This document shows positions 1 through 64,000 of a DNA stretch of 64,000 nt, piece after piece; the stretch's first letter is position 1; each line of letters begins with the position of its first letter. The DNA is from Kangiella sp. TOML190 (lineage in GTDB: Bacteria > Pseudomonadota > Gammaproteobacteria > Enterobacterales > Kangiellaceae). The stretch is taken from positions 806,001 through 870,000 of the forward strand of contig NZ_BQYL01000001.1 of NCBI RefSeq assembly GCF_023706045.1, written 5' to 3'. The translations under genes were made by a program, and so were the position numbers. A model generated the notes under the pieces. It ran no database searches, was not told the origin of the DNA, and saw only the letters and a program-made list of their open reading frames with translations.

Positions 1-58
1 AAACTATGATCAGCTCGAAAAATTATTAAATGAGCTTCCGCTAGAAAAAGCCAAATAA
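1..58 (+). CDS. 3' end of an unidentified gene (partial)
   Basis: An open frame enters from the left edge and ends at TAA 56-58. The 18 visible residues are charged and leucine-rich (ending LPLEKAK) and carry no recognisable motif. A good hairpin terminator follows 16 bases later, which supports this being a genuine gene end. The product cannot be identified from this fragment. Confidence 0.55.
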   Translation, partial: NYDQLEKLLNELPLEKAK

Positions 59-74
59 GATCATTATGATTTGC

Positions 75-101
75 AAAATGCCAGCTAAGCTGGCATTTTT
101 T
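75..101 (+). terminator. Rho-independent terminator
   Basis: The stem ATGCCAGC (78-85) pairs with GCTGGCAT (89-96) around a TAA loop and is followed by a run of T. It ends the gene entering from the left. The A-run on the 5' side makes it potentially bidirectional, but no gene converges on it. Confidence 0.85.
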
Positions 102-127
102 ATGTTAAGCCTGCGTAACCGTCGCTC

Positions 128-1027
128 ATGAGTAAAAAAAGTGAATCTAAACCCATAAAAACCCGTGTGATCTATGGGTTAATTTGGTTATTTGCAAAAT
201 TACCGCTGAGCATAACTCAGCCGTTGATGGCCTTCTTTGCTCAATTGGCAGTGATTTTCAATAGTCGCTCCTACCGCGTCAGTTTAGTCAACATTCAGCG
301 CTGTTACCCGGAAAAAAACGCCAAAGATCAGCTTGCGCTAACTAAAAGTAGCTTAAAACATACTTTCAAGATTGCCCCTGAAATCGCCAAAGCCTGGCTC
401 AATCCGTCGATCGAAACATGGATCGATAAGGTTTATGGCGAAGAGGATATTCGAGAAACCTTAGCTCAACAGCAAGGCGTTTTGATCACTGGTAGCCACT
501 TGGGCAATTGGGAGGTCGCACTTTTTTATTTGGGCAAGAGTTTCGACTTTACTTGCATGTACCGTAAGCCCAGATACCAAGAGCTGGATAGAATTATTTC
601 TGAAGGACGTGGTAAAAATACTACCAAAATGGTGCCTGGCGATGCGCGCGGCTTAAGAGACTTTTTGAAAGCCTTAAAAGCTGGTGAGGTGGCAGCTTTG
701 CTGTCTGATCAAGAGCCTGGTGGTGATAGTGGAGTCTTTGCTCCTTTTTTTGGGCAGCCGGCTAAAACTATGGATTTGATTCAAAAGGTTCAAACAAAAT
801 CCGGTGCTGCCCTCTATCAGATCGCTGCAATTAAAAATGATAGAGGTAAATACGATATTTATTTGCCAAAAATAGAAATTGATATTCAGCTGGATCCGCA
901 AGATTATGCAACACAACTAAATCTTGAACTAGAAAAGCTGATTCGAAAGCACCCGCAGCAATATCAGTGGTCCTACAAGCGCTTTAAAACTGCGCCAGAT
1001 GGTAACCGAAATAATTACCCTAAGTAG
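128..1027 (+). CDS. LpxL/HtrB-family lipid A acyltransferase-like protein
   Basis: A 299-residue protein of the lysophospholipid acyltransferase (LpxL/LpxM, HtrB) family. These inner-membrane enzymes transfer a fatty acyl chain from acyl-ACP to a lipid A precursor. A hydrophobic N-terminal segment lies at about residues 14-45. The catalytic HX4E motif is H124-LGNW-E129 in the context GSHLGNWE, and the later block SDQEPGGDSGVFAPFFG is typical of the family. Length is usual (about 300). The acyl chain and which paralogue (LpxL, LpxM or a related enzyme) cannot be decided. The stop overlaps the convergent arsC stop by 13 bases (1015-1027). Confidence 0.88.
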   Translation: MSKKSESKPIKTRVIYGLIWLFAKLPLSITQPLMAFFAQLAVIFNSRSYRVSLVNIQRCYPEKNAKDQLALTKSSLKHTFKIAPEIAKAWLNPSIETWIDKVYGEEDIRETLAQQQGVLITGSHLGNWEVALFYLGKSFDFTCMYRKPRYQELDRIISEGRGKNTTKMVPGDARGLRDFLKALKAGEVAALLSDQEPGGDSGVFAPFFGQPAKTMDLIQKVQTKSGAALYQIAAIKNDRGKYDIYLPKIEIDIQLDPQDYATQLNLELEKLIRKHPQQYQWSYKRFKTAPDGNRNNYPK

Positions 1028-1440
1028 TTTTTGATATCCTTAACGAAAATTTTTATTTGATCCCTAACCTTACGATAACAATCCAATTGTTCTTGCTGGT
1101 TTTCAAAAGCTTGAGCCATCCTCGGCGGATCCTCAAAACCATGATGAATAATTTTGGTTTTTGCTGGGAAGTAAGGGCAGTGTTCATCAGCATGACCGCA
1201 AACGGTAATCACATAGTCAAATTCTTGAATCGGAAGTTCATCAAGGGTTTGAGATTGCTGCTGAGAAATATCAACCCCAGCTTCTGTCATCACTAAGATA
1301 GCGTTAGGGTTTTGCCCGTGCTTTTCTATTCCAGCCGAATAAAAATCATACTCTTCAGCTTTTAAGGCTCTGCCCCAACCCTCAGCCATTTGGCTACGGC
1401 AAGAATTTCCAGTACAGAGAAATAAAATTGAGGTTTTCAT
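1015..1440 (-). CDS. arsC: Arsenate reductase, low-molecular-weight phosphatase type
   Basis: A 141-residue protein that should reduce arsenate to arsenite in the cytoplasm. The LMW-PTP P-loop CX5R is visible at C9-TGNSC-R15, followed by S16. The block VITVCGHADEHCP supplies the further cysteines used in the thioredoxin-coupled class. The start is ATG 1440, which overlaps the stop of the upstream glyoxalase gene (TGATG), showing translational coupling. An upstream in-frame start would add 19 residues lying inside the neighbouring gene and is not preferred. It is the last gene of an arsR-arsI-arsC operon. Confidence 0.92.
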   Translation of the reverse strand: MKTSILFLCTGNSCRSQMAEGWGRALKAEEYDFYSAGIEKHGQNPNAILVMTEAGVDISQQQSQTLDELPIQEFDYVITVCGHADEHCPYFPAKTKIIHHGFEDPPRMAQAFENQQEQLDCYRKVRDQIKIFVKDIKNYLG

Positions 1441-1898
1441 CAGCAGCAGGCCGCCTCTGTGTGCTTGTTGGATGTTTGCTCGTTTGGCGCACAACAAGCC
1501 TGTTTGCCGCTATCGCTTTGCTCCAAGCCATAAGTTGGAATTTCCGATAAACTATGGAAAGCTTCCCAAGCATTGCCATCGGGATCTAAAGTCCAGTATT
1601 TATCCGAATTACTGTAGCAGCAGCTAGTCCCAAGCTCTTCTTTTAGCGAAGCCTGTGACAGTTCGATGGCGCTTTTTATTTCACTAAGCTCTTCGTCATT
1701 TTCTGCTTGGATCCCAAGGTGATCGAGTCCTAACTTAGTCGAGCGATTCGAAATGGCAAAGTTAAGTCGCGGATCATTGAGTAGCCATTTCACATAATCA
1801 TCTTTTTCAACACTGGGTTTTTGTGCAAAAAGCTGACTATAAAATTCGCTACTTTTTTGCAAATCACTAACACTGATATGGATATGTAATCGTTTCAT
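1440..1898 (-). CDS. arsI: ArsI/CadI-family glyoxalase-fold metalloprotein (putative C-As lyase)
   Basis: A 152-residue vicinal-oxygen-chelate protein. Residues matching the metal site of ArsI C-As lyases are visible: H5 (LHIH), H60 (LDHLG) and E112 (WEAF). There is also a vicinal thiol pair C93-C94 (TSCCY) where ArsI binds the trivalent organoarsenical. This suggests Fe(II)/O2-dependent cleavage of carbon-arsenic bonds, although cadmium-induced CadI proteins share the fold. The last 20 residues hold two more CC pairs, ending in CC, possibly a metal-binding tail. It lies 9 bases after arsR and overlaps arsC. Confidence 0.82.
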   Translation of the reverse strand: MKRLHIHISVSDLQKSSEFYSQLFAQKPSVEKDDYVKWLLNDPRLNFAISNRSTKLGLDHLGIQAENDEELSEIKSAIELSQASLKEELGTSCCYSNSDKYWTLDPDGNAWEAFHSLSEIPTYGLEQSDSGKQACCAPNEQTSNKHTEAACC

Positions 1899-1907
1899 AG
1901 AAACTCC

Positions 1908-2213
1908 TTAGCAACACTCGAGTTTTTGCTTATCTTTAGTGAAGTCGTAATTGGCTTGGATAGACTTTAAAATCGCCTTGGTGCCGGAGCTTAAATGGTC
2001 GCTAAGTCGATAATAAATCCACTGCTCTTTGCGTTGAGTTTGTACCAAGCCGTTGAGCCTTAGCGTCGCTAAATGGCGACTAATTTTAGGCTGAGATAGC
2101 TGTAGCATTTCGGTTAGATCACAAACACAAAGCTCGTCATGTTGTAGTAACAAGATGATGCACTTGAGTCGAGTTTGCTCTGCTAGACATTTAAAAAGGA
2201 TCTCTAAAGGCAT
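1908..2213 (-). CDS. arsR: ArsR/SmtB-family arsenic-responsive repressor
   Basis: A 101-residue winged-helix repressor and first gene of the operon. The metal-sensing motif ELCVCDL (C29, C31) matches the alpha-3 site of classical ArsR. It is followed by the recognition helix region SQPKISRHLATLR and the wing EQWIYYRL. It probably dissociates from DNA on binding As(III) or Sb(III). The C-terminus ends LECC, an extra cysteine pair. A perfect palindrome sits just upstream at 2221-2250, consistent with autoregulation. Confidence 0.93.
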   Translation of the reverse strand: MPLEILFKCLAEQTRLKCIILLLQHDELCVCDLTEMLQLSQPKISRHLATLRLNGLVQTQRKEQWIYYRLSDHLSSGTKAILKSIQANYDFTKDKQKLECC

Positions 2214-2220
2214 TTCACAT

Positions 2221-2250
2221 CTTAATATATGGATATGCGTATATATTAAG
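2221..2250 (-). promoter_or_regulatory. Probable ArsR operator
   Basis: The 10-base arms CTTAATATAT (2221-2230) and ATATATTAAG (2241-2250) form a perfect inverted repeat around a 10-base spacer. It begins 8 bases upstream of the arsR start codon. AT-rich interrupted palindromes of this form are usual for ArsR/SmtB repressors. The regulatory role is inferred. Confidence 0.7.
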
Positions 2251-2305
2251 TCAAAAACTCTCAGCGGTCAAGTAGAGTTATAGAGCTAGTTAAATCGAAG
2301 GTTCA

Positions 2306-2605
2306 TCAGCGTCTAAGAAAGAATGCGCGGCTATGGCGTAGGAAAAACCGAAAAAAAAGTACTGTCAGCGATAGACTGATGAAGTAGGCCTCAATGGGTT
2401 TTTGTTGAATGCCAAGCAAAATTAGCCATTTAAAGAAAAATATGAAACCTAAAATAATAATACCTTTGGTAAGGAATACTCTTGCTTTAGACCAGTCTGT
2501 TGCTAAAAATGATAAGAGCAGTTGAATAAAAAAGAACAAAGCAAATAAGGAAATGCCCTCTTGTAGCACGAACCAATAAAAAAATATCCAGCGATTAAAG
2601 ACCAA
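2306..2605 (-). CDS. Possible small membrane protein
   Basis: A 99-residue, very hydrophobic open frame with about three membrane segments (residues 6-35, 46-66, 72-90) and an Arg-rich C-terminus. The only in-frame start is TTG at 2605, and a stop lies a few codons upstream. No family is recognised and no ribosome binding site is convincing. It could be a genuine small membrane protein, the remnant of a longer one, or chance. Confidence 0.3.
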   Translation of the reverse strand: MVFNRWIFFYWFVLQEGISLFALFFFIQLLLSFLATDWSKARVFLTKGIIILGFIFFFKWLILLGIQQKPIEAYFISLSLTVLFFRFFLRHSRAFFLRR

Positions 2606-2669
2606 GCTCTTAGTAACAGAAATGAGTAACCAGCTTTAGAGTTAGGAATTTTGCCGCCGTAATAAGCCA

Positions 2670-3152
2670 TTAATGACCACAAGTTCCTTGTTGGTGGACA
2701 TGACCGTGAGCGATTTCTTCATCACTGGCGGCGCGCACAGCAAGAATCTTAACTTCGACCTTGACCGCTTGGCCTGCTAAGGGATGATTGGCATCAATGG
2801 TCACCGTTTCATCGGTAATTTTTTTTACCGTTACTGCATGCACGCCATCTTGGTTTTCAGCCGCTAGCCGCATTCCTTCGGTCAGGTTTTGTACTTCGGC
2901 GAAAGCCTCGCGCGGCACTTGGGTACAAAGATCCGCTTCATACTGTCCATAAGCTTCTTCAGGCTGCATCTGTAGTTTGAGTTTTTGCCCAATCCCCTTG
3001 CCAATCAGGGCTTGTTCTAGGGCTGGCATTAACTCGCCATGCCCATGTAAATATACCCAAGGGCCGCCCTCATCCGAAGACTCCCAGATTTGGTTATTGA
3101 GATCCATTAATTTGTAGTCGAGTTCGACCACACAGTTTTTATCAATTTTCAT
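2670..3152 (-). CDS. FKBP-type peptidyl-prolyl isomerase, SlyD-like
   Basis: A 160-residue FKBP isomerase of the SlyD/FkpB type, a cytoplasmic folding helper. The N-terminal FKBP segment (residues 1-70) includes YLHGHGELMPALEQAL. The inserted-in-flap (IF) chaperone domain follows at about 75-125 with the conserved EAYGQ. The short His-rich tail (HGHVHQQGTCGH) resembles the metal-binding tail of SlyD but is much shorter than in E. coli. The MAPEG gene upstream ends at 3152, touching this start, so the two are probably co-transcribed. Confidence 0.88.
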   Translation of the reverse strand: MKIDKNCVVELDYKLMDLNNQIWESSDEGGPWVYLHGHGELMPALEQALIGKGIGQKLKLQMQPEEAYGQYEADLCTQVPREAFAEVQNLTEGMRLAAENQDGVHAVTVKKITDETVTIDANHPLAGQAVKVEVKILAVRAASDEEIAHGHVHQQGTCGH

Positions 3153-3574
3153 TAAAGACTTATTCCAAACAAAATTTGCACAATTAGAATTAACCAGATA
3201 GCGAGCAAGGTAATAGCGCTCAACATAAAGGCGCCGAAACGGTGCATCACGATGTTATAAGTACAATGGATAAGCGAGTGGGCAACTCGAAAAGCCACAT
3301 AAGCCCATAACAGCGCAATTAAAAGCTTGGTACCTTGGTTAGCGAACAAGATAACAAAACCCGCGACATAAAATAGAACGGGCATTTCGAACAAATTTAG
3401 ATAGTTATCCGAGGCGCGATTATCTTTTAACAGCTCTTTAGCTTGCTCGCGATTGGCGACTTTTTGCGGATGAATGCGATGAGATTTCATGTAGTTAATG
3501 CGTCTAAAATACATCAAACAAGCAACTACAATGGTCAAAGCGACCATGGCTAGCAGCGGATATAAAACGGTCAT
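3152..3574 (-). CDS. MAPEG-family integral membrane protein
   Basis: A 140-residue protein of the MAPEG family (membrane-associated proteins in eicosanoid and glutathione metabolism), with four membrane segments. The FEMPVLFYVA block followed by AYVAFRVAHSLIHC is the family signature. Bacterial members are mostly uncharacterised, and some have glutathione transferase activity. It overlaps the small membrane gene upstream by 4 bases and abuts the FKBP gene downstream, indicating a three-gene operon. Confidence 0.82.
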   Translation of the reverse strand: MTVLYPLLAMVALTIVVACLMYFRRINYMKSHRIHPQKVANREQAKELLKDNRASDNYLNLFEMPVLFYVAGFVILFANQGTKLLIALLWAYVAFRVAHSLIHCTYNIVMHRFGAFMLSAITLLAIWLILIVQILFGISL

Positions 3575-3828
3575 GCAGAGCTCGATAAATTGGTGAGTGG
3601 TGATTTTAACACAGCTGCAGCGGGCTTTTTAGCGCTGTGTTGGTTTTCAGCCAAGCGTTGCAGATAGCTGCGTAGAGCAAAAAACAGCGACCAGATTGTT
3701 AACAGCAAAAGCGGTAAATAGATAAAAGCGGCTGCCGGCTTCAAGGTGCTGTTGGCAACAATAATAAAGAAAACAAGATTAGCGGCTAAATGCAACAAAT
3801 CAAACAGACCTATCAAAAAACGAATCAT
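3571..3828 (-). CDS. Small two-to-three-helix membrane protein
   Basis: An 85-residue protein with hydrophobic segments at about residues 2-22 and 30-50 and a polar, Ala/Lys/Ser-rich tail. ATG 3828 is chosen because GGAG lies 7 bases upstream; a TTG at 3840 is the alternative. Its stop overlaps the MAPEG start, so it is translationally coupled to that gene. No family was recognised. Confidence 0.6.
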   Translation of the reverse strand: MIRFLIGLFDLLHLAANLVFFIIVANSTLKPAAAFIYLPLLLLTIWSLFFALRSYLQRLAENQHSAKKPAAAVLKSPLTNLSSSA

Positions 3829-3938
3829 GGCTAACTCCAATAAAAATGTGCGGGAACATTTATAGCCTAATTAATTGTGTAGAAGCCGACAAAAGGATAA
3901 TACTAAGGGTTATAGATGAATTTTATTCAACCATGAGG

Positions 3939-4829
3939 CTAGAGCGAGGCTATTTGCATTTTTAGCCATTGCAAGACTTGTTTACTGGCGGCGGATAGCG
4001 GTTTGCTGGCTGTGCGAACTAAATATATTCCGGAATTTAATTCGGATTTATAACCCAGAACGGGAACTAATTTCTGTTTGTCGATCAGGTTTTTTTCCAG
4101 CTCATAAATTGCAGTGGCTAAGCCGAGATCTTGTTGTGCAGCTTGAATGCCAGCCCCATAGGAGTGGTAATTAAGCGGATGTTGGATACTGAAGTTTTTG
4201 ATTTTTAACGATTTTGCCAAAGCGTACCAAGCATTTTCCACTTGATTAAGGCAGATCAAAGGTAGCTGCTGTAGATCTTCTGGCTGAGTTATGGGATGCG
4301 CTTCAAGAAATTCTGGACTGGCGACAATAACCCCATGACAGCGGCGCAATAGTTGCGATTGGTAGGATGGCCAATCGCCAAAACCATAACGAATGGCAAA
4401 ATCAATCTCATCATCATTAAGATCGGAAAGCTCTTCACAAGAGTCAATCTCAAGCGCTATGTCGGGGTGTTGCTGCTTAAACTGAGACAAGTTGGGATGG
4501 ATCAAGTTATTGGCCAGCGACGGCATAATGCTGATTTTGACTCGAGTTTGTTGCTGTTGTTTAAGAAATTGTTTAGAGGCTTCATCGATCTTTCTAAAAG
4601 CACTGTTTAAAGCAAATGCGTACTCGCGCCCAGCCCTAGTAACTTTAACCCCGCGGGTAATTCGCTTGAATAGTTGTATCTCTAAAATCTGCTCTAGGTT
4701 TTTAATTTGGTGGCTAACGGCCGACGCACTGATGTGTAATTCCTCGCCAGCTAGCTTGAAGCTTTCAAGTCGAGCGGCTGCCTCAAAGACTTCTAGTAAA
4801 TGAATGGGCGGACGTTGTTTCCTTGGCAT
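3939..4829 (-). CDS. LysR-family transcriptional regulator, GcvA-like
   Basis: A 296-residue LysR-type regulator. The N-terminal winged HTH (residues 8-67) has the GcvA-subfamily form with HLLEVFEAAARLESF and SASAVSHQIKNLE. The effector-binding domain follows from about residue 95, including DLNDDEIDFAIRYG. It lies 39 bases downstream of, and on the same strand as, the SDR gene, so it may control that operon. The effector is unknown. Confidence 0.88.
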   Translation of the reverse strand: MPRKQRPPIHLLEVFEAAARLESFKLAGEELHISASAVSHQIKNLEQILEIQLFKRITRGVKVTRAGREYAFALNSAFRKIDEASKQFLKQQQQTRVKISIMPSLANNLIHPNLSQFKQQHPDIALEIDSCEELSDLNDDEIDFAIRYGFGDWPSYQSQLLRRCHGVIVASPEFLEAHPITQPEDLQQLPLICLNQVENAWYALAKSLKIKNFSIQHPLNYHSYGAGIQAAQQDLGLATAIYELEKNLIDKQKLVPVLGYKSELNSGIYLVRTASKPLSAASKQVLQWLKMQIASL

Positions 4830-4868
4830 TTGACGGTGTCCTTTGGAATCCGATTAAAGTAACCCCTA

Positions 4869-5624
4869 CTAACCTTGAACCTTATCGATTGCTAATGCAG
4901 CCCAAGCTTGACTGGTGGGCATCAGTTCAATGGAGTTGATATTAACATGAGCTGGTTGCTGGGCAGCCCAGAGCACCGCATTGGCAATATCCTCGGCGGT
5001 CAGGGCTTGCGTGTTCTGGTAAACCTTGTCAGCTTTATCCTTGTCGCCATGAAAGCGAACTAAGGAAAATTCTGTTTCAGCTAAACCGGGTTCGATATTG
5101 GTAACGCGTACGTTAGTTCCTAATAAATCCGCTCGCAAATTACGACTAAATTGCTTCACAAAGGCCTTGGTAGCGCCGTAAGCATTGCCGCCCGGATAGG
5201 CGTAGTTTCCGGCGATCGAGCCGATATTGATGATGTGCCCCGATTGGCGTTCGACCATTTGCGGTAATAGCTTGCGGGTCATCAGGTATAAGCCTTTGAT
5301 ATTGGTGTCCACCATCTGATGCCAGTCCTCAAGCTCCGCTTCATGCGCTGGCGATAAACCCAAAGCTAGCCCCGCATTGTTAATTAAAATATCAACTTGA
5401 GTGAAATCTTCAGGCAAAGCGCCTAGCATTTGATCAATCTGCGTCTCTGAAGTCACGTCCAGCGGCAACACAAAGATCTGCTGCGGAAATTCCGTCTGCA
5501 ACAGTTGTAAACGGTCTTTGCGGCGGGCGGCAGCAATAACTTTGTAGCCTTTGGCGGCGAATTCTTTGGCGGTAGCTAAACCAAAGCCAGAACTGGCTCC
5601 AGTCACCAAAACGGTTTTTGACAT
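4869..5624 (-). CDS. Short-chain dehydrogenase/reductase, YdfG-like
   Basis: A 251-residue classical SDR. The cofactor motif TGASSGFG is at residues 9-16. The motifs NNAGLALG, the catalytic Ser in IINIGSIAGNYAYPGG and YGATK follow, so the S-Y-K triad is complete. The arginines near AARRKDR favour NADP(H). The sequence resembles the YdfG group of 3-hydroxy acid (serine, malonic semialdehyde) dehydrogenases, but the substrate cannot be fixed from sequence. It is the likely first gene of a unit with the LysR gene. Confidence 0.88.
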   Translation of the reverse strand: MSKTVLVTGASSGFGLATAKEFAAKGYKVIAAARRKDRLQLLQTEFPQQIFVLPLDVTSETQIDQMLGALPEDFTQVDILINNAGLALGLSPAHEAELEDWHQMVDTNIKGLYLMTRKLLPQMVERQSGHIINIGSIAGNYAYPGGNAYGATKAFVKQFSRNLRADLLGTNVRVTNIEPGLAETEFSLVRFHGDKDKADKVYQNTQALTAEDIANAVLWAAQQPAHVNINSIELMPTSQAWAALAIDKVQG

Positions 5625-5804
5625 ATTAACATCTCTAATTTGTAATAAACGGATATCTAAATTCGTCTAACTTGTTGAAATTGCGTGCTTGAATTTCATG
5701 CGAATCATATCATAGCTTAGAATACTAGACCTAGGCTTGCGTCGAGCGAGATTAGATACCATACTAGAAAGAAAAGATACTAGAAGAGACCATGGTGATC
5801 GAAT

Positions 5805-6179
5805 ATGAATGAATATCAATTTCAAATAAAAGTGGCGACTAAATATCTTGCAGATCAATCCGAGCCTGACAATGAACGCTATGCTTTCGCATATACCATT
5901 CGTATCACAAACTCCGGTGATAGCGGCGCTAAACTTAATGCGCGCCATTGGTTGATCACCGATGCCAACGGTGAAGTGACCGAGGTCAAAGGCCAAGGCG
6001 TGGTCGGCGAACAGCCGTTTATTGAGCCTGGCAAAAGCTACGAATATTCCAGTGGCGCTGTGTTAACCACGCCGATGGGCAGTATGCACGGCAGCTATAA
6101 AATGGAAGGCGAAGATGGTGATGAATTCGAAGCGCCAATTCCGGCTTTCAGCCTGAGTATTCCTGGCCTGTTGCATTAG
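5805..6179 (+). CDS. apaG: ApaG domain protein
   Basis: A 124-residue single-domain ApaG (fibronectin-III-like fold). The family signatures VKGQGVVGEQPFIEPG and the YSSGAVLTTPMGSMHGSY block are present. The role is poorly defined; it has been linked to Co2+/Mg2+ resistance in enterobacteria. It lies directly upstream of apaH, as in E. coli, but the ksgA-pdxA-lptD neighbourhood is not present here. Confidence 0.95.
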   Translation: MNEYQFQIKVATKYLADQSEPDNERYAFAYTIRITNSGDSGAKLNARHWLITDANGEVTEVKGQGVVGEQPFIEPGKSYEYSSGAVLTTPMGSMHGSYKMEGEDGDEFEAPIPAFSLSIPGLLH

Positions 6180-6245
6180 AATATCTGAAAATACCGTTAC
6201 CATTAGACGCTTCCAGCCCAAGCTGGAATGGCGAAAAGGAAGTTT

Positions 6246-7070
6246 ATGGCGACCTATGCGATAGGCGATATTCAAGGCTGTTATCACGAGTTACGATTAC
6301 TGCTAAAGAAAATACAATTTAATCCCAATTGCGACCAATTATGGCTGGCCGGCGATCTGATCTGTCGTGGCCCTAAGTCATTAGAAGTATTAGAGTTTTT
6401 GTACGACATCCAAGACGCTTGTATCGTGGTATTAGGCAATCATGATCTGCATTTATTGGCGACTTATGAGCTGGGTGGGCGTTTTAATAAAAAAGAAAAA
6501 CTAAGCAAATTGCTCGCCTCGAATCGCTGCGATCAGCTGTTGGCTTGGCTCACTACTCAACCAATGGCGCACTACGATCGGGATTTGGGTTTTTTAATGA
6601 CTCATGCTGGTGTGCCGCCTGGTTGGGATCTGGAACAAACCTTAGCAAGCGCCTACGAGTTAGAAGAAGCGCTACAAAAGCCAAAACAAAGGATCAAATT
6701 TTTTAGCAAGATGTATGGCAATAGTCCTCGAAATTGGTCCGAAAATCTTAAAAAAACCAAACGCTTACGCTTTACTACCAATGCTTTGACACGAATGCGA
6801 TTTTGTCATCTTGACGGTAGTTTGGACTTTTCGCATAAAGGCGCGCCCAGCAAGCGCTATAAAAAATACCAACCTTGGTACGCTTTCCACAAGGAATTAC
6901 TGCAAGAAACCGGCCTAGTGTTTGGCCATTGGGCAGCACTTAATGGCAAAGTTAAGATCCCCAATCTGCATGCGCTCGATACGGGCTGCGTTTGGGGCAA
7001 CAAACTGACCGCTTTAAGATTAGAAGATAAAAAGAAATTTCACGTAAAAGCACTTAAAAAATGGGCTTAA
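6246..7070 (+). CDS. apaH: Bis(5'-nucleosyl)-tetraphosphatase, symmetrical (Ap4A hydrolase)
   Basis: A 274-residue metallophosphoesterase that hydrolyses Ap4A to two ADP. The PPP-family motifs are in order: GDIQGC near the N-terminus, then AGDLICRGPKS, LGNHD, and later FGHWAAL. The ATG at 6246 is preferred over an in-frame ATG at 6228 because AAAAGGAAG stands at the right distance and residue 2 onward matches the family N-terminus (ATYAIGDIQGC). It follows apaG by 66 bases. Confidence 0.95.
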   Translation: MATYAIGDIQGCYHELRLLLKKIQFNPNCDQLWLAGDLICRGPKSLEVLEFLYDIQDACIVVLGNHDLHLLATYELGGRFNKKEKLSKLLASNRCDQLLAWLTTQPMAHYDRDLGFLMTHAGVPPGWDLEQTLASAYELEEALQKPKQRIKFFSKMYGNSPRNWSENLKKTKRLRFTTNALTRMRFCHLDGSLDFSHKGAPSKRYKKYQPWYAFHKELLQETGLVFGHWAALNGKVKIPNLHALDTGCVWGNKLTALRLEDKKKFHVKALKKWA

Positions 7071-7079
7071 CATCGTATC

Positions 7080-7164
7080 CGTCATTGCGAGCAGCTTAGC
7101 AACGCGGCAATTTTGTAAAGCTTGTATTCTTTTGAAAGATTGCTTCGCTTCACTCGCAATGACG
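7080..7164. repeat. Palindromic dispersed repeat (CGTCATTGCGAG ends)
   Basis: The 12-base ends CGTCATTGCGAG (7080-7091) and CTCGCAATGACG (7153-7164) are perfect inverted repeats flanking an internal part with the degenerate continuation AAGATTGCTTCGCTTCA. Intergenic elements with such ends are widespread in bacterial genomes. Related degenerate copies lie at 21391-21414 and 46337-46380. As transcribed RNA it would fold into a long hairpin between apaH and the convergent gene. Confidence 0.75.
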
Positions 7165-7173
7165 TGCTCAATT

Positions 7174-7794
7174 TTAAATCCGGCCAGGTTGTCCCCTGAC
7201 ATCAAGAACTTGTTTGGTGTGGGGATTGAAGTCGCACTCATATATGTAGTTTTGCCAGGCCCCAAATCCATTTTGAAATTTTATTTTATCGCCTATATAT
7301 GTGATAACTCCATTCCTTTTATTTTTCCATTTATAATGACTAAATTTAACTTCAAACATTCCATCGGTCCATTCATAATCGTATTTTGCAAGCTTTGGAA
7401 CATATTTTTGGCATTGAACGGTTGCTTCAATATCATTCTTTTCCGCCCAGCAAGTTAAATCTATTTTACAGTTTTTTTCAGTAGCTTGATTCCCATATTT
7501 GTTTTTAATTGAAGAATTACTGTTAATTTTATTAGATTGATTCTTATTGTTTACAGGTGTATTCATGGCGTCAGGTTTATTGATAGTGCTGTTTGGATTG
7601 CTATCTTGGTTAAAGCTAAAAAAGATAACTAATAAGATAAATGTCCAAGAAAAGGATAGCAGTTTTGTTAATGATGAATACTTCTCATTTAAGGTAAACC
7701 ATGAAAATATGTAAGGTAGGAAAAATATTCCAATAATTAATAAGATGCTAGGAGATATCGTTGTTTTATTATTTTGCTCTTGACGTGATTCCAT
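7174..7794 (-). CDS. Hypothetical membrane-anchored protein
   Basis: A 206-residue protein with two N-terminal membrane segments (about residues 15-35 and 42-62), an Asn/Ser/Lys-rich linker (65-105) and a C-terminal domain. That domain contains CWAEKN, VQCQKYV, FSHYKWKN, FGAWQNYIYECDFNP and VLDVRGQPGRI. It resembles a small domain of unknown function found at the C-terminus of scattered bacterial accessory proteins. Base composition is clearly more AT-rich than its neighbours, suggesting acquisition. It ends 10 bases from the palindromic repeat. Confidence 0.72.
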   Translation of the reverse strand: MESRQEQNNKTTISPSILLIIGIFFLPYIFSWFTLNEKYSSLTKLLSFSWTFILLVIFFSFNQDSNPNSTINKPDAMNTPVNNKNQSNKINSNSSIKNKYGNQATEKNCKIDLTCWAEKNDIEATVQCQKYVPKLAKYDYEWTDGMFEVKFSHYKWKNKRNGVITYIGDKIKFQNGFGAWQNYIYECDFNPHTKQVLDVRGQPGRI

Positions 7795-7922
7795 AATAGT
7801 CCCTTCATTAAGTTATAATTATATTGCTTCAGCAAATGTAGCAAAGTTTTTGATCTAATAACAGTAAAGGAAAGTACTTAGATCTCGCCAAATCCCTTTA
7901 AGATCGGTACAATTCAAGGTTC

Positions 7923-8009
7923 ATGCCGAAAAAAATGGCTAAAAAACGAAAGCCAACAGAGTTCGGCGTTAAACGATTGAAATATAAAGACATTTTTAGT
8001 CATTATTGA
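7923..8009 (+). CDS. Possible 28-residue basic leader peptide before yicC
   Basis: A short frame ATG 7923 to TGA 8007-8009 encodes a strongly basic peptide (MPKKMAKKRKPTEFG and onward). AAGG lies a few bases upstream, and the stop is 8 bases before the yicC ATG at 8018. Close spacing suggests possible translational coupling. The evidence is only position and a plausible ribosome binding site, so it may be chance. Confidence 0.3.
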   Translation: MPKKMAKKRKPTEFGVKRLKYKDIFSHY

Positions 8010-8017
8010 GAGAACGC

Positions 8018-8884
8018 ATGGTTAAAAGCATGACCGCTTTCGCCCGTCAGCAGTTAGCAGCTGATTGGGGCACCCTAACTTGGGAAATAAAATCCGTTAA
8101 TCAACGGTTTTTAGAGCCGAATTTTCGGATGCCGGAAACTTTCCGCCATTTAGAATTTGAGCTAAGAAATCAGCTTCGTAAGCAACTAAGCCGTGGTAAG
8201 TTAGAGTGCAGTTTGCGCATCGAATATAACAATGCCGCTGCTGCCAATATGAAGTTGGATCAAGACTTGGCGCAACAGTTATTGACTATGCACCAAGAGT
8301 TGCAAGTGTTGGCGCAAGAAAATCAGCCGCCGAACCTGATGCAAATTATGCGCTGGCCAAATATTTTGCAGCAAGAAGAAGCTGATACGGATCAGATGGA
8401 AGCGGATGTCAGGGCTTTATTTGAAAAAGCGATAGCGCAGCTGATCGAGGTTCGCGGGCGTGAAGGCCAAGATCTAGCGCGTATGATTGAAGAGCGCTTA
8501 GGCGGTATCGAACAAGAAGTAGCCAAGGTTGCGGCAAGAATGCCGGAAGTGATGGCGTGGCAGAAAGACAAGTTGCAAAGTCGCTTTGCCGAAGCACAGC
8601 TTGAATTGGACTCTGAACGAGTCGAGCAAGAAATGCTGATGTTGGCGCAAAAGCTTGACGTTGCCGAAGAGTTAGATAGGCTGACCACTCATGTTAAAGA
8701 GTGCAAGCGTTTGGTGACAAAAGGTGGTGCCATTGGTCGCCGTTTGGATTTTCTGATGCAAGAATTTAATCGCGAAGCCAATACCTTAGGCTCCAAATCG
8801 ATCCATTCGGATATTACTGCCAGCGCGGTCGAGATGAAGGTGTTGATCGAGCAGATGCGCGAACAAGTACAAAATATGGAATAA
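8018..8884 (+). CDS. yicC: YicC-family endoribonuclease-like protein
   Basis: A 288-residue YicC/YloC family protein. Family hallmarks are the N-terminus VKSMTAFAR, WEIKSVNQRFLEPNFR, and the C-terminal RRLDFLMQEFNREANTLGSKS. E. coli YicC is an RNase implicated in turnover of small RNAs. ATG 8018 matches the family N-terminus and is preferred over a TTG 12 bases upstream. gmk follows after 10 bases, giving a probable yicC-gmk-rpoZ unit. rph, often found next to yicC, is absent. Confidence 0.93.
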   Translation: MVKSMTAFARQQLAADWGTLTWEIKSVNQRFLEPNFRMPETFRHLEFELRNQLRKQLSRGKLECSLRIEYNNAAAANMKLDQDLAQQLLTMHQELQVLAQENQPPNLMQIMRWPNILQQEEADTDQMEADVRALFEKAIAQLIEVRGREGQDLARMIEERLGGIEQEVAKVAARMPEVMAWQKDKLQSRFAEAQLELDSERVEQEMLMLAQKLDVAEELDRLTTHVKECKRLVTKGGAIGRRLDFLMQEFNREANTLGSKSIHSDITASAVEMKVLIEQMREQVQNME

Positions 8885-8894
8885 GGGTTTTTAG

Positions 8895-9548
<654 letters not shown>

Positions 9549-9592
9549 TCGCAACTTAATTTAGATTTAGTAAAAAAAGTAAGAGGTAAATT

Positions 9593-9841
9593 ATGGCTCG
9601 AGTAACAGTACAAGACGCGGTAGAAAAAGTTGGAAACCGTTTTGATTTAATTATGTTGGCGGCGAAGCGTGCGCGCCAAATCGCCACCGGCGGCCACGAT
9701 CCGAAAGTTGAATGGGATAATGACAAGCCGACAGTGGTTGCGTTACGTGAAATTGAAGACGGTTTAACGGATAAACTAACCGTTGAAGCTGATGAGCGTA
9801 TGGCAAAGGCTGAACAAGAAAATGGTCCAGTGTTATTCTAA
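9593..9841 (+). CDS. rpoZ: RNA polymerase omega subunit
   Basis: An 82-residue omega subunit that promotes assembly of the beta' subunit. It starts [20 protein letters not shown], the standard family N-terminus, and contains [12 protein letters not shown] and [11 protein letters not shown] ribosome binding site AAGAGG precedes ATG 9593. In most relatives spoT follows directly, but here transcription ends at a hairpin and an inverted gene intervenes. Confidence 0.96.
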
Positions 9842-9871
9842 TAAAACTTAGAAATACACGGCGTTATTAAT

Positions 9872-9901
9872 AAAAAGGCAGATAATAATTCTGCCTTTTT
9901 A
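9872..9901. terminator. Bidirectional terminator after rpoZ
   Basis: AAAAAGGCAGA (9872-9882) pairs perfectly with TCTGCCTTTTT (9890-9900) around a 7-base loop. A and T runs on both sides allow it to serve rpoZ and the convergent transferase gene that ends at 9930. Confidence 0.9.
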
Positions 9902-9929
9902 GTTATAGAGTTCTGTTTAAACTTGTTTT

Positions 9930-11009
9930 TCACCATCCCCAATAGCCTAGTTTTTTTCGTATTTTGAGTTCGCGCATCAAGTTTAATGGCTTGGATTTGA
10001 GTTCAGTATTATCAGCACCTATCAGCTGATTGGTTGCTGCTAATACTCGCTGACTTGAAAGACCATCTTGATAAGGGTGTAACTCTTGGCAGTAGTCTTC
10101 AATTTTTTTCATCAATTCGGCTGGCCGAGTTAAAGCTTGCTCAATGGCCGCCTCAACTTTATCTGCTTTGGTAATATTCAGTAAATGAGGCTGTGGATCT
10201 TGATTACGGAAGGTCACTACAGGTTTTCGCTGGAGCAAAAACATCAGCAACACCGACGAGGTATCGCATAACATCACGTCAGCTGCTTGCAATAAAGGAA
10301 TGACGTTATCGGTTTCCACAAAAGTTAAGTTATCATTTTGTAATTCTTGATATTGGCTGACAATCTCTTTTGCCATCTTGGGGTGAAATTGAACCAAAAT
10401 TCGCCATTTTCCCGACTGGCTATAATCTTTTATCTGTTGATATAAGCGCGGTGCCAAGCTTAACCGATGCGAAAAAGTAGAACAGACTAGCAGCGTTGGG
10501 CGAGGATCTTGCTCAGCTAAGTAAGGATTATCTTTGCTGGGTTTAAATAAAGGATCCATTGCGCTCCAGCCAGTTTCTTGCACTTTAAAGTAGCCATGCT
10601 CATTAGCGAGTTGCTGGAAGGTTTTGGTGGTGTTGGGGCCTTGGGTGCAGTAAAGATCAAAACAGCCTCTTATTTTAAAATGGGTAGAAAGGCCATTTTT
10701 TTGCACTCGTTTGGTAACGTTAAAGCCATGAAAAAGTGCGATTTTCTTTCCAGGGAAAAAATTAGGAAGTACATTGCCAGGTGCGAAGCAGGCGTCGGGC
10801 TGCCAAGCTTTGACCTGAGACACCTGTTTTAACTGAGTTTCATTGGCTCTTAGATAATGTGCGGATACTTGTTCACCCATCAAAAACCATGCTACTTCTC
10901 CGCCACGCAATAAGATCTCACTTTGTAGTGGCCGCAATATGGCATAAGAGTAATTCTGGGTAATAAAGAAGAGGTATCTTTTACCTTGAGTCGATTGATT
11001 TAAATCCAT
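9930..11009 (-). CDS. TagB/TagF-like CDP-glycerol glycerophosphotransferase family protein
   Basis: A 359-residue GT-B-like protein resembling teichoic-acid glycerophosphotransferases. Visible family elements are KKIALFHGFN near the middle of the N-terminal half, LVQFHPKM, and CDTSSVLLMFLLQRKPVVTFRN, which corresponds to the nucleotide-binding TDYSS region. It lacks a signal peptide and is presumably cytoplasmic and peripheral to the membrane. In Gram-negative bacteria such proteins modify capsule or LPS, but the acceptor is unknown. It stands alone, inverted, between rpoZ and spoT. Confidence 0.7.
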   Translation of the reverse strand: MDLNQSTQGKRYLFFITQNYSYAILRPLQSEILLRGGEVAWFLMGEQVSAHYLRANETQLKQVSQVKAWQPDACFAPGNVLPNFFPGKKIALFHGFNVTKRVQKNGLSTHFKIRGCFDLYCTQGPNTTKTFQQLANEHGYFKVQETGWSAMDPLFKPSKDNPYLAEQDPRPTLLVCSTFSHRLSLAPRLYQQIKDYSQSGKWRILVQFHPKMAKEIVSQYQELQNDNLTFVETDNVIPLLQAADVMLCDTSSVLLMFLLQRKPVVTFRNQDPQPHLLNITKADKVEAAIEQALTRPAELMKKIEDYCQELHPYQDGLSSQRVLAATNQLIGADNTELKSKPLNLMRELKIRKKLGYWGW

Positions 11010-11109
11010 GCTGCTGTTTGTTACAAAGACTTAGATTTTATTCTATCTAAATTATAAGGAAAAAAAATAGGGTTTCTACCAAGGTATTAACCCAAACGGG
11101 ACTTTTCTG

Positions 11110-11186
11110 TCATTCTCTCGAAAGCGGGAATCCACCTGAAACTATCATACAAGCATTAGAATAGATTCCCGATTTCGCGGGAATGA
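11110..11186. repeat. Inverted-repeat element (TCATTCnC...GCGGGAAT type)
   Basis: The arm 11110-11132 (TCATTCTC...GGGAATC) is an imperfect inverted repeat of 11164-11186 (GATTCCC...GGGAATGA), with about 30 bases between. Elements with the ends GTCATTCCCGCG...GGGAATC are common non-coding repeats in proteobacteria. A single degenerate half may be present near 22574. Confidence 0.65.
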
Positions 11187-11465
11187 AGTAACAAATAAGT
11201 AAATATTTACTGGGATATTGTAGGTTATAAAAGTAAAAGCCCTTAAAACTAAGAGCTTTTTCTTTCTATCAGGCTTAGGAGCCCAGAACTGGTGACCGCC
11301 TTGGGTTTCTACTAGTTTTTTTGAAGGGCACTGATTAGTGTTACTTCTGTGATGAGAGAAGGGTAAATTAATGATGTGAATAAAGACAAATTTTCAGTAA
11401 ACTAAAAGTTCGTGCTGCGAATACCTAAAAGTGATTTCGCAAGCAAACAGATACAGTAATTCGAT
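11187..11465. other. Intergenic region upstream of spoT, no gene recognised
   Basis: Together with the repeat, 456 bases separate the flanking genes. It holds an imperfect hairpin (AAAAGCCCTT 11235-11244 with AAGAGCTTTT 11251-11260, then T-rich) that could terminate transcription in either direction. The spoT promoter must lie in the remainder, but no confident -35/-10 pair stands out. Confidence 0.4.
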
Positions 11466-13577
11466 ATGGTATATTTCGCTGGATTAAAAGAAGTTGTTGA
11501 CAGCTACCTAGAGCCTGCTCAAGTTGATGATATTGGGCGAGCCTACGAGGTTGCGGAAGCCGCGCATGAAGGGCAAATGCGTTCCAGTGGCGATCCTTAT
11601 ATCACCCATCCAGTAGCAGCGGCTCGAATCTTGGCCGAATTGCGGCTTGATCACCAAACCATCATGGCGGCTTTGATGCACGATGTGATCGAAGATACCG
11701 AAGTGACTAAACAAGATCTGGCCGATCAGTTTGGCGATCAGGTAGCCGAATTAGTCGAAGGTGTAAGCAAGCTTACCCAAATTAATTTCCGTTCAAAAGA
11801 AGAGGCGCAAGCGGAGAATTTCCGCAAAATGATGATGGCAATGGTGCAGGACATTCGAGTGATCCTGATCAAGCTTGCCGACCGCTTGCACAATATGCAA
11901 ACGCTGGGATCGCTGCGTCCAGACAAGCGACGGCGAATAGCACGTGAGACCTTAGAAATTTATGCGCCAATTGCCAATCGGCTGGGGATCTACAAATTAA
12001 AAGAGCAGCTCGAGTTATTGGGTTTTGCCAATATGCATCCGCTGCGCTATAAAATTTTACAAGCATCGGTAACAAAAGCTCGAGGCCACCGCAAAGCTGT
12101 TATAGAGAAGATCCAAGAACAAATTACTAAACGACTAAAAGAAGCGCATATCAAAGGTATGGTCTTGGGTCGCGAAAAAAGTGTCTACAGCATCTATCGC
12201 AAAATGCGCGATAAAGTTGGTACTTTTAATGAAGTGATGGACATTTACGCCTTTCGAGTGATTACTGACAGTGAAGATTCTTGTTATCGAATTTTGGGTC
12301 AAGTGCATAATATTTTTAAACCATTGCCAGGACGCTTCAAAGACTATATCGCCATTCCAAAAGCCAACGGCTACCAATCGCTTCACTCCATCTTACAATC
12401 TAAACAGCAAGTTCGAATCGAAGTACAAATTCGCACCGAGTTAATGGATCAAATGGCGGAGCATGGAGTCGCGGCTCATTGGTTGTATAAAACCGGAAAT
12501 TCGCATCCAGCTGAACATAAGGCGCGTGAATGGCTACAAAGTTTGATTGAACTGCAACAAAACGCAGACAACTCCTTGGAGTTTATCGAAAACGTTAAGA
12601 TTGATCTTTTCCCGGATGAGGTTTATGTATTCACGCCGAAAGGGAAAATTATTCAGTTACCTAAAGGTGCAACGCCAGTGGATTTTGCCTATGCAATTCA
12701 TACGGATGTTGGTAATACTTGTATTGCCTGCAAAATTGATAAGCAGTTTGCACCGCTGAGTACTAAGTTAACCAACGGTATGACCATAGAGGTGGTAACA
12801 GCGCTCGGCTCCAAGCCCAATCCTGCGTGGCTGAGTTTTGCTATGAGCGGCAAGGCGCGGGCAAACATTCGTAGCTTCGTTAAAAATATGCGTCGTGATG
12901 AAGCGGTGAATTTAGGGTATCGACTACTCGAGCAATCGCTTGCTAAAAACCTAGATAGCTTTGAGGTAGAACATTTAGAGCAAGTGGCAAAAACCATAAA
13001 TTATGACAGTTTTGAAGATCTGCTGGCGGCTGTGGGCTTAGGACGAATTGCTTCAGTGTTAGTCGCTCATCGCTTGAATATGGATGATCCTCAAGAAGCG
13101 ACGCCGGATTTAGGTTCAGTCTCTTCACAGCCCTCCGAGCCCATTGCGATTAAGGGCACAGAAGGTTTGGTCGTGAAGTATGCTAAGTGCTGTAACCCGA
13201 TCCCTTTTGATCCAATTTTAGCTTACGTTAGCGCCGGTAAGGGTTTTACCGTGCATCGCCAAACGTGTCCTAATGTTAAGCGGGCGCACAAGCAAAATGA
13301 TCGCTATGTGCCGATCGAGTGGTCGCCCGATGTGGTCGGTGAATTCACTTGCGGTTTGGAGATTGAAGTTTTTAATGGTCGCGGCGTGTTGGCCCAAATT
13401 ACCAGCATTATTTCTAATCAAGAGATTAATATTGTTAACGTCAAAATTGATGAGTTGGATGGTGATATTAATATTTTGAATTTTGAAGTACGACTTAAGG
13501 ATCGCGCTCAACTGGCATCCATTATCAAAAAATTGCGCGTAGTTCCTTTTGTCAATAAAGTACAGCGCCATTCTTAA
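11466..13577 (+). CDS. spoT: Bifunctional (p)ppGpp synthetase/hydrolase
   Basis: A 703-residue RelA/SpoT homologue that makes and degrades the stringent-response alarmone. The N-terminal hydrolase has an intact HD (H72-D73 in HDVIED). The synthetase domain contains YAFRVITDSEDSCYRILG and FKDYIAIPKANGYQSLH. Then come the TGS domain (FTPKGKIIQLPKGATPVDFAYAIH split over residues 390-450), the zinc-finger-like CCNPIP region and a C-terminal ACT domain (about 630-703). The intact HD and its place before trmH and recG identify SpoT rather than RelA. Confidence 0.96.
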   Translation: MVYFAGLKEVVDSYLEPAQVDDIGRAYEVAEAAHEGQMRSSGDPYITHPVAAARILAELRLDHQTIMAALMHDVIEDTEVTKQDLADQFGDQVAELVEGVSKLTQINFRSKEEAQAENFRKMMMAMVQDIRVILIKLADRLHNMQTLGSLRPDKRRRIARETLEIYAPIANRLGIYKLKEQLELLGFANMHPLRYKILQASVTKARGHRKAVIEKIQEQITKRLKEAHIKGMVLGREKSVYSIYRKMRDKVGTFNEVMDIYAFRVITDSEDSCYRILGQVHNIFKPLPGRFKDYIAIPKANGYQSLHSILQSKQQVRIEVQIRTELMDQMAEHGVAAHWLYKTGNSHPAEHKAREWLQSLIELQQNADNSLEFIENVKIDLFPDEVYVFTPKGKIIQLPKGATPVDFAYAIHTDVGNTCIACKIDKQFAPLSTKLTNGMTIEVVTALGSKPNPAWLSFAMSGKARANIRSFVKNMRRDEAVNLGYRLLEQSLAKNLDSFEVEHLEQVAKTINYDSFEDLLAAVGLGRIASVLVAHRLNMDDPQEATPDLGSVSSQPSEPIAIKGTEGLVVKYAKCCNPIPFDPILAYVSAGKGFTVHRQTCPNVKRAHKQNDRYVPIEWSPDVVGEFTCGLEIEVFNGRGVLAQITSIISNQEINIVNVKIDELDGDINILNFEVRLKDRAQLASIIKKLRVVPFVNKVQRHS

Positions 13578-13628
13578 AGCTGGCAAAGCATTGACCGCCA
13601 GCCGTAATAAAATTTAACTGAGAAAGAT

Positions 13629-14015
13629 ATGAAAAAAATAATCCATACCGATAAAGCTCCTGCTGCTATTGGCACTTACTCGCAAGCAGTTCAAGCAGGC
13701 GATAGTCTTTACTTGTCAGGGCAAATTCCGTTAATTCCTGAAACGATGGAGTTAGTAGAGGATTTTGAAGCGCAAGTTCATCAGGTGTTTAAAAACTTAA
13801 CGGCGGTTTGCGAGGCTGCCAATGCCAGCCTTAACGATATCGTTAAGTTGAATATTTTTATGTTGGACCTAGCTAACTTTGCAACTGTTAATGAGATTAT
13901 GGCTCAATACTTCAAGCAGCCATACCCAGCCCGAGCAGCGATTGGAGTCAAAGAATTGCCTAAAGGAGCTCAGATTGAAATGGATGGCGTGGCTTTTTTG
14001 GGTAGCTCTATTTAG
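13629..14015 (+). CDS. RidA/YjgF-family imine deaminase
   Basis: A 128-residue Rid protein that hydrolyses reactive enamine/imine intermediates such as 2-aminoacrylate to ketoacids. Family signatures are [39 protein letters not shown], and the catalytic-site block [20 protein letters not shown] with the key Arg in PARAA. It lies between spoT and trmH, a placement known in several gammaproteobacteria, and is probably co-transcribed with them. Confidence 0.93.
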
Positions 14016-14026
14016 GCGACTAGGTT

Positions 14027-14713
14027 ATGCAAGATCAAAAGCCCGAACGGTTGCAAAAGATTTTACAACTAGTTGCCAACCGCCAGCCCGATTTGACAGT
14101 TTTTATGGAGCAAGTGCATAAGCCGCATAACCTAGCGGCGATTGTGCGTACTGCGGATGCGGTAGGGATTGGTGAGGTTCATGCGACCTTCCCAGAGGAT
14201 GTTCAATATCGTGGTCATCATACCGCAAGCGGTTCGAAACGTTGGGTAAAAACGCATGCCCATGATTCTTTAGAAGAGGGATTAACTAAAATTCGAGCCA
14301 AAGGTATGCAACTGCTGTCGGCTCATTTTTCTGATTCGGCGGTGGATTTCCGAGAGATAGATTACACCCGACCAACTTGTTTATTGGTAGGTTCGGAGCT
14401 GGTGGGGGTTTCTGAAAAAGCCGCAGCGCTTGCCGATCAGCAGGTGATTATTCCAATGATGGGAATGGTGCAATCGCTTAATGTTTCGGTTGCGACCGCC
14501 TTAATTTTATACGAAGCGCAGCGACAAAGGGCTTTGGCGGGCATGTATGGTCAGTGCAAAATGCCGAAAGAAGAAGTGGATTTGCTGATTTTTAAATCGC
14601 TGCACCCTACAGTTAAAAAGTATTGTGATAGGCATCAAATCCGCTATCCGAAGCTTAATGAAATTGGTGAAATTGAGGATTCTGACTGGGATCAATTACG
14701 AAAATTAGTGTAG
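14027..14713 (+). CDS. trmH: tRNA (guanosine-18-2'-O)-methyltransferase
   Basis: A 228-residue SPOUT-class methyltransferase that modifies G18 in tRNA. The motifs LTVFMEQVHKPHNLAAI, RTADAVG, VDFREIDYTRPTCLLVG, then IIPMMGMVQSLNVSVA form the knotted SAM site. The C-terminus is typical of gammaproteobacterial TrmH. It starts 11 bases after the Rid gene. Confidence 0.96.
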   Translation: MQDQKPERLQKILQLVANRQPDLTVFMEQVHKPHNLAAIVRTADAVGIGEVHATFPEDVQYRGHHTASGSKRWVKTHAHDSLEEGLTKIRAKGMQLLSAHFSDSAVDFREIDYTRPTCLLVGSELVGVSEKAAALADQQVIIPMMGMVQSLNVSVATALILYEAQRQRALAGMYGQCKMPKEEVDLLIFKSLHPTVKKYCDRHQIRYPKLNEIGEIEDSDWDQLRKLV

Positions 14714-14764
14714 CCTTAAACTTCGGGATTTGGTTAGTCGATAAGGACAAGGAGTCGATATTTT

Positions 14765-14980
14765 ATGAACACTAAGGAATCTAAACTGAGCTTAATGGAC
14801 GAAACAGCGCCAACTAGCAGTCGCAAAGAATCTCCATTTCAAGTCAATACCCGTCTCCAAGCTGATAGACGTAAAAAGCGTGATCGTCGTCAAATTATCC
14901 GGTTTGAAGCCGATCGCCGTTCGCAAAAAGATAGGCGCAAAGAAGCCGCGGATCTGTGGTTGGAAAATTATCTAGAATAG
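14765..14980 (+). CDS. Small Arg/Asp-rich protein with two DRR repeats
   Basis: A 71-residue, highly charged protein. Two internal repeats of the form ADRR-x3-DRR are seen (ADRRKKRDRRQ and ADRRSQKDRRK), followed by an acidic, aromatic tail (DLWLENYLE). It is preceded by AAGGAG at a suitable distance and followed by a strong terminator, so expression is likely. No family is recognised. The composition suggests an RNA- or protein-binding role, but that is only a guess. Confidence 0.65.
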   Translation: MNTKESKLSLMDETAPTSSRKESPFQVNTRLQADRRKKRDRRQIIRFEADRRSQKDRRKEAADLWLENYLE

Positions 14981-14985
14981 TGGTT

Positions 14986-15017
14986 AAAGGGTAACGGATG
15001 TATTTTGTTACCCTTTT
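14986..15017 (+). terminator. Rho-independent terminator
   Basis: AAAGGGTAAC (14986-14995) pairs with GTTACCCTTT (15007-15016) around an 11-base loop and ends in T. It follows the small Arg-rich gene and closes the spoT-ridA-trmH unit. Confidence 0.85.
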
Positions 15018-15091
15018 CATTTGATCGCCGAATTTCCTATCAGGTATAGTTGTGGCAACTTCTAGGATAAAAAAGATAGGAAATAATAACA

Positions 15092-16315
15092 TTGGACATA
15101 GCAGCTTCCCAAGCCAGTGAGCGGCACCAATCTCTCGACTTACTGCGCGGCTTTGCCGTGTTAGGTATTTTGGTGATGAACATTGCCACCATTGCCAACA
15201 TCAATGCCTTTTATATGAACCCCTACGTTTTGGGCGAACCTTCGAGCATTAACCTCAATGCTTGGTTTGTTAATCATTTCTTTGCCGATCAAAAATTTTA
15301 TACGCTTTTTTCGATGCTGTTTGGCGCCGGTATTATGCTGATGGCGCAGCGGGCTAATAACAAGGGGGTTGCCGCTGGCCCAATCCATTATCGACGCATG
15401 GGTTGGCTGTTATTCTTTGGCCTGATCCATGGCTACCTTATTTGGTATGGCGATATTTTGGCGACTTACGCTTTGATGGGCTTCTGGGTGTACCTATTGG
15501 CGCTTAACACCAGCGCTAAAAAGAAATTTATCATTGCGGCGGTTTTAATGGGGCTCTACTTCTTAATGATGTACGGGATAAGCAATCTTTTCTATCAGAT
15601 GTCCGAAGCGGATCTGTTAGAAATGACAGAAATGTTCTACCCTTCCAGTGATACTATTGCCGCGGAAGTTGCCGCTTACCGCGGAAGCTGGGCTGAGCAA
15701 TTCGATCATCGTCTCGATTTTTATAGCGAAATGTTACTTAACGCCTTATTTATAGGACCATTGCGTATTGGTAGCGCCATGTTACTGGGTATGGCGCTCT
15801 ACCAAACTGGCGTCTTAACCGCTCAGCGCAGTAAAGGATTTTATTGGAAATTTTTAGCGGTTTGTTTAACCCTTGGGGTGCTGATTCAGTATTACGATTA
15901 TCGGGTATTACAGCAAGGTGACTTTAATATCATTGCCCTATTTAAGTCATTTGGGGCGCTAAACAGCATGGCAGCGGTGTTTATTGCTTTAGCTTATGTG
16001 GCGATCTTTTGTTTATGGTTTAAGTCCGGGTTGGGGCTGTGGATCCGCCATAAATTCGAAGCGGTTGGTCGTATGGCCTTTACCAACTACATTACTCAGT
16101 CCGTCATTTGCACCACGATCTTCTACGGTTTTGGTTTTGGCTATTTTGCCGAACTGGAGCGCTATCAACTCTACTTTATTGTCCTCGCTATTTTTATGCT
16201 GCAGCTGGTGTGGTCAGAATTGTGGCTAAAAAAATACTACTTTGGGCCGCTCGAATGGCTATGGCGCAGCTTAACCTATGGCAAATTGCAGCGTTTCTCC
16301 CGCGCTCACTCTTGA
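15092..16315 (+). CDS. DUF418-family integral membrane protein (YeiB-like)
   Basis: A 407-residue polytopic membrane protein. The N-terminal RHQSLDLLRGFAVLGILVMN is the HGSNAT/DUF1624-like signature. The C-terminal DUF418 block contains FEAVGRMAFTNYITQSV and GPLEWLWRSLTYG. About 9-10 membrane segments are visible. Members may be acyl-group transferases acting across the membrane, but the substrate is unknown. The start is TTG 15092 with AGGA upstream; no ATG is suitably placed. Its 3' end overlaps the next gene by 38 bases. Confidence 0.88.
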   Translation: MDIAASQASERHQSLDLLRGFAVLGILVMNIATIANINAFYMNPYVLGEPSSINLNAWFVNHFFADQKFYTLFSMLFGAGIMLMAQRANNKGVAAGPIHYRRMGWLLFFGLIHGYLIWYGDILATYALMGFWVYLLALNTSAKKKFIIAAVLMGLYFLMMYGISNLFYQMSEADLLEMTEMFYPSSDTIAAEVAAYRGSWAEQFDHRLDFYSEMLLNALFIGPLRIGSAMLLGMALYQTGVLTAQRSKGFYWKFLAVCLTLGVLIQYYDYRVLQQGDFNIIALFKSFGALNSMAAVFIALAYVAIFCLWFKSGLGLWIRHKFEAVGRMAFTNYITQSVICTTIFYGFGFGYFAELERYQLYFIVLAIFMLQLVWSELWLKKYYFGPLEWLWRSLTYGKLQRFSRAHS

Positions 16316-17135
16316 GCCGTTAGCCGCTGATCAAAGGCCGTTGGTGGATTTGCGTTCGCCACAGGCCTTTGTCCAAGGCCATCCGCTCGGCGCTACCAAT
16401 ATTCCGCTTGAGGAGCTGCCACTGGCTTGGCACGAGCTGCCACCCAAAGGCGCTCGCTTAGAGCTGTTGGTTAATCAAGCCGATGCCGAGCAGGCGCAAC
16501 GGATCTTTGAACAGCAACAGTATGCCATCGAGCAAATTCGGATCGCTGAACAGCAAGATCAAGCCAGCTGGCTTGCTAATAATGTTAGTCAGCGGTTATG
16601 GCGCGCCAACCCTTTATTGGAGCATTACATTGAGCTTATTAAGCAGCACATACATTCGTCATCGCCAGTAGCTTTCGATATTGGTTGCGGCTCTGGGCGC
16701 GATGCCCTGTTCTTAGCACTGCACGGTTTTAAAGTGTTGGGACTAGACAATAATCCTTTTGCGCTAGAGCGTTTAGAGCAGTTTAAACGGCGTTGGAATG
16801 CTAATTTAAGCGCTAAAATTGTGGATTTTCAAACCCAGCGAATAGCCTTAGTGGAGCTTATCGAGCAGCAACAGCCCTCTCTTGTGGTACAAGCGCGTTA
16901 TTTGCACCGCCCCTTGTTGGATGATTTTTATCAATACTTGCCGGCAGGTTCGATCTTGGCGATCCATACTTTTCTGGAAGCAGCGGCCAAGTTTGGTAAA
17001 CCTAAAAACCCTGCTTACCTGTTAAAAAATAACGAATTAGCTGAAAAATTTAAAGGCTGGGATCTTCTTATAAATCAAGAGCATAGATTAGATGATGGGC
17101 GACCTTTAAGTTTATTTTTAGCGAAAAAGCCATAA
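16278..17135 (+). CDS. Rhodanese-like domain fused to a SAM methyltransferase
   Basis: A 285-residue two-domain protein. Residues about 15-95 form a rhodanese-like domain (VDLRSPQAFVQGHPLGATNIP). The usual catalytic Cys loop is absent, since LELLVNQAD stands there, so it should lack sulfurtransferase activity. Residues about 130-285 are a class I methyltransferase with DIGCGSGRDALFLALHG and acidic VLGLD as the SAM site, resembling the TehB group. The gene starts inside the DUF418 gene, so translation is probably coupled. The substrate is unknown. Confidence 0.8.
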   Translation: MANCSVSPALTLEPLAADQRPLVDLRSPQAFVQGHPLGATNIPLEELPLAWHELPPKGARLELLVNQADAEQAQRIFEQQQYAIEQIRIAEQQDQASWLANNVSQRLWRANPLLEHYIELIKQHIHSSSPVAFDIGCGSGRDALFLALHGFKVLGLDNNPFALERLEQFKRRWNANLSAKIVDFQTQRIALVELIEQQQPSLVVQARYLHRPLLDDFYQYLPAGSILAIHTFLEAAAKFGKPKNPAYLLKNNELAEKFKGWDLLINQEHRLDDGRPLSLFLAKKP

Positions 17136-17201
17136 CCAAGCTCTCAGAATCTAGAATAGTGTTTGACTTTGGATGATGAATCTATGAATATCTAGTTATA
17201 G

Positions 17202-17216
17202 ATAGAAAACAACTAT
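17202..17216 (+). promoter_or_regulatory. Candidate OxyR half-operator (autoregulation)
   Basis: ATAG (17202-17205), 7 bases, CTAT (17213-17216) matches the ATAG-N7-CTAT half of the known OxyR recognition sequence and lies 15 bases upstream of the oxyR start. The second half expected 7 bases upstream is degenerate. Autoregulation is inferred. Confidence 0.45.
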
Positions 17217-17231
17217 TGCTAGAGGCCAGAT

Positions 17232-18146
17232 ATGACTCTTACCGAATTTCGTTACATCGTAGCGGTTGCCCAAGAGCAACATTTTGGGCGTGCTGCTGAA
17301 GCCTGTTTTGTTAGTCAGCCGACTTTGAGTGTTGGAGTAAAAAAGCTTGAAGAACAATTGGGCGTGGTGTTATTTGAGCGTAGTAAGTCGGACGTCAAAG
17401 TAACGCCGCAAGGCCAAAAAATTGTCGAGCAGGCACAGCGCATTTTGGAGCAAGTGGATCTACTCAAGCAAGAAGCGACCCAAAATTCGGATCAGCTTGA
17501 TGGTCCACTGCGTATCGGCGCGATTTTCACGATTGGCCCTTATTTATTTCCAAGCTTAGTGCCCGAAATGCGCCGTTTAGCGCCTAAAATGCCGCTGCAC
17601 ATTGACGAAGACTATACCCATAACTTGAAAACCAAATTACGCAATGGTGAGCTCGACGCGATTTTTATTGCTTTGCCATTTGATGAAGCCGAAATCGACA
17701 CCATTCCTTTGTATGAAGAAGAATTTCTGGCCTTACTGCCGCCTAAGCATCCTTGGGTTAAAAAAGAAACCATGCATTTAGCAGACATTGCCGACGAAGT
17801 CATGATCATGTTGGGAGCTGGACACTGTTTCCGCGATCAGGTACTAGAGGCGTGCCCCCAATGCCGTGACAACAGCCTTAATCCACAAAAAGATTGGATC
17901 ACGGGTTCTTCACTGGAGACCATCCGCCATATGGTCGCTAGCGGTTTGGGGGTCAGTGTGGTGCCGGCCTCGGCTACCGAGTTCCAAAATAAAGAGTTAG
18001 GTTTAGAGGTAAGAGCTTTTACCGATCCGGTACCGAGCCGCAAAGTGGCTTTGGCCTTTCGCCGGAGCTTTCCGCGCAAAGAGGCGTTGGAAATTATTCA
18101 GCAGGCGCTTCGCCCTATTCAACTCCAAGGCACGCAAGCACTTTAG
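17232..18146 (+). CDS. oxyR: Hydrogen-peroxide-sensing LysR regulator OxyR
   Basis: A 304-residue LysR regulator. The winged HTH is at residues 1-60 (FGRAAEACFVSQPTLSVGV). The redox cysteines sit exactly at C199 and C208 within AGHCFRDQVLEACPQ, as in E. coli OxyR, so peroxide sensing by disulfide formation is expected. It is placed directly before recG with no gap (stop 18144-18146, recG ATG 18147), an arrangement seen in other gammaproteobacteria. A possible autoregulatory half-site lies at 17202-17216. Confidence 0.95.
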   Translation: MTLTEFRYIVAVAQEQHFGRAAEACFVSQPTLSVGVKKLEEQLGVVLFERSKSDVKVTPQGQKIVEQAQRILEQVDLLKQEATQNSDQLDGPLRIGAIFTIGPYLFPSLVPEMRRLAPKMPLHIDEDYTHNLKTKLRNGELDAIFIALPFDEAEIDTIPLYEEEFLALLPPKHPWVKKETMHLADIADEVMIMLGAGHCFRDQVLEACPQCRDNSLNPQKDWITGSSLETIRHMVASGLGVSVVPASATEFQNKELGLEVRAFTDPVPSRKVALAFRRSFPRKEALEIIQQALRPIQLQGTQAL

Positions 18147-20231
18147 ATGGCGTTGACATCGTTAACCGAGATAGAGGTCGATAGTCTAAAAGGCGTCGGC
18201 CCTAAGCTGAAAGAAAAACTAGCCAAACTGCGGATAGAAAACCTGCAAGATCTGCTATTCCACTTACCGCTGCGCTACGAAGATCGAACCAAGGTTAAGC
18301 CTTTGATCGAAACTCGCGATGGCGAGCGGGCCATGATTCGGGTGACGGTGCAACATAGCCAAGTCCAGTATGGCAAACGGCGCACACTGATTTGCCGCGC
18401 TTTTGATCAAACCGCGTCGATAGATTTTCGTTTTTTTCACTTTATGGCAGCGCAGCAGAAAAAATTGCAAGCGGGCGTCGAACTCTATGCCTTTGGTGAG
18501 GTGCGGCGTTTCGGACGCAGTTTGCAAATGGTGCATCCTGAAATCACTTACCTTGGTGCCAATCAAGCAGCGCCCTTATTGGATTCGCTCACGCCAATTT
18601 ATCCGACTACCGAAGGGCTGCATCAGGCCAGTTGGCGCAATTTGCAAAAACAGGCTTTGGTTTACCTTACCAAGCATCCGGTAAAGGATTTATTGCCGCC
18701 CGAGTTAATCGACAAATGGCAACTGATGGGGATTAACGAGGCGTTATTGTGGTTGCATCAACCGCCTAAGCATACCGCAATTGAGGATCTATCTAGCGAC
18801 CAATCGCCTGCTATTAAGCGTTTGATTTATGAGGAATTACTGGCGCAGCAGTTGAGTATGCAGTTGCAACGCCAGCGCTTCCAGCAAGATAGCGCCTTTG
18901 TCATGCGCAATAAAGGTGAGCTAGTGCAAAAACTACTAGCGCTGTTACCTTTTAAACCGACTAAGGCACAGCGCAGAGTGGTGTCTGAAATCAGCCAAGA
19001 TTTACAGTCCAACCGTCCGATGTTGCGTTTATTGCAGGGCGATGTGGGCGCGGGTAAAACTCTGGTCGCCGCACTATGCGCTTTACAAGCTATAGAGTCT
19101 GGTTTCCAAGTAGCGCTAATGGCACCGACGGAAATTTTGGCGGAGCAGCACTTAAATAGCTTTAAAGCTTGGTGTGATAGTCTTGAGATAGAACTGGCGT
19201 TTTTGGTTGGCAAGCTAAAAGCCGCGCAAAGACGCGAGTCATTAGCAGCTATTCAGTCGGGACAGGCGCAGCTGGTGATTGGCACTCACGCCTTGTTTCA
19301 AGAGGAAGTGGCTTATCACAAGCTCGGTTTGGCGATTATTGATGAGCAGCACCGCTTTGGCGTGAAACAGCGTTTGGCACTTAAGAATAAAGCACCAGAA
19401 AATAAGCAGCTGCATCAACTGATGATGACTGCCACGCCCATTCCGCGCACCCTAGCCATGACCGCCTATGCGGATATGGATTTATCGATTATTGACGAAC
19501 TGCCGCCGGGGCGAACGCCAGTAAAAACCATTGCCATTTCTGAGCAAAAACGTGATCAGGTTATGCAGCGTATGGAGGATGCTTGTCTTCATGAAAAGCG
19601 CCAAGTGTATTGGGTTTGTACCTTAATCGAAGAGTCGGAAGAAATTCAAAGCCAAGCGGCAGAAACCACTGCTAATCTATTAGCTGAGCAACTGCCGAAC
19701 TGTCGCATTGGGCTTATTCATGGACGGCTAAAATCCGAACAAAAACAGATGGTTATGCAGCAATTTAAAAATGGCCGATTGGATATTTTGGTCGCAACCA
19801 CGGTGATTGAGGTAGGCGTTGATGTGCCTAACGCGAGTCTGATGATTATCGAAAACCCGGAGCGCTTGGGCTTGGCGCAATTACACCAGTTGCGTGGTCG
19901 TGTGGGTCGCGGTTCGGTCGAGAGCCATTGTTTGTTGCTCTACGGACATCCGCTGTCTGACAATGCTAAGTCGCGAATACAAATTATGCGTGAAACCAAT
20001 GATGGTTTTCAGATCGCTGAAGAAGATTTGCGTTTGCGGGGGCCTGGCGAGTTTTTAGGTACACGCCAGACTGGTGAAATGGCGCTGCAATTTGCCGATA
20101 TTGTTAAAAATTCGGCATTAATCCCCGAAATTCAAACAGTTGCCAAAGCTATGATCAGCCAAAACCCAAAGTTAGCACAAAGTTTATGCAAACGCTGGCT
20201 CGGCTATCGGCATGAATTAGGTGATGTTTAG
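18147..20231 (+). CDS. recG: ATP-dependent DNA helicase RecG
   Basis: A 694-residue branch-migrating helicase that reverses stalled forks. The N-terminal wedge/OB domain includes LKGVGPKLKEKLAKL and LPLRYEDRT. Helicase motifs follow: Walker A GDVGAGKT, DEQH box (IIDEQHRFGVKQR), TATPIPRTLAM, TTVIEVGVDVPNA, QLHQLRGRVGRG. The C-terminal GPGEFLGTRQTG is the RecG-specific TRG region. It is immediately downstream of oxyR and closes the spoT-to-recG neighbourhood. Confidence 0.97.
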   Translation: MALTSLTEIEVDSLKGVGPKLKEKLAKLRIENLQDLLFHLPLRYEDRTKVKPLIETRDGERAMIRVTVQHSQVQYGKRRTLICRAFDQTASIDFRFFHFMAAQQKKLQAGVELYAFGEVRRFGRSLQMVHPEITYLGANQAAPLLDSLTPIYPTTEGLHQASWRNLQKQALVYLTKHPVKDLLPPELIDKWQLMGINEALLWLHQPPKHTAIEDLSSDQSPAIKRLIYEELLAQQLSMQLQRQRFQQDSAFVMRNKGELVQKLLALLPFKPTKAQRRVVSEISQDLQSNRPMLRLLQGDVGAGKTLVAALCALQAIESGFQVALMAPTEILAEQHLNSFKAWCDSLEIELAFLVGKLKAAQRRESLAAIQSGQAQLVIGTHALFQEEVAYHKLGLAIIDEQHRFGVKQRLALKNKAPENKQLHQLMMTATPIPRTLAMTAYADMDLSIIDELPPGRTPVKTIAISEQKRDQVMQRMEDACLHEKRQVYWVCTLIEESEEIQSQAAETTANLLAEQLPNCRIGLIHGRLKSEQKQMVMQQFKNGRLDILVATTVIEVGVDVPNASLMIIENPERLGLAQLHQLRGRVGRGSVESHCLLLYGHPLSDNAKSRIQIMRETNDGFQIAEEDLRLRGPGEFLGTRQTGEMALQFADIVKNSALIPEIQTVAKAMISQNPKLAQSLCKRWLGYRHELGDV

Positions 20232-20345
20232 TGGTAAAAGACTGAGATCATAGGATCTTTAGCCTGTTTATGGTAAAGTTGCATCCCTAAAATTTTCCCC
20301 CTTTTGTTATCAAAAGTTTGTTAATCAGAAATTGAGGATTCAGGA

Positions 20346-21323
20346 ATGAAACAGCCTGTTCGCGTTACGGTTACCGGTGCTGCCGGCCAAATTTGTTATT
20401 CATTATTATTCCGCATTGCCAGCGGTGAAATGCTTGGTAATGACCAGCCAGTAATTCTAAACCTGCTTGAAATCACGCCTGCTTTGAAAGTGTGCGAAGC
20501 GGTGGCGATGGAGTTAAACGATTGTGCTTTTCCATTGGTAAAAGACATAGTGGTCACTGACGATCCAGCGGTTGCTTTCAAAGATTCGCAAATTGGTTTG
20601 ATGGTAGGCGCTAAGCCACGCGGCCCTGGTATGGAGCGTAAAGATCTAATCGCGGATAACGGTAAAATCTTCAGCTCATTGGGCAAAGTAATTAATGAAG
20701 TGGCCGATAAAAACATCAAAATTTGTGTGGTGGGTAATCCAGCGAACACCAACGCTTTCATCTTGGCAGCAAATGCGCCAAGCATTAATCAGCGCAACAT
20801 CACTGCCCTAACCCGCCTTGATCACAACCGCGCTCTGTACCAATTAGCGGAAAAGTCTGGCTCTGATATTGCTGAGATTAAGAAAATGATCATCTGGGGC
20901 AATCACTCGGTAACACAGGTTCCTGATATTGCTTTTGCTACCGTTGCTGGGGATGCAGCAGCGGATAAAGTTGACGCCGCTTGGGCCAAAGATGACTTTA
21001 TGCCAACCGTAGCCAAACGCGGCGCAGCCGTAATCGCAGCGCGCGGTTCTTCTTCAGCAGCTTCTGCCGCTAACGCGGTATTGGATCATATGCGCGATTG
21101 GTGCTTAGGTTCAGAAAGCGGCGATTGGGTTTCTATGGCGGTTCCATCAGACGGTTCTTATGGCGTTGAAAAAGGCTTGATCTACTCATACCCAGTTGTG
21201 TGCAAAGACGGCGACTATGAAATCGTTCAAGGCCTAGAGGTTTCAGACTTCATCAAAGGTAAAATGGACGAGTCTGAGCAAGAGCTTAAAGAAGAAAGAG
21301 AAGCGGTAGCCGATCTATTCTAA
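20346..21323 (+). CDS. mdh: Malate dehydrogenase (NAD-dependent, cytosolic-type)
   Basis: A 325-residue malate dehydrogenase of the TCA cycle. The Rossmann motif [13 protein letters not shown] is at the N-terminus. The substrate-binding arginines in [14 protein letters not shown], the [11 protein letters not shown] block and the catalytic His in [12 protein letters not shown] are all present. The GAAGQI type corresponds to the MDH group found in eukaryotic cytosol and many bacteria, not to the enterobacterial 312-residue form. A strong terminator follows. Confidence 0.95.
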
Positions 21324-21347
21324 TTAGTGATTAGCTTCTGCGAGATT

Positions 21348-21375
21348 AAAAGCCCAGCATTTGCTGGGCTTTTTG
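21348..21375 (+). terminator. Rho-independent terminator after mdh
   Basis: AGCCCAGCA (21351-21359) pairs with TGCTGGGCT (21362-21370) and a T-run follows. It is preceded by an A-run. Confidence 0.92.
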
Positions 21376-21390
21376 TAATTAAAGCGTGGT

Positions 21391-21414
21391 ATTGCAAGAG
21401 TAGCAAAGCAATCT
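21391..21414. repeat. Degenerate half of the palindromic dispersed repeat
   Basis: The 24 bases here match the reverse complement of the right arm of the 7080-7164 element (7137-7160) at 20 positions, sharing ATTGC, AGC and AAGCAATCT. No second arm is evident, so it is probably a decayed or truncated copy. Confidence 0.45.
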
Positions 21415-21553
21415 CTTACAGACAGTTCGACTTGAATAAATGAAACAATACAAAGAAGCTTTTTTCTAGTTTTATGAACTGCTCGCTTTACAGTCTTTAG
21501 TAGCTATGGTCTGATGGCTTTGTTAAAAATGGAGCTACATAAAAGGATTTGTT

Positions 21554-22075
21554 ATGAAGGGATCAAGTCTAGCAATCGCTGGTCAAAAAAGTATTCTTAT
21601 CATTTTAGGCTTACAGCTAGTGCTGATAGGCTTTTTGGTTTATAACCAGTTTCGATTAGAGCAGAAGCTTGATACTTTAGCTATCCAAAAAAACACGTCG
21701 AAGCAAAAACAAAATTCCATTCAATCTATTTCTTCAGATAATTCAATGCAGGCTTCTGATGAGCCCGCACTATCAGAAACACAGTTTCGTAATATATTAA
21801 AACAAGAGCTTTTAGCAATATTGGAAAGTCAATCAATAGCACAAAAAGTCGTTGTTAGCCCGGTTCCTGCGCAATTAAAGCCGCCAATGTCACCAGAAGA
21901 TTTGGATCAAATTAGTTTTGAGTTAGATCAGTATCTTGCTGATGGTAATTTTACGGCAGTGGAGTTAGCTGACTTTGAAAAAAGCTTGGCAAACTTTAAT
22001 AAGGACGATCGTCAAAAAATTCTTAATCGGATGGTCAAGGCGGTCAATCGAAGTGGGGTTATTATATCCCAATAA
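21554..22075 (+). CDS. Hypothetical single-pass membrane protein
   Basis: A 173-residue protein with one N-terminal membrane segment (about residues 12-31), a Gln/Asn/Ser-rich linker and a C-terminal helical region with acidic EF-like patches (DLDQISFELDQYLADG). It is probably anchored in the inner membrane with the body in the periplasm. A ribosome binding site AAAGGA precedes ATG 21554. It lies 23 bases before another envelope protein with the same orientation. No family is recognised. Confidence 0.7.
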   Translation: MKGSSLAIAGQKSILIILGLQLVLIGFLVYNQFRLEQKLDTLAIQKNTSKQKQNSIQSISSDNSMQASDEPALSETQFRNILKQELLAILESQSIAQKVVVSPVPAQLKPPMSPEDLDQISFELDQYLADGNFTAVELADFEKSLANFNKDDRQKILNRMVKAVNRSGVIISQ

Positions 22076-22098
22076 CATTTGAGTAGAAGGAAACTATT

Positions 22099-22509
22099 AT
22101 GAAACTTAGAAAATATTTGATACTTTTTTTGGCGATGATGCCGCTAGCACTGTACGCAGGTTACACTCAGCCTTATCCGGTGGAAGTGGATACGGTCAAT
22201 CGAATCGCTAATGGTGATATGGTATCGGCAAGATTTGCCGATAATGATTTGGAATTTATTGGCTGTGGCATCCGACAAATCGCTTCGGGAGGGTCTGTGA
22301 TTTCTTTTGGTTTTTGTCAGGCACGTGAAGGCGCTGAAGGTAGCGAAAGTCTAATTTGCAATACCCAAGATGAAGCATTGCTGGATGCTATTGATGCCAT
22401 TAGCGATTATTCGTTTGTGACCTTTAGTTGGAATGAGGATGGTGAATGTACCCGTATTGGTAATTCCACCCAGTCATTCTATATACCAAACTTTAAATTG
22501 AAGAAATAA
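22099..22509 (+). CDS. Hypothetical periplasmic/secreted protein
   Basis: A 136-residue protein with a clear signal peptide (residues 1-20, cleavage near LYA-GY). The mature part of about 115 residues has four cysteines (FIGCGIRQ, GFCQ, LICN, GECTR), consistent with two disulfides, and a core of alternating beta-type segments. A good ribosome binding site (AAGGAAA) is present. No family is recognised. It forms a pair with the preceding gene and ends at a terminator. Confidence 0.72.
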   Translation: MKLRKYLILFLAMMPLALYAGYTQPYPVEVDTVNRIANGDMVSARFADNDLEFIGCGIRQIASGGSVISFGFCQAREGAEGSESLICNTQDEALLDAIDAISDYSFVTFSWNEDGECTRIGNSTQSFYIPNFKLKK

Positions 22510-22525
22510 ATAAACTACCCTTATG

Positions 22526-22552
22526 AAACCCAGCATTGGCTGGGTTTTTTTA
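22526..22552 (+). terminator. Rho-independent terminator
   Basis: AAACCCAGC (22526-22534) pairs with GCTGGGTTT (22539-22547) around ATTG, followed by a long T-run. It closes the 21554-22509 gene pair. Confidence 0.92.
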
Positions 22553-22659
22553 TTGCTAGGATTATCATCATTAGCGCTTTCGCCGGAGTGACATTTGTTA
22601 TTAAATGAACCTCTTGTAACTTTCATACGTCTAGTAATTAAAGGCATAAAATAAATAGT

Positions 22660-23166
22660 ATGAAAACGAGTCGCGAGGAATTATTGGTGATTTCAGCACA
22701 AGCAGGTAATCAAGCTGCTTTAGCAGAGCTATACCAAAGTTTTTATAAGCCTCTGGTCAAGTTTGCATTTAAGCTTTGTGGTCACCACGATTGGGCACAA
22801 GATGCGGTGCAGGACGTATGGTTAGAGGTGGCTAAGAAACTGCGTAAGTTAAATGATCCCAAAGCATTTCGCAGTTGGATATTTCGGGCGGTACGTTGGC
22901 GTTGTATAGATTTAGCGCGTAAAGCTAATAAGCTGCAACAATTAGAGGATAGCGATCAACAAGCGGCTGAAGAACTAAAGTCAAAAGATTCGGGACTATT
23001 AAAGCTGATCGATAAATTGCCTGGATTAGAACGCCAAGCTATCTACTTATTTTATTTGCAAGAATTTTCGATTGCCGAAATTGCAGTAGTTATGGAAGTG
23101 CCGCAAGGCACTATCAAGTCACGACTGAATCGAGCAAGAAAGCAATTGAAGCGATTGATTAGATAA
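22660..23166 (+). CDS. ECF-type RNA polymerase sigma factor
   Basis: A 168-residue sigma-70 family protein of the extracytoplasmic-function type. Region 2 covers about residues 20-90 (FAFKLCGHHDWAQDAVQDVWLEV, split here as HHDWAQDAVQDVW, then KAFRSWIFRAVRWRCIDLAR). Region 4 is at about 120-165 (QEFSIAEIAVVMEVPQGTIKSRL). No anti-sigma factor of known type is adjacent. The next gene encodes a small membrane protein that may play that part. Confidence 0.92.
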   Translation: MKTSREELLVISAQAGNQAALAELYQSFYKPLVKFAFKLCGHHDWAQDAVQDVWLEVAKKLRKLNDPKAFRSWIFRAVRWRCIDLARKANKLQQLEDSDQQAAEELKSKDSGLLKLIDKLPGLERQAIYLFYLQEFSIAEIAVVMEVPQGTIKSRLNRARKQLKRLIR

Positions 23167-23197
23167 AACGAATAAAGTTATTGTAAAGGTGAATGTT

Positions 23198-23572
23198 ATG
23201 AAAATTGATGAGCGTATAAAAAAAGAATTGGAATCCGAGTCAGAGCAGTTGGATAAAATTTTAGCCCAAGAGCCGGGGTTGTTTAATCAAGTGACCAGTA
23301 TTTTTAAAGGCAGCTTGAAAGGCTGGGTGATCATGGTAAATATTGCTGTCATGATATTTACAGTGTTAATGTTTTGGTCGGGATATGAATTTTTTATGGC
23401 TAGTTCTACAGATGACAGGATTTTTTGGGGAGTAATAGCTTTGGCGGCGATTAAAGGTCAAGTCTCCTTAAAAGAATGGTTGTTTAGTGAAATGCGTCGT
23501 AATTCTTTGATGCGCGAGATAAAACGACTCGAGCTATCGATTGAACATTTAGAGCAAAAAATTGAAACTTAA
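23198..23572 (+). CDS. Small membrane protein paired with the sigma factor (DUF6768-like)
   Basis: A 124-residue protein beginning MKIDERIKKELE. It has two membrane segments (about residues 46-66 and 75-92) and a C-terminal coiled coil (EIKRLELSIEHLEQKI). The N-terminus and size resemble DUF6768 proteins found next to ECF sigma factors. ATG 23198 is preferred over GTG 23189 because AAGGTG sits 7-8 bases upstream. A modulating role on the sigma factor is inferred from position only. Confidence 0.68.
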   Translation: MKIDERIKKELESESEQLDKILAQEPGLFNQVTSIFKGSLKGWVIMVNIAVMIFTVLMFWSGYEFFMASSTDDRIFWGVIALAAIKGQVSLKEWLFSEMRRNSLMREIKRLELSIEHLEQKIET

Positions 23573-23608
23573 CAAATTGTTCAGTATACGCCTTGGAGAA
23601 GAGGTAAC

Positions 23609-24226
23609 TTGAAACCTTTTATAGCTTTGATTTTTTGCATGAGTTTATTATTTTACTCTACTATGCTTGATGCGAATGCTTGCCAACAAAACTTGGGTGG
23701 TGAACTTGATCTATTGCCGCCGGATATTATTGAAACCTTGAAGGTGGTTTCAGATGCCTTTTGCGAAATTCAGGTCAAACAAAGCGATACCATTTACCGA
23801 GTGAGAGTTACTGGTTCGGTCAGAAAGATTAGCGAGCAAGCAGAGTATATTTATCAATGTTTAAAAAAAGATGGTTGTAGCATTTATCAAAATCAAGAAG
23901 CGATACAGGAATATAAAACGATCAAAAATATCAGCCGCGAAAAGTTGGAAGCAAAAATACAAGATCAATTAAAACGCAACTGCTATATTTCAAAACACCT
24001 GTCTAATCGTGCAGTAGACATCGGTACTCGTAGCATGCCTAAATCTTTGGTTAGCTTGTTGGTTGATTTATTAAAGAACACCGAGTATTACGTTGAGGGC
24101 AAAAAATATCAGCCAATGGTAGTTGACCGTAGCCATGGCACTGGGCCGCATCTACACATCAACTTCGAACCTTACTATTTCAATCCAGCAAAATGCCCTA
24201 AAGAATATCGTTTTCAGACGGACTAA
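23609..24226 (+). CDS. Putative secreted M15/M74-like zinc peptidase
   Basis: A 205-residue protein with a signal peptide (residues 1-24, cleavage near ANA-CQ). The C-terminal half shows SKHLSNRAVDIG followed, about 45 residues on, by GPHLHINF. The His-x6-Asp plus HxH pattern is that of zinc ligands in Hedgehog/D-Ala-D-Ala-type peptidases (M15, M74), which cut peptidoglycan cross-links. The usual Gly of SxHxxGxAxD is replaced. The start is TTG 23609 after AAGAGG. Third in the sigma-factor cassette. The assignment rests on motifs only. Confidence 0.55.
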   Translation: MKPFIALIFCMSLLFYSTMLDANACQQNLGGELDLLPPDIIETLKVVSDAFCEIQVKQSDTIYRVRVTGSVRKISEQAEYIYQCLKKDGCSIYQNQEAIQEYKTIKNISREKLEAKIQDQLKRNCYISKHLSNRAVDIGTRSMPKSLVSLLVDLLKNTEYYVEGKKYQPMVVDRSHGTGPHLHINFEPYYFNPAKCPKEYRFQTD

Positions 24227-24227
24227 G

Positions 24228-24701
24228 TTACTTTTTGCGAGCGTTCTGTTTGCGCCACTGCCAAGGCTCGATGCGTTGCGATTCTGGAAGAGCCCATAAC
24301 CCAAGCTTATTCTTTCGAGCTTGTTTTTGCTGCCACTGTAGCTTGAGACTTTCCGAATAACGCCATACCCAAGCGTGACCTGTTTTAACCATTTGCTCGT
24401 TGACCGACGATTTATCAATAACAATATCAGCCAGTCGGCGACCATAGCGATCGGTTTTTTTGCCTACCAATTTGAGTGGATGGCCTTCAAGCAGCTGGCT
24501 TAAATAATCGCGCGATTCACTAGCAAAAGGTTGGTGTTTTTCTGGCGCATCAATATCTTTGAGCCGAACAACAAAAGTTTCACCTTGGTCACAACATAAA
24601 ATCACGCTGTCGCCATCCTGCACATATTTTAGTTGATAGTCGCCACTGGCTTGTTGGCACGCGCTGAGCAGGAAAAGACTGATACAAAATACAATTTTCA
24701 T
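24228..24701 (-). CDS. Staphylococcal-nuclease-like lipoprotein/secreted nuclease
   Basis: A 157-residue SNase-fold protein. The N-terminal signal ends in LFLLSACQQ, a plausible lipobox. Catalytic residues typical of thermonuclease are visible: the Arg in VRLKDIDAPE, the Asp/Glu of that block, and the second Arg in DRYGRRLADI. It should cleave DNA or RNA in the periplasm in a Ca2+-dependent way. Its stop is 1 base from the convergent peptidase gene (24226). Confidence 0.85.
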   Translation of the reverse strand: MKIVFCISLFLLSACQQASGDYQLKYVQDGDSVILCCDQGETFVVRLKDIDAPEKHQPFASESRDYLSQLLEGHPLKLVGKKTDRYGRRLADIVIDKSSVNEQMVKTGHAWVWRYSESLKLQWQQKQARKNKLGLWALPESQRIEPWQWRKQNARKK

Positions 24702-24738
24702 GAGGTTATTTTTATGCTGTTATTTTCCTAGAGCTAGT

Positions 24739-26016
24739 TTAGGGTTTTTTGGGCTTTGGTTTGGGCAGCGTCGCGACGGATGAAATTAGCAAGCCTGTAA
24801 CTAAGGAAATCGCAATAATGGTCATGTTAAAGGCAGTTTCGATGCCGCCGATAATGTCATGATCCAAAATGGCGGTTAGGCTCTTAAAACCTACGGAACC
24901 GGGAACTAAAATAATCAATCCGGGCATCATAATGGCAGCGGTTGGAACTTTTTTGACCAGATAAGCAAGGTTAGCAAAAAGACCAACTGATAAAGCGCCG
25001 AGAAAGGCGCCCGTGGTAGGGCCTAATTGAGCGACCCCCCAACGTGAGACGTAATAAGCGATAAAGGTTGCAACAATGATCCAAGGCAGCTCGCGCCAGC
25101 GCGTTTGGAACAAAATGGTAAAAGACCAAGAAGTAGCCAGCAGCGCAACCCATAAAGTCCAGTTGGGCAAAGGGTTAAAGGCTGGCAGCACCGCGGAAGG
25201 GAAAAAGTAATTGGCTAGTTGGCTACCAATGGCAACACCAAAGCCCATCTGGATAAAGATCATGCCCGCGCCGATCAGGCGTGAAGTACCAGAAACGAGG
25301 TTTTGGGTGGCAAGTTCTGCCATTGCTATGGTCAACATCATGCCCGGAACCAATATAATGATGCCCGCCACAATCGGAATATAGGTCGAGTGCAGTCCTA
25401 ACCATTTATTAAAGGCGAAGGAGATAAACGAAGCTAAAAAGGCGCACATAGCCGGCATCAAGCTGGAGACCGACTGAATGCGCGGGCTATTGTTGACTAG
25501 GATCCCGACGATTAAGCCGATAAAAGTTGCCGCGATTACTTCTTGCCAGCCGCCGTTAAAAATGCGCGCGATCGCGGCGGAGACTAAACTAAAACAAAAA
25601 ACCATCCAGATTTTGTTGTGCAGTGGTTTTGAGGTGCTGATATGGTTTAATTCTTGTGCGCCCTCTTCTGCGGTCATATCGCCATTAATTACCGCGTGCG
25701 CTACTTCCATGGTGCTGCGCAACTTATCCACATTCACTTCGCCTGAATTAGAGCGAATCACGTAAGTATGTGGAGTTTCTTCATCTTCCATAAAGGTCAT
25801 GGTAATGCTGGTTGGCACGGCAATTACTTGCACCCCGTAATCGAGCTGATTTGCGACCTGCGCCATGAGCGTTTCTAACTCGTAAGTTGGTACGCCATAG
25901 GTATGCAGGGCTTTAACTAGGCGTAGCATGAAGCCAACGGGTTTGTGTCGCTCGGGAAAGTTAGGAACCTTGTCCAGTCGGCGCTGTTCAATCGATTTTG
26001 GGACTTGTGTGCTCAT
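24739..26016 (-). CDS. Threonine/serine exporter (ThrE) family protein
   Basis: A 425-residue membrane protein. The N-terminal domain (to about residue 125) has the ThrE signature KALHTYGVPTYELE and the Thr/Ser-exporter block VIAVPTSITMTF. About ten membrane segments follow. The two halves (ThrE plus ThrE_2/DUF3815-like) are in one chain. It would export threonine, serine or related small molecules using the proton gradient; the substrate is not certain. It is monocistronic. Confidence 0.85.
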   Translation of the reverse strand: MSTQVPKSIEQRRLDKVPNFPERHKPVGFMLRLVKALHTYGVPTYELETLMAQVANQLDYGVQVIAVPTSITMTFMEDEETPHTYVIRSNSGEVNVDKLRSTMEVAHAVINGDMTAEEGAQELNHISTSKPLHNKIWMVFCFSLVSAAIARIFNGGWQEVIAATFIGLIVGILVNNSPRIQSVSSLMPAMCAFLASFISFAFNKWLGLHSTYIPIVAGIIILVPGMMLTIAMAELATQNLVSGTSRLIGAGMIFIQMGFGVAIGSQLANYFFPSAVLPAFNPLPNWTLWVALLATSWSFTILFQTRWRELPWIIVATFIAYYVSRWGVAQLGPTTGAFLGALSVGLFANLAYLVKKVPTAAIMMPGLIILVPGSVGFKSLTAILDHDIIGGIETAFNMTIIAISLVTGLLISSVATLPKPKPKKP

Positions 26017-26147
26017 AATCCTTAATTATGGGATTGGGGCTAATACAGATTAGCCCAATGCTACCGCTTTTGATTAACTTTTGTAACAACTATTTACGGC
26101 TGAAATATTGAATATTCTCAAGCAGGCGCATAGAATTGTCCGTACGG

Positions 26148-26163
26148 TATCAATTAATTGATA
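26148..26163. promoter_or_regulatory. Perfect 16-bp palindrome upstream of the TonB receptor unit
   Basis: TATCAATTAATTGATA is a perfect palindrome 31 bases before the DUF2946 start. Its position suits an operator for the two-gene metal-uptake-like unit. It does not match the Zur or Fur consensus well enough to name a regulator. Confidence 0.4.
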
Positions 26164-26194
26164 GCAACTGCTGTTGCTAAAGTCGAAGGCTAGT

Positions 26195-26470
26195 TTGTTG
26201 CAAAAACATCTGCAAAAAATTCTGTTAGTGCTGGCTCTGTTGAGCTTGGCCTTTTCGACTATTGCCCACTCCAGCGCTCCTTCGCACGATGCGTTGGATT
26301 GTTCGGTTTGTCTTTACCAGCCACTTTCTGATCTGATCGAAGCGCCTAAATCGCTGGAATTAGATCCGTCCCAATGGGCTGGAGAAGCGATCTCCAGTCG
26401 GTATTCTGAACTTTATCTTTACCAAGCTGCCAGCCCTTTTATGGGACGGGCCCCACCTATTTCTCGTTAA
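26195..26470 (+). CDS. DUF2946-like small exported protein
   Basis: A protein of about 91 residues with a hydrophobic N-terminal signal (LLVLALLSLAFSTIAHS). The short mature part contains HDALDCSVC and ends in RAPPISR. The His-x5-CxxC pattern and RAPP ending are typical of DUF2946-type proteins encoded beside TonB-dependent metal receptors. The start is taken as TTG 26195 because GAAGG is 5 bases upstream; TTG 26174 and TTG 26198 are alternatives. A metal-related role is inferred from the neighbour. Confidence 0.68.
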   Translation: MLQKHLQKILLVLALLSLAFSTIAHSSAPSHDALDCSVCLYQPLSDLIEAPKSLELDPSQWAGEAISSRYSELYLYQAASPFMGRAPPISR

Positions 26471-26543
26471 TAACACTTTTTTTAAAACCTAACCTTTAAA
26501 ATTTTACCGTGCTTAGCGCGGCAGTTGTTATTGAGGAATAATA

Positions 26544-28868
26544 ATGAAACTATCAAAAATTAGCTTGCTTATGGCGGCGATATTTGCCCAGCCATTGGTT
26601 GCTGAACCTAAAAATTTAACCGGCAAAGTACTGGATGAACAAGACAATCCAGTGGTTGATGCGGAAGTTCATATTCGCCGTTTGAACAAAACCGTAACCA
26701 CGGATGCGCAGGGTCTTTTCCGTTTTGAGCAGTTGGAAGAAGGTCGTTATGTGATCGATGTTGAAGCTGGCAGTAAGGGCCATATCAATCAATCGATCAA
26801 CCATAATGGCGAGCAAAAGATGCTACGGGTCGGCGATGATAATACCGAAATCATCGTAGTTACTGGCAATCCGTTGGAGCATTCAAGTTTGGAAATGACC
26901 TCGCCTGCGGTCATCATTAGCGGTGATAACTTAATTAAAAACCGCGGCGCTAACATTGGCGAAACTCTTGCAGAAATTCCGGGAGTTAATCTATCCAGTT
27001 TTGGTTCCGGCGCTGGCCGTCCAGTTATCCGAGGACAACAAGGTAATCGGGTAACGGTATTATCCAATAACAGCTCTACTCAAGATGCCTCTAACGCTAG
27101 TCCCGATCACTGGATCGCTGCTGAACCTTTGTTGGCTGAGCGAGTTGAAATCTTAAAAGGACCTGCAACTTTGCTCTACGGTGGCGGCGCAGTTGGTGGC
27201 GCGATTAACGTAGTGGATAAAAAAATTCCTACCCGAGTACCGAATGCCGACACTGGTGGTATTGAAGGTGGCTTTGAATTGCGCTTGGGTGATTCTCCCA
27301 CTGGCGAAAGAGCCGCAGTAGGCGGTTTAACCGCTGGTAAGGATGAGTGGGCATTTCGTTTTGAAGCCTTTGATGCTGAAACCGATTCGATTGAAATACC
27401 CGATTTTGCTGAGTCAGAAGCATTACGATTAGCTGAAGAAGCCGAAGGTGAGGCAGAGCATTCAGAAGAAGCGGAAGGTATTTTAGATAATAGTGATACT
27501 GATACCCATGGCGGAAGCGTCGGCTTCTCTTACATTACGGATGCAGGTTATTGGGGAATCGCTTTTAGCCAGTATGATCGCAATTATGGTTTACCGGGTC
27601 ATGCTGAACACCATGAAGAGCACGAAGAAGATGAAGATGAAGAGGAGCATGGCGAAGAAGCTATTCGGCTTGATCTAAGGCAAAAAAGAATTGATCTAAA
27701 AGGCCAATGGAACGATCCGTTTGAACATTTCCAAAGCTTAAAAATGAATTACGCCTACACCGATTACGAGCATCGCGAAATTGAGGGTGATGAAATTGGA
27801 ACTACCTTTACTAATGATGCGGATGAACTTCGTTTAGAGTTGGTGCATAAGGCCTGGGCCGGTTGGCAAGGTGCTTTTGGCTTGCAGTATAACAATAGCG
27901 ATTTTGCTGCCTTGGGTGATGAGGCTTTTATTCCTGCCACTGAGACTAATAAATGGGGATTATTCTGGCTAGAAGAAGTTGATGTAGGCGACTGGCATAC
28001 AGAGTTGGGCATTCGTTGGGATCGGCAAGAGATTGATGCCGGTATCTTTGGTAATAAAGATGATAATGCCTATAGTTTTGCTGCTGGAACCCTATGGCAT
28101 ATTAACGAACACTGGTCTTTGCCGATTAATTTTGCCCGCGCCCAGCGCTTGCCTTCGGTAGAAGAGTTGTATTCCAATGCGGGCAATGACGAAGACAGTT
28201 ATGTTGCTCATTTGGCTACGCTAACGGTTGATGTTGGTGATGATGAGCTGGATAAAGAGACGGCTAACAATTGGGATATCGGTTTGCGTTTCCATACTGA
28301 GGAGATTCACGCTTCTTTAGCCGTTTTTCATAATCGGGTTGACGACTTTATCTATCAACAGTTGGTAGAGGAAGATCACTCGGCAGATCCGGATCATGAG
28401 CATGAATTGCCTATTTTACAATTCAGTCAAAAGGATGCGGTTTTCGAAGGGGTGGAACTAGAAGTAGATTGGGTGTTCGCTGATGATGGGAAGAGCTTGT
28501 GGAAAGCCGGTGTCTTTGGCGATTATACTCATGCGGAATTTGATGATGGCAACTATATCCCGCGCCAGCCAGCCAAACGTTTTGGAGCCAGTCTCGGCTA
28601 TCAGTTGGGCGACTTTTCAGCGGATCTGAAAGCGATTGATGCGGCAAAGCAAGATAAAGTTTCGGATGGCGAATTTGCTACCGATGGTTATACTCTGGTC
28701 AACTTGAATTTAGGCTATAACTTGTATTTTGAGCAGTCTGAAATGTTACTTTTCTTGCGTGGACAAAATCTGCTAGACGAAGAAATTCGTGATCATGCTT
28801 CCTATCTTAAAGATCGAGCTCCTAGAGCCGGACGTTCTTTACTTGCGGGTATGCGTATTACCTTCTAA
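26544..28868 (+). CDS. TonB-dependent receptor, ZnuD-like
   Basis: A 774-residue outer-membrane receptor. There is a signal peptide (1-20), then a carboxypeptidase-regulatory-like domain (about 22-90). The plug domain follows at about 105-225 (IIVVTGNP, GETLAEIPGVN, RPVIRGQQGNRV, RVEILKGPATLLYGGGAVGG) and then the 22-strand barrel ending in GMRITF. Extracellular-loop-like insertions are rich in Glu and His (HAEHHEEHEEDEDEEEHG near 355-372), as in the zinc receptor ZnuD. Zinc or another divalent metal is the likely cargo. Confidence 0.88.
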   Translation: MKLSKISLLMAAIFAQPLVAEPKNLTGKVLDEQDNPVVDAEVHIRRLNKTVTTDAQGLFRFEQLEEGRYVIDVEAGSKGHINQSINHNGEQKMLRVGDDNTEIIVVTGNPLEHSSLEMTSPAVIISGDNLIKNRGANIGETLAEIPGVNLSSFGSGAGRPVIRGQQGNRVTVLSNNSSTQDASNASPDHWIAAEPLLAERVEILKGPATLLYGGGAVGGAINVVDKKIPTRVPNADTGGIEGGFELRLGDSPTGERAAVGGLTAGKDEWAFRFEAFDAETDSIEIPDFAESEALRLAEEAEGEAEHSEEAEGILDNSDTDTHGGSVGFSYITDAGYWGIAFSQYDRNYGLPGHAEHHEEHEEDEDEEEHGEEAIRLDLRQKRIDLKGQWNDPFEHFQSLKMNYAYTDYEHREIEGDEIGTTFTNDADELRLELVHKAWAGWQGAFGLQYNNSDFAALGDEAFIPATETNKWGLFWLEEVDVGDWHTELGIRWDRQEIDAGIFGNKDDNAYSFAAGTLWHINEHWSLPINFARAQRLPSVEELYSNAGNDEDSYVAHLATLTVDVGDDELDKETANNWDIGLRFHTEEIHASLAVFHNRVDDFIYQQLVEEDHSADPDHEHELPILQFSQKDAVFEGVELEVDWVFADDGKSLWKAGVFGDYTHAEFDDGNYIPRQPAKRFGASLGYQLGDFSADLKAIDAAKQDKVSDGEFATDGYTLVNLNLGYNLYFEQSEMLLFLRGQNLLDEEIRDHASYLKDRAPRAGRSLLAGMRITF

Positions 28869-28881
28869 AGGCGTTTTATAA

Positions 28882-28951
28882 CCTAAATGTAAATATTTAG
28901 GTATTGCTTTTGTGTCTCTGAAACTTGTGGGTTATGCTTTGCCCACAAGTT
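28882..28951. other. Two stem-loops between the TonB receptor and pepsin-like genes
   Basis: CCTAAAT (28882-28888) pairs with ATTTAGG (28895-28901), followed by a T-rich stretch, and AACTTGTGGG (28922-28931) pairs perfectly with CCCACAAGTT (28942-28951). The first may act as a weak terminator for the receptor gene. The second lacks a T-run and lies 25 bases before the next start codon, so it could affect expression of that gene. Confidence 0.45.
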
Positions 28952-28976
28952 ATCAGATACTTCTTAAACTGAGCGA

Positions 28977-30236
28977 ATGCCGAAAAAAACATTGAAGTTA
29001 CCGATCAATATTGCCGCTGCCAAAGGCGGCTATTGTGTACAAATGGACATTGGTTGTAACCAAGAACAGGTGCAACTATTACTGGACACAGGCAGCAGCA
29101 CCATCGCGGTTGAAACCAAAAAATACCATCCGAACAATGATTTCTACCTAAAAGCCACTCCCTATGCACAAGCGATTACTTATGGCTCTGGCGGCTGGGC
29201 GGGACCATTAGTGGAAACTCATTTGCAGTTTGAAAGCCATGATAAAAAAATGACCTTAAAAGGCGGCCATATCGCGATTATTGAATCTGAACAACAGGAT
29301 AATTTTTTTGGTGCTGATGGCATCTTAGGGCTAGCCTACCGCCAATTGAATAAGGCTTACGATCTTACGGAATATTTTCAACAACGAAATTATCAACCCG
29401 AGTTAACTTTCCCTTGGCCATTTAAGATCGAGGAAAATAAAAAGTCGGTACGGACCTTTAAAAATTTTTTAAAGGGTTACGATTCGATCCATCCCAAAGC
29501 TTTTTTTACCGAGCTTGAAGAACACAAGATTTGCAAAAATAAATTTTCCTTGTATTGCAAGCGAGCGATTGTGCATGTTGAAGATAACGATTATTCAACA
29601 GAAGAGTTAGCAGCCGATCCTTTAAATCAAGGCTGGTTGATTCTAGGCGCGGGCGAGGAACATAAAGAGCTTTACCATGGTGACTTGCAGATTATTGATG
29701 TGGTGCACGATGCTTATTACAACACTCAGCTGTTCGCTATGCAGGTCGGTGATAATGATGAACTGATTTTTCCTAAAGAAAATCCTGAACGAAAAGCGGC
29801 TAAATATTCCAACTCGATTATTGATTGTGGTTCCAGTTTTTTAGTATTGCAAGATAATTTATACCAAGAGCTGCTCGATCAGCTGCTAGAAATTAACGTT
29901 AATTTTATCAAGCAGATTGAAGCTTCGGATAAGGCTTACAAAACAGGTGGCAGCTATAAACCGGATGATTTGGATTTGAGCCAATGGCCGGAGATCCATT
30001 TTTATTTTATTGGTGAACATCAAGATGACCTGACTAAAGTGAGTTGCACTCCTGACAATTACTGGCAAATAAATGCCCTAGAGTACGGCAGAGCTTGGTT
30101 TACTTTTATGCAAGAATTGCCAAATATTCCCAACAAATCAATTTTTGGATTACCCTTAATTAGCGATTATTTTTGCATTTTTGATCGCGAGCATGATGAA
30201 AATGGTGTTATTAAGGTTGGCAAAATCGAACTTTAG
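28977..30236 (+). CDS. Bacterial pepsin-family (A1) aspartic protease homologue
   Basis: A 419-residue protein with both active-site motifs of pepsins: D37-TGSS in LLLDTGSSTIAVE, and D283-CGSS in SIIDCGSSFLVL. A flap region ITYGSGGWAGPL with Y69 and the hydrophobic GILGLAY block are also present. The second motif has Cys where DTG or DSG is usual. No signal peptide is seen, so it is probably cytoplasmic, like the few characterised bacterial pepsins (shewasin type). The domain spacing (246 residues between the Asp residues) is larger than in pepsin because of insertions. Confidence 0.85.
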   Translation: MPKKTLKLPINIAAAKGGYCVQMDIGCNQEQVQLLLDTGSSTIAVETKKYHPNNDFYLKATPYAQAITYGSGGWAGPLVETHLQFESHDKKMTLKGGHIAIIESEQQDNFFGADGILGLAYRQLNKAYDLTEYFQQRNYQPELTFPWPFKIEENKKSVRTFKNFLKGYDSIHPKAFFTELEEHKICKNKFSLYCKRAIVHVEDNDYSTEELAADPLNQGWLILGAGEEHKELYHGDLQIIDVVHDAYYNTQLFAMQVGDNDELIFPKENPERKAAKYSNSIIDCGSSFLVLQDNLYQELLDQLLEINVNFIKQIEASDKAYKTGGSYKPDDLDLSQWPEIHFYFIGEHQDDLTKVSCTPDNYWQINALEYGRAWFTFMQELPNIPNKSIFGLPLISDYFCIFDREHDENGVIKVGKIEL

Positions 30237-30240
30237 CTAT

Positions 30241-31116
30241 TTAGGGATTAACTTTTTTAAAATTACCAATGCTGTAAACCAATAGGCCAGCCCAAATGAA
30301 GGCAAAGCTTATTAACAGGTGGTGATTAAAAGGTTCTTCAAACAAAAATATAGCCAACAAAAAAGTTAGGGTTGGCGCTAAATACTGCATAAAACCTACC
30401 GTATTCAAGGGTAAAATCCTCGCGCCAGCAGCAAACAGAGCCAGTGGAACGGTAGTGATAACCCCGCCGGCCACAAGCAACCAATCAATAGTCGCAGAGC
30501 CTTGTAGAAAAGCCCCTTGGTTGGCGATAAATAGATAGACAATGTACCCCGCCGTCGCTGGTAGTACGATTAGCGTTTCTACTAACAAGCCTTGTAACGG
30601 GCCAATGTTAACTTGTTTACGCAGCAGACCGTAAATAGCAAACGTTGTCGCTAGGCTCAAACTGATCCATGGCACTCCGCCCATGACTACAATGCGATAG
30701 ACAACGCCAAATACGGCTAACATTAATGCTACTTTTTTCCAGTTATCCAACCGCTCCTTTAATACCAAGATGCCTAGGGCGACCGTCAGCAGCGGGTTGA
30801 TAAAGTAACCCAAGCTGGTGTCGAGCACTCGATCGTTGACCACCGCCCAAGTAAAAATAAGCCAGTTACTGGAAATTAAACAAGCAGTGATGAACAGAGT
30901 GAATAGGGTTTTTTTATCTTGAAAAATAGTTTTCGGAAAAGGCCGTTTGATAGCCAGCATGATCAAGATCACCACGGGCACTGACCATGCGATTCGGTGG
31001 GCGAGAATTTCCAGCGCCGAGGTGTCGCCAAGGGCTTTAAAATAGATCGGTGCTAGGCCCCAAATCAGGAAGGCAAAAAAGGTATACAGATAGCCGGAGC
31101 GGTTTGAGTCGGTCAT
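30241..31116 (-). CDS. rarD: EamA-family permease RarD
   Basis: A 291-residue protein with ten membrane segments in two EamA repeats. The N-terminal GYLYTFFAFLIWGLAPIYFK and the LAHRIAWSVPVV block are typical of RarD. E. coli RarD is described as a chloramphenicol-sensitivity protein, but its physiological substrate is unclear. It is adjacent to a YigI-like thioesterase on the same strand, the order also seen in E. coli. Confidence 0.92.
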   Translation of the reverse strand: MTDSNRSGYLYTFFAFLIWGLAPIYFKALGDTSALEILAHRIAWSVPVVILIMLAIKRPFPKTIFQDKKTLFTLFITACLISSNWLIFTWAVVNDRVLDTSLGYFINPLLTVALGILVLKERLDNWKKVALMLAVFGVVYRIVVMGGVPWISLSLATTFAIYGLLRKQVNIGPLQGLLVETLIVLPATAGYIVYLFIANQGAFLQGSATIDWLLVAGGVITTVPLALFAAGARILPLNTVGFMQYLAPTLTFLLAIFLFEEPFNHHLLISFAFIWAGLLVYSIGNFKKVNP

Positions 31117-31159
31117 GCTGATTACTGCGAGTTAGTATAAAAGAGCATCTTAAAGAGCC

Positions 31160-31621
31160 TTAGCCTACTAGGTAGGTGCCTGTGGCAACGGCTATTTGAG
31201 TACCTTTTTCATTGACTAATTCCATCCGAACCACCGCGATTTTACTGCCGGTTCTGAGCAGGCGCGCTTTGGCGTAAAAGGTTTCTCCCTTGCCCGGCCG
31301 CAAATAGTCTACCCGAATATCAATGGTGCTGAGTTTGGTTAGCTTTTCTTTGAGCTTGGCAAGATGGGTTGCAGGGTTATCGTTTAATACCCCCACTGCA
31401 GCCATGGTGCCGCCCACCATATCCAGAGAGGCTGAGGTTACTCCGCCGTGTAAGATCCCTTGAAAATAGTTGCCAACCAGCTCTGGCTTCATGGCAAACT
31501 TAATCACGCACAAATCATCACTGACGCTATCAAACTCAAGGCCAATATGACGATTAAAAGGGATCTTATTGACCATTAACTCGCCGATGGCGGCCAGTGC
31601 TTTATCTTTTAGAAAACCCAT
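31160..31621 (-). CDS. Hotdog-fold acyl-CoA thioesterase, YigI-like
   Basis: A 153-residue PaaI/YigI-type hotdog thioesterase. The family pattern LHGGVTSASLDMVGGTMA contains the HGG-x-A core with the catalytic Asp, and DYLRPGKGETFYAKARLLRTG follows (two adjoining blocks). ATG 31621 gives the conserved start MGFLKDKAL. An upstream start would add 20 residues without family support. It lies before rarD, supporting the YigI assignment. Confidence 0.85.
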   Translation of the reverse strand: MGFLKDKALAAIGELMVNKIPFNRHIGLEFDSVSDDLCVIKFAMKPELVGNYFQGILHGGVTSASLDMVGGTMAAVGVLNDNPATHLAKLKEKLTKLSTIDIRVDYLRPGKGETFYAKARLLRTGSKIAVVRMELVNEKGTQIAVATGTYLVG

Positions 31622-31825
31622 AAGTGCTGGAATTAGATGAAATTTGCAAGAATTGACTAGAGTGTGCCTGATCTGGATCAAAAAAGGTATCTTTTATCGC
31701 CTTTCTAACCCTGATCAGAAGAGCAAGCTATTTTATCGCAGGGCAATAACCGTTATAATGTCTGCCGATTTGAAGAATTACCGACGAGGTTGTGCTTTAA
31801 CAACCGACAGCTAAGAGACTTAAGA

Positions 31826-32266
31826 ATGAAAATCGTAAAATTGATAAGTGTTTTTACTGTTAGCCTAATGCTAGCGGCTTTTGCAGGTGATGCAGCAGCA
31901 ACCCATTTAAGCAAAAAGAATACGGAAAATCGTATTAAACCAGCATTCAAGGTTTACGTTGAAGGCGACAAGGTGCCTCAGGTTGCGAATGAATTGCCAA
32001 AGCCGGCTAAGCCAGCAGGTCCTCGCTCGGGTGAAGACGTTTACAATACCTATTGTACTGCTTGTCACGGCACTGGCGTTGCTGGCGCACCAAAGTTGGG
32101 CGACGCAGCGGATTGGTCGGCGCGTTTAGCAGAAGGTGGTGTTGAGCACTTGTATGAAGATGCAATCAATGGTGTCGGCGCCATGCCAGCACGCGGTACC
32201 TGTGCGGACTGTTCTGATGATGAAATTAAGAAAACGGTAGATTACATTTTAGCTAACAGCAAGTAA
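31826..32266 (+). CDS. Cytochrome c5-type monohaem protein
   Basis: A 146-residue protein. The signal peptide runs to about residue 24 (FAGDAAA). The haem-binding CTACH is in YCTACHGTGVAGAPKLGD, with the distal Met in GAMPARG. The second CxxC (CADC) near the C-terminus is characteristic of cytochrome c5. It should carry electrons in the periplasm, probably to terminal oxidases. ATG 31826 places the signal peptide correctly; an upstream start adds 12 non-signal residues. Confidence 0.94.
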   Translation: MKIVKLISVFTVSLMLAAFAGDAAATHLSKKNTENRIKPAFKVYVEGDKVPQVANELPKPAKPAGPRSGEDVYNTYCTACHGTGVAGAPKLGDAADWSARLAEGGVEHLYEDAINGVGAMPARGTCADCSDDEIKKTVDYILANSK

Positions 32267-32296
32267 TCCATTCGCCTAGCAAAGCTATTTGCTTTT

Positions 32297-32336
32297 AAAG
32301 CCGATGCTGATAAATTATCGCCATCGGCTTTTTTGT
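32297..32336 (+). terminator. Rho-independent terminator after cytochrome c5
   Basis: AAAGCCGATG (32297-32306) pairs with CATCGGCTTT (32322-32331) around a 15-base loop and is followed by T. Confidence 0.85.
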
Positions 32337-32562
32337 GTCCAAAACCTAAGTATCCGGCAAGATGCGATTGATAAAACCACAAGCGGCTCATTTTTTACAG
32401 CTCATGGACTGGGTTAGGACGCCTGAAATCTTTAATCTTTGGGCGGGGCCCCAATTTCGTTTTCCATTTAACCAAAAAACCTTTATCTTAAATTAGGTTT
32501 CTAAGTTAGCCCCTATCCGGAAAAGCTAGAGCTGGACAATTGTTTGTATATGGTAAAATCTA

Positions 32563-32886
32563 ATGAACCTGAATGTTAAAGCTGGTTGGCTAATTTTTAG
32601 TGTCTTAGTGCTTGTTGGTTGCGATCAGTCGCCTCAAGATCGCAGCGGTGAAGCGATTTATTATCGCTCCTGCGTAAGTTGCCATGAGCGCGGGCATGGT
32701 GGTGCCCCAATTCGCGGTAACAAAAAACAATGGGATGCCCGGCTTGCTAAGGGTAAACAGAAGGTTTTTGAGAATCTGAAGCAGGGCTATGCTGGCATGC
32801 CAGCTAAAGGGGCTTGTTTTAGTTGTAGCGATCAAGAATTAGAACGAGTGCTGCAGTATATTATCCACTCACAGCGCAATAATTAG
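32563..32886 (+). CDS. Cytochrome c5-family lipoprotein
   Basis: A 107-residue monohaem cytochrome. The N-terminus ends in LVLVGC, a lipobox, so it is probably an anchored lipoprotein. The haem site CVSCH, the Met ligand in AGMPAKG and the CFSC pair near the end repeat the cytochrome c5 pattern of the upstream gene. It is likely a membrane-anchored paralogue of 31826-32266, separated from it by a terminator. It may form a unit with the next gene, 31 bases downstream. Confidence 0.88.
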   Translation: MNLNVKAGWLIFSVLVLVGCDQSPQDRSGEAIYYRSCVSCHERGHGGAPIRGNKKQWDARLAKGKQKVFENLKQGYAGMPAKGACFSCSDQELERVLQYIIHSQRNN

Positions 32887-32917
32887 CTTAGGCCAGCTTA
32901 CAGCGGCGGATTGAACC

Positions 32918-33439
32918 ATGGACAATGTTGAACAAAAACCAGCATCCTCGGATACCTCAATACAGCGTTTGGGGCGTAATGGTTATTTGCATCGGATCAC
33001 GCCAATTGTCGATAGCACCGGAAAGATCGTGCAGCGCTTGATTAAGCCTCTAATGGTGGAATTTAGAGCGCGGGACTTGATGCAAACCCTAGTCGGTGCT
33101 TCGATTCTCGCAATTCCTGCGGCATATACCGAGGAAACCTGGGATCTAGGGCAAGAGTTGGCGCTCACTAATATTGTAGGCATCGCCTTTTTATCCTTAT
33201 TTTTTATTGGCATTTTTGTCTATTACAACTTTTACAAAAGCTACTTTAAGCAGTTTGTTGGGCAATATTTTTTCCGCGTGTTGGCCACTTACGCCGTTTC
33301 TTTTGCGGTGGTAGCGCTGCTACTAACCCTGATCGATAAATGTCCTTGGGGAGTGGATAATATGCTCGCCATCAAGCGCATCATCGTAGTCGCCTTCCCT
33401 GCTTCCATGAGCGCGACAGTAACAGACGCGATCAAATAG
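32918..33439 (+). CDS. DUF2391 (TIGR02587-like) integral membrane protein
   Basis: A 173-residue protein with a polar N-terminus (about 45 residues) and four membrane segments. The block VGASILAIPAAYTEETWDLG resembles the start of TIGR02587/DUF2391 membrane proteins, whose function is unknown. It lies 31 bases after the cytochrome lipoprotein. Whether the pair works together is not known. Confidence 0.65.
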   Translation: MDNVEQKPASSDTSIQRLGRNGYLHRITPIVDSTGKIVQRLIKPLMVEFRARDLMQTLVGASILAIPAAYTEETWDLGQELALTNIVGIAFLSLFFIGIFVYYNFYKSYFKQFVGQYFFRVLATYAVSFAVVALLLTLIDKCPWGVDNMLAIKRIIVVAFPASMSATVTDAIK

Positions 33440-33587
33440 CCAATTACATATTTTGTTACACATCCATGTGGCTTAAGATCCGGTTTTTGGCCTTTCTTTA
33501 GGTCATTCTCTTTGCCAAGTGACGGCGAAAGCACTATATTTAGGGGTTAAGATAACTTCTTGTTTGAATTAGAAAAAGGCGCAATTT

Positions 33588-36500
33588 ATGAGAAAGGCCA
33601 TGAACCACTCCCTAAAAAAAATCACCCTTGCCAGCAGTCTGTTTGGCCTGCTTTTCGCCTCGGCAGTTTATGCCGCGAAAGAGGCTCCAGAAGCCAGTGA
33701 AAAGGAACAAAAGTGGGATGTGAATCAAGCGCCAGGCGAGGTTGTTTTTGCCGATATCAAGGTAGACGAAGGAACTTGGATGAACCTTGATGTTAGCCCT
33801 GACGGTAAAACCATAGCCTTTGATATGTTGGGCGATATCTACACCATGTCGATCACTGGCGGCGAAGCAAAAAACGTAACTAATTCAATGGCTTGGGATA
33901 TGCAGCCGCGATTCTCGCCGGATGGCAAACAGCTTTCTTTCACCTCGGATCAAGGCGGTGGCGATAATATCTGGGTGATGGATAGCGATGGTTCCGATGC
34001 TTACCAAGTGACCAAAGAGCAGTTCCGTTTGCTTAACAATGCGGTTTGGAGTCCCGATGGTAACTATTTGGCCGCGCGTAAACACTTCACTGGCACTCGT
34101 TCACTAGGCGCTGGCGAAATTTGGCTTTATCATAAATCCGGCGGTAATGGCATCAAGCTGAACAAAAGGCCGAATGAGCAAAAAGATCTCGGCGAGCCAG
34201 CTTTTACTGCTGACGGTCAGTATGTGCTTTTTTCAAGGGATTCCACGCCGGGACGCTTCTTTGAATACAGCAAGAACTCCAATGAGCAGATTTACGAGAT
34301 TTTCGCCATTGATCGCCATACCGGCGACATCGAAACTTGGGTGACCGGTCAAGGCGGCGCGGTTCGCCCCACCCCTTCGCCCGATGGTAAGTACCTAGCT
34401 TTTGTTCGTCGCATACGGGAAAAAAGTACCCTGTATTTACAAGATCGCGAGACTGGCGCTGAGTTCCCAATTTTTAAAGGCTTGGAACGTGATATGCAGG
34501 AAACTTGGGCGATTCATGGGGTTTATCCCAACTTTGCTTGGATGCCCGATAGTCAAGCTATCGTCTTCTGGGCCGCCGGTAAGATTCATAGAATCAACAT
34601 TGGCGATAAAGAAGTTACCGAAATTCCTTTTAGCGTGACCGATCGACGTGAAATGCGTCAGGCTATTAGCAAAATTCAGCAAGCGGCGCCTGCGGACTTT
34701 GATGTCAAGATGTTGCGTTGGTTGCAAGTAGCTCCCAATGGCAAAAGCGCTATTTTCCAAGCTTTGGGCCATATTTATAAGGTAGCACTACCTGAAGGTA
34801 CGCCGCAAAGAATCACTAATCAGAATGAGCATTTCGAGTTCTATCCACGCTTCTCGCCCAATGGCGGCAGCATTATCTACACCACTTGGCACGATAAAGA
34901 GCTTGGCACCGTCCGCATTCATTCGCTATTCGATGGTCGCCAAAGGGTTATCAGCCAAAAACCGGGGCATTACATTAATCCTGCGCTAAGTCCGGATGGT
35001 CGCACTGCGGTATTTGAGGCGATTTCAGGGGGTTACTTAACCAGCCCGCTTTATTCCAATGAAACCGGTATCATTACAGTTGATCTGAAAACTAAGCAAC
35101 AAGAGCGGATCAGCAAGTCGGGCTCTCGACCTTTCTTTGGTCTTGATCCAGATCGGATTTACTTTTCCGAATCGAAAGTAGACGGTGAAGTTCATTCGCA
35201 AAAGCTCGTCAGCGTGGATCTCAGTGGTAATGATAAGCGCGAGCACTATGTCGGCAACTGGATCAATGATTATGCGATTTCTCCGGATGGACAATGGTTA
35301 GCCTTTAATCAGCGCTATCAGGTGTATGTTACTCCTTTTGTCGCCGGTGGTAAGGCAATCGCTACTGGCCCTAAAGCTTCTAACCTACCAGTTAAGCGTT
35401 TTTCAAAGTTTTCCGGTGCTAACTTATCTTGGTCAGCCGATAGCCAAAGTCTAAATTGGTCAATGGGGCCGAACTTATACCAGCAGTCGTTGGGCGATAA
35501 GTTTGCCTTCTTAAACGCCGATGGCAAAGCGCCAGAGGATGTCGAAGCCAAAGTTACTAACATTAAATTGCCAGCTAAAGCTGATGTGCCGCAGGGCATA
35601 ATCGCCTTAACGGGTGCCAAAATTATCACCATGAAAGATGAACAGGTGATTGAAGATGGCACTATTGTGATCGAGAACAACCGGATCAAAGCCATTGGTA
35701 AAGCTTCCGATGTGAGCGTGCCCTCATCGGCACAAAGCTTTGATGTTAAAGGCAAAACCATTATTCCTGGCTTGATTGATTTTCATTGGCACGGCCCATA
35801 CGCCAACAGTCAAATGCAGCCCCAAACCAATTGGAATGCTCTGGCCTCGTTGGCCTTTGGAGTGACCACAACGCATAATCCTTCGGCCAGCACCGAGGCA
35901 GTTTTTTCAGCTTCTGAAATGCAAAAAACCGGACAAATTGTTGCGCCGCGACTGTTTTCAACGGGTACCATTTTATACGGTGCTAACCATTACATCACCG
36001 CCGATGTAAACAGTTTAGATGATGCGGTTGGACATTTAGAGCGGATGAAAGCGGTCGGTGCTTTTTCCGTAAAAAGCTATAACCAGCCTCGTCGCGATCA
36101 ACGTCAGCAGGTATTAGAAGCGGCACGTCAGACCGGTTTGTTGGTGGTGCCCGAAGGGGGCTCTTTATTCCAGCACAATATGTCGATGGTGGTTGATGGG
36201 CATACCACTATCGAGCACTCGTTACCGGTGCCTAACGTTTATGCTGATGTAAAACAGCTAATGAGACAGGCAGACACGGCTTATGTGCCTACCATGGGGG
36301 TTGCCTACGGTGGCATCGCTGGTGAGCGTTATTGGTACGACAAAACTGAGGTTTGGAAACATCCACTATTAAGTAAATTTGTGCCGCGTCAGATCCTGGA
36401 AGCGCGTTCGGTGCGCCGTTATAAAGCGCCAGAAGAAGACTATAACCACGTTAATGTGGCGCGAGGCTCGGCTCAGCTGCAAGATGAAGGGGTTAAAGTC

Positions 36501-36830
36501 TTGATGGGCGCCCACGGTCAGCGCGAAGGTTTGGCCGCTCATTGGGAAATGTGGATGTTTGAGCAAGGCGGCATGACGCCGATGGAAGCACTGCGTACTG
36601 CGACTATCGATGGCGCTAAAGTGCTAGGTATGGAAAAAGATTTAGGCTCTATTGAAGTGGGAAAACTGGCCGATTTGGTGGTGCTAGATGCGGATCCGTT
36701 ACAAAATTTGCGGGATAGTGATAAGGTTAATATGGTAATGATCAATGGTCGCCTTTATCAAGCGGACAGCATGAACCAACTGGCACCGCAGAAGGTAAAT
36801 CGCGACAGCTTTTACTTCGAAGAGGATTAA
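33588..36830 (+). CDS. Exported TolB/Tricorn-like beta-propeller fused to an amidohydrolase
   Basis: A 1080-residue periplasmic or secreted protein with a signal peptide (to about VYAAKE, residue 31). The N-terminal two thirds consist of PD40/WD40-like repeats (SPDGKTIAFD, FSPDGKQLSFTSD, SPDGKYLAFVRR and others). The C-terminal part (about 680-1080) is a metal-dependent amidohydrolase with DFHWHG as the HxH site, FSVKSYN with a possible carbamylated Lys, HTTIEHSL, and the GSIEVGKLADLVVLDADP ending. The propeller may gate peptide-like substrates, but the reaction is unknown. Confidence 0.88.
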   Translation: MRKAMNHSLKKITLASSLFGLLFASAVYAAKEAPEASEKEQKWDVNQAPGEVVFADIKVDEGTWMNLDVSPDGKTIAFDMLGDIYTMSITGGEAKNVTNSMAWDMQPRFSPDGKQLSFTSDQGGGDNIWVMDSDGSDAYQVTKEQFRLLNNAVWSPDGNYLAARKHFTGTRSLGAGEIWLYHKSGGNGIKLNKRPNEQKDLGEPAFTADGQYVLFSRDSTPGRFFEYSKNSNEQIYEIFAIDRHTGDIETWVTGQGGAVRPTPSPDGKYLAFVRRIREKSTLYLQDRETGAEFPIFKGLERDMQETWAIHGVYPNFAWMPDSQAIVFWAAGKIHRINIGDKEVTEIPFSVTDRREMRQAISKIQQAAPADFDVKMLRWLQVAPNGKSAIFQALGHIYKVALPEGTPQRITNQNEHFEFYPRFSPNGGSIIYTTWHDKELGTVRIHSLFDGRQRVISQKPGHYINPALSPDGRTAVFEAISGGYLTSPLYSNETGIITVDLKTKQQERISKSGSRPFFGLDPDRIYFSESKVDGEVHSQKLVSVDLSGNDKREHYVGNWINDYAISPDGQWLAFNQRYQVYVTPFVAGGKAIATGPKASNLPVKRFSKFSGANLSWSADSQSLNWSMGPNLYQQSLGDKFAFLNADGKAPEDVEAKVTNIKLPAKADVPQGIIALTGAKIITMKDEQVIEDGTIVIENNRIKAIGKASDVSVPSSAQSFDVKGKTIIPGLIDFHWHGPYANSQMQPQTNWNALASLAFGVTTTHNPSASTEAVFSASEMQKTGQIVAPRLFSTGTILYGANHYITADVNSLDDAVGHLERMKAVGAFSVKSYNQPRRDQRQQVLEAARQTGLLVVPEGGSLFQHNMSMVVDGHTTIEHSLPVPNVYADVKQLMRQADTAYVPTMGVAYGGIAGERYWYDKTEVWKHPLLSKFVPRQILEARSVRRYKAPEEDYNHVNVARGSAQLQDEGVKVLMGAHGQREGLAAHWEMWMFEQGGMTPMEALRTATIDGAKVLGMEKDLGSIEVGKLADLVVLDADPLQNLRDSDKVNMVMINGRLYQADSMNQLAPQKVNRDSFYFEED

Positions 36831-36883
36831 TAGTAGGAAAAGTTAGGTTAGATTTAGCCTAAATTCAGGGTAAGTGAGCGCAA

Positions 36884-36905
36884 AGTAATGCAAATTTGCA
36901 TTGCT
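36884..36905. promoter_or_regulatory. Long palindrome upstream of the TPR-GGDEF gene
   Basis: AATGCAAATTTGCATT (36887-36902) is a perfect 16-bp palindrome extended to 22 bp with one mismatch pair. GCGC also occurs on both sides (36878-36881 and 36913-36916). It lies about 65 bases before the GGDEF gene and could be an operator. No known regulator consensus was matched. Confidence 0.4.
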
Positions 36906-36967
36906 ATTTAGAGCGCAAGGAATTAAGTTTGTAAAAAAAAGGATATAAATTAGGTTTGCGACTGTTA

Positions 36968-38842
36968 ATGAAACGCTATTTGCTAGCGGGCTTTTTGGTC
37001 TGCTGCGGTATATTTGCTAGTGTTGAGCTTGCTGCGGCAAGTGATCAAGCTGCGCGTGGTTTATTTAAACTATCGCGCTTGCCGCTTTTGGAGCGTAGTA
37101 AGGCAGAATACTTAACAGATGTTCATCAGATCCAATCAGAAAATCAGAATAATCAATTTATTAATGCGTTTAGTAATATCCTAAAAGCGGATTATTACTT
37201 ACTGCGGGAGAATTTTGCCAAAGCAGAAAACTTCCTAGAAAAAGTTAGACCTCTAATCGCTAGGTTGGGCTCTGAGTCACTGGCGTTAGAGTTTCAATAC
37301 CAAGATATTTTTCTGCAACGCTCTAAAAATAACATCGACCAAGCTATAAGTTTAGCCGAAAATTTATTGCCGAATGTTATTAATGCTTGGCCAAAACATA
37401 AAGTGAATTATCTGATATTGGAAATGGCCTATTTGCATTCTTTTAAATATCAATACGAACAATCCTTGATTTTGCTCCAACGCGCTTTAGAGTTTGCCGA
37501 AGAGTCACAAGATCCTTTTTTAATTTCTGAAACCTATAATTTATTCGGCATTGTTTATTCCAAGTTAAAGGATCATCCCTCGGCAACCATGTACTATCAA
37601 AAAGCAGTTGCCCTTATTGATGCTAATCCTGAATTAAGAACTTCAACCTATACCCACAGTAATCTTGCCGATTCATTAAGAGTAGAAAAAAAATATGAGC
37701 AGGCAGAAGCAGTATTAACAAAGGCTTTACGCATTGCCGAAGAAGATCAAGATATAGGCAGTATTTCTTTTGCTAATCAGATGTTTGCGCGTTTATTTGC
37801 TGACTCAGGAGAGTACGAAAAAGCGACTGAACACATGTTAACGGCTGCCGAATTATCAAAGCAAATTGGTGAAGAACTGTTTGAATATGTATTGAACTCT
37901 GAGCTAAGCGATCTCTACTTAAAAGCAGGACAACTAGAGCCTGCCAAACGTTATTTTGATAAGGCAAAGGCTTTGCTACCCAAGCTGGCCGAAGATGATA
38001 TGCATACTCTTGAGCACTTAAAAGCCAAAATATTGTTTGCCGAGGGCAATTATCAAGATGCGTATCAAGCACTGGATGAGTCTTACAGCACCTATCGCAA
38101 TATTTTTAATGAGAATTTGACCAAAGTTTCTACTTTAGCGCGTGAAGAATTGGATCAGCAGCGACTCAAGTTTGATAATCGCTTGCTAGAAAAAGAAAAA
38201 GCCTTGAGCAAAAAAAATGAAAAAGCGGCGGTAGAGTTTAGAGCTTTGTTATGGGCTTTAATTTTGTTGCTGGTCGCTGCGATATGTATTCTAGTGTGGT
38301 TTTTATTTAGATTTAAAGCAATCGCTCAAGAGAGTAAAAGACAGGCTTTGACCGACAACTTAACTCAACTACCTAATCGACGTATGATTTTTCGTAAGTT
38401 GAGCGAAGTTCATCGAAACAGCGCGGCCAAAAGCTCCTCCGGTTATAGTGTGATTTTGTTTGATATTGATCGCTTTAAAAGTATCAATGATCGGTTTGGC
38501 CATCATATTGGCGACAAGGTCATCCAGCAAACCAAAGCTATTTGTCAGCCATCGTTAGGCGCTGCAGATGTGTTAGGGCGGATTGGCGGTGAAGAGTTTT
38601 TAATTATTCTGCCGCACACCAAGTTGATCAAAGCCAAAGAAATCGCAGAAAAAATTCGCCAAGCGTTTGAAACTCACAATTTTGAAGATATTGTATCGGG
38701 CTTAACCGTCACCTCTAGTTTTGGAGTGTCCGAGTCCAGCCTGGAAGATGCGAATGTGGATTTTATTGTCAATCGCGCGGATAGATTGTTGTATAAGGCC
38801 AAACACCAAGGTCGCAACAAGGTGGTTGCAAGCTTTGCGTAA
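36968..38842 (+). CDS. TPR-containing membrane diguanylate cyclase
   Basis: A 624-residue protein. The signal peptide (to about SVELAAA) is followed by a periplasmic array of TPR-like helices (about 30-400), a coiled coil, one membrane helix (ALLWALILLLVAAICILVW) and a cytoplasmic GGDEF domain. The active site RIGGEEF is intact, so c-di-GMP synthesis is expected. The inhibitory RxxD site is changed (GAAD stands in its place), suggesting weak product feedback. The start is ATG 36968; a TTG 12 bases upstream is possible. Confidence 0.88.
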   Translation: MKRYLLAGFLVCCGIFASVELAAASDQAARGLFKLSRLPLLERSKAEYLTDVHQIQSENQNNQFINAFSNILKADYYLLRENFAKAENFLEKVRPLIARLGSESLALEFQYQDIFLQRSKNNIDQAISLAENLLPNVINAWPKHKVNYLILEMAYLHSFKYQYEQSLILLQRALEFAEESQDPFLISETYNLFGIVYSKLKDHPSATMYYQKAVALIDANPELRTSTYTHSNLADSLRVEKKYEQAEAVLTKALRIAEEDQDIGSISFANQMFARLFADSGEYEKATEHMLTAAELSKQIGEELFEYVLNSELSDLYLKAGQLEPAKRYFDKAKALLPKLAEDDMHTLEHLKAKILFAEGNYQDAYQALDESYSTYRNIFNENLTKVSTLAREELDQQRLKFDNRLLEKEKALSKKNEKAAVEFRALLWALILLLVAAICILVWFLFRFKAIAQESKRQALTDNLTQLPNRRMIFRKLSEVHRNSAAKSSSGYSVILFDIDRFKSINDRFGHHIGDKVIQQTKAICQPSLGAADVLGRIGGEEFLIILPHTKLIKAKEIAEKIRQAFETHNFEDIVSGLTVTSSFGVSESSLEDANVDFIVNRADRLLYKAKHQGRNKVVASFA

Positions 38843-38865
38843 GGCCTTGATTTAGATCGACTTGG

Positions 38866-39342
38866 TTAGCTTTCAAGGTGTGAACGTAGCATCCAAGCCG
38901 TTTTTTCGTGTACCACTAAGCGATCAGAAATCAAGCTAGCGGAAGACTCATCATCCGCATCCGAGGCTAATGGCAATATTTCGCGAGCAGTGCGCACTAC
39001 CGTTTCATGACTTTCTACTAGACGTTCGATCATTTCGGTAGCACCAATATTTCCAGCAACCTCTTTAATTTGAGTCAACTTGGCAAATTCGGCATAGGTT
39101 CCAGGCGCAGTAATGCCTAAGGCGCGGATACGCTCAGCAATATCGTCCACTGCCACTGCTAGCTCGGTGTAATGATCTTCAAACAGGGTGTGCAGCGACT
39201 GAAAAAATGGTCCTGTGACATTCCAGTGGAAGTTGTGAGTTTGTAGATAAAGGCTATACGTATCTGCTAAAAGTTTTGATAATCCTTCACCGACAGCGGC
39301 TCTTTGCTGTTCATTGATACCAATATTAATTGAATTACTCAT
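38866..39342 (-). CDS. dps: Dps-family ferritin-like DNA-protection protein
   Basis: A 158-residue Dps. The ferroxidase-site pattern is visible: [13 protein letters not shown], then [23 protein letters not shown]. As a 12-mer it stores iron and consumes peroxide. The ribosome binding site GAGGAG is strong. About 90 bases upstream lies an ATAG-N7-CTAT element matching OxyR sites. It converges on the GGDEF gene with 23 bases between the stops and no terminator seen. Confidence 0.94.
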
Positions 39343-39428
39343 GGTAACTCCTCGCGTTATTTCGAATGTGTAGCACTATCATAGGGGATCGGTTTAGATA
39401 TATAAAATATAATATCTTAAATAGAAAG

Positions 39429-39443
39429 ATAGCTAAAAACTAT
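39429..39443 (-). promoter_or_regulatory. Candidate OxyR site upstream of dps
   Basis: ATAG (39429-39432), CTAAAAA, CTAT (39440-39443) fits the OxyR half-site ATAGnTnnnAnCTAT at every fixed position, including the inner T and A. It lies 87-101 bases upstream of the dps start codon, a suitable place for activation. The second half-site is not clear. dps is a known OxyR target in E. coli. Confidence 0.5.
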
Positions 39444-39524
39444 TGATGGCTAAATATCCGATTGAAGTTTTCTAAGAAAAGACTAAAATTTGCCCAGTTT
39501 CCACCCCTTAGCTAGAATTATCCT

Positions 39525-39773
39525 ATGAGTTTATTTGACCAGTTTGATCGTGAGTATGATGCCACCGGCCTGCGCTGTCCGGAACCGGTGATGATGGTGC
39601 GCCTAAATGTGCGTAAAATGCAAGATGGCGAAACCCTGCTGGTTTTAGCCGACGATCCTTCGACCACTCGAGACATTCCCAAGTTTTGTACTTTTATGGA
39701 GCATCAGCTATTGGCCAGTGATACCAAATCAGTGCCTTATAAATACTTGATTAAAAAAGGATTGGCGGCTTAA
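39525..39773 (+). CDS. tusA: Sulfur carrier protein TusA
   Basis: An 82-residue TusA (SirA family) sulfur-transfer protein. The active Cys lies in [15 protein letters not shown], followed by the conserved [14 protein letters not shown]. It passes persulfide sulfur for tRNA 2-thiouridine formation. The full-length match and second-Cys block make this assignment secure. The next gene follows after 17 bases. Confidence 0.95.
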
Positions 39774-39790
39774 GTCGCTAGCGTTAGAGC

Positions 39791-40354
39791 ATGCCACAAG
39801 CAAATGGCCTAGGCGAATTATTAAAGCAGCTTGAAGCAGCTGATGGCAAAAGTTTGCCACCAGTGGAGAAGTGGAGCCCTGATTTTTGTGGCGACATGGA
39901 TCTGGTGATTAAGCGCGATGGTCATTGGTACTATCAAGGTACGCCAATCGGTCGCAAGCGATTGGTCAAACTGTTCTCCACCGTGTTAAAAAAAGAAGGC
40001 GATGACTATTTTTTGGTAACGCCAGTCGAAAAACTGGGCATTAAGGTTGAGGATGCGCCGTTTTTGGTGGTGCGAATGGAGCACATGGAGACTGAGCAAG
40101 GCGCGGTTATTGTTTTCGAAGATAACTGCGACAATAAAGTGCTGCTGACAAAAGACAACCCATTATGGGTGGAGCTGGATGCAAAAACTGGCGAGCCCTC
40201 GCCCTATATCAATATCCGTAGTAACTTAAACGCCTTAATTCACCGCAATCTGTTTTATGAGCTAGTAGCCATGGCGCAAGAAAAAACAGTGACTGGTGAT
40301 AAACACCTTGGAGTAGTTTCCGCAGGCGAATTTTTTAGTTTGGGAAAAATATAA
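39791..40354 (+). CDS. DUF1285 family protein
   Basis: A 187-residue protein of DUF1285 family type. Recognisable blocks are DFCGDMDLVIKRDGHWYY, PIGRKRLVKLFSTVL, and SPYINIRSNLNALIHRNLFY. No signal peptide or membrane segment is seen, so it is cytoplasmic. Structures of the family exist but the function is unknown. It is probably co-transcribed with tusA. Confidence 0.85.
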   Translation: MPQANGLGELLKQLEAADGKSLPPVEKWSPDFCGDMDLVIKRDGHWYYQGTPIGRKRLVKLFSTVLKKEGDDYFLVTPVEKLGIKVEDAPFLVVRMEHMETEQGAVIVFEDNCDNKVLLTKDNPLWVELDAKTGEPSPYINIRSNLNALIHRNLFYELVAMAQEKTVTGDKHLGVVSAGEFFSLGKI

Positions 40355-40390
40355 CCATAACAACAAAGAGCAAAAGGAAAACCAATTAAA

Positions 40391-40603
40391 ATGATAAAAT
40401 TCAAGCCTTTACCGAAGTTTACCCTAGTCTGCTACGCCCTTTCCCTATTGATCATTGGCTTGGTGTTTGCCGATCAATTTCTTGAATGGCAACTCTTGTC
40501 AAGAAAGATAAAAATCGCCACTTTAGTTATCGCCGCCATTATTGGAGTGGCGGGTTCATTATGGAGTATCGGAAAGCAACTGGCGAAGTTCTTACAAAAA
40601 TAA
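40391..40603 (+). CDS. Small membrane protein
   Basis: A 70-residue protein with two membrane segments (about residues 10-28 and 40-60) and a basic C-terminus. AAAAGGAAAA precedes the ATG. Its 3' half recurs as a decayed copy at 41590-41709, including a 34-base identical stretch, so this was once a duplicated gene. No family is recognised. Confidence 0.6.
   Translation: MIKFKPLPKFTLVCYALSLLIIGLVFADQFLEWQLLSRKIKIATLVIAAIIGVAGSLWSIGKQLAKFLQK
40524..40557 (+). repeat. 34-bp direct repeat, copy 1
   Basis: This stretch, inside the small membrane gene, is identical to 41620-41653 in the same orientation. The similarity continues with mismatches to both sides. It encodes the second membrane segment (VIAAIIGVAGS). 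Confidence 0.9.
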
Positions 40604-40675
40604 AGAAAGTTACCCAAATAATTCATATACTGAGAATAAATAGGGTTGGTATTATATTAGGAAGTTTCGAAAATT

Positions 40676-41167
40676 ATGCAAAGCTTACTGCAGATCATTG
40701 ACTTTTCTGATGAATACAAAGAGCAAGTAATAGAGCTAATTGTAAGTATCCAACAAAAAGAATTTGATATCCCCATTGGCGCTGAAGAACAGCCTGATCT
40801 TGAAAAGGTACAAACATTTTATCAGCAACGTAATGGAAATTTCTGGCTAGCGCTAATCAATAAACAAGTGGTCGGTACTGTGGCTTTACTTGATATAGGT
40901 AATAACCAAGCAGCGTTACGAAAAATGTTCGTTCATGCAGAGTTTCGAGGACCAAACTATGGAATAGCAAAAGCTTTGCTAGCGCGGTTGTTGAATTGGA
41001 GTGAAGAGAAAGAGATAAACGAAATTTATTTAGGCACGACCTCAAAATTTCTAGCGGCTCACCGCTTTTATGAAAAAAACAACTTCCAAGAAACATCAAA
41101 ATCAGAACTTCCGAAGAGTTTTCCTGTTATGCAGGTAGATACAAAATTCTATAAATGCACAATTTAA
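40676..41167 (+). CDS. GNAT-family N-acetyltransferase
   Basis: A 163-residue GNAT protein. The acetyl-CoA-binding motif A region is LRKMFVHAEFRGPNYGIAKALLARLLNWS split as RKMFVHAEFRG and YGIAKALL. It is followed by IYLGTTSKFLAAHRFYEKNNF, the typical motif B/tail. The acceptor is unknown. It lies with a second, frameshifted GNAT gene between the two copies of a duplicated small membrane gene. Confidence 0.85.
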   Translation: MQSLLQIIDFSDEYKEQVIELIVSIQQKEFDIPIGAEEQPDLEKVQTFYQQRNGNFWLALINKQVVGTVALLDIGNNQAALRKMFVHAEFRGPNYGIAKALLARLLNWSEEKEINEIYLGTTSKFLAAHRFYEKNNFQETSKSELPKSFPVMQVDTKFYKCTI

Positions 41168-41176
41168 GGATATGCT

Positions 41177-41589
41177 ATGGGCATTGATTATAAAGTTAAC
41201 GAAGCTGTTTCTGCAGAGCAATTTCAGAGTCTTCTGAAACGATCAACTTTAGGTGAGCGGCGTCCAGTAGAAGACATTAGTTGTCTTAAGGGAATGCTAG
41301 AGAATAGTAATTTAATTCTTAGCGCCTGGGATCAGGATGAGTTGGTTGGCATCTCTCGATCAGTGACTGATTATCATTTTGCTGCTATTTATCCGATTTG
41401 GCTGTTGATAGAAAGTATCAGCGTCAAGGTATTGGAAAGCAACTACAGATAAAAACCCAGCAACAACTAGGGGCGAAGTGCCTGTTAATATTGTTAGCAG
41501 CACCGGCGGCGGAAGATTACTACGGGCATATAGGTTTCGCTCGCCATAAAAAATGTTGGGTATTAGAACCAGGTAAGAGTATTAGGTAA
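41177..41589 (+). pseudogene. GNAT-family acetyltransferase disrupted by a frameshift
   Basis: The first frame (from ATG 41177) encodes a GNAT N-terminus up to SVTDYHF. The continuation LAVDRKYQRQGIGKQL...AAPAAEDYYGHIGF, which contains the acetyl-CoA motif, is in the +1-shifted frame to 41589. Adding one T to the run at 41377-41380 restores one continuous protein of about 137 residues (HF-CCYLSDLAVD). So either a one-base deletion inactivated the gene or the base was lost in sequencing. Confidence 0.82.
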
Positions 41590-41709
41590 CTTGGAGTTAT
41601 TTATCTAAAATTACCACCCTAGTTATCGCCGCCATTATTGGAGTGGCGGGTTCGATACGTTAGTATCGTTAAGCAATTAAAACAATACTTATTAAATAAT
41701 AAAAAATAG
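41590..41709 (+). pseudogene. Decayed 3' copy of the 40391-40603 small membrane gene
   Basis: The region translates to a fragment similar to the end of the 70-residue protein (KITTLVIAAIIGVAGS), then a one-base insertion near 41660 shifts the frame before SIVKQLKQYLL, which matches SIGKQLAKFL. The N-terminal half is missing. It is a non-functional duplicate. Confidence 0.75.
41620..41653 (+). repeat. 34-bp direct repeat, copy 2
   Basis: Identical to 40524-40557. Together they bracket a 1.06-kb stretch with the two GNAT genes, which could have been gained, or could be lost, by recombination between the copies. Confidence 0.9.
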
Positions 41710-41717
41710 GAAGCCTA

Positions 41718-42566
41718 ATGGACAATATTAAATCGGTAGCTTGGTTGCCTGTAGTGGCTTGGTTTATGTTAGGTTTTTACCTTCCTGGTATCGAGCAATT
41801 TTTATTAAAAGTGGGTGCGGAGTGGAGCTGGTACTGGTGGGATTTAAGTTATTTCTACTATGGTTATTTCATATTATTTATAGCTATATTAATAGCTTCT
41901 GAGCGCGGTCCCATCGCTTGGACTAGTCTATTTCAGGGGAAAATGACGTCAAAGAATCTAAAATTTGGAATAATTTTAACTATCTTTTGCTTTGTTTTTT
42001 CAATCGGCACCGCCTATTTGCTATTTTACCCTTTATCATTTGCTGCCCCCGCTTTTGTCAGTTATTGGTATTTAAGTCCGAGCGAGATTATTTATTATGA
42101 TGGTGATACTTATCCCCTAATAGCGAACTTGCTGAGCCTAATAGCTTTGGTCGTTTTACCCTCTATTCTGGAAGAATTTGCTTTTAGAGGTGTTATGTTG
42201 AAATGCTGGAGTAAAAAGTGGGGGTTTTGGAAAGCGACATTAGTATCTTCTTCTATCTTTGCAATTTTGCACCCAGATCCAATTGGTGCCTTTGGTTTTG
42301 GAGTTGCTATGTGCTACTTATATGCTCGCTTTAATACCTTGTTAATCCCCATTATTTGTCATGCTCTTAATAACTTCTTTGTGTGGGTTTGGGAGCTTGT
42401 TGATACTGGTATTTATGGGCCGGAAGATATTTATACACTCTTAGATTTTCAAAACAGTTGGTTTTTGGGTTTGATAGCGCTAGTCATAAGCATTGCATGG
42501 GCGAAGCGATATTGGTCAAGTGAATCAGTAAGACAGCATCTAAAGTCAATGCGCTATCCTACGTAA
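41718..42566 (+). CDS. CPBP-family intramembrane glutamic endopeptidase
   Basis: A 282-residue protein with about eight membrane segments. The CPBP/Abi motifs are in order: EEFAFRG (motif 1, EExxxR), FAILHP (motif 2, FxxxH), and HALNN (motif 4, HxxxN). Such proteases resemble Rce1. Bacterial members are linked to bacteriocin self-immunity or membrane protein processing, but the target here is unknown. AGGAAG precedes the ATG. Confidence 0.88.
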   Translation: MDNIKSVAWLPVVAWFMLGFYLPGIEQFLLKVGAEWSWYWWDLSYFYYGYFILFIAILIASERGPIAWTSLFQGKMTSKNLKFGIILTIFCFVFSIGTAYLLFYPLSFAAPAFVSYWYLSPSEIIYYDGDTYPLIANLLSLIALVVLPSILEEFAFRGVMLKCWSKKWGFWKATLVSSSIFAILHPDPIGAFGFGVAMCYLYARFNTLLIPIICHALNNFFVWVWELVDTGIYGPEDIYTLLDFQNSWFLGLIALVISIAWAKRYWSSESVRQHLKSMRYPT

Positions 42567-42575
42567 CACAACAAG

Positions 42576-43124
42576 CTATCTAAAATCACAATCGCTGGTA
42601 TGGTCATTGACCATGCCACAGGCTTGCATAAAGGCATAGCAGATGGTGGAACCAACAAATTTAAAGCCGTCTTTTTTAAGTTGTTTCGACATAGCATCCG
42701 ATTCAGGGGTATTGGCAGGAACTTGTGAGCGATCGCTCCAGTGATTGATAATGGGCTTGCCATCGACAAATTGCCAGAGATAGTCGCTAAATGGCATACT
42801 TTCTTTGATCCGCAAATAATTCTGGGCATTGACGATAAAGGCGTTCACTTTGAGCTTATTGCGAATAATCCCTGCATCGGAAAGTAGTTTCTCGCGCTTT
42901 TTGTCGGTGTATTTAGCGATCTGAGTAGCATCAAAATCATCAAACACCTTGCGGTAATGTGCCCGTTTTTTTAGCACTGTGATCCAACTTAAGCCAGCTT
43001 GCGCGCCTTCTAAACAGAGCATTTCAAACAGTTTTTGATCCTCGTAAACAGGAATTCCCCATTCCTTATCATGGTAGTCGATATAGAGCGGATCGTCAGA
43101 AACCCAGAAGCAACGTTTGGTCAT
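42576..43124 (-). CDS. tag: DNA-3-methyladenine glycosylase I
   Basis: A 182-residue base-excision repair enzyme that removes 3-methyladenine. The N-terminal RCFWVSDDPLYIDYHDKEWG contains the zinc ligands Cys and His together with the substrate-contacting residues. The C-terminal MVNDHTSDCDF supplies the other His and Cys. The family blocks EGAQAGLSWITVLKKR and FKFVGSTICYAFMQA are complete. It converges with the CPBP gene, 9 bases apart. Confidence 0.95.
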   Translation of the reverse strand: MTKRCFWVSDDPLYIDYHDKEWGIPVYEDQKLFEMLCLEGAQAGLSWITVLKKRAHYRKVFDDFDATQIAKYTDKKREKLLSDAGIIRNKLKVNAFIVNAQNYLRIKESMPFSDYLWQFVDGKPIINHWSDRSQVPANTPESDAMSKQLKKDGFKFVGSTICYAFMQACGMVNDHTSDCDFR

Positions 43125-43201
43125 AAGGATAAATCCATAAGAAATTTAGTGTTTTTTACCACAAATTCGTGGATAAGGTTAGAAAATATAGGGATTTACC
43201 G

Positions 43202-43207
43202 TATAAT
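43202..43207 (+). promoter_or_regulatory. Possible -10 element for glyQS
   Basis: A consensus TATAAT lies 123 bases upstream of the glyQ start. The best -35 at 17-base spacing (TTAGAA, 43179-43184) is weak. No T-box or other leader structure was seen in the 205-base gap between tag and glyQ. Confidence 0.35.
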
Positions 43208-43329
43208 TTCGCTCTTTGAGCGAATTCAAGCAATAAATGTAAATGCTGAGGTTTGAGCTAAAATCGTCATGAGCGTAATAGATTTTAACCAAACCGTTAA
43301 ATGTAAATACCACTTTTGGAGCATCGTCA

Positions 43330-44271
43330 GTGGCAATCGGTAACGAAAATACAAAAACCTTTCAGGGTTTGATTTTAACATTACAAAACTATTGGGCGGA
43401 GCAAGGTTGTGTGATCCAGCAGCCTTTGGATTTAGAAGTTGGCGCGGGCACTTTCCACCCTGCGACTTTTCTAAGAGCGATTGGCCCAGAGCCATGGAGC
43501 GCCGCCTACGTGCAGCCCTGCCGTCGTCCGACCGATGGTCGTTACGGCGAAAACCCAAATCGTCTGCAGCACTATTACCAATATCAGGTGGTGATCAAGC
43601 CTTCGCCGCTGGACATCCAGGAAATGTATTTAGGTTCGATGAAAGCCTTGGGTATCGATCCCTTAGAGCATGATATCCGCTTTGTGGAAGATAACTGGGA
43701 GTCGCCAACACTAGGAGCTTGGGGATTGGGCTGGGAAGTTTGGCTGAATGGAATGGAAGTGACCCAATTTACCTATTTCCAGCAAGTGGGAGGCTTGGAA
43801 TGTAAACCGGTGATGGGCGAAATTACTTACGGCCTTGAGCGGATTGCCATGTATCTACAAGGGGTTGATTCGATTTTTGATTTGGTTTGGACCGATGGCC
43901 CGCTGGGAACCGTTTATTATCGCGATGTGTTCCACCAGAACGAAGTGGAGCAATCGACTTATAATTTTGAGCACGCCAATGTGGATAAGTTATTCGAGTT
44001 TTTTGATTATTGCGAAAGCGAATGCAGTCGTTTGATGGAACATAACCTACCCTTGCCTGCTTATGAAATGGTACTTAAAGCTTCACATGCCTTTAACCTA
44101 CTCGATGCGCGCCATGCGATTTCTGTAACCGAGCGGCAGCGTTTTATTTTGCGGGTACGTACCTTGGCGCGATCAGTAGCAGAAAGTTATTACGCTGCCC
44201 GCGAAGCGCTGGGTTTTCCGATGCTGCAAAATACCAATAAAGAAGCGGCAAACAATAAGGAGAGCAAATAA
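43330..44271 (+). CDS. glyQ: Glycyl-tRNA synthetase alpha subunit
   Basis: A 313-residue catalytic subunit of the tetrameric alpha2beta2 glycyl-tRNA synthetase. The family start [18 protein letters not shown] and the class II motifs ([45 protein letters not shown]) are intact. The start is GTG 43330; no ATG fits the conserved N-terminus. Its TAA overlaps the glyS ATG by one base, so translation is coupled. Confidence 0.97.
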
Positions 44272-46331
44272 TGACTAAGCAAGACTTATTATTTGAGCTT
44301 GGCACCGAAGAGCTACCGCCGAAAGCCTTAAAAGCTTTAAGTGAGGCGTTGCGGGATAATGTAGTGGCTAACTTAACCGCCAATGATTTTGAATATGATG
44401 TAGTCGAGGCTTATGCTGCCCCGCGCCGTTTGGCGCTCGTTGTGCGCCAATTAACCGATGCACAGCCGGATAAAGAGGTTGAGCGCCAAGGTCCAGCGGT
44501 AGCAGCAGCGTTTAATGAGGACGGAACGGCTAAGCCTGCGGCGATTGGTTTTGCCAAATCCTGTGGAGTAGAAGTCGAAGACTTGCAACGGATCGAAACG
44601 CCAAAAGGCGAGCGTTTAGGTTTTACTGTCGCACAACAAGGGCAACCCTTAAGTGACTTGATCGAAGAGATCATTAACAATGCACTAAAAAAATTACCGA
44701 TCCCAAAAGCGATGCGTTGGGGTGATCGTAGCGAGCAGTTTATTCGTCCGGTGCATTGGGCAGTGTTAATTCATGGTGATAAGGTTTTGGACGCCACCAT
44801 CGTTGGGGTTAAAACCAGCAACCAATCGCGCGGCCACCGTTTTATGGCGCCAGCAGCAATAGAGCTTAAGTCTGCTAACCAATATGTGGAAAAACTATTG
44901 GCGGCTAAAGTCGATGTAGATTATGAAAAACGTAAAGCCGTGGTCAAAGCACAGGTAGAAGCTGAAGCGAAAAACATTGGTGGCGCGGCACAAATCTCCG
45001 ACAGCCTGCTGGATGAAGTGACCAGTTTGGTGGAATGGCCAATGGCCTTAACCGGTAAGTTTGATGAAGAGTTTTTACAGGTGCCCGCCGAGTGTTTGAT
45101 CTCTTCTATGGCCGAGCATCAAAAGTATTTTCATGTGTTAGATAGTAACGGCAACTTGCTACCGAATTTTATTACCGTTGCCAATATTGAAAGTTCCAAT
45201 CCGCAAGCGGTGATCGAAGGCAACGAAAAAGTGATTCGTCCGCGTTTAGCCGATGCAATGTTTTTCTTCGATACAGACAAAAAAGTTAGCCTAGAAAGTC
45301 ATCAAGCGCACCTGAAGAATGTGGTATTCCAAAAGCAATTGGGTTCAGTGCAAGATAAAGCTGAGCGTATAGCTAAAATTGCTAAAGCCATTGCGCCGCA
45401 AATTGGCGCAGATCCAGAGCATGCGCAGCGTGCAGGTTTATTATCTAAATGTGACCTAGCCACTAACATGGTGGGTGAGTTTGATAAGCTACAAGGCATT
45501 ATGGGCACTTATTATGCGCGGCATGATGGCGAAGATGACAATGTTGCCATTGCCATGACTGAGCAATACTTACCAAAATTTTCTGGCGATAAGTTAGCGC
45601 AAAATCCAGTCGGGCAAGCGCTTGCTATTGCCGATCGAATTGACACGCTTGTCGGGATTTTTGGGATCGGACAAATTCCAAAGGGCTCGAAAGATCCCTT
45701 TGCGCTGAGGCGTTCTGCAATCGGTTTAATTCGAACCTTGGTTGAGAATAAGCTGACTCTCGATTTAAAAACACTGATCAAATTGGCCGCGGATAATTTG
45801 TCAGGGAAACTCACTAATTCGAATGTCGAGTCGGATGTTTTTGAATTTATTTTAGAGCGCTTTAAAGCCTGGTATTTAGAGTCCGGAGTGGATGCCAATA
45901 CCATTAATTCGGTATTGACGTTAAAACCAAGTTCACCACTGGACTTTGACGCGCGAGTTAAGGCCGTACAATTTTTCCAAACGCTACCGGAAGCGGAAAG
46001 TTTGTCGGCGGCTAATAAGAGGGTGAAAAATATTTTAGCTAAGGCAGACATTGAAATACCAAGCACCATTGATTCTTCTTTATTAGTAGAATCTGAGGAG
46101 CAGGTGTTAGCTAATGCTATTGCCCAAACTGAAAATAAACAAGCGCAACTTAATGACTACCAAGCCAAGTTAGAGCAGTTGGCCAGTTTGCGCGATGATG
46201 TGGATGCTTTCTTCGATAAAGTGATGGTTAATGCCGAAGATGTGAAAGTTAAAGCCAATCGTTTAGCGATGCTGAAAAAATTGCAGAGTTTATTTGGTTC
46301 GGTTGCTGATATTTCATTGCTGCAAAATTAA
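44271..46331 (+). CDS. glyS: Glycyl-tRNA synthetase beta subunit
   Basis: A 686-residue beta subunit needed for tRNA recognition. It begins with DLLFELGTEELPPKAL. The HD-like domain block MVGEFDKLQGIMGTYYARHDGE and the C-terminal anticodon-binding DALR-like region (about 590-686) are present. It pairs with glyQ. A degenerate copy of a palindromic repeat follows directly. Confidence 0.97.
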   Translation: MTKQDLLFELGTEELPPKALKALSEALRDNVVANLTANDFEYDVVEAYAAPRRLALVVRQLTDAQPDKEVERQGPAVAAAFNEDGTAKPAAIGFAKSCGVEVEDLQRIETPKGERLGFTVAQQGQPLSDLIEEIINNALKKLPIPKAMRWGDRSEQFIRPVHWAVLIHGDKVLDATIVGVKTSNQSRGHRFMAPAAIELKSANQYVEKLLAAKVDVDYEKRKAVVKAQVEAEAKNIGGAAQISDSLLDEVTSLVEWPMALTGKFDEEFLQVPAECLISSMAEHQKYFHVLDSNGNLLPNFITVANIESSNPQAVIEGNEKVIRPRLADAMFFFDTDKKVSLESHQAHLKNVVFQKQLGSVQDKAERIAKIAKAIAPQIGADPEHAQRAGLLSKCDLATNMVGEFDKLQGIMGTYYARHDGEDDNVAIAMTEQYLPKFSGDKLAQNPVGQALAIADRIDTLVGIFGIGQIPKGSKDPFALRRSAIGLIRTLVENKLTLDLKTLIKLAADNLSGKLTNSNVESDVFEFILERFKAWYLESGVDANTINSVLTLKPSSPLDFDARVKAVQFFQTLPEAESLSAANKRVKNILAKADIEIPSTIDSSLLVESEEQVLANAIAQTENKQAQLNDYQAKLEQLASLRDDVDAFFDKVMVNAEDVKVKANRLAMLKKLQSLFGSVADISLLQN

Positions 46332-46336
46332 TTATC

Positions 46337-46380
46337 ATTGTGAAGTTTTGCGAGGAACGGGCGACGCGGCAATTTTATAA
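46337..46380. repeat. Degenerate copy of the palindromic dispersed repeat
   Basis: The start CATTGTGA and the end ACGCGGCAATTTTATAA match the left half of the 7080-7164 element (CATTGCGA... ACGCGGCAATTTTGTAA) at nearly every base, with a divergent middle. It fills the glyS-gmhB gap and reaches within 2 bases of the gmhB ATG, so it supplies that gene's leader. Confidence 0.6.
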
Positions 46381-46382
46381 TT

Positions 46383-46937
46383 ATGGATAAAGTTATAGAC
46401 TGGTCAAAAATTAAAGCGGTGGTTCTGGATCGTGATGGAGTTATTAATCACGATTCAGATGCTTATATCAAGTCGCCAGAAGAATGGATCCCGATTGCTG
46501 GTAGTTTGGCTGCTATTGCAAAATTGAATCAAGGCTTTAAAGTCGCGATTGCGACCAATCAATCGGGTATTGGTCGCGGCTTTTATGATGAATTAGTACT
46601 TGCGCAAATGCATCAAAAAATGGCCGACTTGTTGGCTAAGCATCATGGCCATATCGACCAAATCGAATTCTGTCCGCATCATCCGGATGATGGTTGCGAA
46701 TGCCGCAAACCAAATACCTTGATGCTGGAGAAAATTGCCAGAAATTTTGATCTCGATCCTAGTGAAATGGTGTTTATTGGAGATTCAAAGTCCGATTATG
46801 AATCTGCGCAAGCGTTTGATTGTGCTTTTGTTCTGGTGCTGACCGGTAAGGGTTTGCAAACGTTGGAAAAACTGGCGGGAAAAGATATTCAGATAGAAAA
46901 AAGCCTTGCCAAATTGGTTGAAACCATTGGCAATTGA
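46383..46937 (+). CDS. gmhB: D,D-heptose 1,7-bisphosphate phosphatase
   Basis: A 184-residue HAD-superfamily phosphatase that removes the C7 phosphate in ADP-heptose synthesis for the LPS core. The nucleophile motif is VLDRDGVIN, motif II is ATNQSGIGRG, the zinc-loop cysteines are in CPHHPDDGCECRKP, and motif IV is FIGDSKSDYESA. hldE, from the same pathway, starts at 63049. In relatives gmhB often follows glyS, as here. Confidence 0.95.
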   Translation: MDKVIDWSKIKAVVLDRDGVINHDSDAYIKSPEEWIPIAGSLAAIAKLNQGFKVAIATNQSGIGRGFYDELVLAQMHQKMADLLAKHHGHIDQIEFCPHHPDDGCECRKPNTLMLEKIARNFDLDPSEMVFIGDSKSDYESAQAFDCAFVLVLTGKGLQTLEKLAGKDIQIEKSLAKLVETIGN

Positions 46938-47688
46938 ATCGTCATTAATTGTTGGCGCCGGGAAGTTTGGGCGGCGTTTCTATGATTTTTTACAAGCCCA
47001 TGGCCAAGACCCAATTACTCTTTCCAAAAGTGATAAAGCTTGGTCACAGCAGCATATAAGGCTCGATCTTTTAGCAAAGAGTCTACAGCTGCCAAGCTTA
47101 CCCAAGATTGATCAGTTATATTTGATTGTAGCGCCAACTTATCGCACTCAAGAGGCATACCAAAACATTTATATTGATGGTTTGGGTAATTTGCTTCGGG
47201 CATTGCTTAAGCAGCAACGTAGTTTTCACGCCACTTTTTTATCATCAACCGCCGTTTATGGCTCTCAACGATTGGGCCTGATTGATGAAAATTCACCGAC
47301 GCAACCGGATAATTTTCGCGGTGAGCTGCTACTGCAAGCAGAGCAACAGATCCAACAGATGGCTCCTTCGAGTTCAATAGTTCGAGCCAGCGGGCTCTAT
47401 TCGCGTCAGCGAGAGCGATTATTGCAATCTTTGTTAGATAAGCAAAAAGCGTCCGACGCTAAATGGTTAAATTTGGTGCATGAAGCTGATTTGTGCCAAT
47501 GGTTACTAAAAGCCTCGGAAAATCAATGGCCTAGTGTGATCGCTAGTGATGGTGTGCCATTTCAAAGGACGCAGCTTTACCAAGAGCAAGCGGTAGATAA
47601 GCAGGGCTATCGACAGTTTAAGAGCCAATATTTCGAACAAATGGATTTGCAATATGTCAGTTTTGTGGATTGGTTCGATAGCCTTTAA
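46927..47688 (+). CDS. NAD(P)-binding epimerase-like protein (YeeZ-like)
   Basis: A protein of about 253 residues with an atypical extended-SDR fold. The Rossmann motif is IVGAGKFGRRF near the N-terminus. SSTAVYGSQRLGLIDENSP is the typical epimerase block, but the usual YxxxK is not obvious, since GELLLQAEQQ stands there. It resembles YeeZ, whose substrate is unknown. The start is uncertain: TTG 46927 overlaps the gmhB stop, and TTG 46906 or 46918 are alternatives. Confidence 0.78.
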   Translation: MAIESSLIVGAGKFGRRFYDFLQAHGQDPITLSKSDKAWSQQHIRLDLLAKSLQLPSLPKIDQLYLIVAPTYRTQEAYQNIYIDGLGNLLRALLKQQRSFHATFLSSTAVYGSQRLGLIDENSPTQPDNFRGELLLQAEQQIQQMAPSSSIVRASGLYSRQRERLLQSLLDKQKASDAKWLNLVHEADLCQWLLKASENQWPSVIASDGVPFQRTQLYQEQAVDKQGYRQFKSQYFEQMDLQYVSFVDWFDSL

Positions 47689-47771
47689 ATAAACAGTTTT
47701 TTACAATTGATATTAGGATTTTAGGACGAGTAAGAGTAAAATTGCCGTCCGCTTTAGAGAGGTGAATGACA

Positions 47772-48503
47772 ATGAAATTAACTAAAATTTTTGCTGCAGT
47801 AGCTGCTGTAGTTTCCATGGGCTCAGTGCAAGCATCGGGTTTGTTAGCCGACGCTCCTGAGGAAGGCACTAAAGGTAATATCGATCTAGGCTTCGTTGAT
47901 ACGTCGGGTAACACTAACACGACGACTATGAATGGTGCTTTTGATTATCTGATTCGAGTGTCCGATCCTTATTCGATGGGCTTTAGTGTTACCGGTTTAA
48001 ACAACTCTGATGATGACGAGCGCTCTGCGGAAAAGTATACTTTCGCATGGAATAATCGTTATGACTTATCTGAGAAAGATTTTTTGTACGGTACTTTAGA
48101 TTACGTTAATGACTATTTTGGTGCTTATGATTACCAATCTGGTGTCTATTTTGGTTACGGTCGTCAAATTTTCAAAGACGACAGTGGCAGCCTTTCTTTA
48201 GGTGTTGCTGCTGGTTATCGAATCAATAAAGTATTTGTTGGCGATGATGAAAAAGAAGGTGTTTTGCGTGGCGACTTGGACTATGCCTACAATATTTCAG
48301 AATCAGCCACTTTTACCCAGAAGTTAACGGCGATCATTGGTGAAGAGGTGGACACTTATGATTCGGAAACGGCTTTGACAGCTAAGCTTTCTGACAGTTT
48401 GGCATTGAAAGTAGCCTATTTGGTAACTCATAATTCAAAAGTTCCTGCTGATCGTGACAAAACTGATAAGACTGCCTCAGTTGGAGTAAGCTATAGCTTC
48501 TAA
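47772..48503 (+). CDS. DUF481 outer-membrane beta-barrel protein (YdiY-like)
   Basis: A 243-residue protein with a signal peptide (cleavage near VQA-SG, residue 22). It consists of alternating beta strands and ends in SVGVSYSF with the C-terminal Phe required for outer-membrane assembly. The N-terminal GNIDLGFVDTSGNTNTTT is the DUF481 signature. The function is unknown. ATG 47772 is chosen because GAGAGG is 9 bases upstream; ATG 47766 is only 3 bases from it. Its terminator is now displaced by the transposon insertion at 48515. Confidence 0.88.
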   Translation: MKLTKIFAAVAAVVSMGSVQASGLLADAPEEGTKGNIDLGFVDTSGNTNTTTMNGAFDYLIRVSDPYSMGFSVTGLNNSDDDERSAEKYTFAWNNRYDLSEKDFLYGTLDYVNDYFGAYDYQSGVYFGYGRQIFKDDSGSLSLGVAAGYRINKVFVGDDEKEGVLRGDLDYAYNISESATFTQKLTAIIGEEVDTYDSETALTAKLSDSLALKVAYLVTHNSKVPADRDKTDKTASVGVSYSF

Positions 48504-48506
48504 ACG

Positions 48507-48514
48507 AAGTTAGC
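48507..48514 (+). repeat. Target-site duplication, left copy
   Basis: AAGTTAGC directly abuts the left terminal inverted repeat and is identical to 55381-55388. An 8-bp duplication is the usual outcome for IS1595-family transposition. Confidence 0.93.
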
Positions 48515-48539
48515 CGCTATTAGGTAGCAAATGCACCTA
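48515..48539 (+). repeat. Left terminal inverted repeat (25 bp)
   Basis: It begins CGCTATTAGG and is the exact reverse complement of 55356-55380. Inside both ends the shared CCTAATTAA continues the similarity, after a 10-base gap on the left side. Confidence 0.95.
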
Positions 48540-48550
48540 ATAGCGTGCTC

Positions 48551-50455
48551 CTAATTAATGGGGACTTTTTCCGCCTCAGAAAACCTTTTAAGGGTTATAA
48601 GCAAGTTTTTTAAATTCATATAGGCAATTTTATAATTAGGATTTAAGGCAATTGCTTTCCTATAGGCCTCTTCAGCTTTGGCGTATTCGCCTATTCTTTT
48701 TAAAGAAACGCCGTAATTAGAAAATTGTTTAGCGTCATCTGGAAGAAGTTCAGTTAGATGCTTATATACATCTACTACTTTCTCGTACTCTTTTAATTTC
48801 TGAAACTGGTTAGCCAGTGAAAGATATAAATCTTCATCATTTGACTTTATCCTTAATGTTTCATCAAAATGGTGCATCGCTTCGTTTGAGCGATTTGAGT
48901 TAAGTAATAAAATAGCATAATTGAATTGAATCTGTGCAATGTTTTCATTTATGGATATAACTTTTCTATATGCCTCGTCCGCTTCCTTTATTCGATTAGC
49001 AGAATGTAGACTTAAAGCTAATCCTATATAAGATGACAAACTTTCTGGATGTAAAGAAATACTTTTTTTGTAGATTTTTATGGCCTCATTATGCTTAGTT
49101 CTTCCGGCTAATACATTACCCAAAGCGTAAAGTGAGTAATGACTTTCAGGTGATAGCTGTATCGCTTTTTTGGCATATTGTTCTGCCTTGTCCAGATCAT
49201 TAGATTTTAAATATGCGTAGCTAAGTCCTGCATAACCCATTTCGCTTTTCGGGAATCTCTCAAGATGCTTTTTGAAATAACTAAGTGCATCATTATGTCT
49301 GTTCTGAGCTGCGTATATATATCCTAAATATGAGTATGCCAAGTGAGGTGCGTGGCCTATATCTAAAAATTTGAGGAATGCTTTTTCAGCTAACATGAAT
49401 TCATTGAGATCATAGAAATGAATGCCATGTACAAAGCAGTCTATAGGGCTTTCATCATTACAAGCCTTATCAAACATTTTGTCTGACATTTTAATATTGC
49501 CTAGCTGTTTGTGAAAAATGCCAGTAATAAAACAGTCGTGAGTGGAGTTTTCACTCTTTAGACAGGCTCTAGTCAGGTATTGCATTACTTCTGACTTATC
49601 GCTTGACTGAAAAGCTACATCGCCACATGTATCAGGACTAATATAGCAGGCTGCTTTCTCAATTATGTTAATGCTCTTGTTATCTTGTTTTATAAAAGGA
49701 TACATGGCTATTCCTATTGATAGTACTAAGCCTGATAAAATTATCCCTAAAGAGCTACCGGGTTTGCTTTCTATGTCTAGCCATCTCGAAAGAAATGTTT
49801 TAGAGGATAGCTTCATCACCCAAGTAGATAAAACATATAACCATGAAAGAAAAGAGGTTAAAAAAGTTGAGTAAAAAAAGATAGAATATACACTAAATGC
49901 TGCTACCATTTTCATAATTGAAACATCATGTACATTAGCGATCCATAGATATACAAGTATATAAGTGCTAATAATTACTGCAGATAATACAATGTCAGCA
50001 AACAATAAGAACAAATGCCCGAAAACCCCTTTCACATTTTCAAACAATTTAAGTAAATATCTTGTTTGAAGCAAAGAAAGGTAATCTGGGACAAAGTTGA
50101 TCAGAATACCAAGGGTTAAGATCTGAAATAAGGCTAGTTCTGTTTGTATCCGCGGTCTTTCGCTTGAAAAAAATGAGGCATTGTTAAAGACTACATATAA
50201 GATTAGAACGAAGCTTAAAGAAGCTATACACGAGTTAACAATGCATCTAACAGATAAGTGCTTAGAGCCAAATATACTGTCAAAGAAATTGTTATAGTGT
50301 TTTATCCAACTATCTTCATAATCTCCCCAAAGCCATAAAGAGAAACTTTCTCTTTTGCTTTGCGACATATGACTAATTGAAAACTTTGAAAAATTGTAAA
50401 CTGCTACAACAATGGCAAAAAGGATTCCAAAGTAGCTTATAAATGTACTATCCAT
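48551..50455 (-). CDS. Polytopic membrane protein with C-terminal TPR array (transposon cargo)
   Basis: A 634-residue protein. The N-terminal 255 residues hold about six membrane segments (near 5-25, 75-95, 106-126, 147-175, 182-210, 233-253). After a Cys-containing linker (about 260-340), roughly eight TPR-type helical repeats run to the end (for example AYSYLGYIYAAQNRHNDALSY in two parts, then YAKKAIQLSPES and YRKAIALNPNYK). It starts 10 bases after the DUF262 gene, so the two are co-transcribed. It ends 12 bases from the left TIR. No known family for the whole architecture. Confidence 0.85.
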   Translation of the reverse strand: MDSTFISYFGILFAIVVAVYNFSKFSISHMSQSKRESFSLWLWGDYEDSWIKHYNNFFDSIFGSKHLSVRCIVNSCIASLSFVLILYVVFNNASFFSSERPRIQTELALFQILTLGILINFVPDYLSLLQTRYLLKLFENVKGVFGHLFLLFADIVLSAVIISTYILVYLWIANVHDVSIMKMVAAFSVYSIFFYSTFLTSFLSWLYVLSTWVMKLSSKTFLSRWLDIESKPGSSLGIILSGLVLSIGIAMYPFIKQDNKSINIIEKAACYISPDTCGDVAFQSSDKSEVMQYLTRACLKSENSTHDCFITGIFHKQLGNIKMSDKMFDKACNDESPIDCFVHGIHFYDLNEFMLAEKAFLKFLDIGHAPHLAYSYLGYIYAAQNRHNDALSYFKKHLERFPKSEMGYAGLSYAYLKSNDLDKAEQYAKKAIQLSPESHYSLYALGNVLAGRTKHNEAIKIYKKSISLHPESLSSYIGLALSLHSANRIKEADEAYRKVISINENIAQIQFNYAILLLNSNRSNEAMHHFDETLRIKSNDEDLYLSLANQFQKLKEYEKVVDVYKHLTELLPDDAKQFSNYGVSLKRIGEYAKAEEAYRKAIALNPNYKIAYMNLKNLLITLKRFSEAEKVPIN

Positions 50456-50465
50456 ATAAATAAAT

Positions 50466-52157
50466 TTAGAAATCAGATCGCCAAATATGGCTGGCTAATT
50501 TAGACATCTCCGTTTGTCTTGCTCGTAAAGCATCAGGATTCCAAGTCTGAGCGTTGATCTGGTTCGCAGAAGAGTAAACGCTCTCAATATAACTATTAAC
50601 TTTAACTGCAAAAACTTCGTTACCAATTTCTCTATTCAAATTTGCTTCAAGTAAGCAATAGTTACCCAATCGATATAAGAAGCCTTCTTGAGAGTCTTTA
50701 GGAAAGTGTTCCAACCATGCTCTGCTAGAGTTTTCAGGGAAAATATGCTCAATTGTTCCTGCATCCAGTTCAAAGTCCCTATTTATTCCTGACATATGCT
50801 CTTCAATTTTATATAGAATATATCTAACCAGTTTTTTTCGTCTTTTATTATTCATAACCTTATTAGAAAAGTCATGTTCAAACTCTTCATCACTTACATA
50901 AATACTCTTTAGTTGCTCGAAAACATGCCTGGCTCTGGTTATCTCATTTTTGCTTATTTTAACTGCCGCGGCGTTATACGCTTTTTCTAGCTCATTAGGG
51001 TTTCTTCCGCATATGACACTGTATCGAAATGAAATTGCTATGCTTAGTTTTATAGTTTTTCTAAACTCTTCATCAGTGAAGTTGTTATATGCGGATAATA
51101 GAAGGGGTGTAATTTGTTTAACATTAAAAAGGCTAAACTCTCGGATTAAAGTTTTGGTTCCATCTCTGTCTTTCCAAATGTCGGAGTTATAGTTTTTTAA
51201 GGCTTCAAAAATATCAGCATTAACCTCAAGCTCTTCAAGTAAAGCCAGAGCCTTGGGCGCTGAGTCTACTCTACTTTTAATGGTTTTGAATAGCCTATCA
51301 GATCTTACTAGAGAAGATTTCGAATTTATAAAGTACCTAAGAAAGTCTGGCAGTTTATCAGTTCCAACGGTATCGCCTATTCGCTTCCACCTTCTTTGTT
51401 GAAGTTCTATTTCATTCTCATCGTCAATTAACGAAAATAAATAGTTTTTTAAAAGATCTGTCGAGGTTAATTCAACACCACGCGCATTTAATGTTTCAAA
51501 CACTATATAAGCACTTAAATCATCTTCCACATTTATTTCTATAAAGAGAATCCTTCTTGAAATTAATTCAATGATTAATGCTGCAAGCGATGCTCCATTA
51601 TCTTTTAAATTATCTAAGGTATTAATTTTTTCAGAAAAGTATAAGTATGCCCGATACAATCTTTTATTAGAGGCCGATAAACTTCTAATATTATTAGGCT
51701 CAACCAATTGAAGTAAATTGTTTTGAAAAAACTCATCATTATTTTTATTTAAAAACAATTTACTTGTATATTTTAAGGTCGTAGCGTGCTTATCGTCTAA
51801 GTAATTTCGCCTTAAAATCTCAACACGTTCTTTATTTTGCTCCTTTTCCTGCCCGGCATCCGCCAAATCTTCTATCCGTTTTATTATCGTAAGTATAATT
51901 ATAGAAAAGGTTGTGAACCTTTGCTGACCATCTATCACGCTTGAAACTTTATCTTCGAGTTTCTGCAGAACTATTGATCCCATATAGTGGTAGGATTCAG
52001 GGTTATTTATTAAGGCTACAATATCTTCCCAAAGGTCTTCCCAATGCTCTTCTGACCAAGAGTAATCTCTTTGATAGGGAGGGACATGATAAATCTTACT
52101 AGAAGACAATAAGTCATCTAGCGTAACTGTACTTGTATTTAATAGATTTTTTGACAT
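50466..52157 (-). CDS. DUF262-DUF1524 GmrSD-like protein (transposon cargo)
   Basis: A 563-residue protein of single-chain GmrSD type. The DUF262 (GmrS-like, ParB/Srx-related nucleotide-using) domain shows VPPYQRDYSW (residues 25-34), HYMGSIVLQ and the signature DGQQR (76-80). The C-terminal DUF1524 (GmrD-like His-Me finger nuclease) has H471 in TIEHIFPE, then N499 in LGNYCLL and N508 in LNREIGN. GmrSD proteins are type IV restriction enzymes that cut modified phage DNA, and related proteins act in other defences. The target here is unknown. Confidence 0.88.
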   Translation of the reverse strand: MSKNLLNTSTVTLDDLLSSSKIYHVPPYQRDYSWSEEHWEDLWEDIVALINNPESYHYMGSIVLQKLEDKVSSVIDGQQRFTTFSIIILTIIKRIEDLADAGQEKEQNKERVEILRRNYLDDKHATTLKYTSKLFLNKNNDEFFQNNLLQLVEPNNIRSLSASNKRLYRAYLYFSEKINTLDNLKDNGASLAALIIELISRRILFIEINVEDDLSAYIVFETLNARGVELTSTDLLKNYLFSLIDDENEIELQQRRWKRIGDTVGTDKLPDFLRYFINSKSSLVRSDRLFKTIKSRVDSAPKALALLEELEVNADIFEALKNYNSDIWKDRDGTKTLIREFSLFNVKQITPLLLSAYNNFTDEEFRKTIKLSIAISFRYSVICGRNPNELEKAYNAAAVKISKNEITRARHVFEQLKSIYVSDEEFEHDFSNKVMNNKRRKKLVRYILYKIEEHMSGINRDFELDAGTIEHIFPENSSRAWLEHFPKDSQEGFLYRLGNYCLLEANLNREIGNEVFAVKVNSYIESVYSSANQINAQTWNPDALRARQTEMSKLASHIWRSDF

Positions 52158-52231
52158 ATGGAATTCCTTTTACTTTAAACATGACAATGCAAATATGCAT
52201 TAAATTCAAATGGTTACATCATTATTAGGTA

Positions 52232-52243
52232 ATACTATAGTAT
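52232..52243. promoter_or_regulatory. 12-bp palindrome upstream of the DUF262 gene
   Basis: ATACTATAGTAT is perfect and lies 74 bases before the DUF262 start, in the 100-base gap after the 278-residue gene. It may mark an internal promoter or operator for the DUF262-TPR pair. In such AT-rich DNA it could also be chance. Confidence 0.3.
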
Positions 52244-52257
52244 TGTAGTTATTTAAA

Positions 52258-53094
52258 TCAAACTGATTGTTTTGTCTGGCTTTCATTTTTATAGTTATTT
52301 AGCTCTTCAAGATTAATCGAGCTTAAGACCGTGAATATTTCGGCTCTTTCAAAACCATATACCTCTTTTCCAAGCATATGGTTTAATTTGCTTTTTATAA
52401 ATATTATCCAACTACTAAATGATTCTGTTTTACGCACTTTCTTTTGGTGGCTGCTAATTTTTTTTAATATCCCCGTTCTCTCAAACATCAGTTCATATAA
52501 ATCAAAGCCAATTACGTCTGTTGGAGTACACATCGATAAGGTGATAATTGTTTTAATGAGCAATTCAATAACTAAATCTGCATGCTCTTCATATAAATCA
52601 TGAAATACCAGCAAAGCTGCAGCTGAATCCAGTGAGCAATGTTTTGAGATATGTTCAATTAACTCTTTAGAAATTTCATTTTGTTGAACTCTCTGACTAT
52701 ATGCTTCCTCATAAAATATCTTTGAAGAAAGCTCAGGGTTTAGCAGCCTTAATAAAATAGAAGCGCTTGAAGTGTCATCAACCTTAAGAGCAAAAGCTTG
52801 CCATATGGGATGCCTTAATGTCGACATGCTCAAATCTGGCAGGTATTTATCCATAGCCTCTATTATATGGGTTCGATCTATTACTTCACCTCCACTTTTC
52901 AGTGTCCAAAAATTTCCTTTTGAAGTCGGTAGAGCAGGTAACTGAGGGTTGTAACTTCGCTCTAATTCAAAAAAGTCATAGAGGTGATTATGGTGACTTA
53001 CATTCATTCTCATACAAGCAACCGAGACATAGTACTTCGTTGCAATACTTTTTATCTCTTTGGGCAGCTTTCTATATGCTTGGAGAGTGTACAT
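52258..53094 (-). CDS. Unknown 278-residue protein (transposon cargo)
   Basis: A soluble-looking, largely alpha-helical protein without signal peptide or recognised motif. The N-terminus (LPKEIKSIATKYYVSVACMRM) and central segments are amphipathic, and it is Ser/Leu/Glu-rich. It is the first gene of the leftward series (278 aa, DUF262, TPR) and divergent from a small DNA-binding-like gene 138 bases away. Given its place it may take part in the cargo's function. Confidence 0.72.
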   Translation of the reverse strand: MYTLQAYRKLPKEIKSIATKYYVSVACMRMNVSHHNHLYDFFELERSYNPQLPALPTSKGNFWTLKSGGEVIDRTHIIEAMDKYLPDLSMSTLRHPIWQAFALKVDDTSSASILLRLLNPELSSKIFYEEAYSQRVQQNEISKELIEHISKHCSLDSAAALLVFHDLYEEHADLVIELLIKTIITLSMCTPTDVIGFDLYELMFERTGILKKISSHQKKVRKTESFSSWIIFIKSKLNHMLGKEVYGFERAEIFTVLSSINLEELNNYKNESQTKQSV

Positions 53095-53232
53095 TCTGTT
53101 GTTTACCAGTGGTTGTTTATTGGGTAGTTGCCGTTTGAGGTCATCATAACTTTATTCAAATACTTTGATTCTTACAATAGAATCGAAAAGTATCTTTAAA
53201 TCACGAATCTATACAGTTGCGGAGTATTTCAA

Positions 53233-53511
53233 ATGATAAATACATATGATGAACTAAAAGAATTAACTCTTGAGTTAGAAATTCAATTATTGCAGCTGTA
53301 TAAATCTCCAATTTTGCACGGTGAATCTCTTCAACTTTCATTGGGGTATAAAAGTTTAGATGCAATGAGGCAATCTTTTGCTAAAGGCAGAGCGCCAATT
53401 AAGTTATTCAAAATGAGTAATAGGAGAGGGAAATATGCTTTAACAAAAGATGTTGCAGCATACTTAGCTAAAACCAGATTAGATATAGATAAGGAGGAGC
53501 ATATGAAATAA
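53233..53511 (+). CDS. Small excisionase/MerR-like DNA-binding protein candidate
   Basis: A 92-residue protein. The central part (HGESLQLSLGYKSLDAMRQ, then KGRAPIKLFKMSNRRGKYALTKDVAAYLAK split at RRG) looks like a winged-helix excisionase-type fold, with a helix-turn-helix, a basic wing and a final helix. It is divergent from the cargo operon and on the same strand as the transposase. A regulatory or accessory role is plausible but inferred. Confidence 0.62.
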   Translation: MINTYDELKELTLELEIQLLQLYKSPILHGESLQLSLGYKSLDAMRQSFAKGRAPIKLFKMSNRRGKYALTKDVAAYLAKTRLDIDKEEHMK

Positions 53512-53558
53512 AAAGGAAATAGCTTATTTAATCGAGGCAATTAGCTAGAAAGCAAAAA

Positions 53559-53612
53559 GCTCAAGTGAATAAACACTTGAGCCTCTTAAGAATAGCAAGT
53601 AAGACTTGCTAT
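53559..53612. other. Tandem stem-loops upstream of the transposase gene
   Basis: GCTCAAGTG (53559-53567) pairs with CACTTGAGC (53574-53582), and ATAGCAAGT (53592-53600) pairs with ACTTGCTAT (53604-53612). Both stems are perfect. The first is followed on the minus strand by a T-run and could terminate leftward transcription. The pair could also limit read-through from the small gene into the transposase. Confidence 0.5.
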
Positions 53613-53775
53613 GCATACAGCTTAAGATTACTTACCTATCTGCTTTCTGTCAATCTATATAACCGGTGTTTTTCACATCGCTGTTAGATTGCTATTGCCT
53701 CCATTTTTCATAGAAATCGCATAAGTGATTGATAAATGGAGAAAAAAATTTTGAGAATACAATTAGGAGGTATTT

Positions 53776-54855
53776 ATGCCTCAAAGCTATAGGTTGAGTA
53801 GTGAACGAAGAAATTTTTCATTAGACGACATTGATGAAATGACAGAAGAAAAAGCTATGTTATTTATTGCGAAATCGCGCTGGGGAAGTGAAAGTGAGCA
53901 GGTTTGTCCCGAATGCGGAAGCTTCTCCAAGCATTACTACAAAAAAACAAGAAAGCAGTGGCGATGCAAGCATTGTAATCATACTTTTAGTGTTACATCT
54001 AGCTCTGTTTTTGCCCATAAAAAGATTAAGTATAAAAAGTTACTCCGGTTGCTTTTTATGTTCTGTAATTCAGCTAAAGGAGTTAGCGCAACTGAATTAA
54101 GTGGCATCCTAGGTTTATCGCAAAAATCTAGCTGGCTTTTATGTCATAAAATTCGTGAAGGGCTATTACGATCAAGGGATGAATCGCCTCTATCTGGGTT
54201 AATACATATCGATGGAGCCTACTTTGGAGGAAAAAGAAGGCATGGCCGTAAAAGAAGGTATCGTATTGCTCACAAAGCTTATGAAGCAAGAATCGCCACA
54301 AAGGGCAAGGTTAAGCTTCCCTTAAGTCCAATACAGAAAAGAAATCTTTATAAAAGAAAGAAAAACAGGCGTGTAGTAATGAGTTTGAGAGAAATTAGCT
54401 CTAAATCTGGTCAAGGAGCAACTAAAACAAGAATTGCTGTTACTAGAGCTGAAGATGAAGCCAATGTAATAAAACTCTGTGAGCGATTCGTAGCTAAAGG
54501 AAGCACGATTTGGAGTGACGAACATAAGGCTTATAACAAGCTTCAGAGTAACTATAAACATGAATCCGTAGAGCATTCCGAAGAATTTATGTCCGAATCT
54601 GGCGTGCATAACAATCAAGCTGAATCATATAATTCTCGGTTACGCCGAGCAGAATATGGCACCTTTCATGGCATGCGTCCACAGTACATGCTTGATTATG
54701 CCCAAGAGATGGCATGGAGAGAAGATACACGCAGAGATACACTACTGGATCAATTAAGCAGTCTGATACGTTGTGTTTTCTCTGTTGGAGAATCCGTTTG
54801 GTGGCGAGGATACCACCAAGGAGTTAGGCGGAACGATGAACTACTTGCCTTTTAG
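53776..54855 (+). CDS. IS1595-family (ISXO2-like) transposase
   Basis: A 359-residue DDE transposase. An N-terminal zinc ribbon (CPECG ... CKHC, residues about 44-66) is followed by a helical DNA-binding region (LSGILGLSQKSSWLLCHKIR). The catalytic domain has D146 in HIDGAYFGGKRR, D248 in IWSDEHKAY and E283 in NNQAESYNSRLRRAEYGTFHG. The ribosome binding site AGGAGG is strong. It appears intact. Its last 15 bases overlap the convergent gene's 3' end. Confidence 0.93.
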   Translation: MPQSYRLSSERRNFSLDDIDEMTEEKAMLFIAKSRWGSESEQVCPECGSFSKHYYKKTRKQWRCKHCNHTFSVTSSSVFAHKKIKYKKLLRLLFMFCNSAKGVSATELSGILGLSQKSSWLLCHKIREGLLRSRDESPLSGLIHIDGAYFGGKRRHGRKRRYRIAHKAYEARIATKGKVKLPLSPIQKRNLYKRKKNRRVVMSLREISSKSGQGATKTRIAVTRAEDEANVIKLCERFVAKGSTIWSDEHKAYNKLQSNYKHESVEHSEEFMSESGVHNNQAESYNSRLRRAEYGTFHGMRPQYMLDYAQEMAWREDTRRDTLLDQLSSLIRCVFSVGESVWWRGYHQGVRRNDELLAF

Positions 54856-55323
54856 GCGATAGTATCTTTTTGCAGCATTATTTTTAACAGGCAAGCACTC
54901 AAGTACTCCTTGAGTGCACATTGCATAAAGGGAATTCCTAATAGATTTATAAAATTTTGGATAGGTAATATCATCACTGATAGCGTAATTAGATGAGATA
55001 TGATCTAGTACATCCTTTGTAGATAGTGCTTTATTATCATTCTTTTCAAAGTATCTTAAAATCAGCTGCTTAATAGTACGATTTTTTATTGCTTTCTTTA
55101 CTGGCTGATCCTGAGTAGTCGGAATAACTTTGGGATTTATTTGTATTTCGTGAAGCCGAATAGTTTTATCTAAAGCATTCAAGTCTTCTTGTAACTTAAG
55201 AATTCTCCTATCAAAAGGCTCAGTATAAATATCTCGTTCTTGACGAAGACGTATTATTTTACCCTCAATAGATGAGCGTTTTTTAATAAGCCAGTTTAGA
55301 GATGCAGGGATACGATTTGACAT
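54841..55323 (-). CDS. Coiled-coil plus winged-helix protein (transposon cargo)
   Basis: A 160-residue protein. Residues about 10-60 form a coiled coil (SSIEGKIIRLRQERDIY, then LKLQEDLNALDKTIRLHE), and residues 85-158 resemble a winged helix (TIKQLILRYFEKNDNKALST, with LYAMCTQGVLECLP and a wing KRYYRLKGK). A short basic linker separates them. ATG 55323 is preferred over TTG 55329. Convergent with the transposase, overlapping it by 15 bases, and 32 bases from the right TIR. Possibly an accessory DNA-binding protein. Confidence 0.68.
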   Translation of the reverse strand: MSNRIPASLNWLIKKRSSIEGKIIRLRQERDIYTEPFDRRILKLQEDLNALDKTIRLHEIQINPKVIPTTQDQPVKKAIKNRTIKQLILRYFEKNDNKALSTKDVLDHISSNYAISDDITYPKFYKSIRNSLYAMCTQGVLECLPVKNNAAKRYYRLKGK

Positions 55324-55355
55324 AATCAAATTGTATCCCGCTTATTTAATTAGGC

Positions 55356-55380
55356 TAGGTGCATTTGCTACCTAATAGCG
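55356..55380 (-). repeat. Right terminal inverted repeat (25 bp)
   Basis: The exact reverse complement of 48515-48539, ending CCTAATAGCG at the element boundary. Confidence 0.95.
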
Positions 55381-55388
55381 AAGTTAGC
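55381..55388 (+). repeat. Target-site duplication, right copy
   Basis: AAGTTAGC is identical to 48507-48514 and directly follows the right TIR. Confidence 0.93.
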
Positions 55389-55392
55389 TATT

Positions 55393-55422
55393 AAAAAGCC
55401 CTTGTTTCAAGGGCTTTTTTTG
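55393..55422. terminator. Terminator displaced from the DUF481 gene by the transposon
   Basis: AAAAAGCCCTTG (55393-55404) pairs with CAAGGGCTTTTT (55408-55419), followed by more T. Removing the element and one target copy puts this hairpin about 16 bases after the DUF481 stop, so it originally ended that gene. It still serves the convergent lipoprotein gene, whose stop is at 55429. Confidence 0.9.
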
Positions 55423-55428
55423 TTGATG

Positions 55429-56298
55429 TTACTTTATTGATTTTTGTCTGAAGGGTAAGGTGAGTGAGAGCAATAACCATAAAACTAAAATTTCAAACAT
55501 ACCAAAACCACCTGCTCCAGAATAGCCTTTTTTATTAGAAACGATCACCGAGTCTTTATCGTTTTTTATTTTTTCCTGAAACTTTTCAAGTTCTAATTCT
55601 AGATTGCCTGTCATATTCGAGGCTGCCACTCGAAAGCCCTCGGCGCTGTCATGACGCAATTCTTCGCTTAAATTTACGGGAGTTGAGCGGCCTTTGACTG
55701 AGCTGGATCCGGGCGCGCGAAACAACATACTTCTGCTGCTGATGTCATAAACCACGGTATCAAGCATGGTACTGGTATCATTTTTTTCACCAGAAACCAG
55801 GTAAGCGCCGACTATGGTCCAATAGGATAAGGATAAGAAATCTTCGTCGGTGAACTGAACTTGGTCATAAGATACTAACGCGATCAGCTCAACGCCATAC
55901 ATATTCGCTATCTGATCGAGATTGTCGAAACCGCCTTGTGGTCTTAGGTAAGCTGAGGGAATAACGGCGATATCTTCAACAAACTCTAAATTTCTAAAAT
56001 CTTGCGCGATGGTCTCCAATAATTCTGCTTTTAAGGTCTCGGGGAAGTCATGTCCATAACTGTTGCCTGACCAAACATTGTGAGCTCTTGAATGGTTGTG
56101 TTGATCTGGCACAAAAGCAATACCAACCTTTAAAGGCAGTTTAAGGTGAGGAATACTAGGGGAAACTTTGGTTTGCTCTCCAGAATAGAGGTAATCGACA
56201 ACGCTACTTGAGCCTCTGACCTTTTGTCCTGCGCAGGATTGTAAAAACAAACCGATTACCATGATTAAAGTGAGTCTAAGCAAGTTACTGCCGATCAT
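55429..56298 (-). CDS. Rhombotarget lipoprotein (GlyGly-CTERM-type tail)
   Basis: A 289-residue lipoprotein. The signal ends in GLFLQSCAG (lipobox). The C-terminus has a Gly/Ser motif GYSGAGGFG, a hydrophobic helix (MFEILVLWLLLSLTLPF) and a short basic end (RQKSIK). This is the sorting signal recognised by rhombosortase, and the whole protein resembles the rhombotarget lipoprotein family. ATG 56298 is chosen because AGGAG precedes it; the longer frame to 56352 hides the signal peptide. No rhombosortase gene is in the window. Confidence 0.8.
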   Translation of the reverse strand: MIGSNLLRLTLIMVIGLFLQSCAGQKVRGSSSVVDYLYSGEQTKVSPSIPHLKLPLKVGIAFVPDQHNHSRAHNVWSGNSYGHDFPETLKAELLETIAQDFRNLEFVEDIAVIPSAYLRPQGGFDNLDQIANMYGVELIALVSYDQVQFTDEDFLSLSYWTIVGAYLVSGEKNDTSTMLDTVVYDISSRSMLFRAPGSSSVKGRSTPVNLSEELRHDSAEGFRVAASNMTGNLELELEKFQEKIKNDKDSVIVSNKKGYSGAGGFGMFEILVLWLLLSLTLPFRQKSIK

Positions 56299-56427
56299 TT
56301 TAGGGCTCCTTATTATGTTTAAATCAGCCGTATCGCTAACAGCAACATACAATTATCGGACTGATTAGCACTTTTAATAGTAGTGCGGTTAATCATAAAG
56401 AGTGATCGAGTTGGGCGCAAATCCTTG

Positions 56428-56967
56428 TTAGATATCGCTATCGGATAAATGCTGGTTTTTAATTCGGACATAGTTGGCGGCGGAATATTCGAAGAAACCG
56501 ATTTCCTCTTCAGTCAACTTACGAATTTTTCTTGCTGGCGAACCAACCCACAAATAGCCGCCTTCCAGCTCGCGCCCCGGCGGTACTAAACTGTTGGCGC
56601 CAATAATAACGTGTTCGCGAATAATGGCGCCGTCCATAACCACTGCCCCCATCCCGATAAGGCAATTATTTTCGATGTGGCAGCCGTGCAAGATGGCTTT
56701 ATGACCAACAGTTACGTTGTCGCCAACCACCAGATCAAAGCCGCCCGGATCGTAAGGGCCATCATGAGTTACGTGGCAGACGGTTCCGTCTTGAATACTG
56801 GTGCGGTTGCCAATTCGGATCGAATGTACGTCGCCGCGCAAAACCGCCATTGGCCATATGGAGCTATCCTTTCCTATTTCCACATCGCCTAGCACCAGAG
56901 CCATTGGATCGACGAAAGTTTTGTCACCAATTTTTGGTGTGTATTGTTTAAATCTACGAATTGCCAT
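56428..56967 (-). CDS. Gamma-carbonic anhydrase-like hexapeptide-repeat protein (YrdA-like)
   Basis: A 179-residue left-handed beta-helix protein. Hexapeptide repeats run from about residue 15 to 150. The metal-site histidines are seen in GTVCHVTHDG and in VTVGHKAILHGCHI. The catalytic-type residues of true Cam enzymes cannot be confirmed, and YrdA-group proteins often have unproven activity. Monocistronic. Confidence 0.9.
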   Translation of the reverse strand: MAIRRFKQYTPKIGDKTFVDPMALVLGDVEIGKDSSIWPMAVLRGDVHSIRIGNRTSIQDGTVCHVTHDGPYDPGGFDLVVGDNVTVGHKAILHGCHIENNCLIGMGAVVMDGAIIREHVIIGANSLVPPGRELEGGYLWVGSPARKIRKLTEEEIGFFEYSAANYVRIKNQHLSDSDI

Positions 56968-57125
56968 TTGAAATGCTCGCTTTGTTCATTAATAGTATTT
57001 TAACTGGAAAAAAGAGTATCGCAAAATCTTATCGCTAACTTTGGACAACGGCTGCTCGCTAGTTTATTCTATGAAGCGATGTATGGGATAAAGTACATAA
57101 AAAATTAGGATAACGCTTAAGCTGA

Positions 57126-59555
57126 ATGACTGAAAAACCACCGATACAAGAAGCAATTTTGCAAAGTATTTGCCAGCAAGATTATGTAGCGATTTTGCTG
57201 TGTAATGAGTCGCAAGTGGTCAAAGTTGTTAACAATAATCCTGAGATTAATGCCTCTAATTTGTTGGGTGTTGAGTATCCTTTGTGGCTGCCCAAAGAAT
57301 TGATCGACGGCACTGCCAATCGTACCCTAGTTAAATTACCCGATGTGGTAACCAAAAACGAATACATTGCTTCTATTATCGATTTGCCCCAAGGCAAGTC
57401 CTTCCTTAAAAAAGCAATCACCTTACAATCTGTCCCCTCAAATTTGTTCGAAGGTTTAGAAGATGAGAAGTTTATGGATTCTTATCACAAAGCCTTGCTG
57501 AGTGAATTACCCATTTGTATTTTTAGTTTGGACTATAAGAGCCAATTGTTTACTCAAGGACTAGAGGAATTTGCAGAAATGTTGGGCTATAGTCCAAAAG
57601 AAATTCGCAAAATGCCGGAAGGGGTTTATTCACCCGTTTACCCCGCCGATCGTGAGATCATAGATGAGCAAGAAAAAGCATTGAGTGAAACGGATGATTC
57701 GAGCTTGGTCGCAACCAAATTTAGGCTAATTCATAAAGATGGTGCCATTCGCTGGTATCAGGTTAACAGCATCATCTCGCAGCGGGATGATAATGGTAAG
57801 CCAATTACCGAGATTGGAGCGATCATGCCAATTTCGCAGCCAGTATCTGAAACTGACGCTCTAAGAGATCAAGAGCGCTATTATAAAAGGCTGGTGGAAA
57901 ATAGTTATGACTGCATTTTAGTCTTTGATAAGGATTTTTATGTGACCTATATGTCGCCTTCGGTAACTAAAGTTACGGGCTATACCGAAGAAGACTTAAT
58001 CGGCAAACGTTTCGCGCCTTATATTTATGAAGATGATCGGGAAGAGTCAAGCTCTCACATTCAATACGTGGCTTCGAACCCAGGAATGTTATCGGTCGTT
58101 GAACGCCGGATTAACCATAAGAAAGGACATATGCTGTGGGTTGAAAGTCGTTTGGCTAACCATCTCAATGATCCAGCAATTCAAGGCGTGACCATTAATT
58201 TTCATGATATTTCCGAGCGCAAAAAAGCTGAGCGTAAAATTCATAGCTTGGCTAATTATGATCCCCTGACCAAATTACCAAACCGTTACCTGCTGCGAAA
58301 ACGCTTGTTGAAAGGCATCGCTGAGTCGGTAAAAAAGCAACAAAAGTTAGCTTTTATGTATATTGATTTGGATCGTTTTAAAGAAATTAACGATACCTTA
58401 GGTCATTCCGTGGGAGATGCCTTATTACGAGACGTATCGGGAACCATCGAGAAATGTTTGCGTGAATCGGATACTTTAGCGCGGGTTGGTGGTGACGAAT
58501 TTGCGATTGTCTTGCCGGATTCCAGTGAAAAAGAAGCCGGCGCGATTGCCTCAAGAATTTTAGATCAATTTAGAACTCCGTTTAAGGCGGATGACCATAC
58601 GGTGCAGACTGGCGCTTCGATTGGCATTAGTATCTTTCCAAATCACACCAAAAAAGCCGAAGATTTGTTCCGTTTTGCCGATATCGCAATGTATTCGGCC
58701 AAACAGGATAGAAATTCCTATCAGTTTTATCAGATAAAACATACGCAACAAGAAAGTCAGCGCCGTCGCACCGAAAAGAAGCTTAAAGTGGCGATTGCTA
58801 ATGGTGATTTGCGACTTTATTATCAGCCGCGCGTGGATATTCAAACGGGCAAAATCAAAAGTGTGGAAGCCTTGTGCCGTTGGTACGATCCGGACTCTGG
58901 CGATATATCACCTGGACTCTTTATCCCAATTGCTGAAGAAACGGCGCTGATTAATGAGTTAAGTAAGTCGGTAACCGATATGGCTTGCCGTCAGGTTAAC
59001 GATTGGCGCAACATGGGGATTGATACGACCATTGCCTTGAACTTATCGATTAAAGATCTGAAGAACTTTAATATTGTGCGTCAGTTTTCCGATACCATGG
59101 CGATGTATGGGATCGAAGGAAACTCGCTTGAAATTGAGATCACCGAAAGCGCGGCTATGACCGATGTTCTCAATACGGTGAAAGTTCTCAATCAATTCAA
59201 AGAGTTAGACATTAAAATTTCGATTGATGATTTTGGTAAAGGCTATTCGTCTTTGGCCTATCTGAGTCAGTTGCCAGTGGATAATCTCAAAATTGATATG
59301 TATTTTGTTTCGCAATTAGGCAGTCAGAAACGGGATCGTCTGATCAACGTTAACATTATTCGCTCTATCATTTCCTTGGCCCAGAGCTTGGATCTGGCGA
59401 CGGTTGGTGAAGGTATTGAAACCGTACAACAGATGTCTATCTTACAGTCTTTGGGCTGTGATATGGGGCAAGGTATGCTTTACTGTCGCCCGCTATCCGC
59501 TAATGCCATTACTGATATTATCAAAAAGGGTAGTATTTCTTTTCCCGTCCAATAA
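57126..59555 (+). CDS. PAS-PAS-GGDEF-EAL c-di-GMP signalling protein
   Basis: An 809-residue cytoplasmic protein. Two PAS domains (about 125-235 and 248-365) are followed by GGDEF (about 378-540; active-site RVGGDEF intact) and EAL (about 555-805). The EAL residues are complete: EALCRW, ALNLSIKD, EITES, IDDFGKGYSSL, LKID and GEGIET. It may therefore make and degrade c-di-GMP, with the balance set by the PAS input. The N-terminal 120 residues are unrecognised. No membrane segment is seen. Confidence 0.93.
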   Translation: MTEKPPIQEAILQSICQQDYVAILLCNESQVVKVVNNNPEINASNLLGVEYPLWLPKELIDGTANRTLVKLPDVVTKNEYIASIIDLPQGKSFLKKAITLQSVPSNLFEGLEDEKFMDSYHKALLSELPICIFSLDYKSQLFTQGLEEFAEMLGYSPKEIRKMPEGVYSPVYPADREIIDEQEKALSETDDSSLVATKFRLIHKDGAIRWYQVNSIISQRDDNGKPITEIGAIMPISQPVSETDALRDQERYYKRLVENSYDCILVFDKDFYVTYMSPSVTKVTGYTEEDLIGKRFAPYIYEDDREESSSHIQYVASNPGMLSVVERRINHKKGHMLWVESRLANHLNDPAIQGVTINFHDISERKKAERKIHSLANYDPLTKLPNRYLLRKRLLKGIAESVKKQQKLAFMYIDLDRFKEINDTLGHSVGDALLRDVSGTIEKCLRESDTLARVGGDEFAIVLPDSSEKEAGAIASRILDQFRTPFKADDHTVQTGASIGISIFPNHTKKAEDLFRFADIAMYSAKQDRNSYQFYQIKHTQQESQRRRTEKKLKVAIANGDLRLYYQPRVDIQTGKIKSVEALCRWYDPDSGDISPGLFIPIAEETALINELSKSVTDMACRQVNDWRNMGIDTTIALNLSIKDLKNFNIVRQFSDTMAMYGIEGNSLEIEITESAAMTDVLNTVKVLNQFKELDIKISIDDFGKGYSSLAYLSQLPVDNLKIDMYFVSQLGSQKRDRLINVNIIRSIISLAQSLDLATVGEGIETVQQMSILQSLGCDMGQGMLYCRPLSANAITDIIKKGSISFPVQ

Positions 59556-59578
59556 TTTACCGACTAGCTGATTAACAA

Positions 59579-60460
59579 ATGAAAATAGCCATTGCCAGTT
59601 GCTTTAACCTGCCCGAATGGGAGCAAGACGACCAACCCTTTTTTGCTCAACTGGCTGCAGATCAGATCGAATACCAAGTGTTAGCTTGGGATTCTGACGT
59701 CGATTGGTCACAATTTGATGCTTGCTTATTACGCACCACTTGGGATTATCAAGAGCGATTTGAGGAGTTCATCAACTGGATTGACAAAGTCAGTACGCAA
59801 ACTCGGCTGCTCAACAATCAGGCGGTAGTTTTGTGGAATAGCCATAAAAAATACCTAAAAGATCTTGAGGACGCTGGAATTACTATTGCCCCAACCGAAT
59901 GGTTATGGCGAGGGCAAACTTACAATATTGGGCACTTGATGGCGATGCGCGGTTGGGATCAAGGTTTTATTAAGCCTTTAGTGGGAGCCAATGCGCGAGA
60001 ATGCTTGCCATTTGATAACTCAAGCAAGGGCCTGCAAAAGGCGCAGCAGCATTTAGAACGATTAGTAGCAACAGAAGATCTGGTCTTGCAGCCTTATTTA
60101 GCATCAGTAGAAACTTTTGGTGAAACTTCCGGTATTTTCTTTGACCATGAATTCAGTCATGGAACCCGTAAAGTGCCGGTAAAAGGTGATTTTAGGGTGC
60201 AAGATGATTATGGTGCTAAAGATTATCCATACCAATTGTCGCCTGCTGAAAAGGCCTTAGCAGCTAAGGCGATGGAATATGTTAGTGAACGATTTGGCCG
60301 TTTGCTTTACGCACGGATTGATTTCTTGCATGATCAAGAGGGAACGCCTTATCTGAATGAGATGGAATTAATTGAGCCTTCATTATTTTTTAGGCATGGT
60401 GGTAAGCAAAGCTGCCGATTATTGAGTCAAAAACTGAAATATTTATTATCAAGGGGATAA
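59579..60460 (+). CDS. ATP-grasp family ligase-like protein
   Basis: A 293-residue protein of RimK/DcsG-like ATP-grasp type. Visible elements are CLLRTTWDYQERFEEF in the N-terminal domain, GFIKPLVGANARE with the ATP-binding Lys, LVLQPYLASVETFGE, and the metal-binding LYARIDFLHDQEGTPYLNEMELIEP near the C-terminus (seen as YARIDF and NEMELIEP). It likely joins a carboxylate to an amine or thiol; the substrate is unknown. It lies 23 bases after the signalling gene and 2 bases before the next gene. Confidence 0.85.
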   Translation: MKIAIASCFNLPEWEQDDQPFFAQLAADQIEYQVLAWDSDVDWSQFDACLLRTTWDYQERFEEFINWIDKVSTQTRLLNNQAVVLWNSHKKYLKDLEDAGITIAPTEWLWRGQTYNIGHLMAMRGWDQGFIKPLVGANARECLPFDNSSKGLQKAQQHLERLVATEDLVLQPYLASVETFGETSGIFFDHEFSHGTRKVPVKGDFRVQDDYGAKDYPYQLSPAEKALAAKAMEYVSERFGRLLYARIDFLHDQEGTPYLNEMELIEPSLFFRHGGKQSCRLLSQKLKYLLSRG

Positions 60461-60462
60461 GC

Positions 60463-61479
60463 ATGAACAAATTCATAAGCATTTTTTTGCTACTAGTGAT
60501 CGCCGCTGGCGGTTACTATTTTTACAACAAAGATAAAGAGTCAAAAGCTGCTGAAGCGAAAGCGGAAATGGCGGCTGTAGAAGAGAAGGCAAAGGTTGAA
60601 GTTGAGAAGACCGTCGAGCCGATGCTTGAGGAGAAACAAGAGGTCTCTCAAGAACCAGCGGTTGCTCAAGACTATACTCCAGCGATTTGGAAGATTGAAC
60701 ATAGTGGTAAGACTTCCTACCTATTTGGTTCGATCCATGTAGGTAAAAAAGATATGTATCCGCTGCCAGAGAAGGTCATGCAAGCTTTTGCTGCTTCGGA
60801 TACCTTGGCGGTTGAGGCCAACATCAACAAGGTTGATCAGATGGAAATGGCGCAGATGATTCAGCAAATGGCTCTGGATCTGGAAAACCCATTACCAACG
60901 GTGCTAACCGAAAAAACCAAGGCCAAATACGATGAGTATTGTGAGACACAAGCCGCCACCTGTAATATGGTGAGGGTATTTGAACCTTGGATGGCCGCTA
61001 TGACTATCGAGGTAATGGGTGTGGTTCAAGCGGGTTACTCTGAAAATTACGGTGTTGATAAGTTCTTTATCAAAGGTGCCGAAAGTAAAGAAATTGCTGA
61101 ATTAGAATCGATCAAAGAGCAGCTTACGCTATTGGACGAGATGCCAAAAGCATTACAAGACTATATGGTCTTAGGCGCGGTATCTAAGGATGTTGAAGAT
61201 TTTGAGTTACTAATGGATGCTTGGAAAACGGGCAATATGGATGAAGTTTTAGAAAAGGCCGAACAAGAAGCGAAAGAATTGGGCGTGCCTGAAGATATTA
61301 TGAACCAGTTTAACGATATTTTCCTTTATAAACGTAACCAAGTGATGGCCGATGGTATCGCCGATCTAATTAATCAAGGAAAGTCAGTTTTTGCGGTGGT
61401 GGGCGCGGCACATTACGCCGGTAAAAATAGCGTTAACCAATACCTTGAAGCAAAAGGTTTTACAGTCGAAAGACTTTAG
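60463..61479 (+). CDS. TraB/GumN-family protein
   Basis: A 338-residue protein with an N-terminal signal-anchor (residues 4-22) and an Ala/Glu/Lys-rich coiled linker (25-70). The TraB/GumN domain starts at about 75 (LFGSIHVGKKDMYPLP) and ends with VVGAAHYAGKNSV. The GSIHVG and GAAHYAG motifs supply the two conserved His-containing sites typical of this Tiki-like putative metalloprotease clan. It probably faces the periplasm. The activity is unproven. Its start is 2 bases after the ATP-grasp stop, so the two are coupled. Confidence 0.87.
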   Translation: MNKFISIFLLLVIAAGGYYFYNKDKESKAAEAKAEMAAVEEKAKVEVEKTVEPMLEEKQEVSQEPAVAQDYTPAIWKIEHSGKTSYLFGSIHVGKKDMYPLPEKVMQAFAASDTLAVEANINKVDQMEMAQMIQQMALDLENPLPTVLTEKTKAKYDEYCETQAATCNMVRVFEPWMAAMTIEVMGVVQAGYSENYGVDKFFIKGAESKEIAELESIKEQLTLLDEMPKALQDYMVLGAVSKDVEDFELLMDAWKTGNMDEVLEKAEQEAKELGVPEDIMNQFNDIFLYKRNQVMADGIADLINQGKSVFAVVGAAHYAGKNSVNQYLEAKGFTVERL

Positions 61480-61498
61480 ATTATAACCATAGATCGCT

Positions 61499-61527
61499 CA
61501 AAAGCCCTGAAATTCAGGGCTTTTTTT
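61499..61527. terminator. Bidirectional terminator between the TraB-like gene and gor
   Basis: AAAGCCCTGA (61501-61510) pairs with TCAGGGCTTT (61514-61523), with A and T runs on either side. It can stop both the rightward operon and gor transcription. Confidence 0.9.
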
Positions 61528-61587
61528 ATACCAAAACAGAATCTTGTTGCAGGCTTCTTTGATAAGAAGTTAAGTAAAAAATCCGCT

Positions 61588-62940
61588 TTAACGCATGGTC
61601 ACGAACTCTTCCGCTGAGGTCGGATGAATCGCTATGGTATTATCAAAATCCGCTTTAGTAGCCCCCATTTTTAGAGCGACTGCAAAGCCTTGCAGAATTT
61701 CGTCCATGGCATAGCCAATACCGTGGATACCAACCACCTTTTCTTGTTCACCCACGCAAACCAGCTTCATACGAGTGGGTTCGCGATGGCTAGTAAGAGC
61801 CGAGTACATGGCGGTGAATTGTGATTGATACACTTTAACCTGATCATCGCCAAACTGATTTTGGGCCTGTTGCTCGGTAAGACCAACGGTGCCAATGGGC
61901 GGATGACTAAAAACCACGGTAGGAATATTAGAATAATCCAGATGCTCACCGGTTTTATTATTGAAAAGGCGTTCCGATAAGCGTCGTCCTGCGGCGACTG
62001 CCACCGGAGTTAGCGCTGCTCTACCGGTGTTATCGCCAATTGCATAAATGCCTTCGACGTTGGTATTTTGGTATTGGTCGGTTTGAATAAAGCCACCATC
62101 GGTTAACTGAATGTCAGTTTTGTCTAAACCAAGCTTGTCTGTGGCAGGTGCCCGCCCTACTGCCCAAATCAGCTGTTCAACAGGACCGATTTGAGTACCG
62201 CTTTGGCAGTGAATGGTTAAACCATGCTTATCACGGCTGATCTTCTCAGGGATACAGTGGGTGTGTAGATCCAGCTTAGAATTGTGCATCGTCTCCATCA
62301 AGGTTTCTGAAAGTAAATTATCAAAGCTGCGTAAAGGCTTGTCTTTGCGCATAACCAGATGAGTCTTGCTGCCAAGGGCATGGAACACTCCTGCAATTTC
62401 TACTGCGATATACCCAGCGCCAAGCACTGCGACGGACTTTGGCTGTTGCTCGAGCCCAAAAAAGCCATCGGAGTCAATGCCGTATTCAGCGCCAGGAATT
62501 TGCGGAATGACAGGGTAGCCACCAGTTGCTATCACGATATGATCTGCGGTCAAGCGCTGCCCATCGACTTCTAGGGTTTTGTTATCCTCAAAGGTGGCAT
62601 AACCTTGGATCAGATCCACTTTGTTGTTGGCTAAAACTCGATCATAGCTTTGATGAATACGACCAATATAAGCTTGACGCGATTCGACCAATTTAGCCCA
62701 GTTAAAATCAGGAGATTTGACGGAAAAACCGTAATCTGGAGCAAATTTCATTGCTTCGGCAATTTGAGCGCCGTGCCACATGGCTTTTTTTGGCACGCAG
62801 CCTACATTTACGCAGGTGCCGCCCAGCGCTTTGGCTTCAATAATGGCACACTTAGCGCCGTACATGGCTGCTCGATTGGCAGATGCAATGCCACCACTTC
62901 CGCCGCCAACGGCAATAAAATCATAGTGTTTGATGCTCAT
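61588..62940 (-). CDS. gor: Glutathione-disulfide reductase
   Basis: A 450-residue flavoenzyme that reduces GSSG using NADPH, exactly the length of E. coli Gor. The FAD motif VGGGSGG is near the N-terminus, the redox pair is in [13 protein letters not shown], and the NADPH site is [14 protein letters not shown]. The C-terminal dimer domain carries the catalytic HPTSAEE. ATG 62940 gives the conserved start [16 protein letters not shown]. An upstream start would add five residues. Confidence 0.95.
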
Positions 62941-63048
62941 AACAGGTTCCAACAAAAATTTTATTCAATTATACGGATATAACGCAGAAAATAGATAATA
63001 AGTTACAAAATCGTTATCATGAGTCAATTCTTATCAAGCAGCTAGTTT

Positions 63049-64000
63049 ATGACGATTAAAGTTCCCGACTTTTCAAAAGCGAATATCTTGGTGATTGGCG
63101 ATCTGATGTTGGATCGTTATTGGCACGGTGATACTTCAAGGATTTCACCGGAATCCCCAGTACCAGTGGTTAATGTGAATCAGGTGGAAAATCGCGCTGG
63201 AGGTGCGGCTAATGTGGCGCTTAACTTAGCGGCTTTAGGGGCTCAAGTTAGCGTTGCAGGGATCACGGGCGAAGATAGCGAAGCCGAGCTGCTGGAGTCA
63301 TTATTGCAGGCAGCTGGCGTTAGCTGTTTATTTGAAAAAAGAGCTAATCAAGCCACCATCACTAAATTACGAGTCATTAGTCGTAACCAACAGCTTATTC
63401 GTTTAGATTTTGAAAAAGATTTTGCCTTGCAGAATCCGATCAAGCATACGCAATTGGAACAACAACTGGAGCAGTATGATCTGATTGTATTGTCGGATTA
63501 CAACAAAGGAACTCTGCAAGCACCGCAATCGATTATCGCCAAAGCAAAACAAAGTAATATCCCACTGCTAGTCGATCCTAAGGGCAATGACTTTCGTAAG
63601 TATCGAGGGGCGACTTTGCTCACACCCAATCAGTCTGAATTTGAAGCGATTGTTGGTAAGACTCATGATGATGAAATCTTGCTTAGCCAAGGCGAGGCAT
63701 TAAGAAAAGAGTTGGAATTAGGGGCACTGTTAATTACCCGTAGTGAAAAAGGTATGGCCTTAATTGAGCAGAGCAAACAGCCTTATTTACAACCTACCCA
63801 AGCAAAAGAAATTTCCGATGTAACAGGCGCTGGTGATACGGTGATTGCCACCTTGGCTGCTGCTTATGCGGTTGAACAAAATTTGGTGTTAGCGAGTAAA
63901 GTAGCCAATATTGCAGCGGGAATCGTGATCAGCAAATTAGGCACCGCTACCGTTAGTCCAAGTGAATTGCAGGCGGCGATTGAGCAAGATTTTGCTCCAC
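63049..64000 (+). CDS. hldE: Bifunctional heptose kinase/adenylyltransferase HldE (5' part)
   Basis: The frame opens at ATG 63049 and runs off the window edge, giving about 317 residues. This is the N-terminal ribokinase-like domain that phosphorylates D-glycero-D-manno-heptose 7-phosphate at C1. VIGDLMLDRYWHGD and SPVPVV are near the start, NRAGGAANVALNLAALG follows, then VDPKG, and the catalytic SDVTGAGDTV. The C-terminal adenylyltransferase domain, if present, lies beyond the window. It serves ADP-heptose synthesis with gmhB (46383). Confidence 0.93.
   Translation, partial: MTIKVPDFSKANILVIGDLMLDRYWHGDTSRISPESPVPVVNVNQVENRAGGAANVALNLAALGAQVSVAGITGEDSEAELLESLLQAAGVSCLFEKRANQATITKLRVISRNQQLIRLDFEKDFALQNPIKHTQLEQQLEQYDLIVLSDYNKGTLQAPQSIIAKAKQSNIPLLVDPKGNDFRKYRGATLLTPNQSEFEAIVGKTHDDEILLSQGEALRKELELGALLITRSEKGMALIEQSKQPYLQPTQAKEISDVTGAGDTVIATLAAAYAVEQNLVLASKVANIAAGIVISKLGTATVSPSELQAAIEQDFAP

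Follow-up and report, generated by a model that had tools for sequence, protein, structure and literature searches.

An IS1595-type transposon of Kangiella sp. TOML190 with a putative GmrSD-type restriction enzyme among its cargo

Organisation of the element

Within the 64,000-nt stretch of Kangiella sp. TOML190 DNA that was analysed (the window), positions 48515-55380 hold a 6,866-bp IS1595-type transposon (Table 1). Its two 25-nt ends are 100% complementary over their full length and, allowing up to three mismatches, were the sole matches in the window; no match was obtained in 100 shuffles, which rules out coincidental repeats as ends. The 8-bp duplication on both sides, reported together with the perfect inverted repeats in the first-pass annotation, is likewise present. 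An alternative reading is CGAAGTTAGC, since the last two letters of the right end are CG and CG precedes the left duplication, but the 8-bp reading fits the IS1595 family. A compound transposon of two IS copies was ruled out, as there are no inner ends (at up to three mismatches) and one transposase of this kind. The element is single-copy.

Table 1. Features of the transposon and its surroundings (window positions)
Feature	Position	Strand	Basis
Host DUF481 gene, left of and outside the element	47766-48503	+	Pfam DUF481, 159.6 bits
Target duplication AAGTTAGC, left copy	48507-48514		Sequence
Left 25-bp terminal inverted repeat	48515-48539	+	End comparison; mismatch search of the window
TPR protein, 634 aa (cargo)	48551-50455	-	Pfam TPR families
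GmrSD-type (DUF262 + DUF1524) putative type IV restriction enzyme, 563 aa (cargo)	50466-52157	-	Pfam; PADLOC HEC-06; motifs
Orphan protein, 278 aa (cargo)	52258-53094	-	Homologue searches
Small HTH protein, 92 aa (module)	53233-53511	+	Related proteins upstream of relatives' transposases
IS1595-type DDE transposase, 359 aa (module)	53776-54855	+	Pfam; NCBIfam; alignment
Accessory coiled-coil/winged-helix protein, 160 aa (module)	54841-55323	-	Homologue comparison; profile search
Right 25-bp terminal inverted repeat	55356-55380	-	End comparison; mismatch search of the window
Target duplication AAGTTAGC, right copy	55381-55388		Sequence
Target-site hairpin resembling a terminator, 12-bp stem	55393-55419		Hairpin scan; comparison with relatives

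The 92-aa HTH protein, which we take to be excisionase/AlpA-like, has a 36% identical relative in both L018 and L104, located upstream of their transposases, and a weaker one in L016. The transposase matched DDE_Tnp_IS1595 (128.5 bits), Zn_ribbon_IS1595 (48.7 bits) and the NCBIfam IS1595 model (134 bits) above the curated cut-offs, in keeping with the N-terminal zinc ribbon and the residues D146, D248 and E283 named in the first-pass annotation; an alignment of 58 transposases has D, D and E at these three positions throughout. It is at most ~46% identical to the other transposases found. The IS1595 family is characterised, in the passages that describe it, by a zinc ribbon and a DDE transposase, ends of ~25 bp, an 8-bp duplication and passenger genes (PMC5704250) as well as by a single transposase gene (PMC8101967), and the window element has the zinc ribbon and DDE domains, the inverted repeats with an 8-bp duplication and the single transposase gene.

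The accessory coiled-coil/winged-helix family recurs beside related transposases, with the weaker matches of the profile search perhaps helped by coiled-coil composition. The start codon of the window's accessory gene is more likely the ATG at 55323 than that of the ORF list at 55329 (162 aa), and the homologues agree. This protein had no match on plasmids, and its counterpart in L141 had none beyond its own record; a PDB fold search with a model of the accessory protein returned generic winged-helix regulators only, none at E 1e-3 or better. The HTH and accessory genes both belong to a recurring transposition module. The first-pass annotation had counted both as cargo: its TPR and DUF262-DUF1524 domains were found as described, whereas the 92-aa gene and the 162-aa ORF were reassigned to the mobility module.

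A putative type IV restriction enzyme in the cargo

The 563-aa cargo protein matched GmrSD_N (131.6 bits) and GmrSD_C (81.3 bits), the current Pfam names of DUF262 and DUF1524, and aligned over its whole length with the PADLOC HEC-06 profile (698.2 bits, residues 1-562 on positions 1-567 of 569); the motifs YQR, DGQQR and FETLN are present. The N-terminal part of the neighbouring TPR protein is probably membrane-embedded, judging by its sequence, and its first 300 aa had no plasmid relative. The 278-aa protein matched nothing on plasmids, a search of 339 genomes of the host's class gave no counterpart beyond the host itself, and a single-sequence structure model (pLDDT 38.1) was set aside. We regard the cargo as a probable GmrSD/HEC-06 type IV restriction enzyme with two companions, the TPR protein and the orphan. 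The three genes are probably co-transcribed. GmrSD enzymes of type IV are characterised by cleavage of DNA containing modified cytosine, and phages with modified DNA are the probable target here. That the cargo is instead something other than a working restriction system, such as a toxin-antitoxin-like or membrane-damaging abortive system with the TPR protein or the orphan as its effector, or a set of decayed genes, seems unlikely: the TPR and orphan genes lacked both a PADLOC defence match (E 1e-5) and any relative in the searched collections, but the GmrSD protein is full-length, has both domains, covers the HEC-06 profile end to end and keeps the motifs named in the relevant part of PMC11411939.

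Insertion site in Kangiella

The terminator hairpin lies 4 nt from the element, and the insertion cut the DUF481 gene off from its terminator. In the empty-site comparison that the first-pass annotation had proposed, the flanking DUF481 gene was located in 18 same-genus relatives, none of which had room for the element; the distance from the DUF481 gene to the next conserved gene was 46-91 bp in 16 relatives, and the remaining two had distances of 231 and 727 bp. These empty sites come from other Kangiella species, not from sister strains. A conserved chromosomal locus was rejected on this 18/18 result, and the gene block was not seen without its ends as a conserved locus in relatives.

Related elements and their cargo

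A search for similar ends with swapped cargo in other genomes, suggested by the same annotation, bore out a mobile module: together with the window element there are 33 non-redundant elements, the 32 others, mostly from Pasteurellaceae, having related transposases, similar ends and exact 8-bp duplications. Exact duplications were found at 33 of 45 non-redundant end pairs (window included), and the remaining 12 were excluded from the element counts. Because redundancy was removed by end sequences rather than by insertion site, common ancestry is possible for some sites. In its right transposase, L035 shares 90-98% identity with L031, L043, L044, L046 and L064, and the cargo genes differ, four of the latter five elements having one broad methyltransferase cluster in common. 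Two diverged transposase genes are present in 28 of 29 Pasteurellaceae-type elements and one in the window element. The ends of L016, L020, L104 and L105 were not found, and in L018 the ends match at 22 bases and no duplication is present. In viral contigs, the window's end had no match and searches with the transposase and with the GmrSD protein gave no useful lead; a single weak hit to the transposase (21.9% identity) came from phage records, and none of the 26 plasmid records with a relative was from Nitrobacter. We also noted a 5,036-bp element of the same genus with nearly identical ends, no transposase and apparently metabolic genes, and an adhesin in the cargo of L038.

Of 63 cargo proteins selected for scanning (mostly longer proteins, not every ORF), 46 matched a PADLOC defence model, and 29 of the 33 elements had at least one such protein; the cut-off was E 1e-5 (E 1e-30 for one batch; the window scan was displayed to E 1 and tallied at 1e-5). 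The types included restriction-modification, retron, AbiL and IetAS. Four elements had no defence match which, together with the metabolic-looking element of the same genus, indicates that the cargo is not always defence. Passenger genes are already described for the IS1595 family in the pertinent passages of PMC5704250 and PMC11891212, and metabolic and adhesin cargo occur, as would be expected of an ordinary passenger-carrying IS1595 element whose relatives simply mirror the common restriction genes of Pasteurellaceae, with no bias. We consider this rather improbable given the 29/33 elements with a defence match versus 0/10 randomly drawn flanking proteins, a small control set against a selection of longer cargo proteins.

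Insertion next to inverted repeats

The insertion of the related elements looks targeted, as judged from the sequences around their sites. An inverted repeat was found within 12 nt at 26/37 insertion sites compared to 20/263 control positions, a stem edge lay no more than 3 nt from the duplication at 10/37 sites versus 5/263 controls, and a stricter terminator scan gave 10/33 sites versus 18/278 controls. Among the 11 sites that lacked an inverted repeat in the first test (L017, L034, L052, L053, L076, L077, L088, L089, L134, L141 and L142), L034 and L076 nevertheless have a pair of uptake signals, and L134 has a hairpin with an 8-bp stem 5 nt away. For the Pasteurellaceae-type elements, 18 of 29 sites lie between inverted DNA-uptake signals versus 351 of 29,866 (1.2%) intergenic control positions from the same loci, with a P of 9e-28 that is nominal because the control positions and some of the sites are not independent. 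The targeting could be only apparent if insertion occurred anywhere and the survivors were intergenic, since terminators and inverted uptake signals abound between genes. The location of 24/29 Pasteurellaceae-type sites outside ORFs of at least 80 aa is in line with this, as are the small fractions of sites scored by the strict terminator scan and by the stem-edge distance. We nonetheless think it decidedly unlikely, since the excess of uptake-signal pairs was obtained against controls that were themselves intergenic and from the same loci.

Interpretation and relation to known systems

Collectively, we are confident that positions 48515-55380 are an IS1595-type cargo transposon, in which a recurring module is joined to exchangeable cargo (here GmrSD) and whose relatives prefer inverted repeats. 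A single insertion event between the DUF481 gene and its terminator would account for the locus. The DDE transposase would act on the 25-bp ends, with integration giving the 8-bp duplication, and would probably be aided by the accessory DNA-binding protein at the right end and by the small HTH regulator; the left part would be exchangeable cargo, here a modification-dependent (type IV) GmrSD restriction enzyme. Related elements would favour terminator hairpins and inverted uptake-signal pairs, so that the cargo tends to land outside genes.

A more far-reaching reading is that an IS1595-type family whose main freight is anti-phage systems seeks out DNA that forms hairpins, with the accessory winged-helix protein selecting the hairpin, two outward-facing transposases cooperating, one per end, and the window element being a single-transposase member on a terminator hairpin. 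Pasteurellaceae take up DNA by means of these signals, and copies inserted there between inverted uptake signals would each be framed by two signals and could spread from cell to cell by natural transformation. We put this combination forward only tentatively. Should the siting between uptake signals help transformation, transposition, natural competence and restriction would be linked in one bacterial family, and a hairpin-preferring transposase module would be a novel example of target selection among IS1595-type enzymes. REP-targeting insertion sequences and terminator-targeting group IIC introns also choose hairpin-forming intergenic sequences, though with different enzymes; we know of no mobile element of either type that uses inverted DNA-uptake signals. 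Defence genes, restriction-modification above all, gain a vehicle with exact borders; the cargo can therefore be listed and not guessed from the neighbourhood, making unknown cargo genes candidate defence genes.

Passenger-carrying IS1595 elements are an already known kind. ISNha5 elements are ~3.5-7.9 kb long and have ends beginning CGGnnTT (ISfinder). The relevant passages of PMC11891212 describe ISNha5 elements with regulator passengers. The IS1595 transporter IS (the ISNha5 subgroup, and the mobilizable MTnSag1 and tISCpe8) share the transposase domains, ends, 8-bp duplication and passengers, but the parts of the reports that deal with them make no mention of an accessory winged-helix protein, defence cargo, paired transposases or site choice, and none of the literature matches listed covered these four features for IS1595 elements. 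Tn7-like transposons, as portrayed in the pertinent part of PMC8649781, are also delimited and have swappable cargo rich in defence genes, but use other machinery; the elements here have one or two IS1595-type transposases, and no TnsA, TnsB or TnsC domain was found among the six proteins of the window element (Pfam, NCBIfam). Movement of several Pasteurellaceae genes by the IS1595 family with 8-bp duplications is likewise described for ISApl4/Tn7560 in the relevant text of PMC12561309, though Tn7560 is pseudo-compound, with 712-bp IS copies and 14-bp ends, whereas the present elements have one outer end pair and larger transposases. Finally, GmrSD, HEC-06 and TgvAB type IV restriction systems, in the sections of PMC11411939 devoted to them, have DUF262 and DUF1524 in one protein with the same motifs, and HEC-06 is described in that paper as functioning alone; here the predicted enzyme adjoins TPR and orphan genes and is carried on a transposon.

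An IS1595-type transposon at a site that is empty in relatives

The first-pass annotation described the element beside the host DUF481 gene as a transposon with perfect 25-bp terminal inverted repeats, an 8-bp target duplication and a transposase carrying the triad D146, D248 and E283, and all three features were confirmed. The repeats delimit the element precisely; with up to three mismatches allowed, the end sequence has no third occurrence in the window and none in 100 shuffles. AAGTTAGC is present at both flanks. Domain and family profiles assign the transposase to the IS1595 type, the triad columns are D, D and E in all 58 aligned related transposases, and zinc-ribbon cysteines 44 and 47 are invariant in the alignment. 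The 2.45-Mb host genome contains just two other matches to this transposase, both weak (E 2e-5 and 1e-4), which seem to be fragments of a single distant IS.

The DUF481 gene to the left of the element was detected in 19 of 20 genomes of the genus, the host counted. The distance from this gene to the next conserved gene, which we take to encode a gamma-carbonic-anhydrase-like protein, is 46-91 bp in 16 of the 18 other genomes and 231 and 727 bp in the remaining two. The element is therefore absent from that site in 18/18 same-genus relatives with the DUF481 gene, consistent with the annotation as an insertion. By eye, most of the 16 short-spacing relatives have a terminator-like hairpin after the DUF481 stop, and the window element sits between this stop and a hairpin. 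The rhombotarget lipoprotein gene that follows had no match in the stretches around DUF481 of the 18 relatives and is a difference separate from the element insertion.

Coordinates of the features discussed, by window or compared locus (L numbers)
Feature	Position	Remarks
IS1595-type transposon	window 48515-55380	
Hairpin	window 55393-55419	
Rhombotarget lipoprotein gene	window 55429-56352	TIGR04179, 319.6 bits; between element and next conserved gene
Next conserved gene after element	window 56428-56967	spacing marker in 18 relatives
5,036-bp cassette	L134 6792-11827; L135 7028-12063	exact duplication AGTATCTA
Skermanella minimal version	L141 8904-10591	
Element with differing ends	L107 10080-15141	
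IetAS element	L103 4348-18604	
Adhesin element	L038 4151-8236	
Two copies of one transposase	L139 6015-9984	Rhodovastum plasmid
Pasteurellaceae-type end	L143 5408-5431	viral contig

Similar ends carry varied cargo, mostly putative defence genes

When compared with named genome contigs, the window transposase matched 40 loci (best segment 33-50% identical); many of these, as well as loci from further genomes, have similar ends. An exact 8-bp duplication was present for 33 of 45 non-redundant end pairs, the window included, with element lengths of 4.7-15.5 kb. The expected recurrence of similar ends with swapped cargo was observed. A relative of the L035 transposase (E 1e-80) was found in 45 of 121 genomes of the family of genome G043, taken as Pasteurellaceae, one of the L020 transposase (E 1e-70) in 6 of 399 genomes of the order of genome G547, itself included, and one of the window transposase (E 1e-60) in 2 of 369 genomes of the host's class, host included.

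Among 63 chosen cargo proteins, 46 matched the PADLOC defence-system profiles, with at least one match in 29 of 33 elements, while 10 randomly drawn flanking proteins gave none. The matches comprise methyltransferases and restriction enzymes of types I, II, IIG and III, a retron (L071), AbiL (L052) and, in the 14.3-kb element of L103, IetAS together with a run of four genes, the last of them JetD-like. No family match was obtained for the remaining three, so that order and size alone suggest Wadjet; the run may be a distant Wadjet-like system. There was no PADLOC match among the scanned cargo of L017, L038, L043 and L073. L043 carries a SocA/Panacea domain. The cargo of L038 is a gene for a YadA-type trimeric adhesin, which shows that the cargo is not always defence. 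In the window, one cargo protein has GmrSD_N and GmrSD_C domains and matches the PADLOC profile HEC-06 with 698 bits; a sequence search gave a single relative of solved structure, the DUF262 protein 9jfl. The TPR gene lies 10 bp downstream of the GmrSD gene and the orphan gene upstream.

IS1595 elements with passenger genes have been described (PMC5704250 and PMC11891212), as has defence cargo in Tn7-like transposons (PMC8649781). Among the literature matches listed, none reported IS1595 transposons that carry defence genes and have an accessory winged-helix protein, paired transposases or uptake-signal siting, and the portions consulted of two Pasteurellaceae papers (PMC12242098, PMC3339403) describe no such elements.

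A recurring transposition module

Of the genes initially listed as cargo, the DUF262-DUF1524 (GmrSD), TPR and orphan genes stand as such, while those for the 92-aa and coiled-coil/winged-helix proteins belong to a recurring module. In 13 of the 15 loci examined that have a single transposase gene, this gene is followed by an opposite-strand ORF of >100 aa; none was found in L022 and L101, which are one and the same place. A profile built from 12 of these accessory proteins, leaving out L107, matched small proteins near the right end of 24 of the 29 Pasteurellaceae-type elements, with E values from 4e-12 to 1e-3 and no match in L071, L073, L074, L076 and L077; it also matched in three of four alphaproteobacterial elements. 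The window protein is modelled as a single long helix (residues 7-56) followed by a winged-helix-like part (residues 81-157), with a mean pLDDT of 79.9 and pTM of 0.49; in a PDB fold search with this model, the matches were generic winged-helix regulators, all with E values above 1e-3. A small regulator is encoded upstream of the transposase. Its 92-aa window version has relatives in L018 and L104; the regulator is LexA-like in L019 and XRE-like in 28 of 29 Pasteurellaceae-type elements.

Two transposase genes of differing type are present in 28 of 29 Pasteurellaceae-type elements, L053 having the right type only. The paired genes face outwards, except in the composite-looking L075, and some are split or short; the catalytic triad is intact in 23/23 right and 26/26 left sequences. 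In a tree of 58 transposases (320-400 aa or from beta loci), right types (support 100/99) and left types (96/92) each form one group, and the groups are adjacent. The window transposase groups with single-transposase members on a long branch, making its exact position unsure. On the Rhodovastum plasmid (L139), one IS1595 transposase is present twice, as outward-facing copies that share a protein accession and lie ~2 kb apart, each beside a hypothetical gene; the two-transposase form could have arisen from such an arrangement.

Insertion sites enriched for inverted repeats, and a proposed working

Insertion sites were reconstructed by joining the element flanks. An inverted pair of uptake signals (AAGTGCGGT or ACAAGCGGT, 1 mismatch allowed, within 40 nt; signals from PMC1626085) frames 18 of 29 Pasteurellaceae-type sites, compared with 1 of 1,093 random flank positions and 351 of 29,866 intergenic positions (nominal P 9e-28, the positions not being independent). 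For 50 of the 87 distinct element ends whose flanks are long enough, a signal directed towards the element lies within 50 nt. More generally, 12-nt arms with at least 11 matches surround 17/33 sites versus 6/1,093, and an inverted repeat of 9 bp or more lies within 12 nt of 26/37 sites from all groups versus 20/263 controls. Outside the Pasteurellaceae type, a hairpin is 0-5 nt away in the window, L019, L103, L107 and L134, with none at this distance in L017, L141 and L142. Against hairpin targeting count a stricter terminator scan (10/33 sites versus 18/278 controls) and the finding across 37 sites that exact abutment on the stem is not the rule.

We propose that the transposase, perhaps together with the accessory protein, would bind the ends, and that integration next to or within an inverted repeat would give the 8-bp duplication; selection of the hairpin by the accessory protein is conjecture. 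By analogy with GmrSD enzymes, the cargo enzyme would cut foreign-modified DNA. Uptake-signal framing could, hypothetically, aid transfer in competent hosts.

Minimal, transposase-less and outlying elements

A 5,036-bp element with ends nearly those of the window element occupies one shared site in two same-genus genomes. It has five genes, metabolic-looking by eye, and no transposase gene, and the genomes carrying it have no transposase relative at E 1e-3. This cassette is a non-autonomous element, its transposase presumably supplied in trans; given its near-identical ends and other genes, such ends have moved other cargo. Plasmid pSR-1 of Skermanella rosea has a 1,688-bp version (L141) with transposase and accessory protein only, a 20/20 end match and duplication GACATTCC, flanked on each side by a piece annotated as Ldh-family oxidoreductase. 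A Phyllobacterium plasmid has a 3,021-bp version with duplication CGTTAATC, and two further alphaproteobacterial plasmid elements examined had no exact duplication. The 5,062-bp element of L107 has a similar gene layout and differing ends (GGGTGTTAATAAGC); its duplication TTTGCAGT abuts a 13-bp hairpin.

Pasteurellaceae-type elements were also seen in records labelled Pseudomonas stutzeri and Streptococcus (L046 and L048), which are possibly mislabelled or contaminated, and a single copy of the Pasteurellaceae-type end is present in a viral contig of 13 kb (L143).
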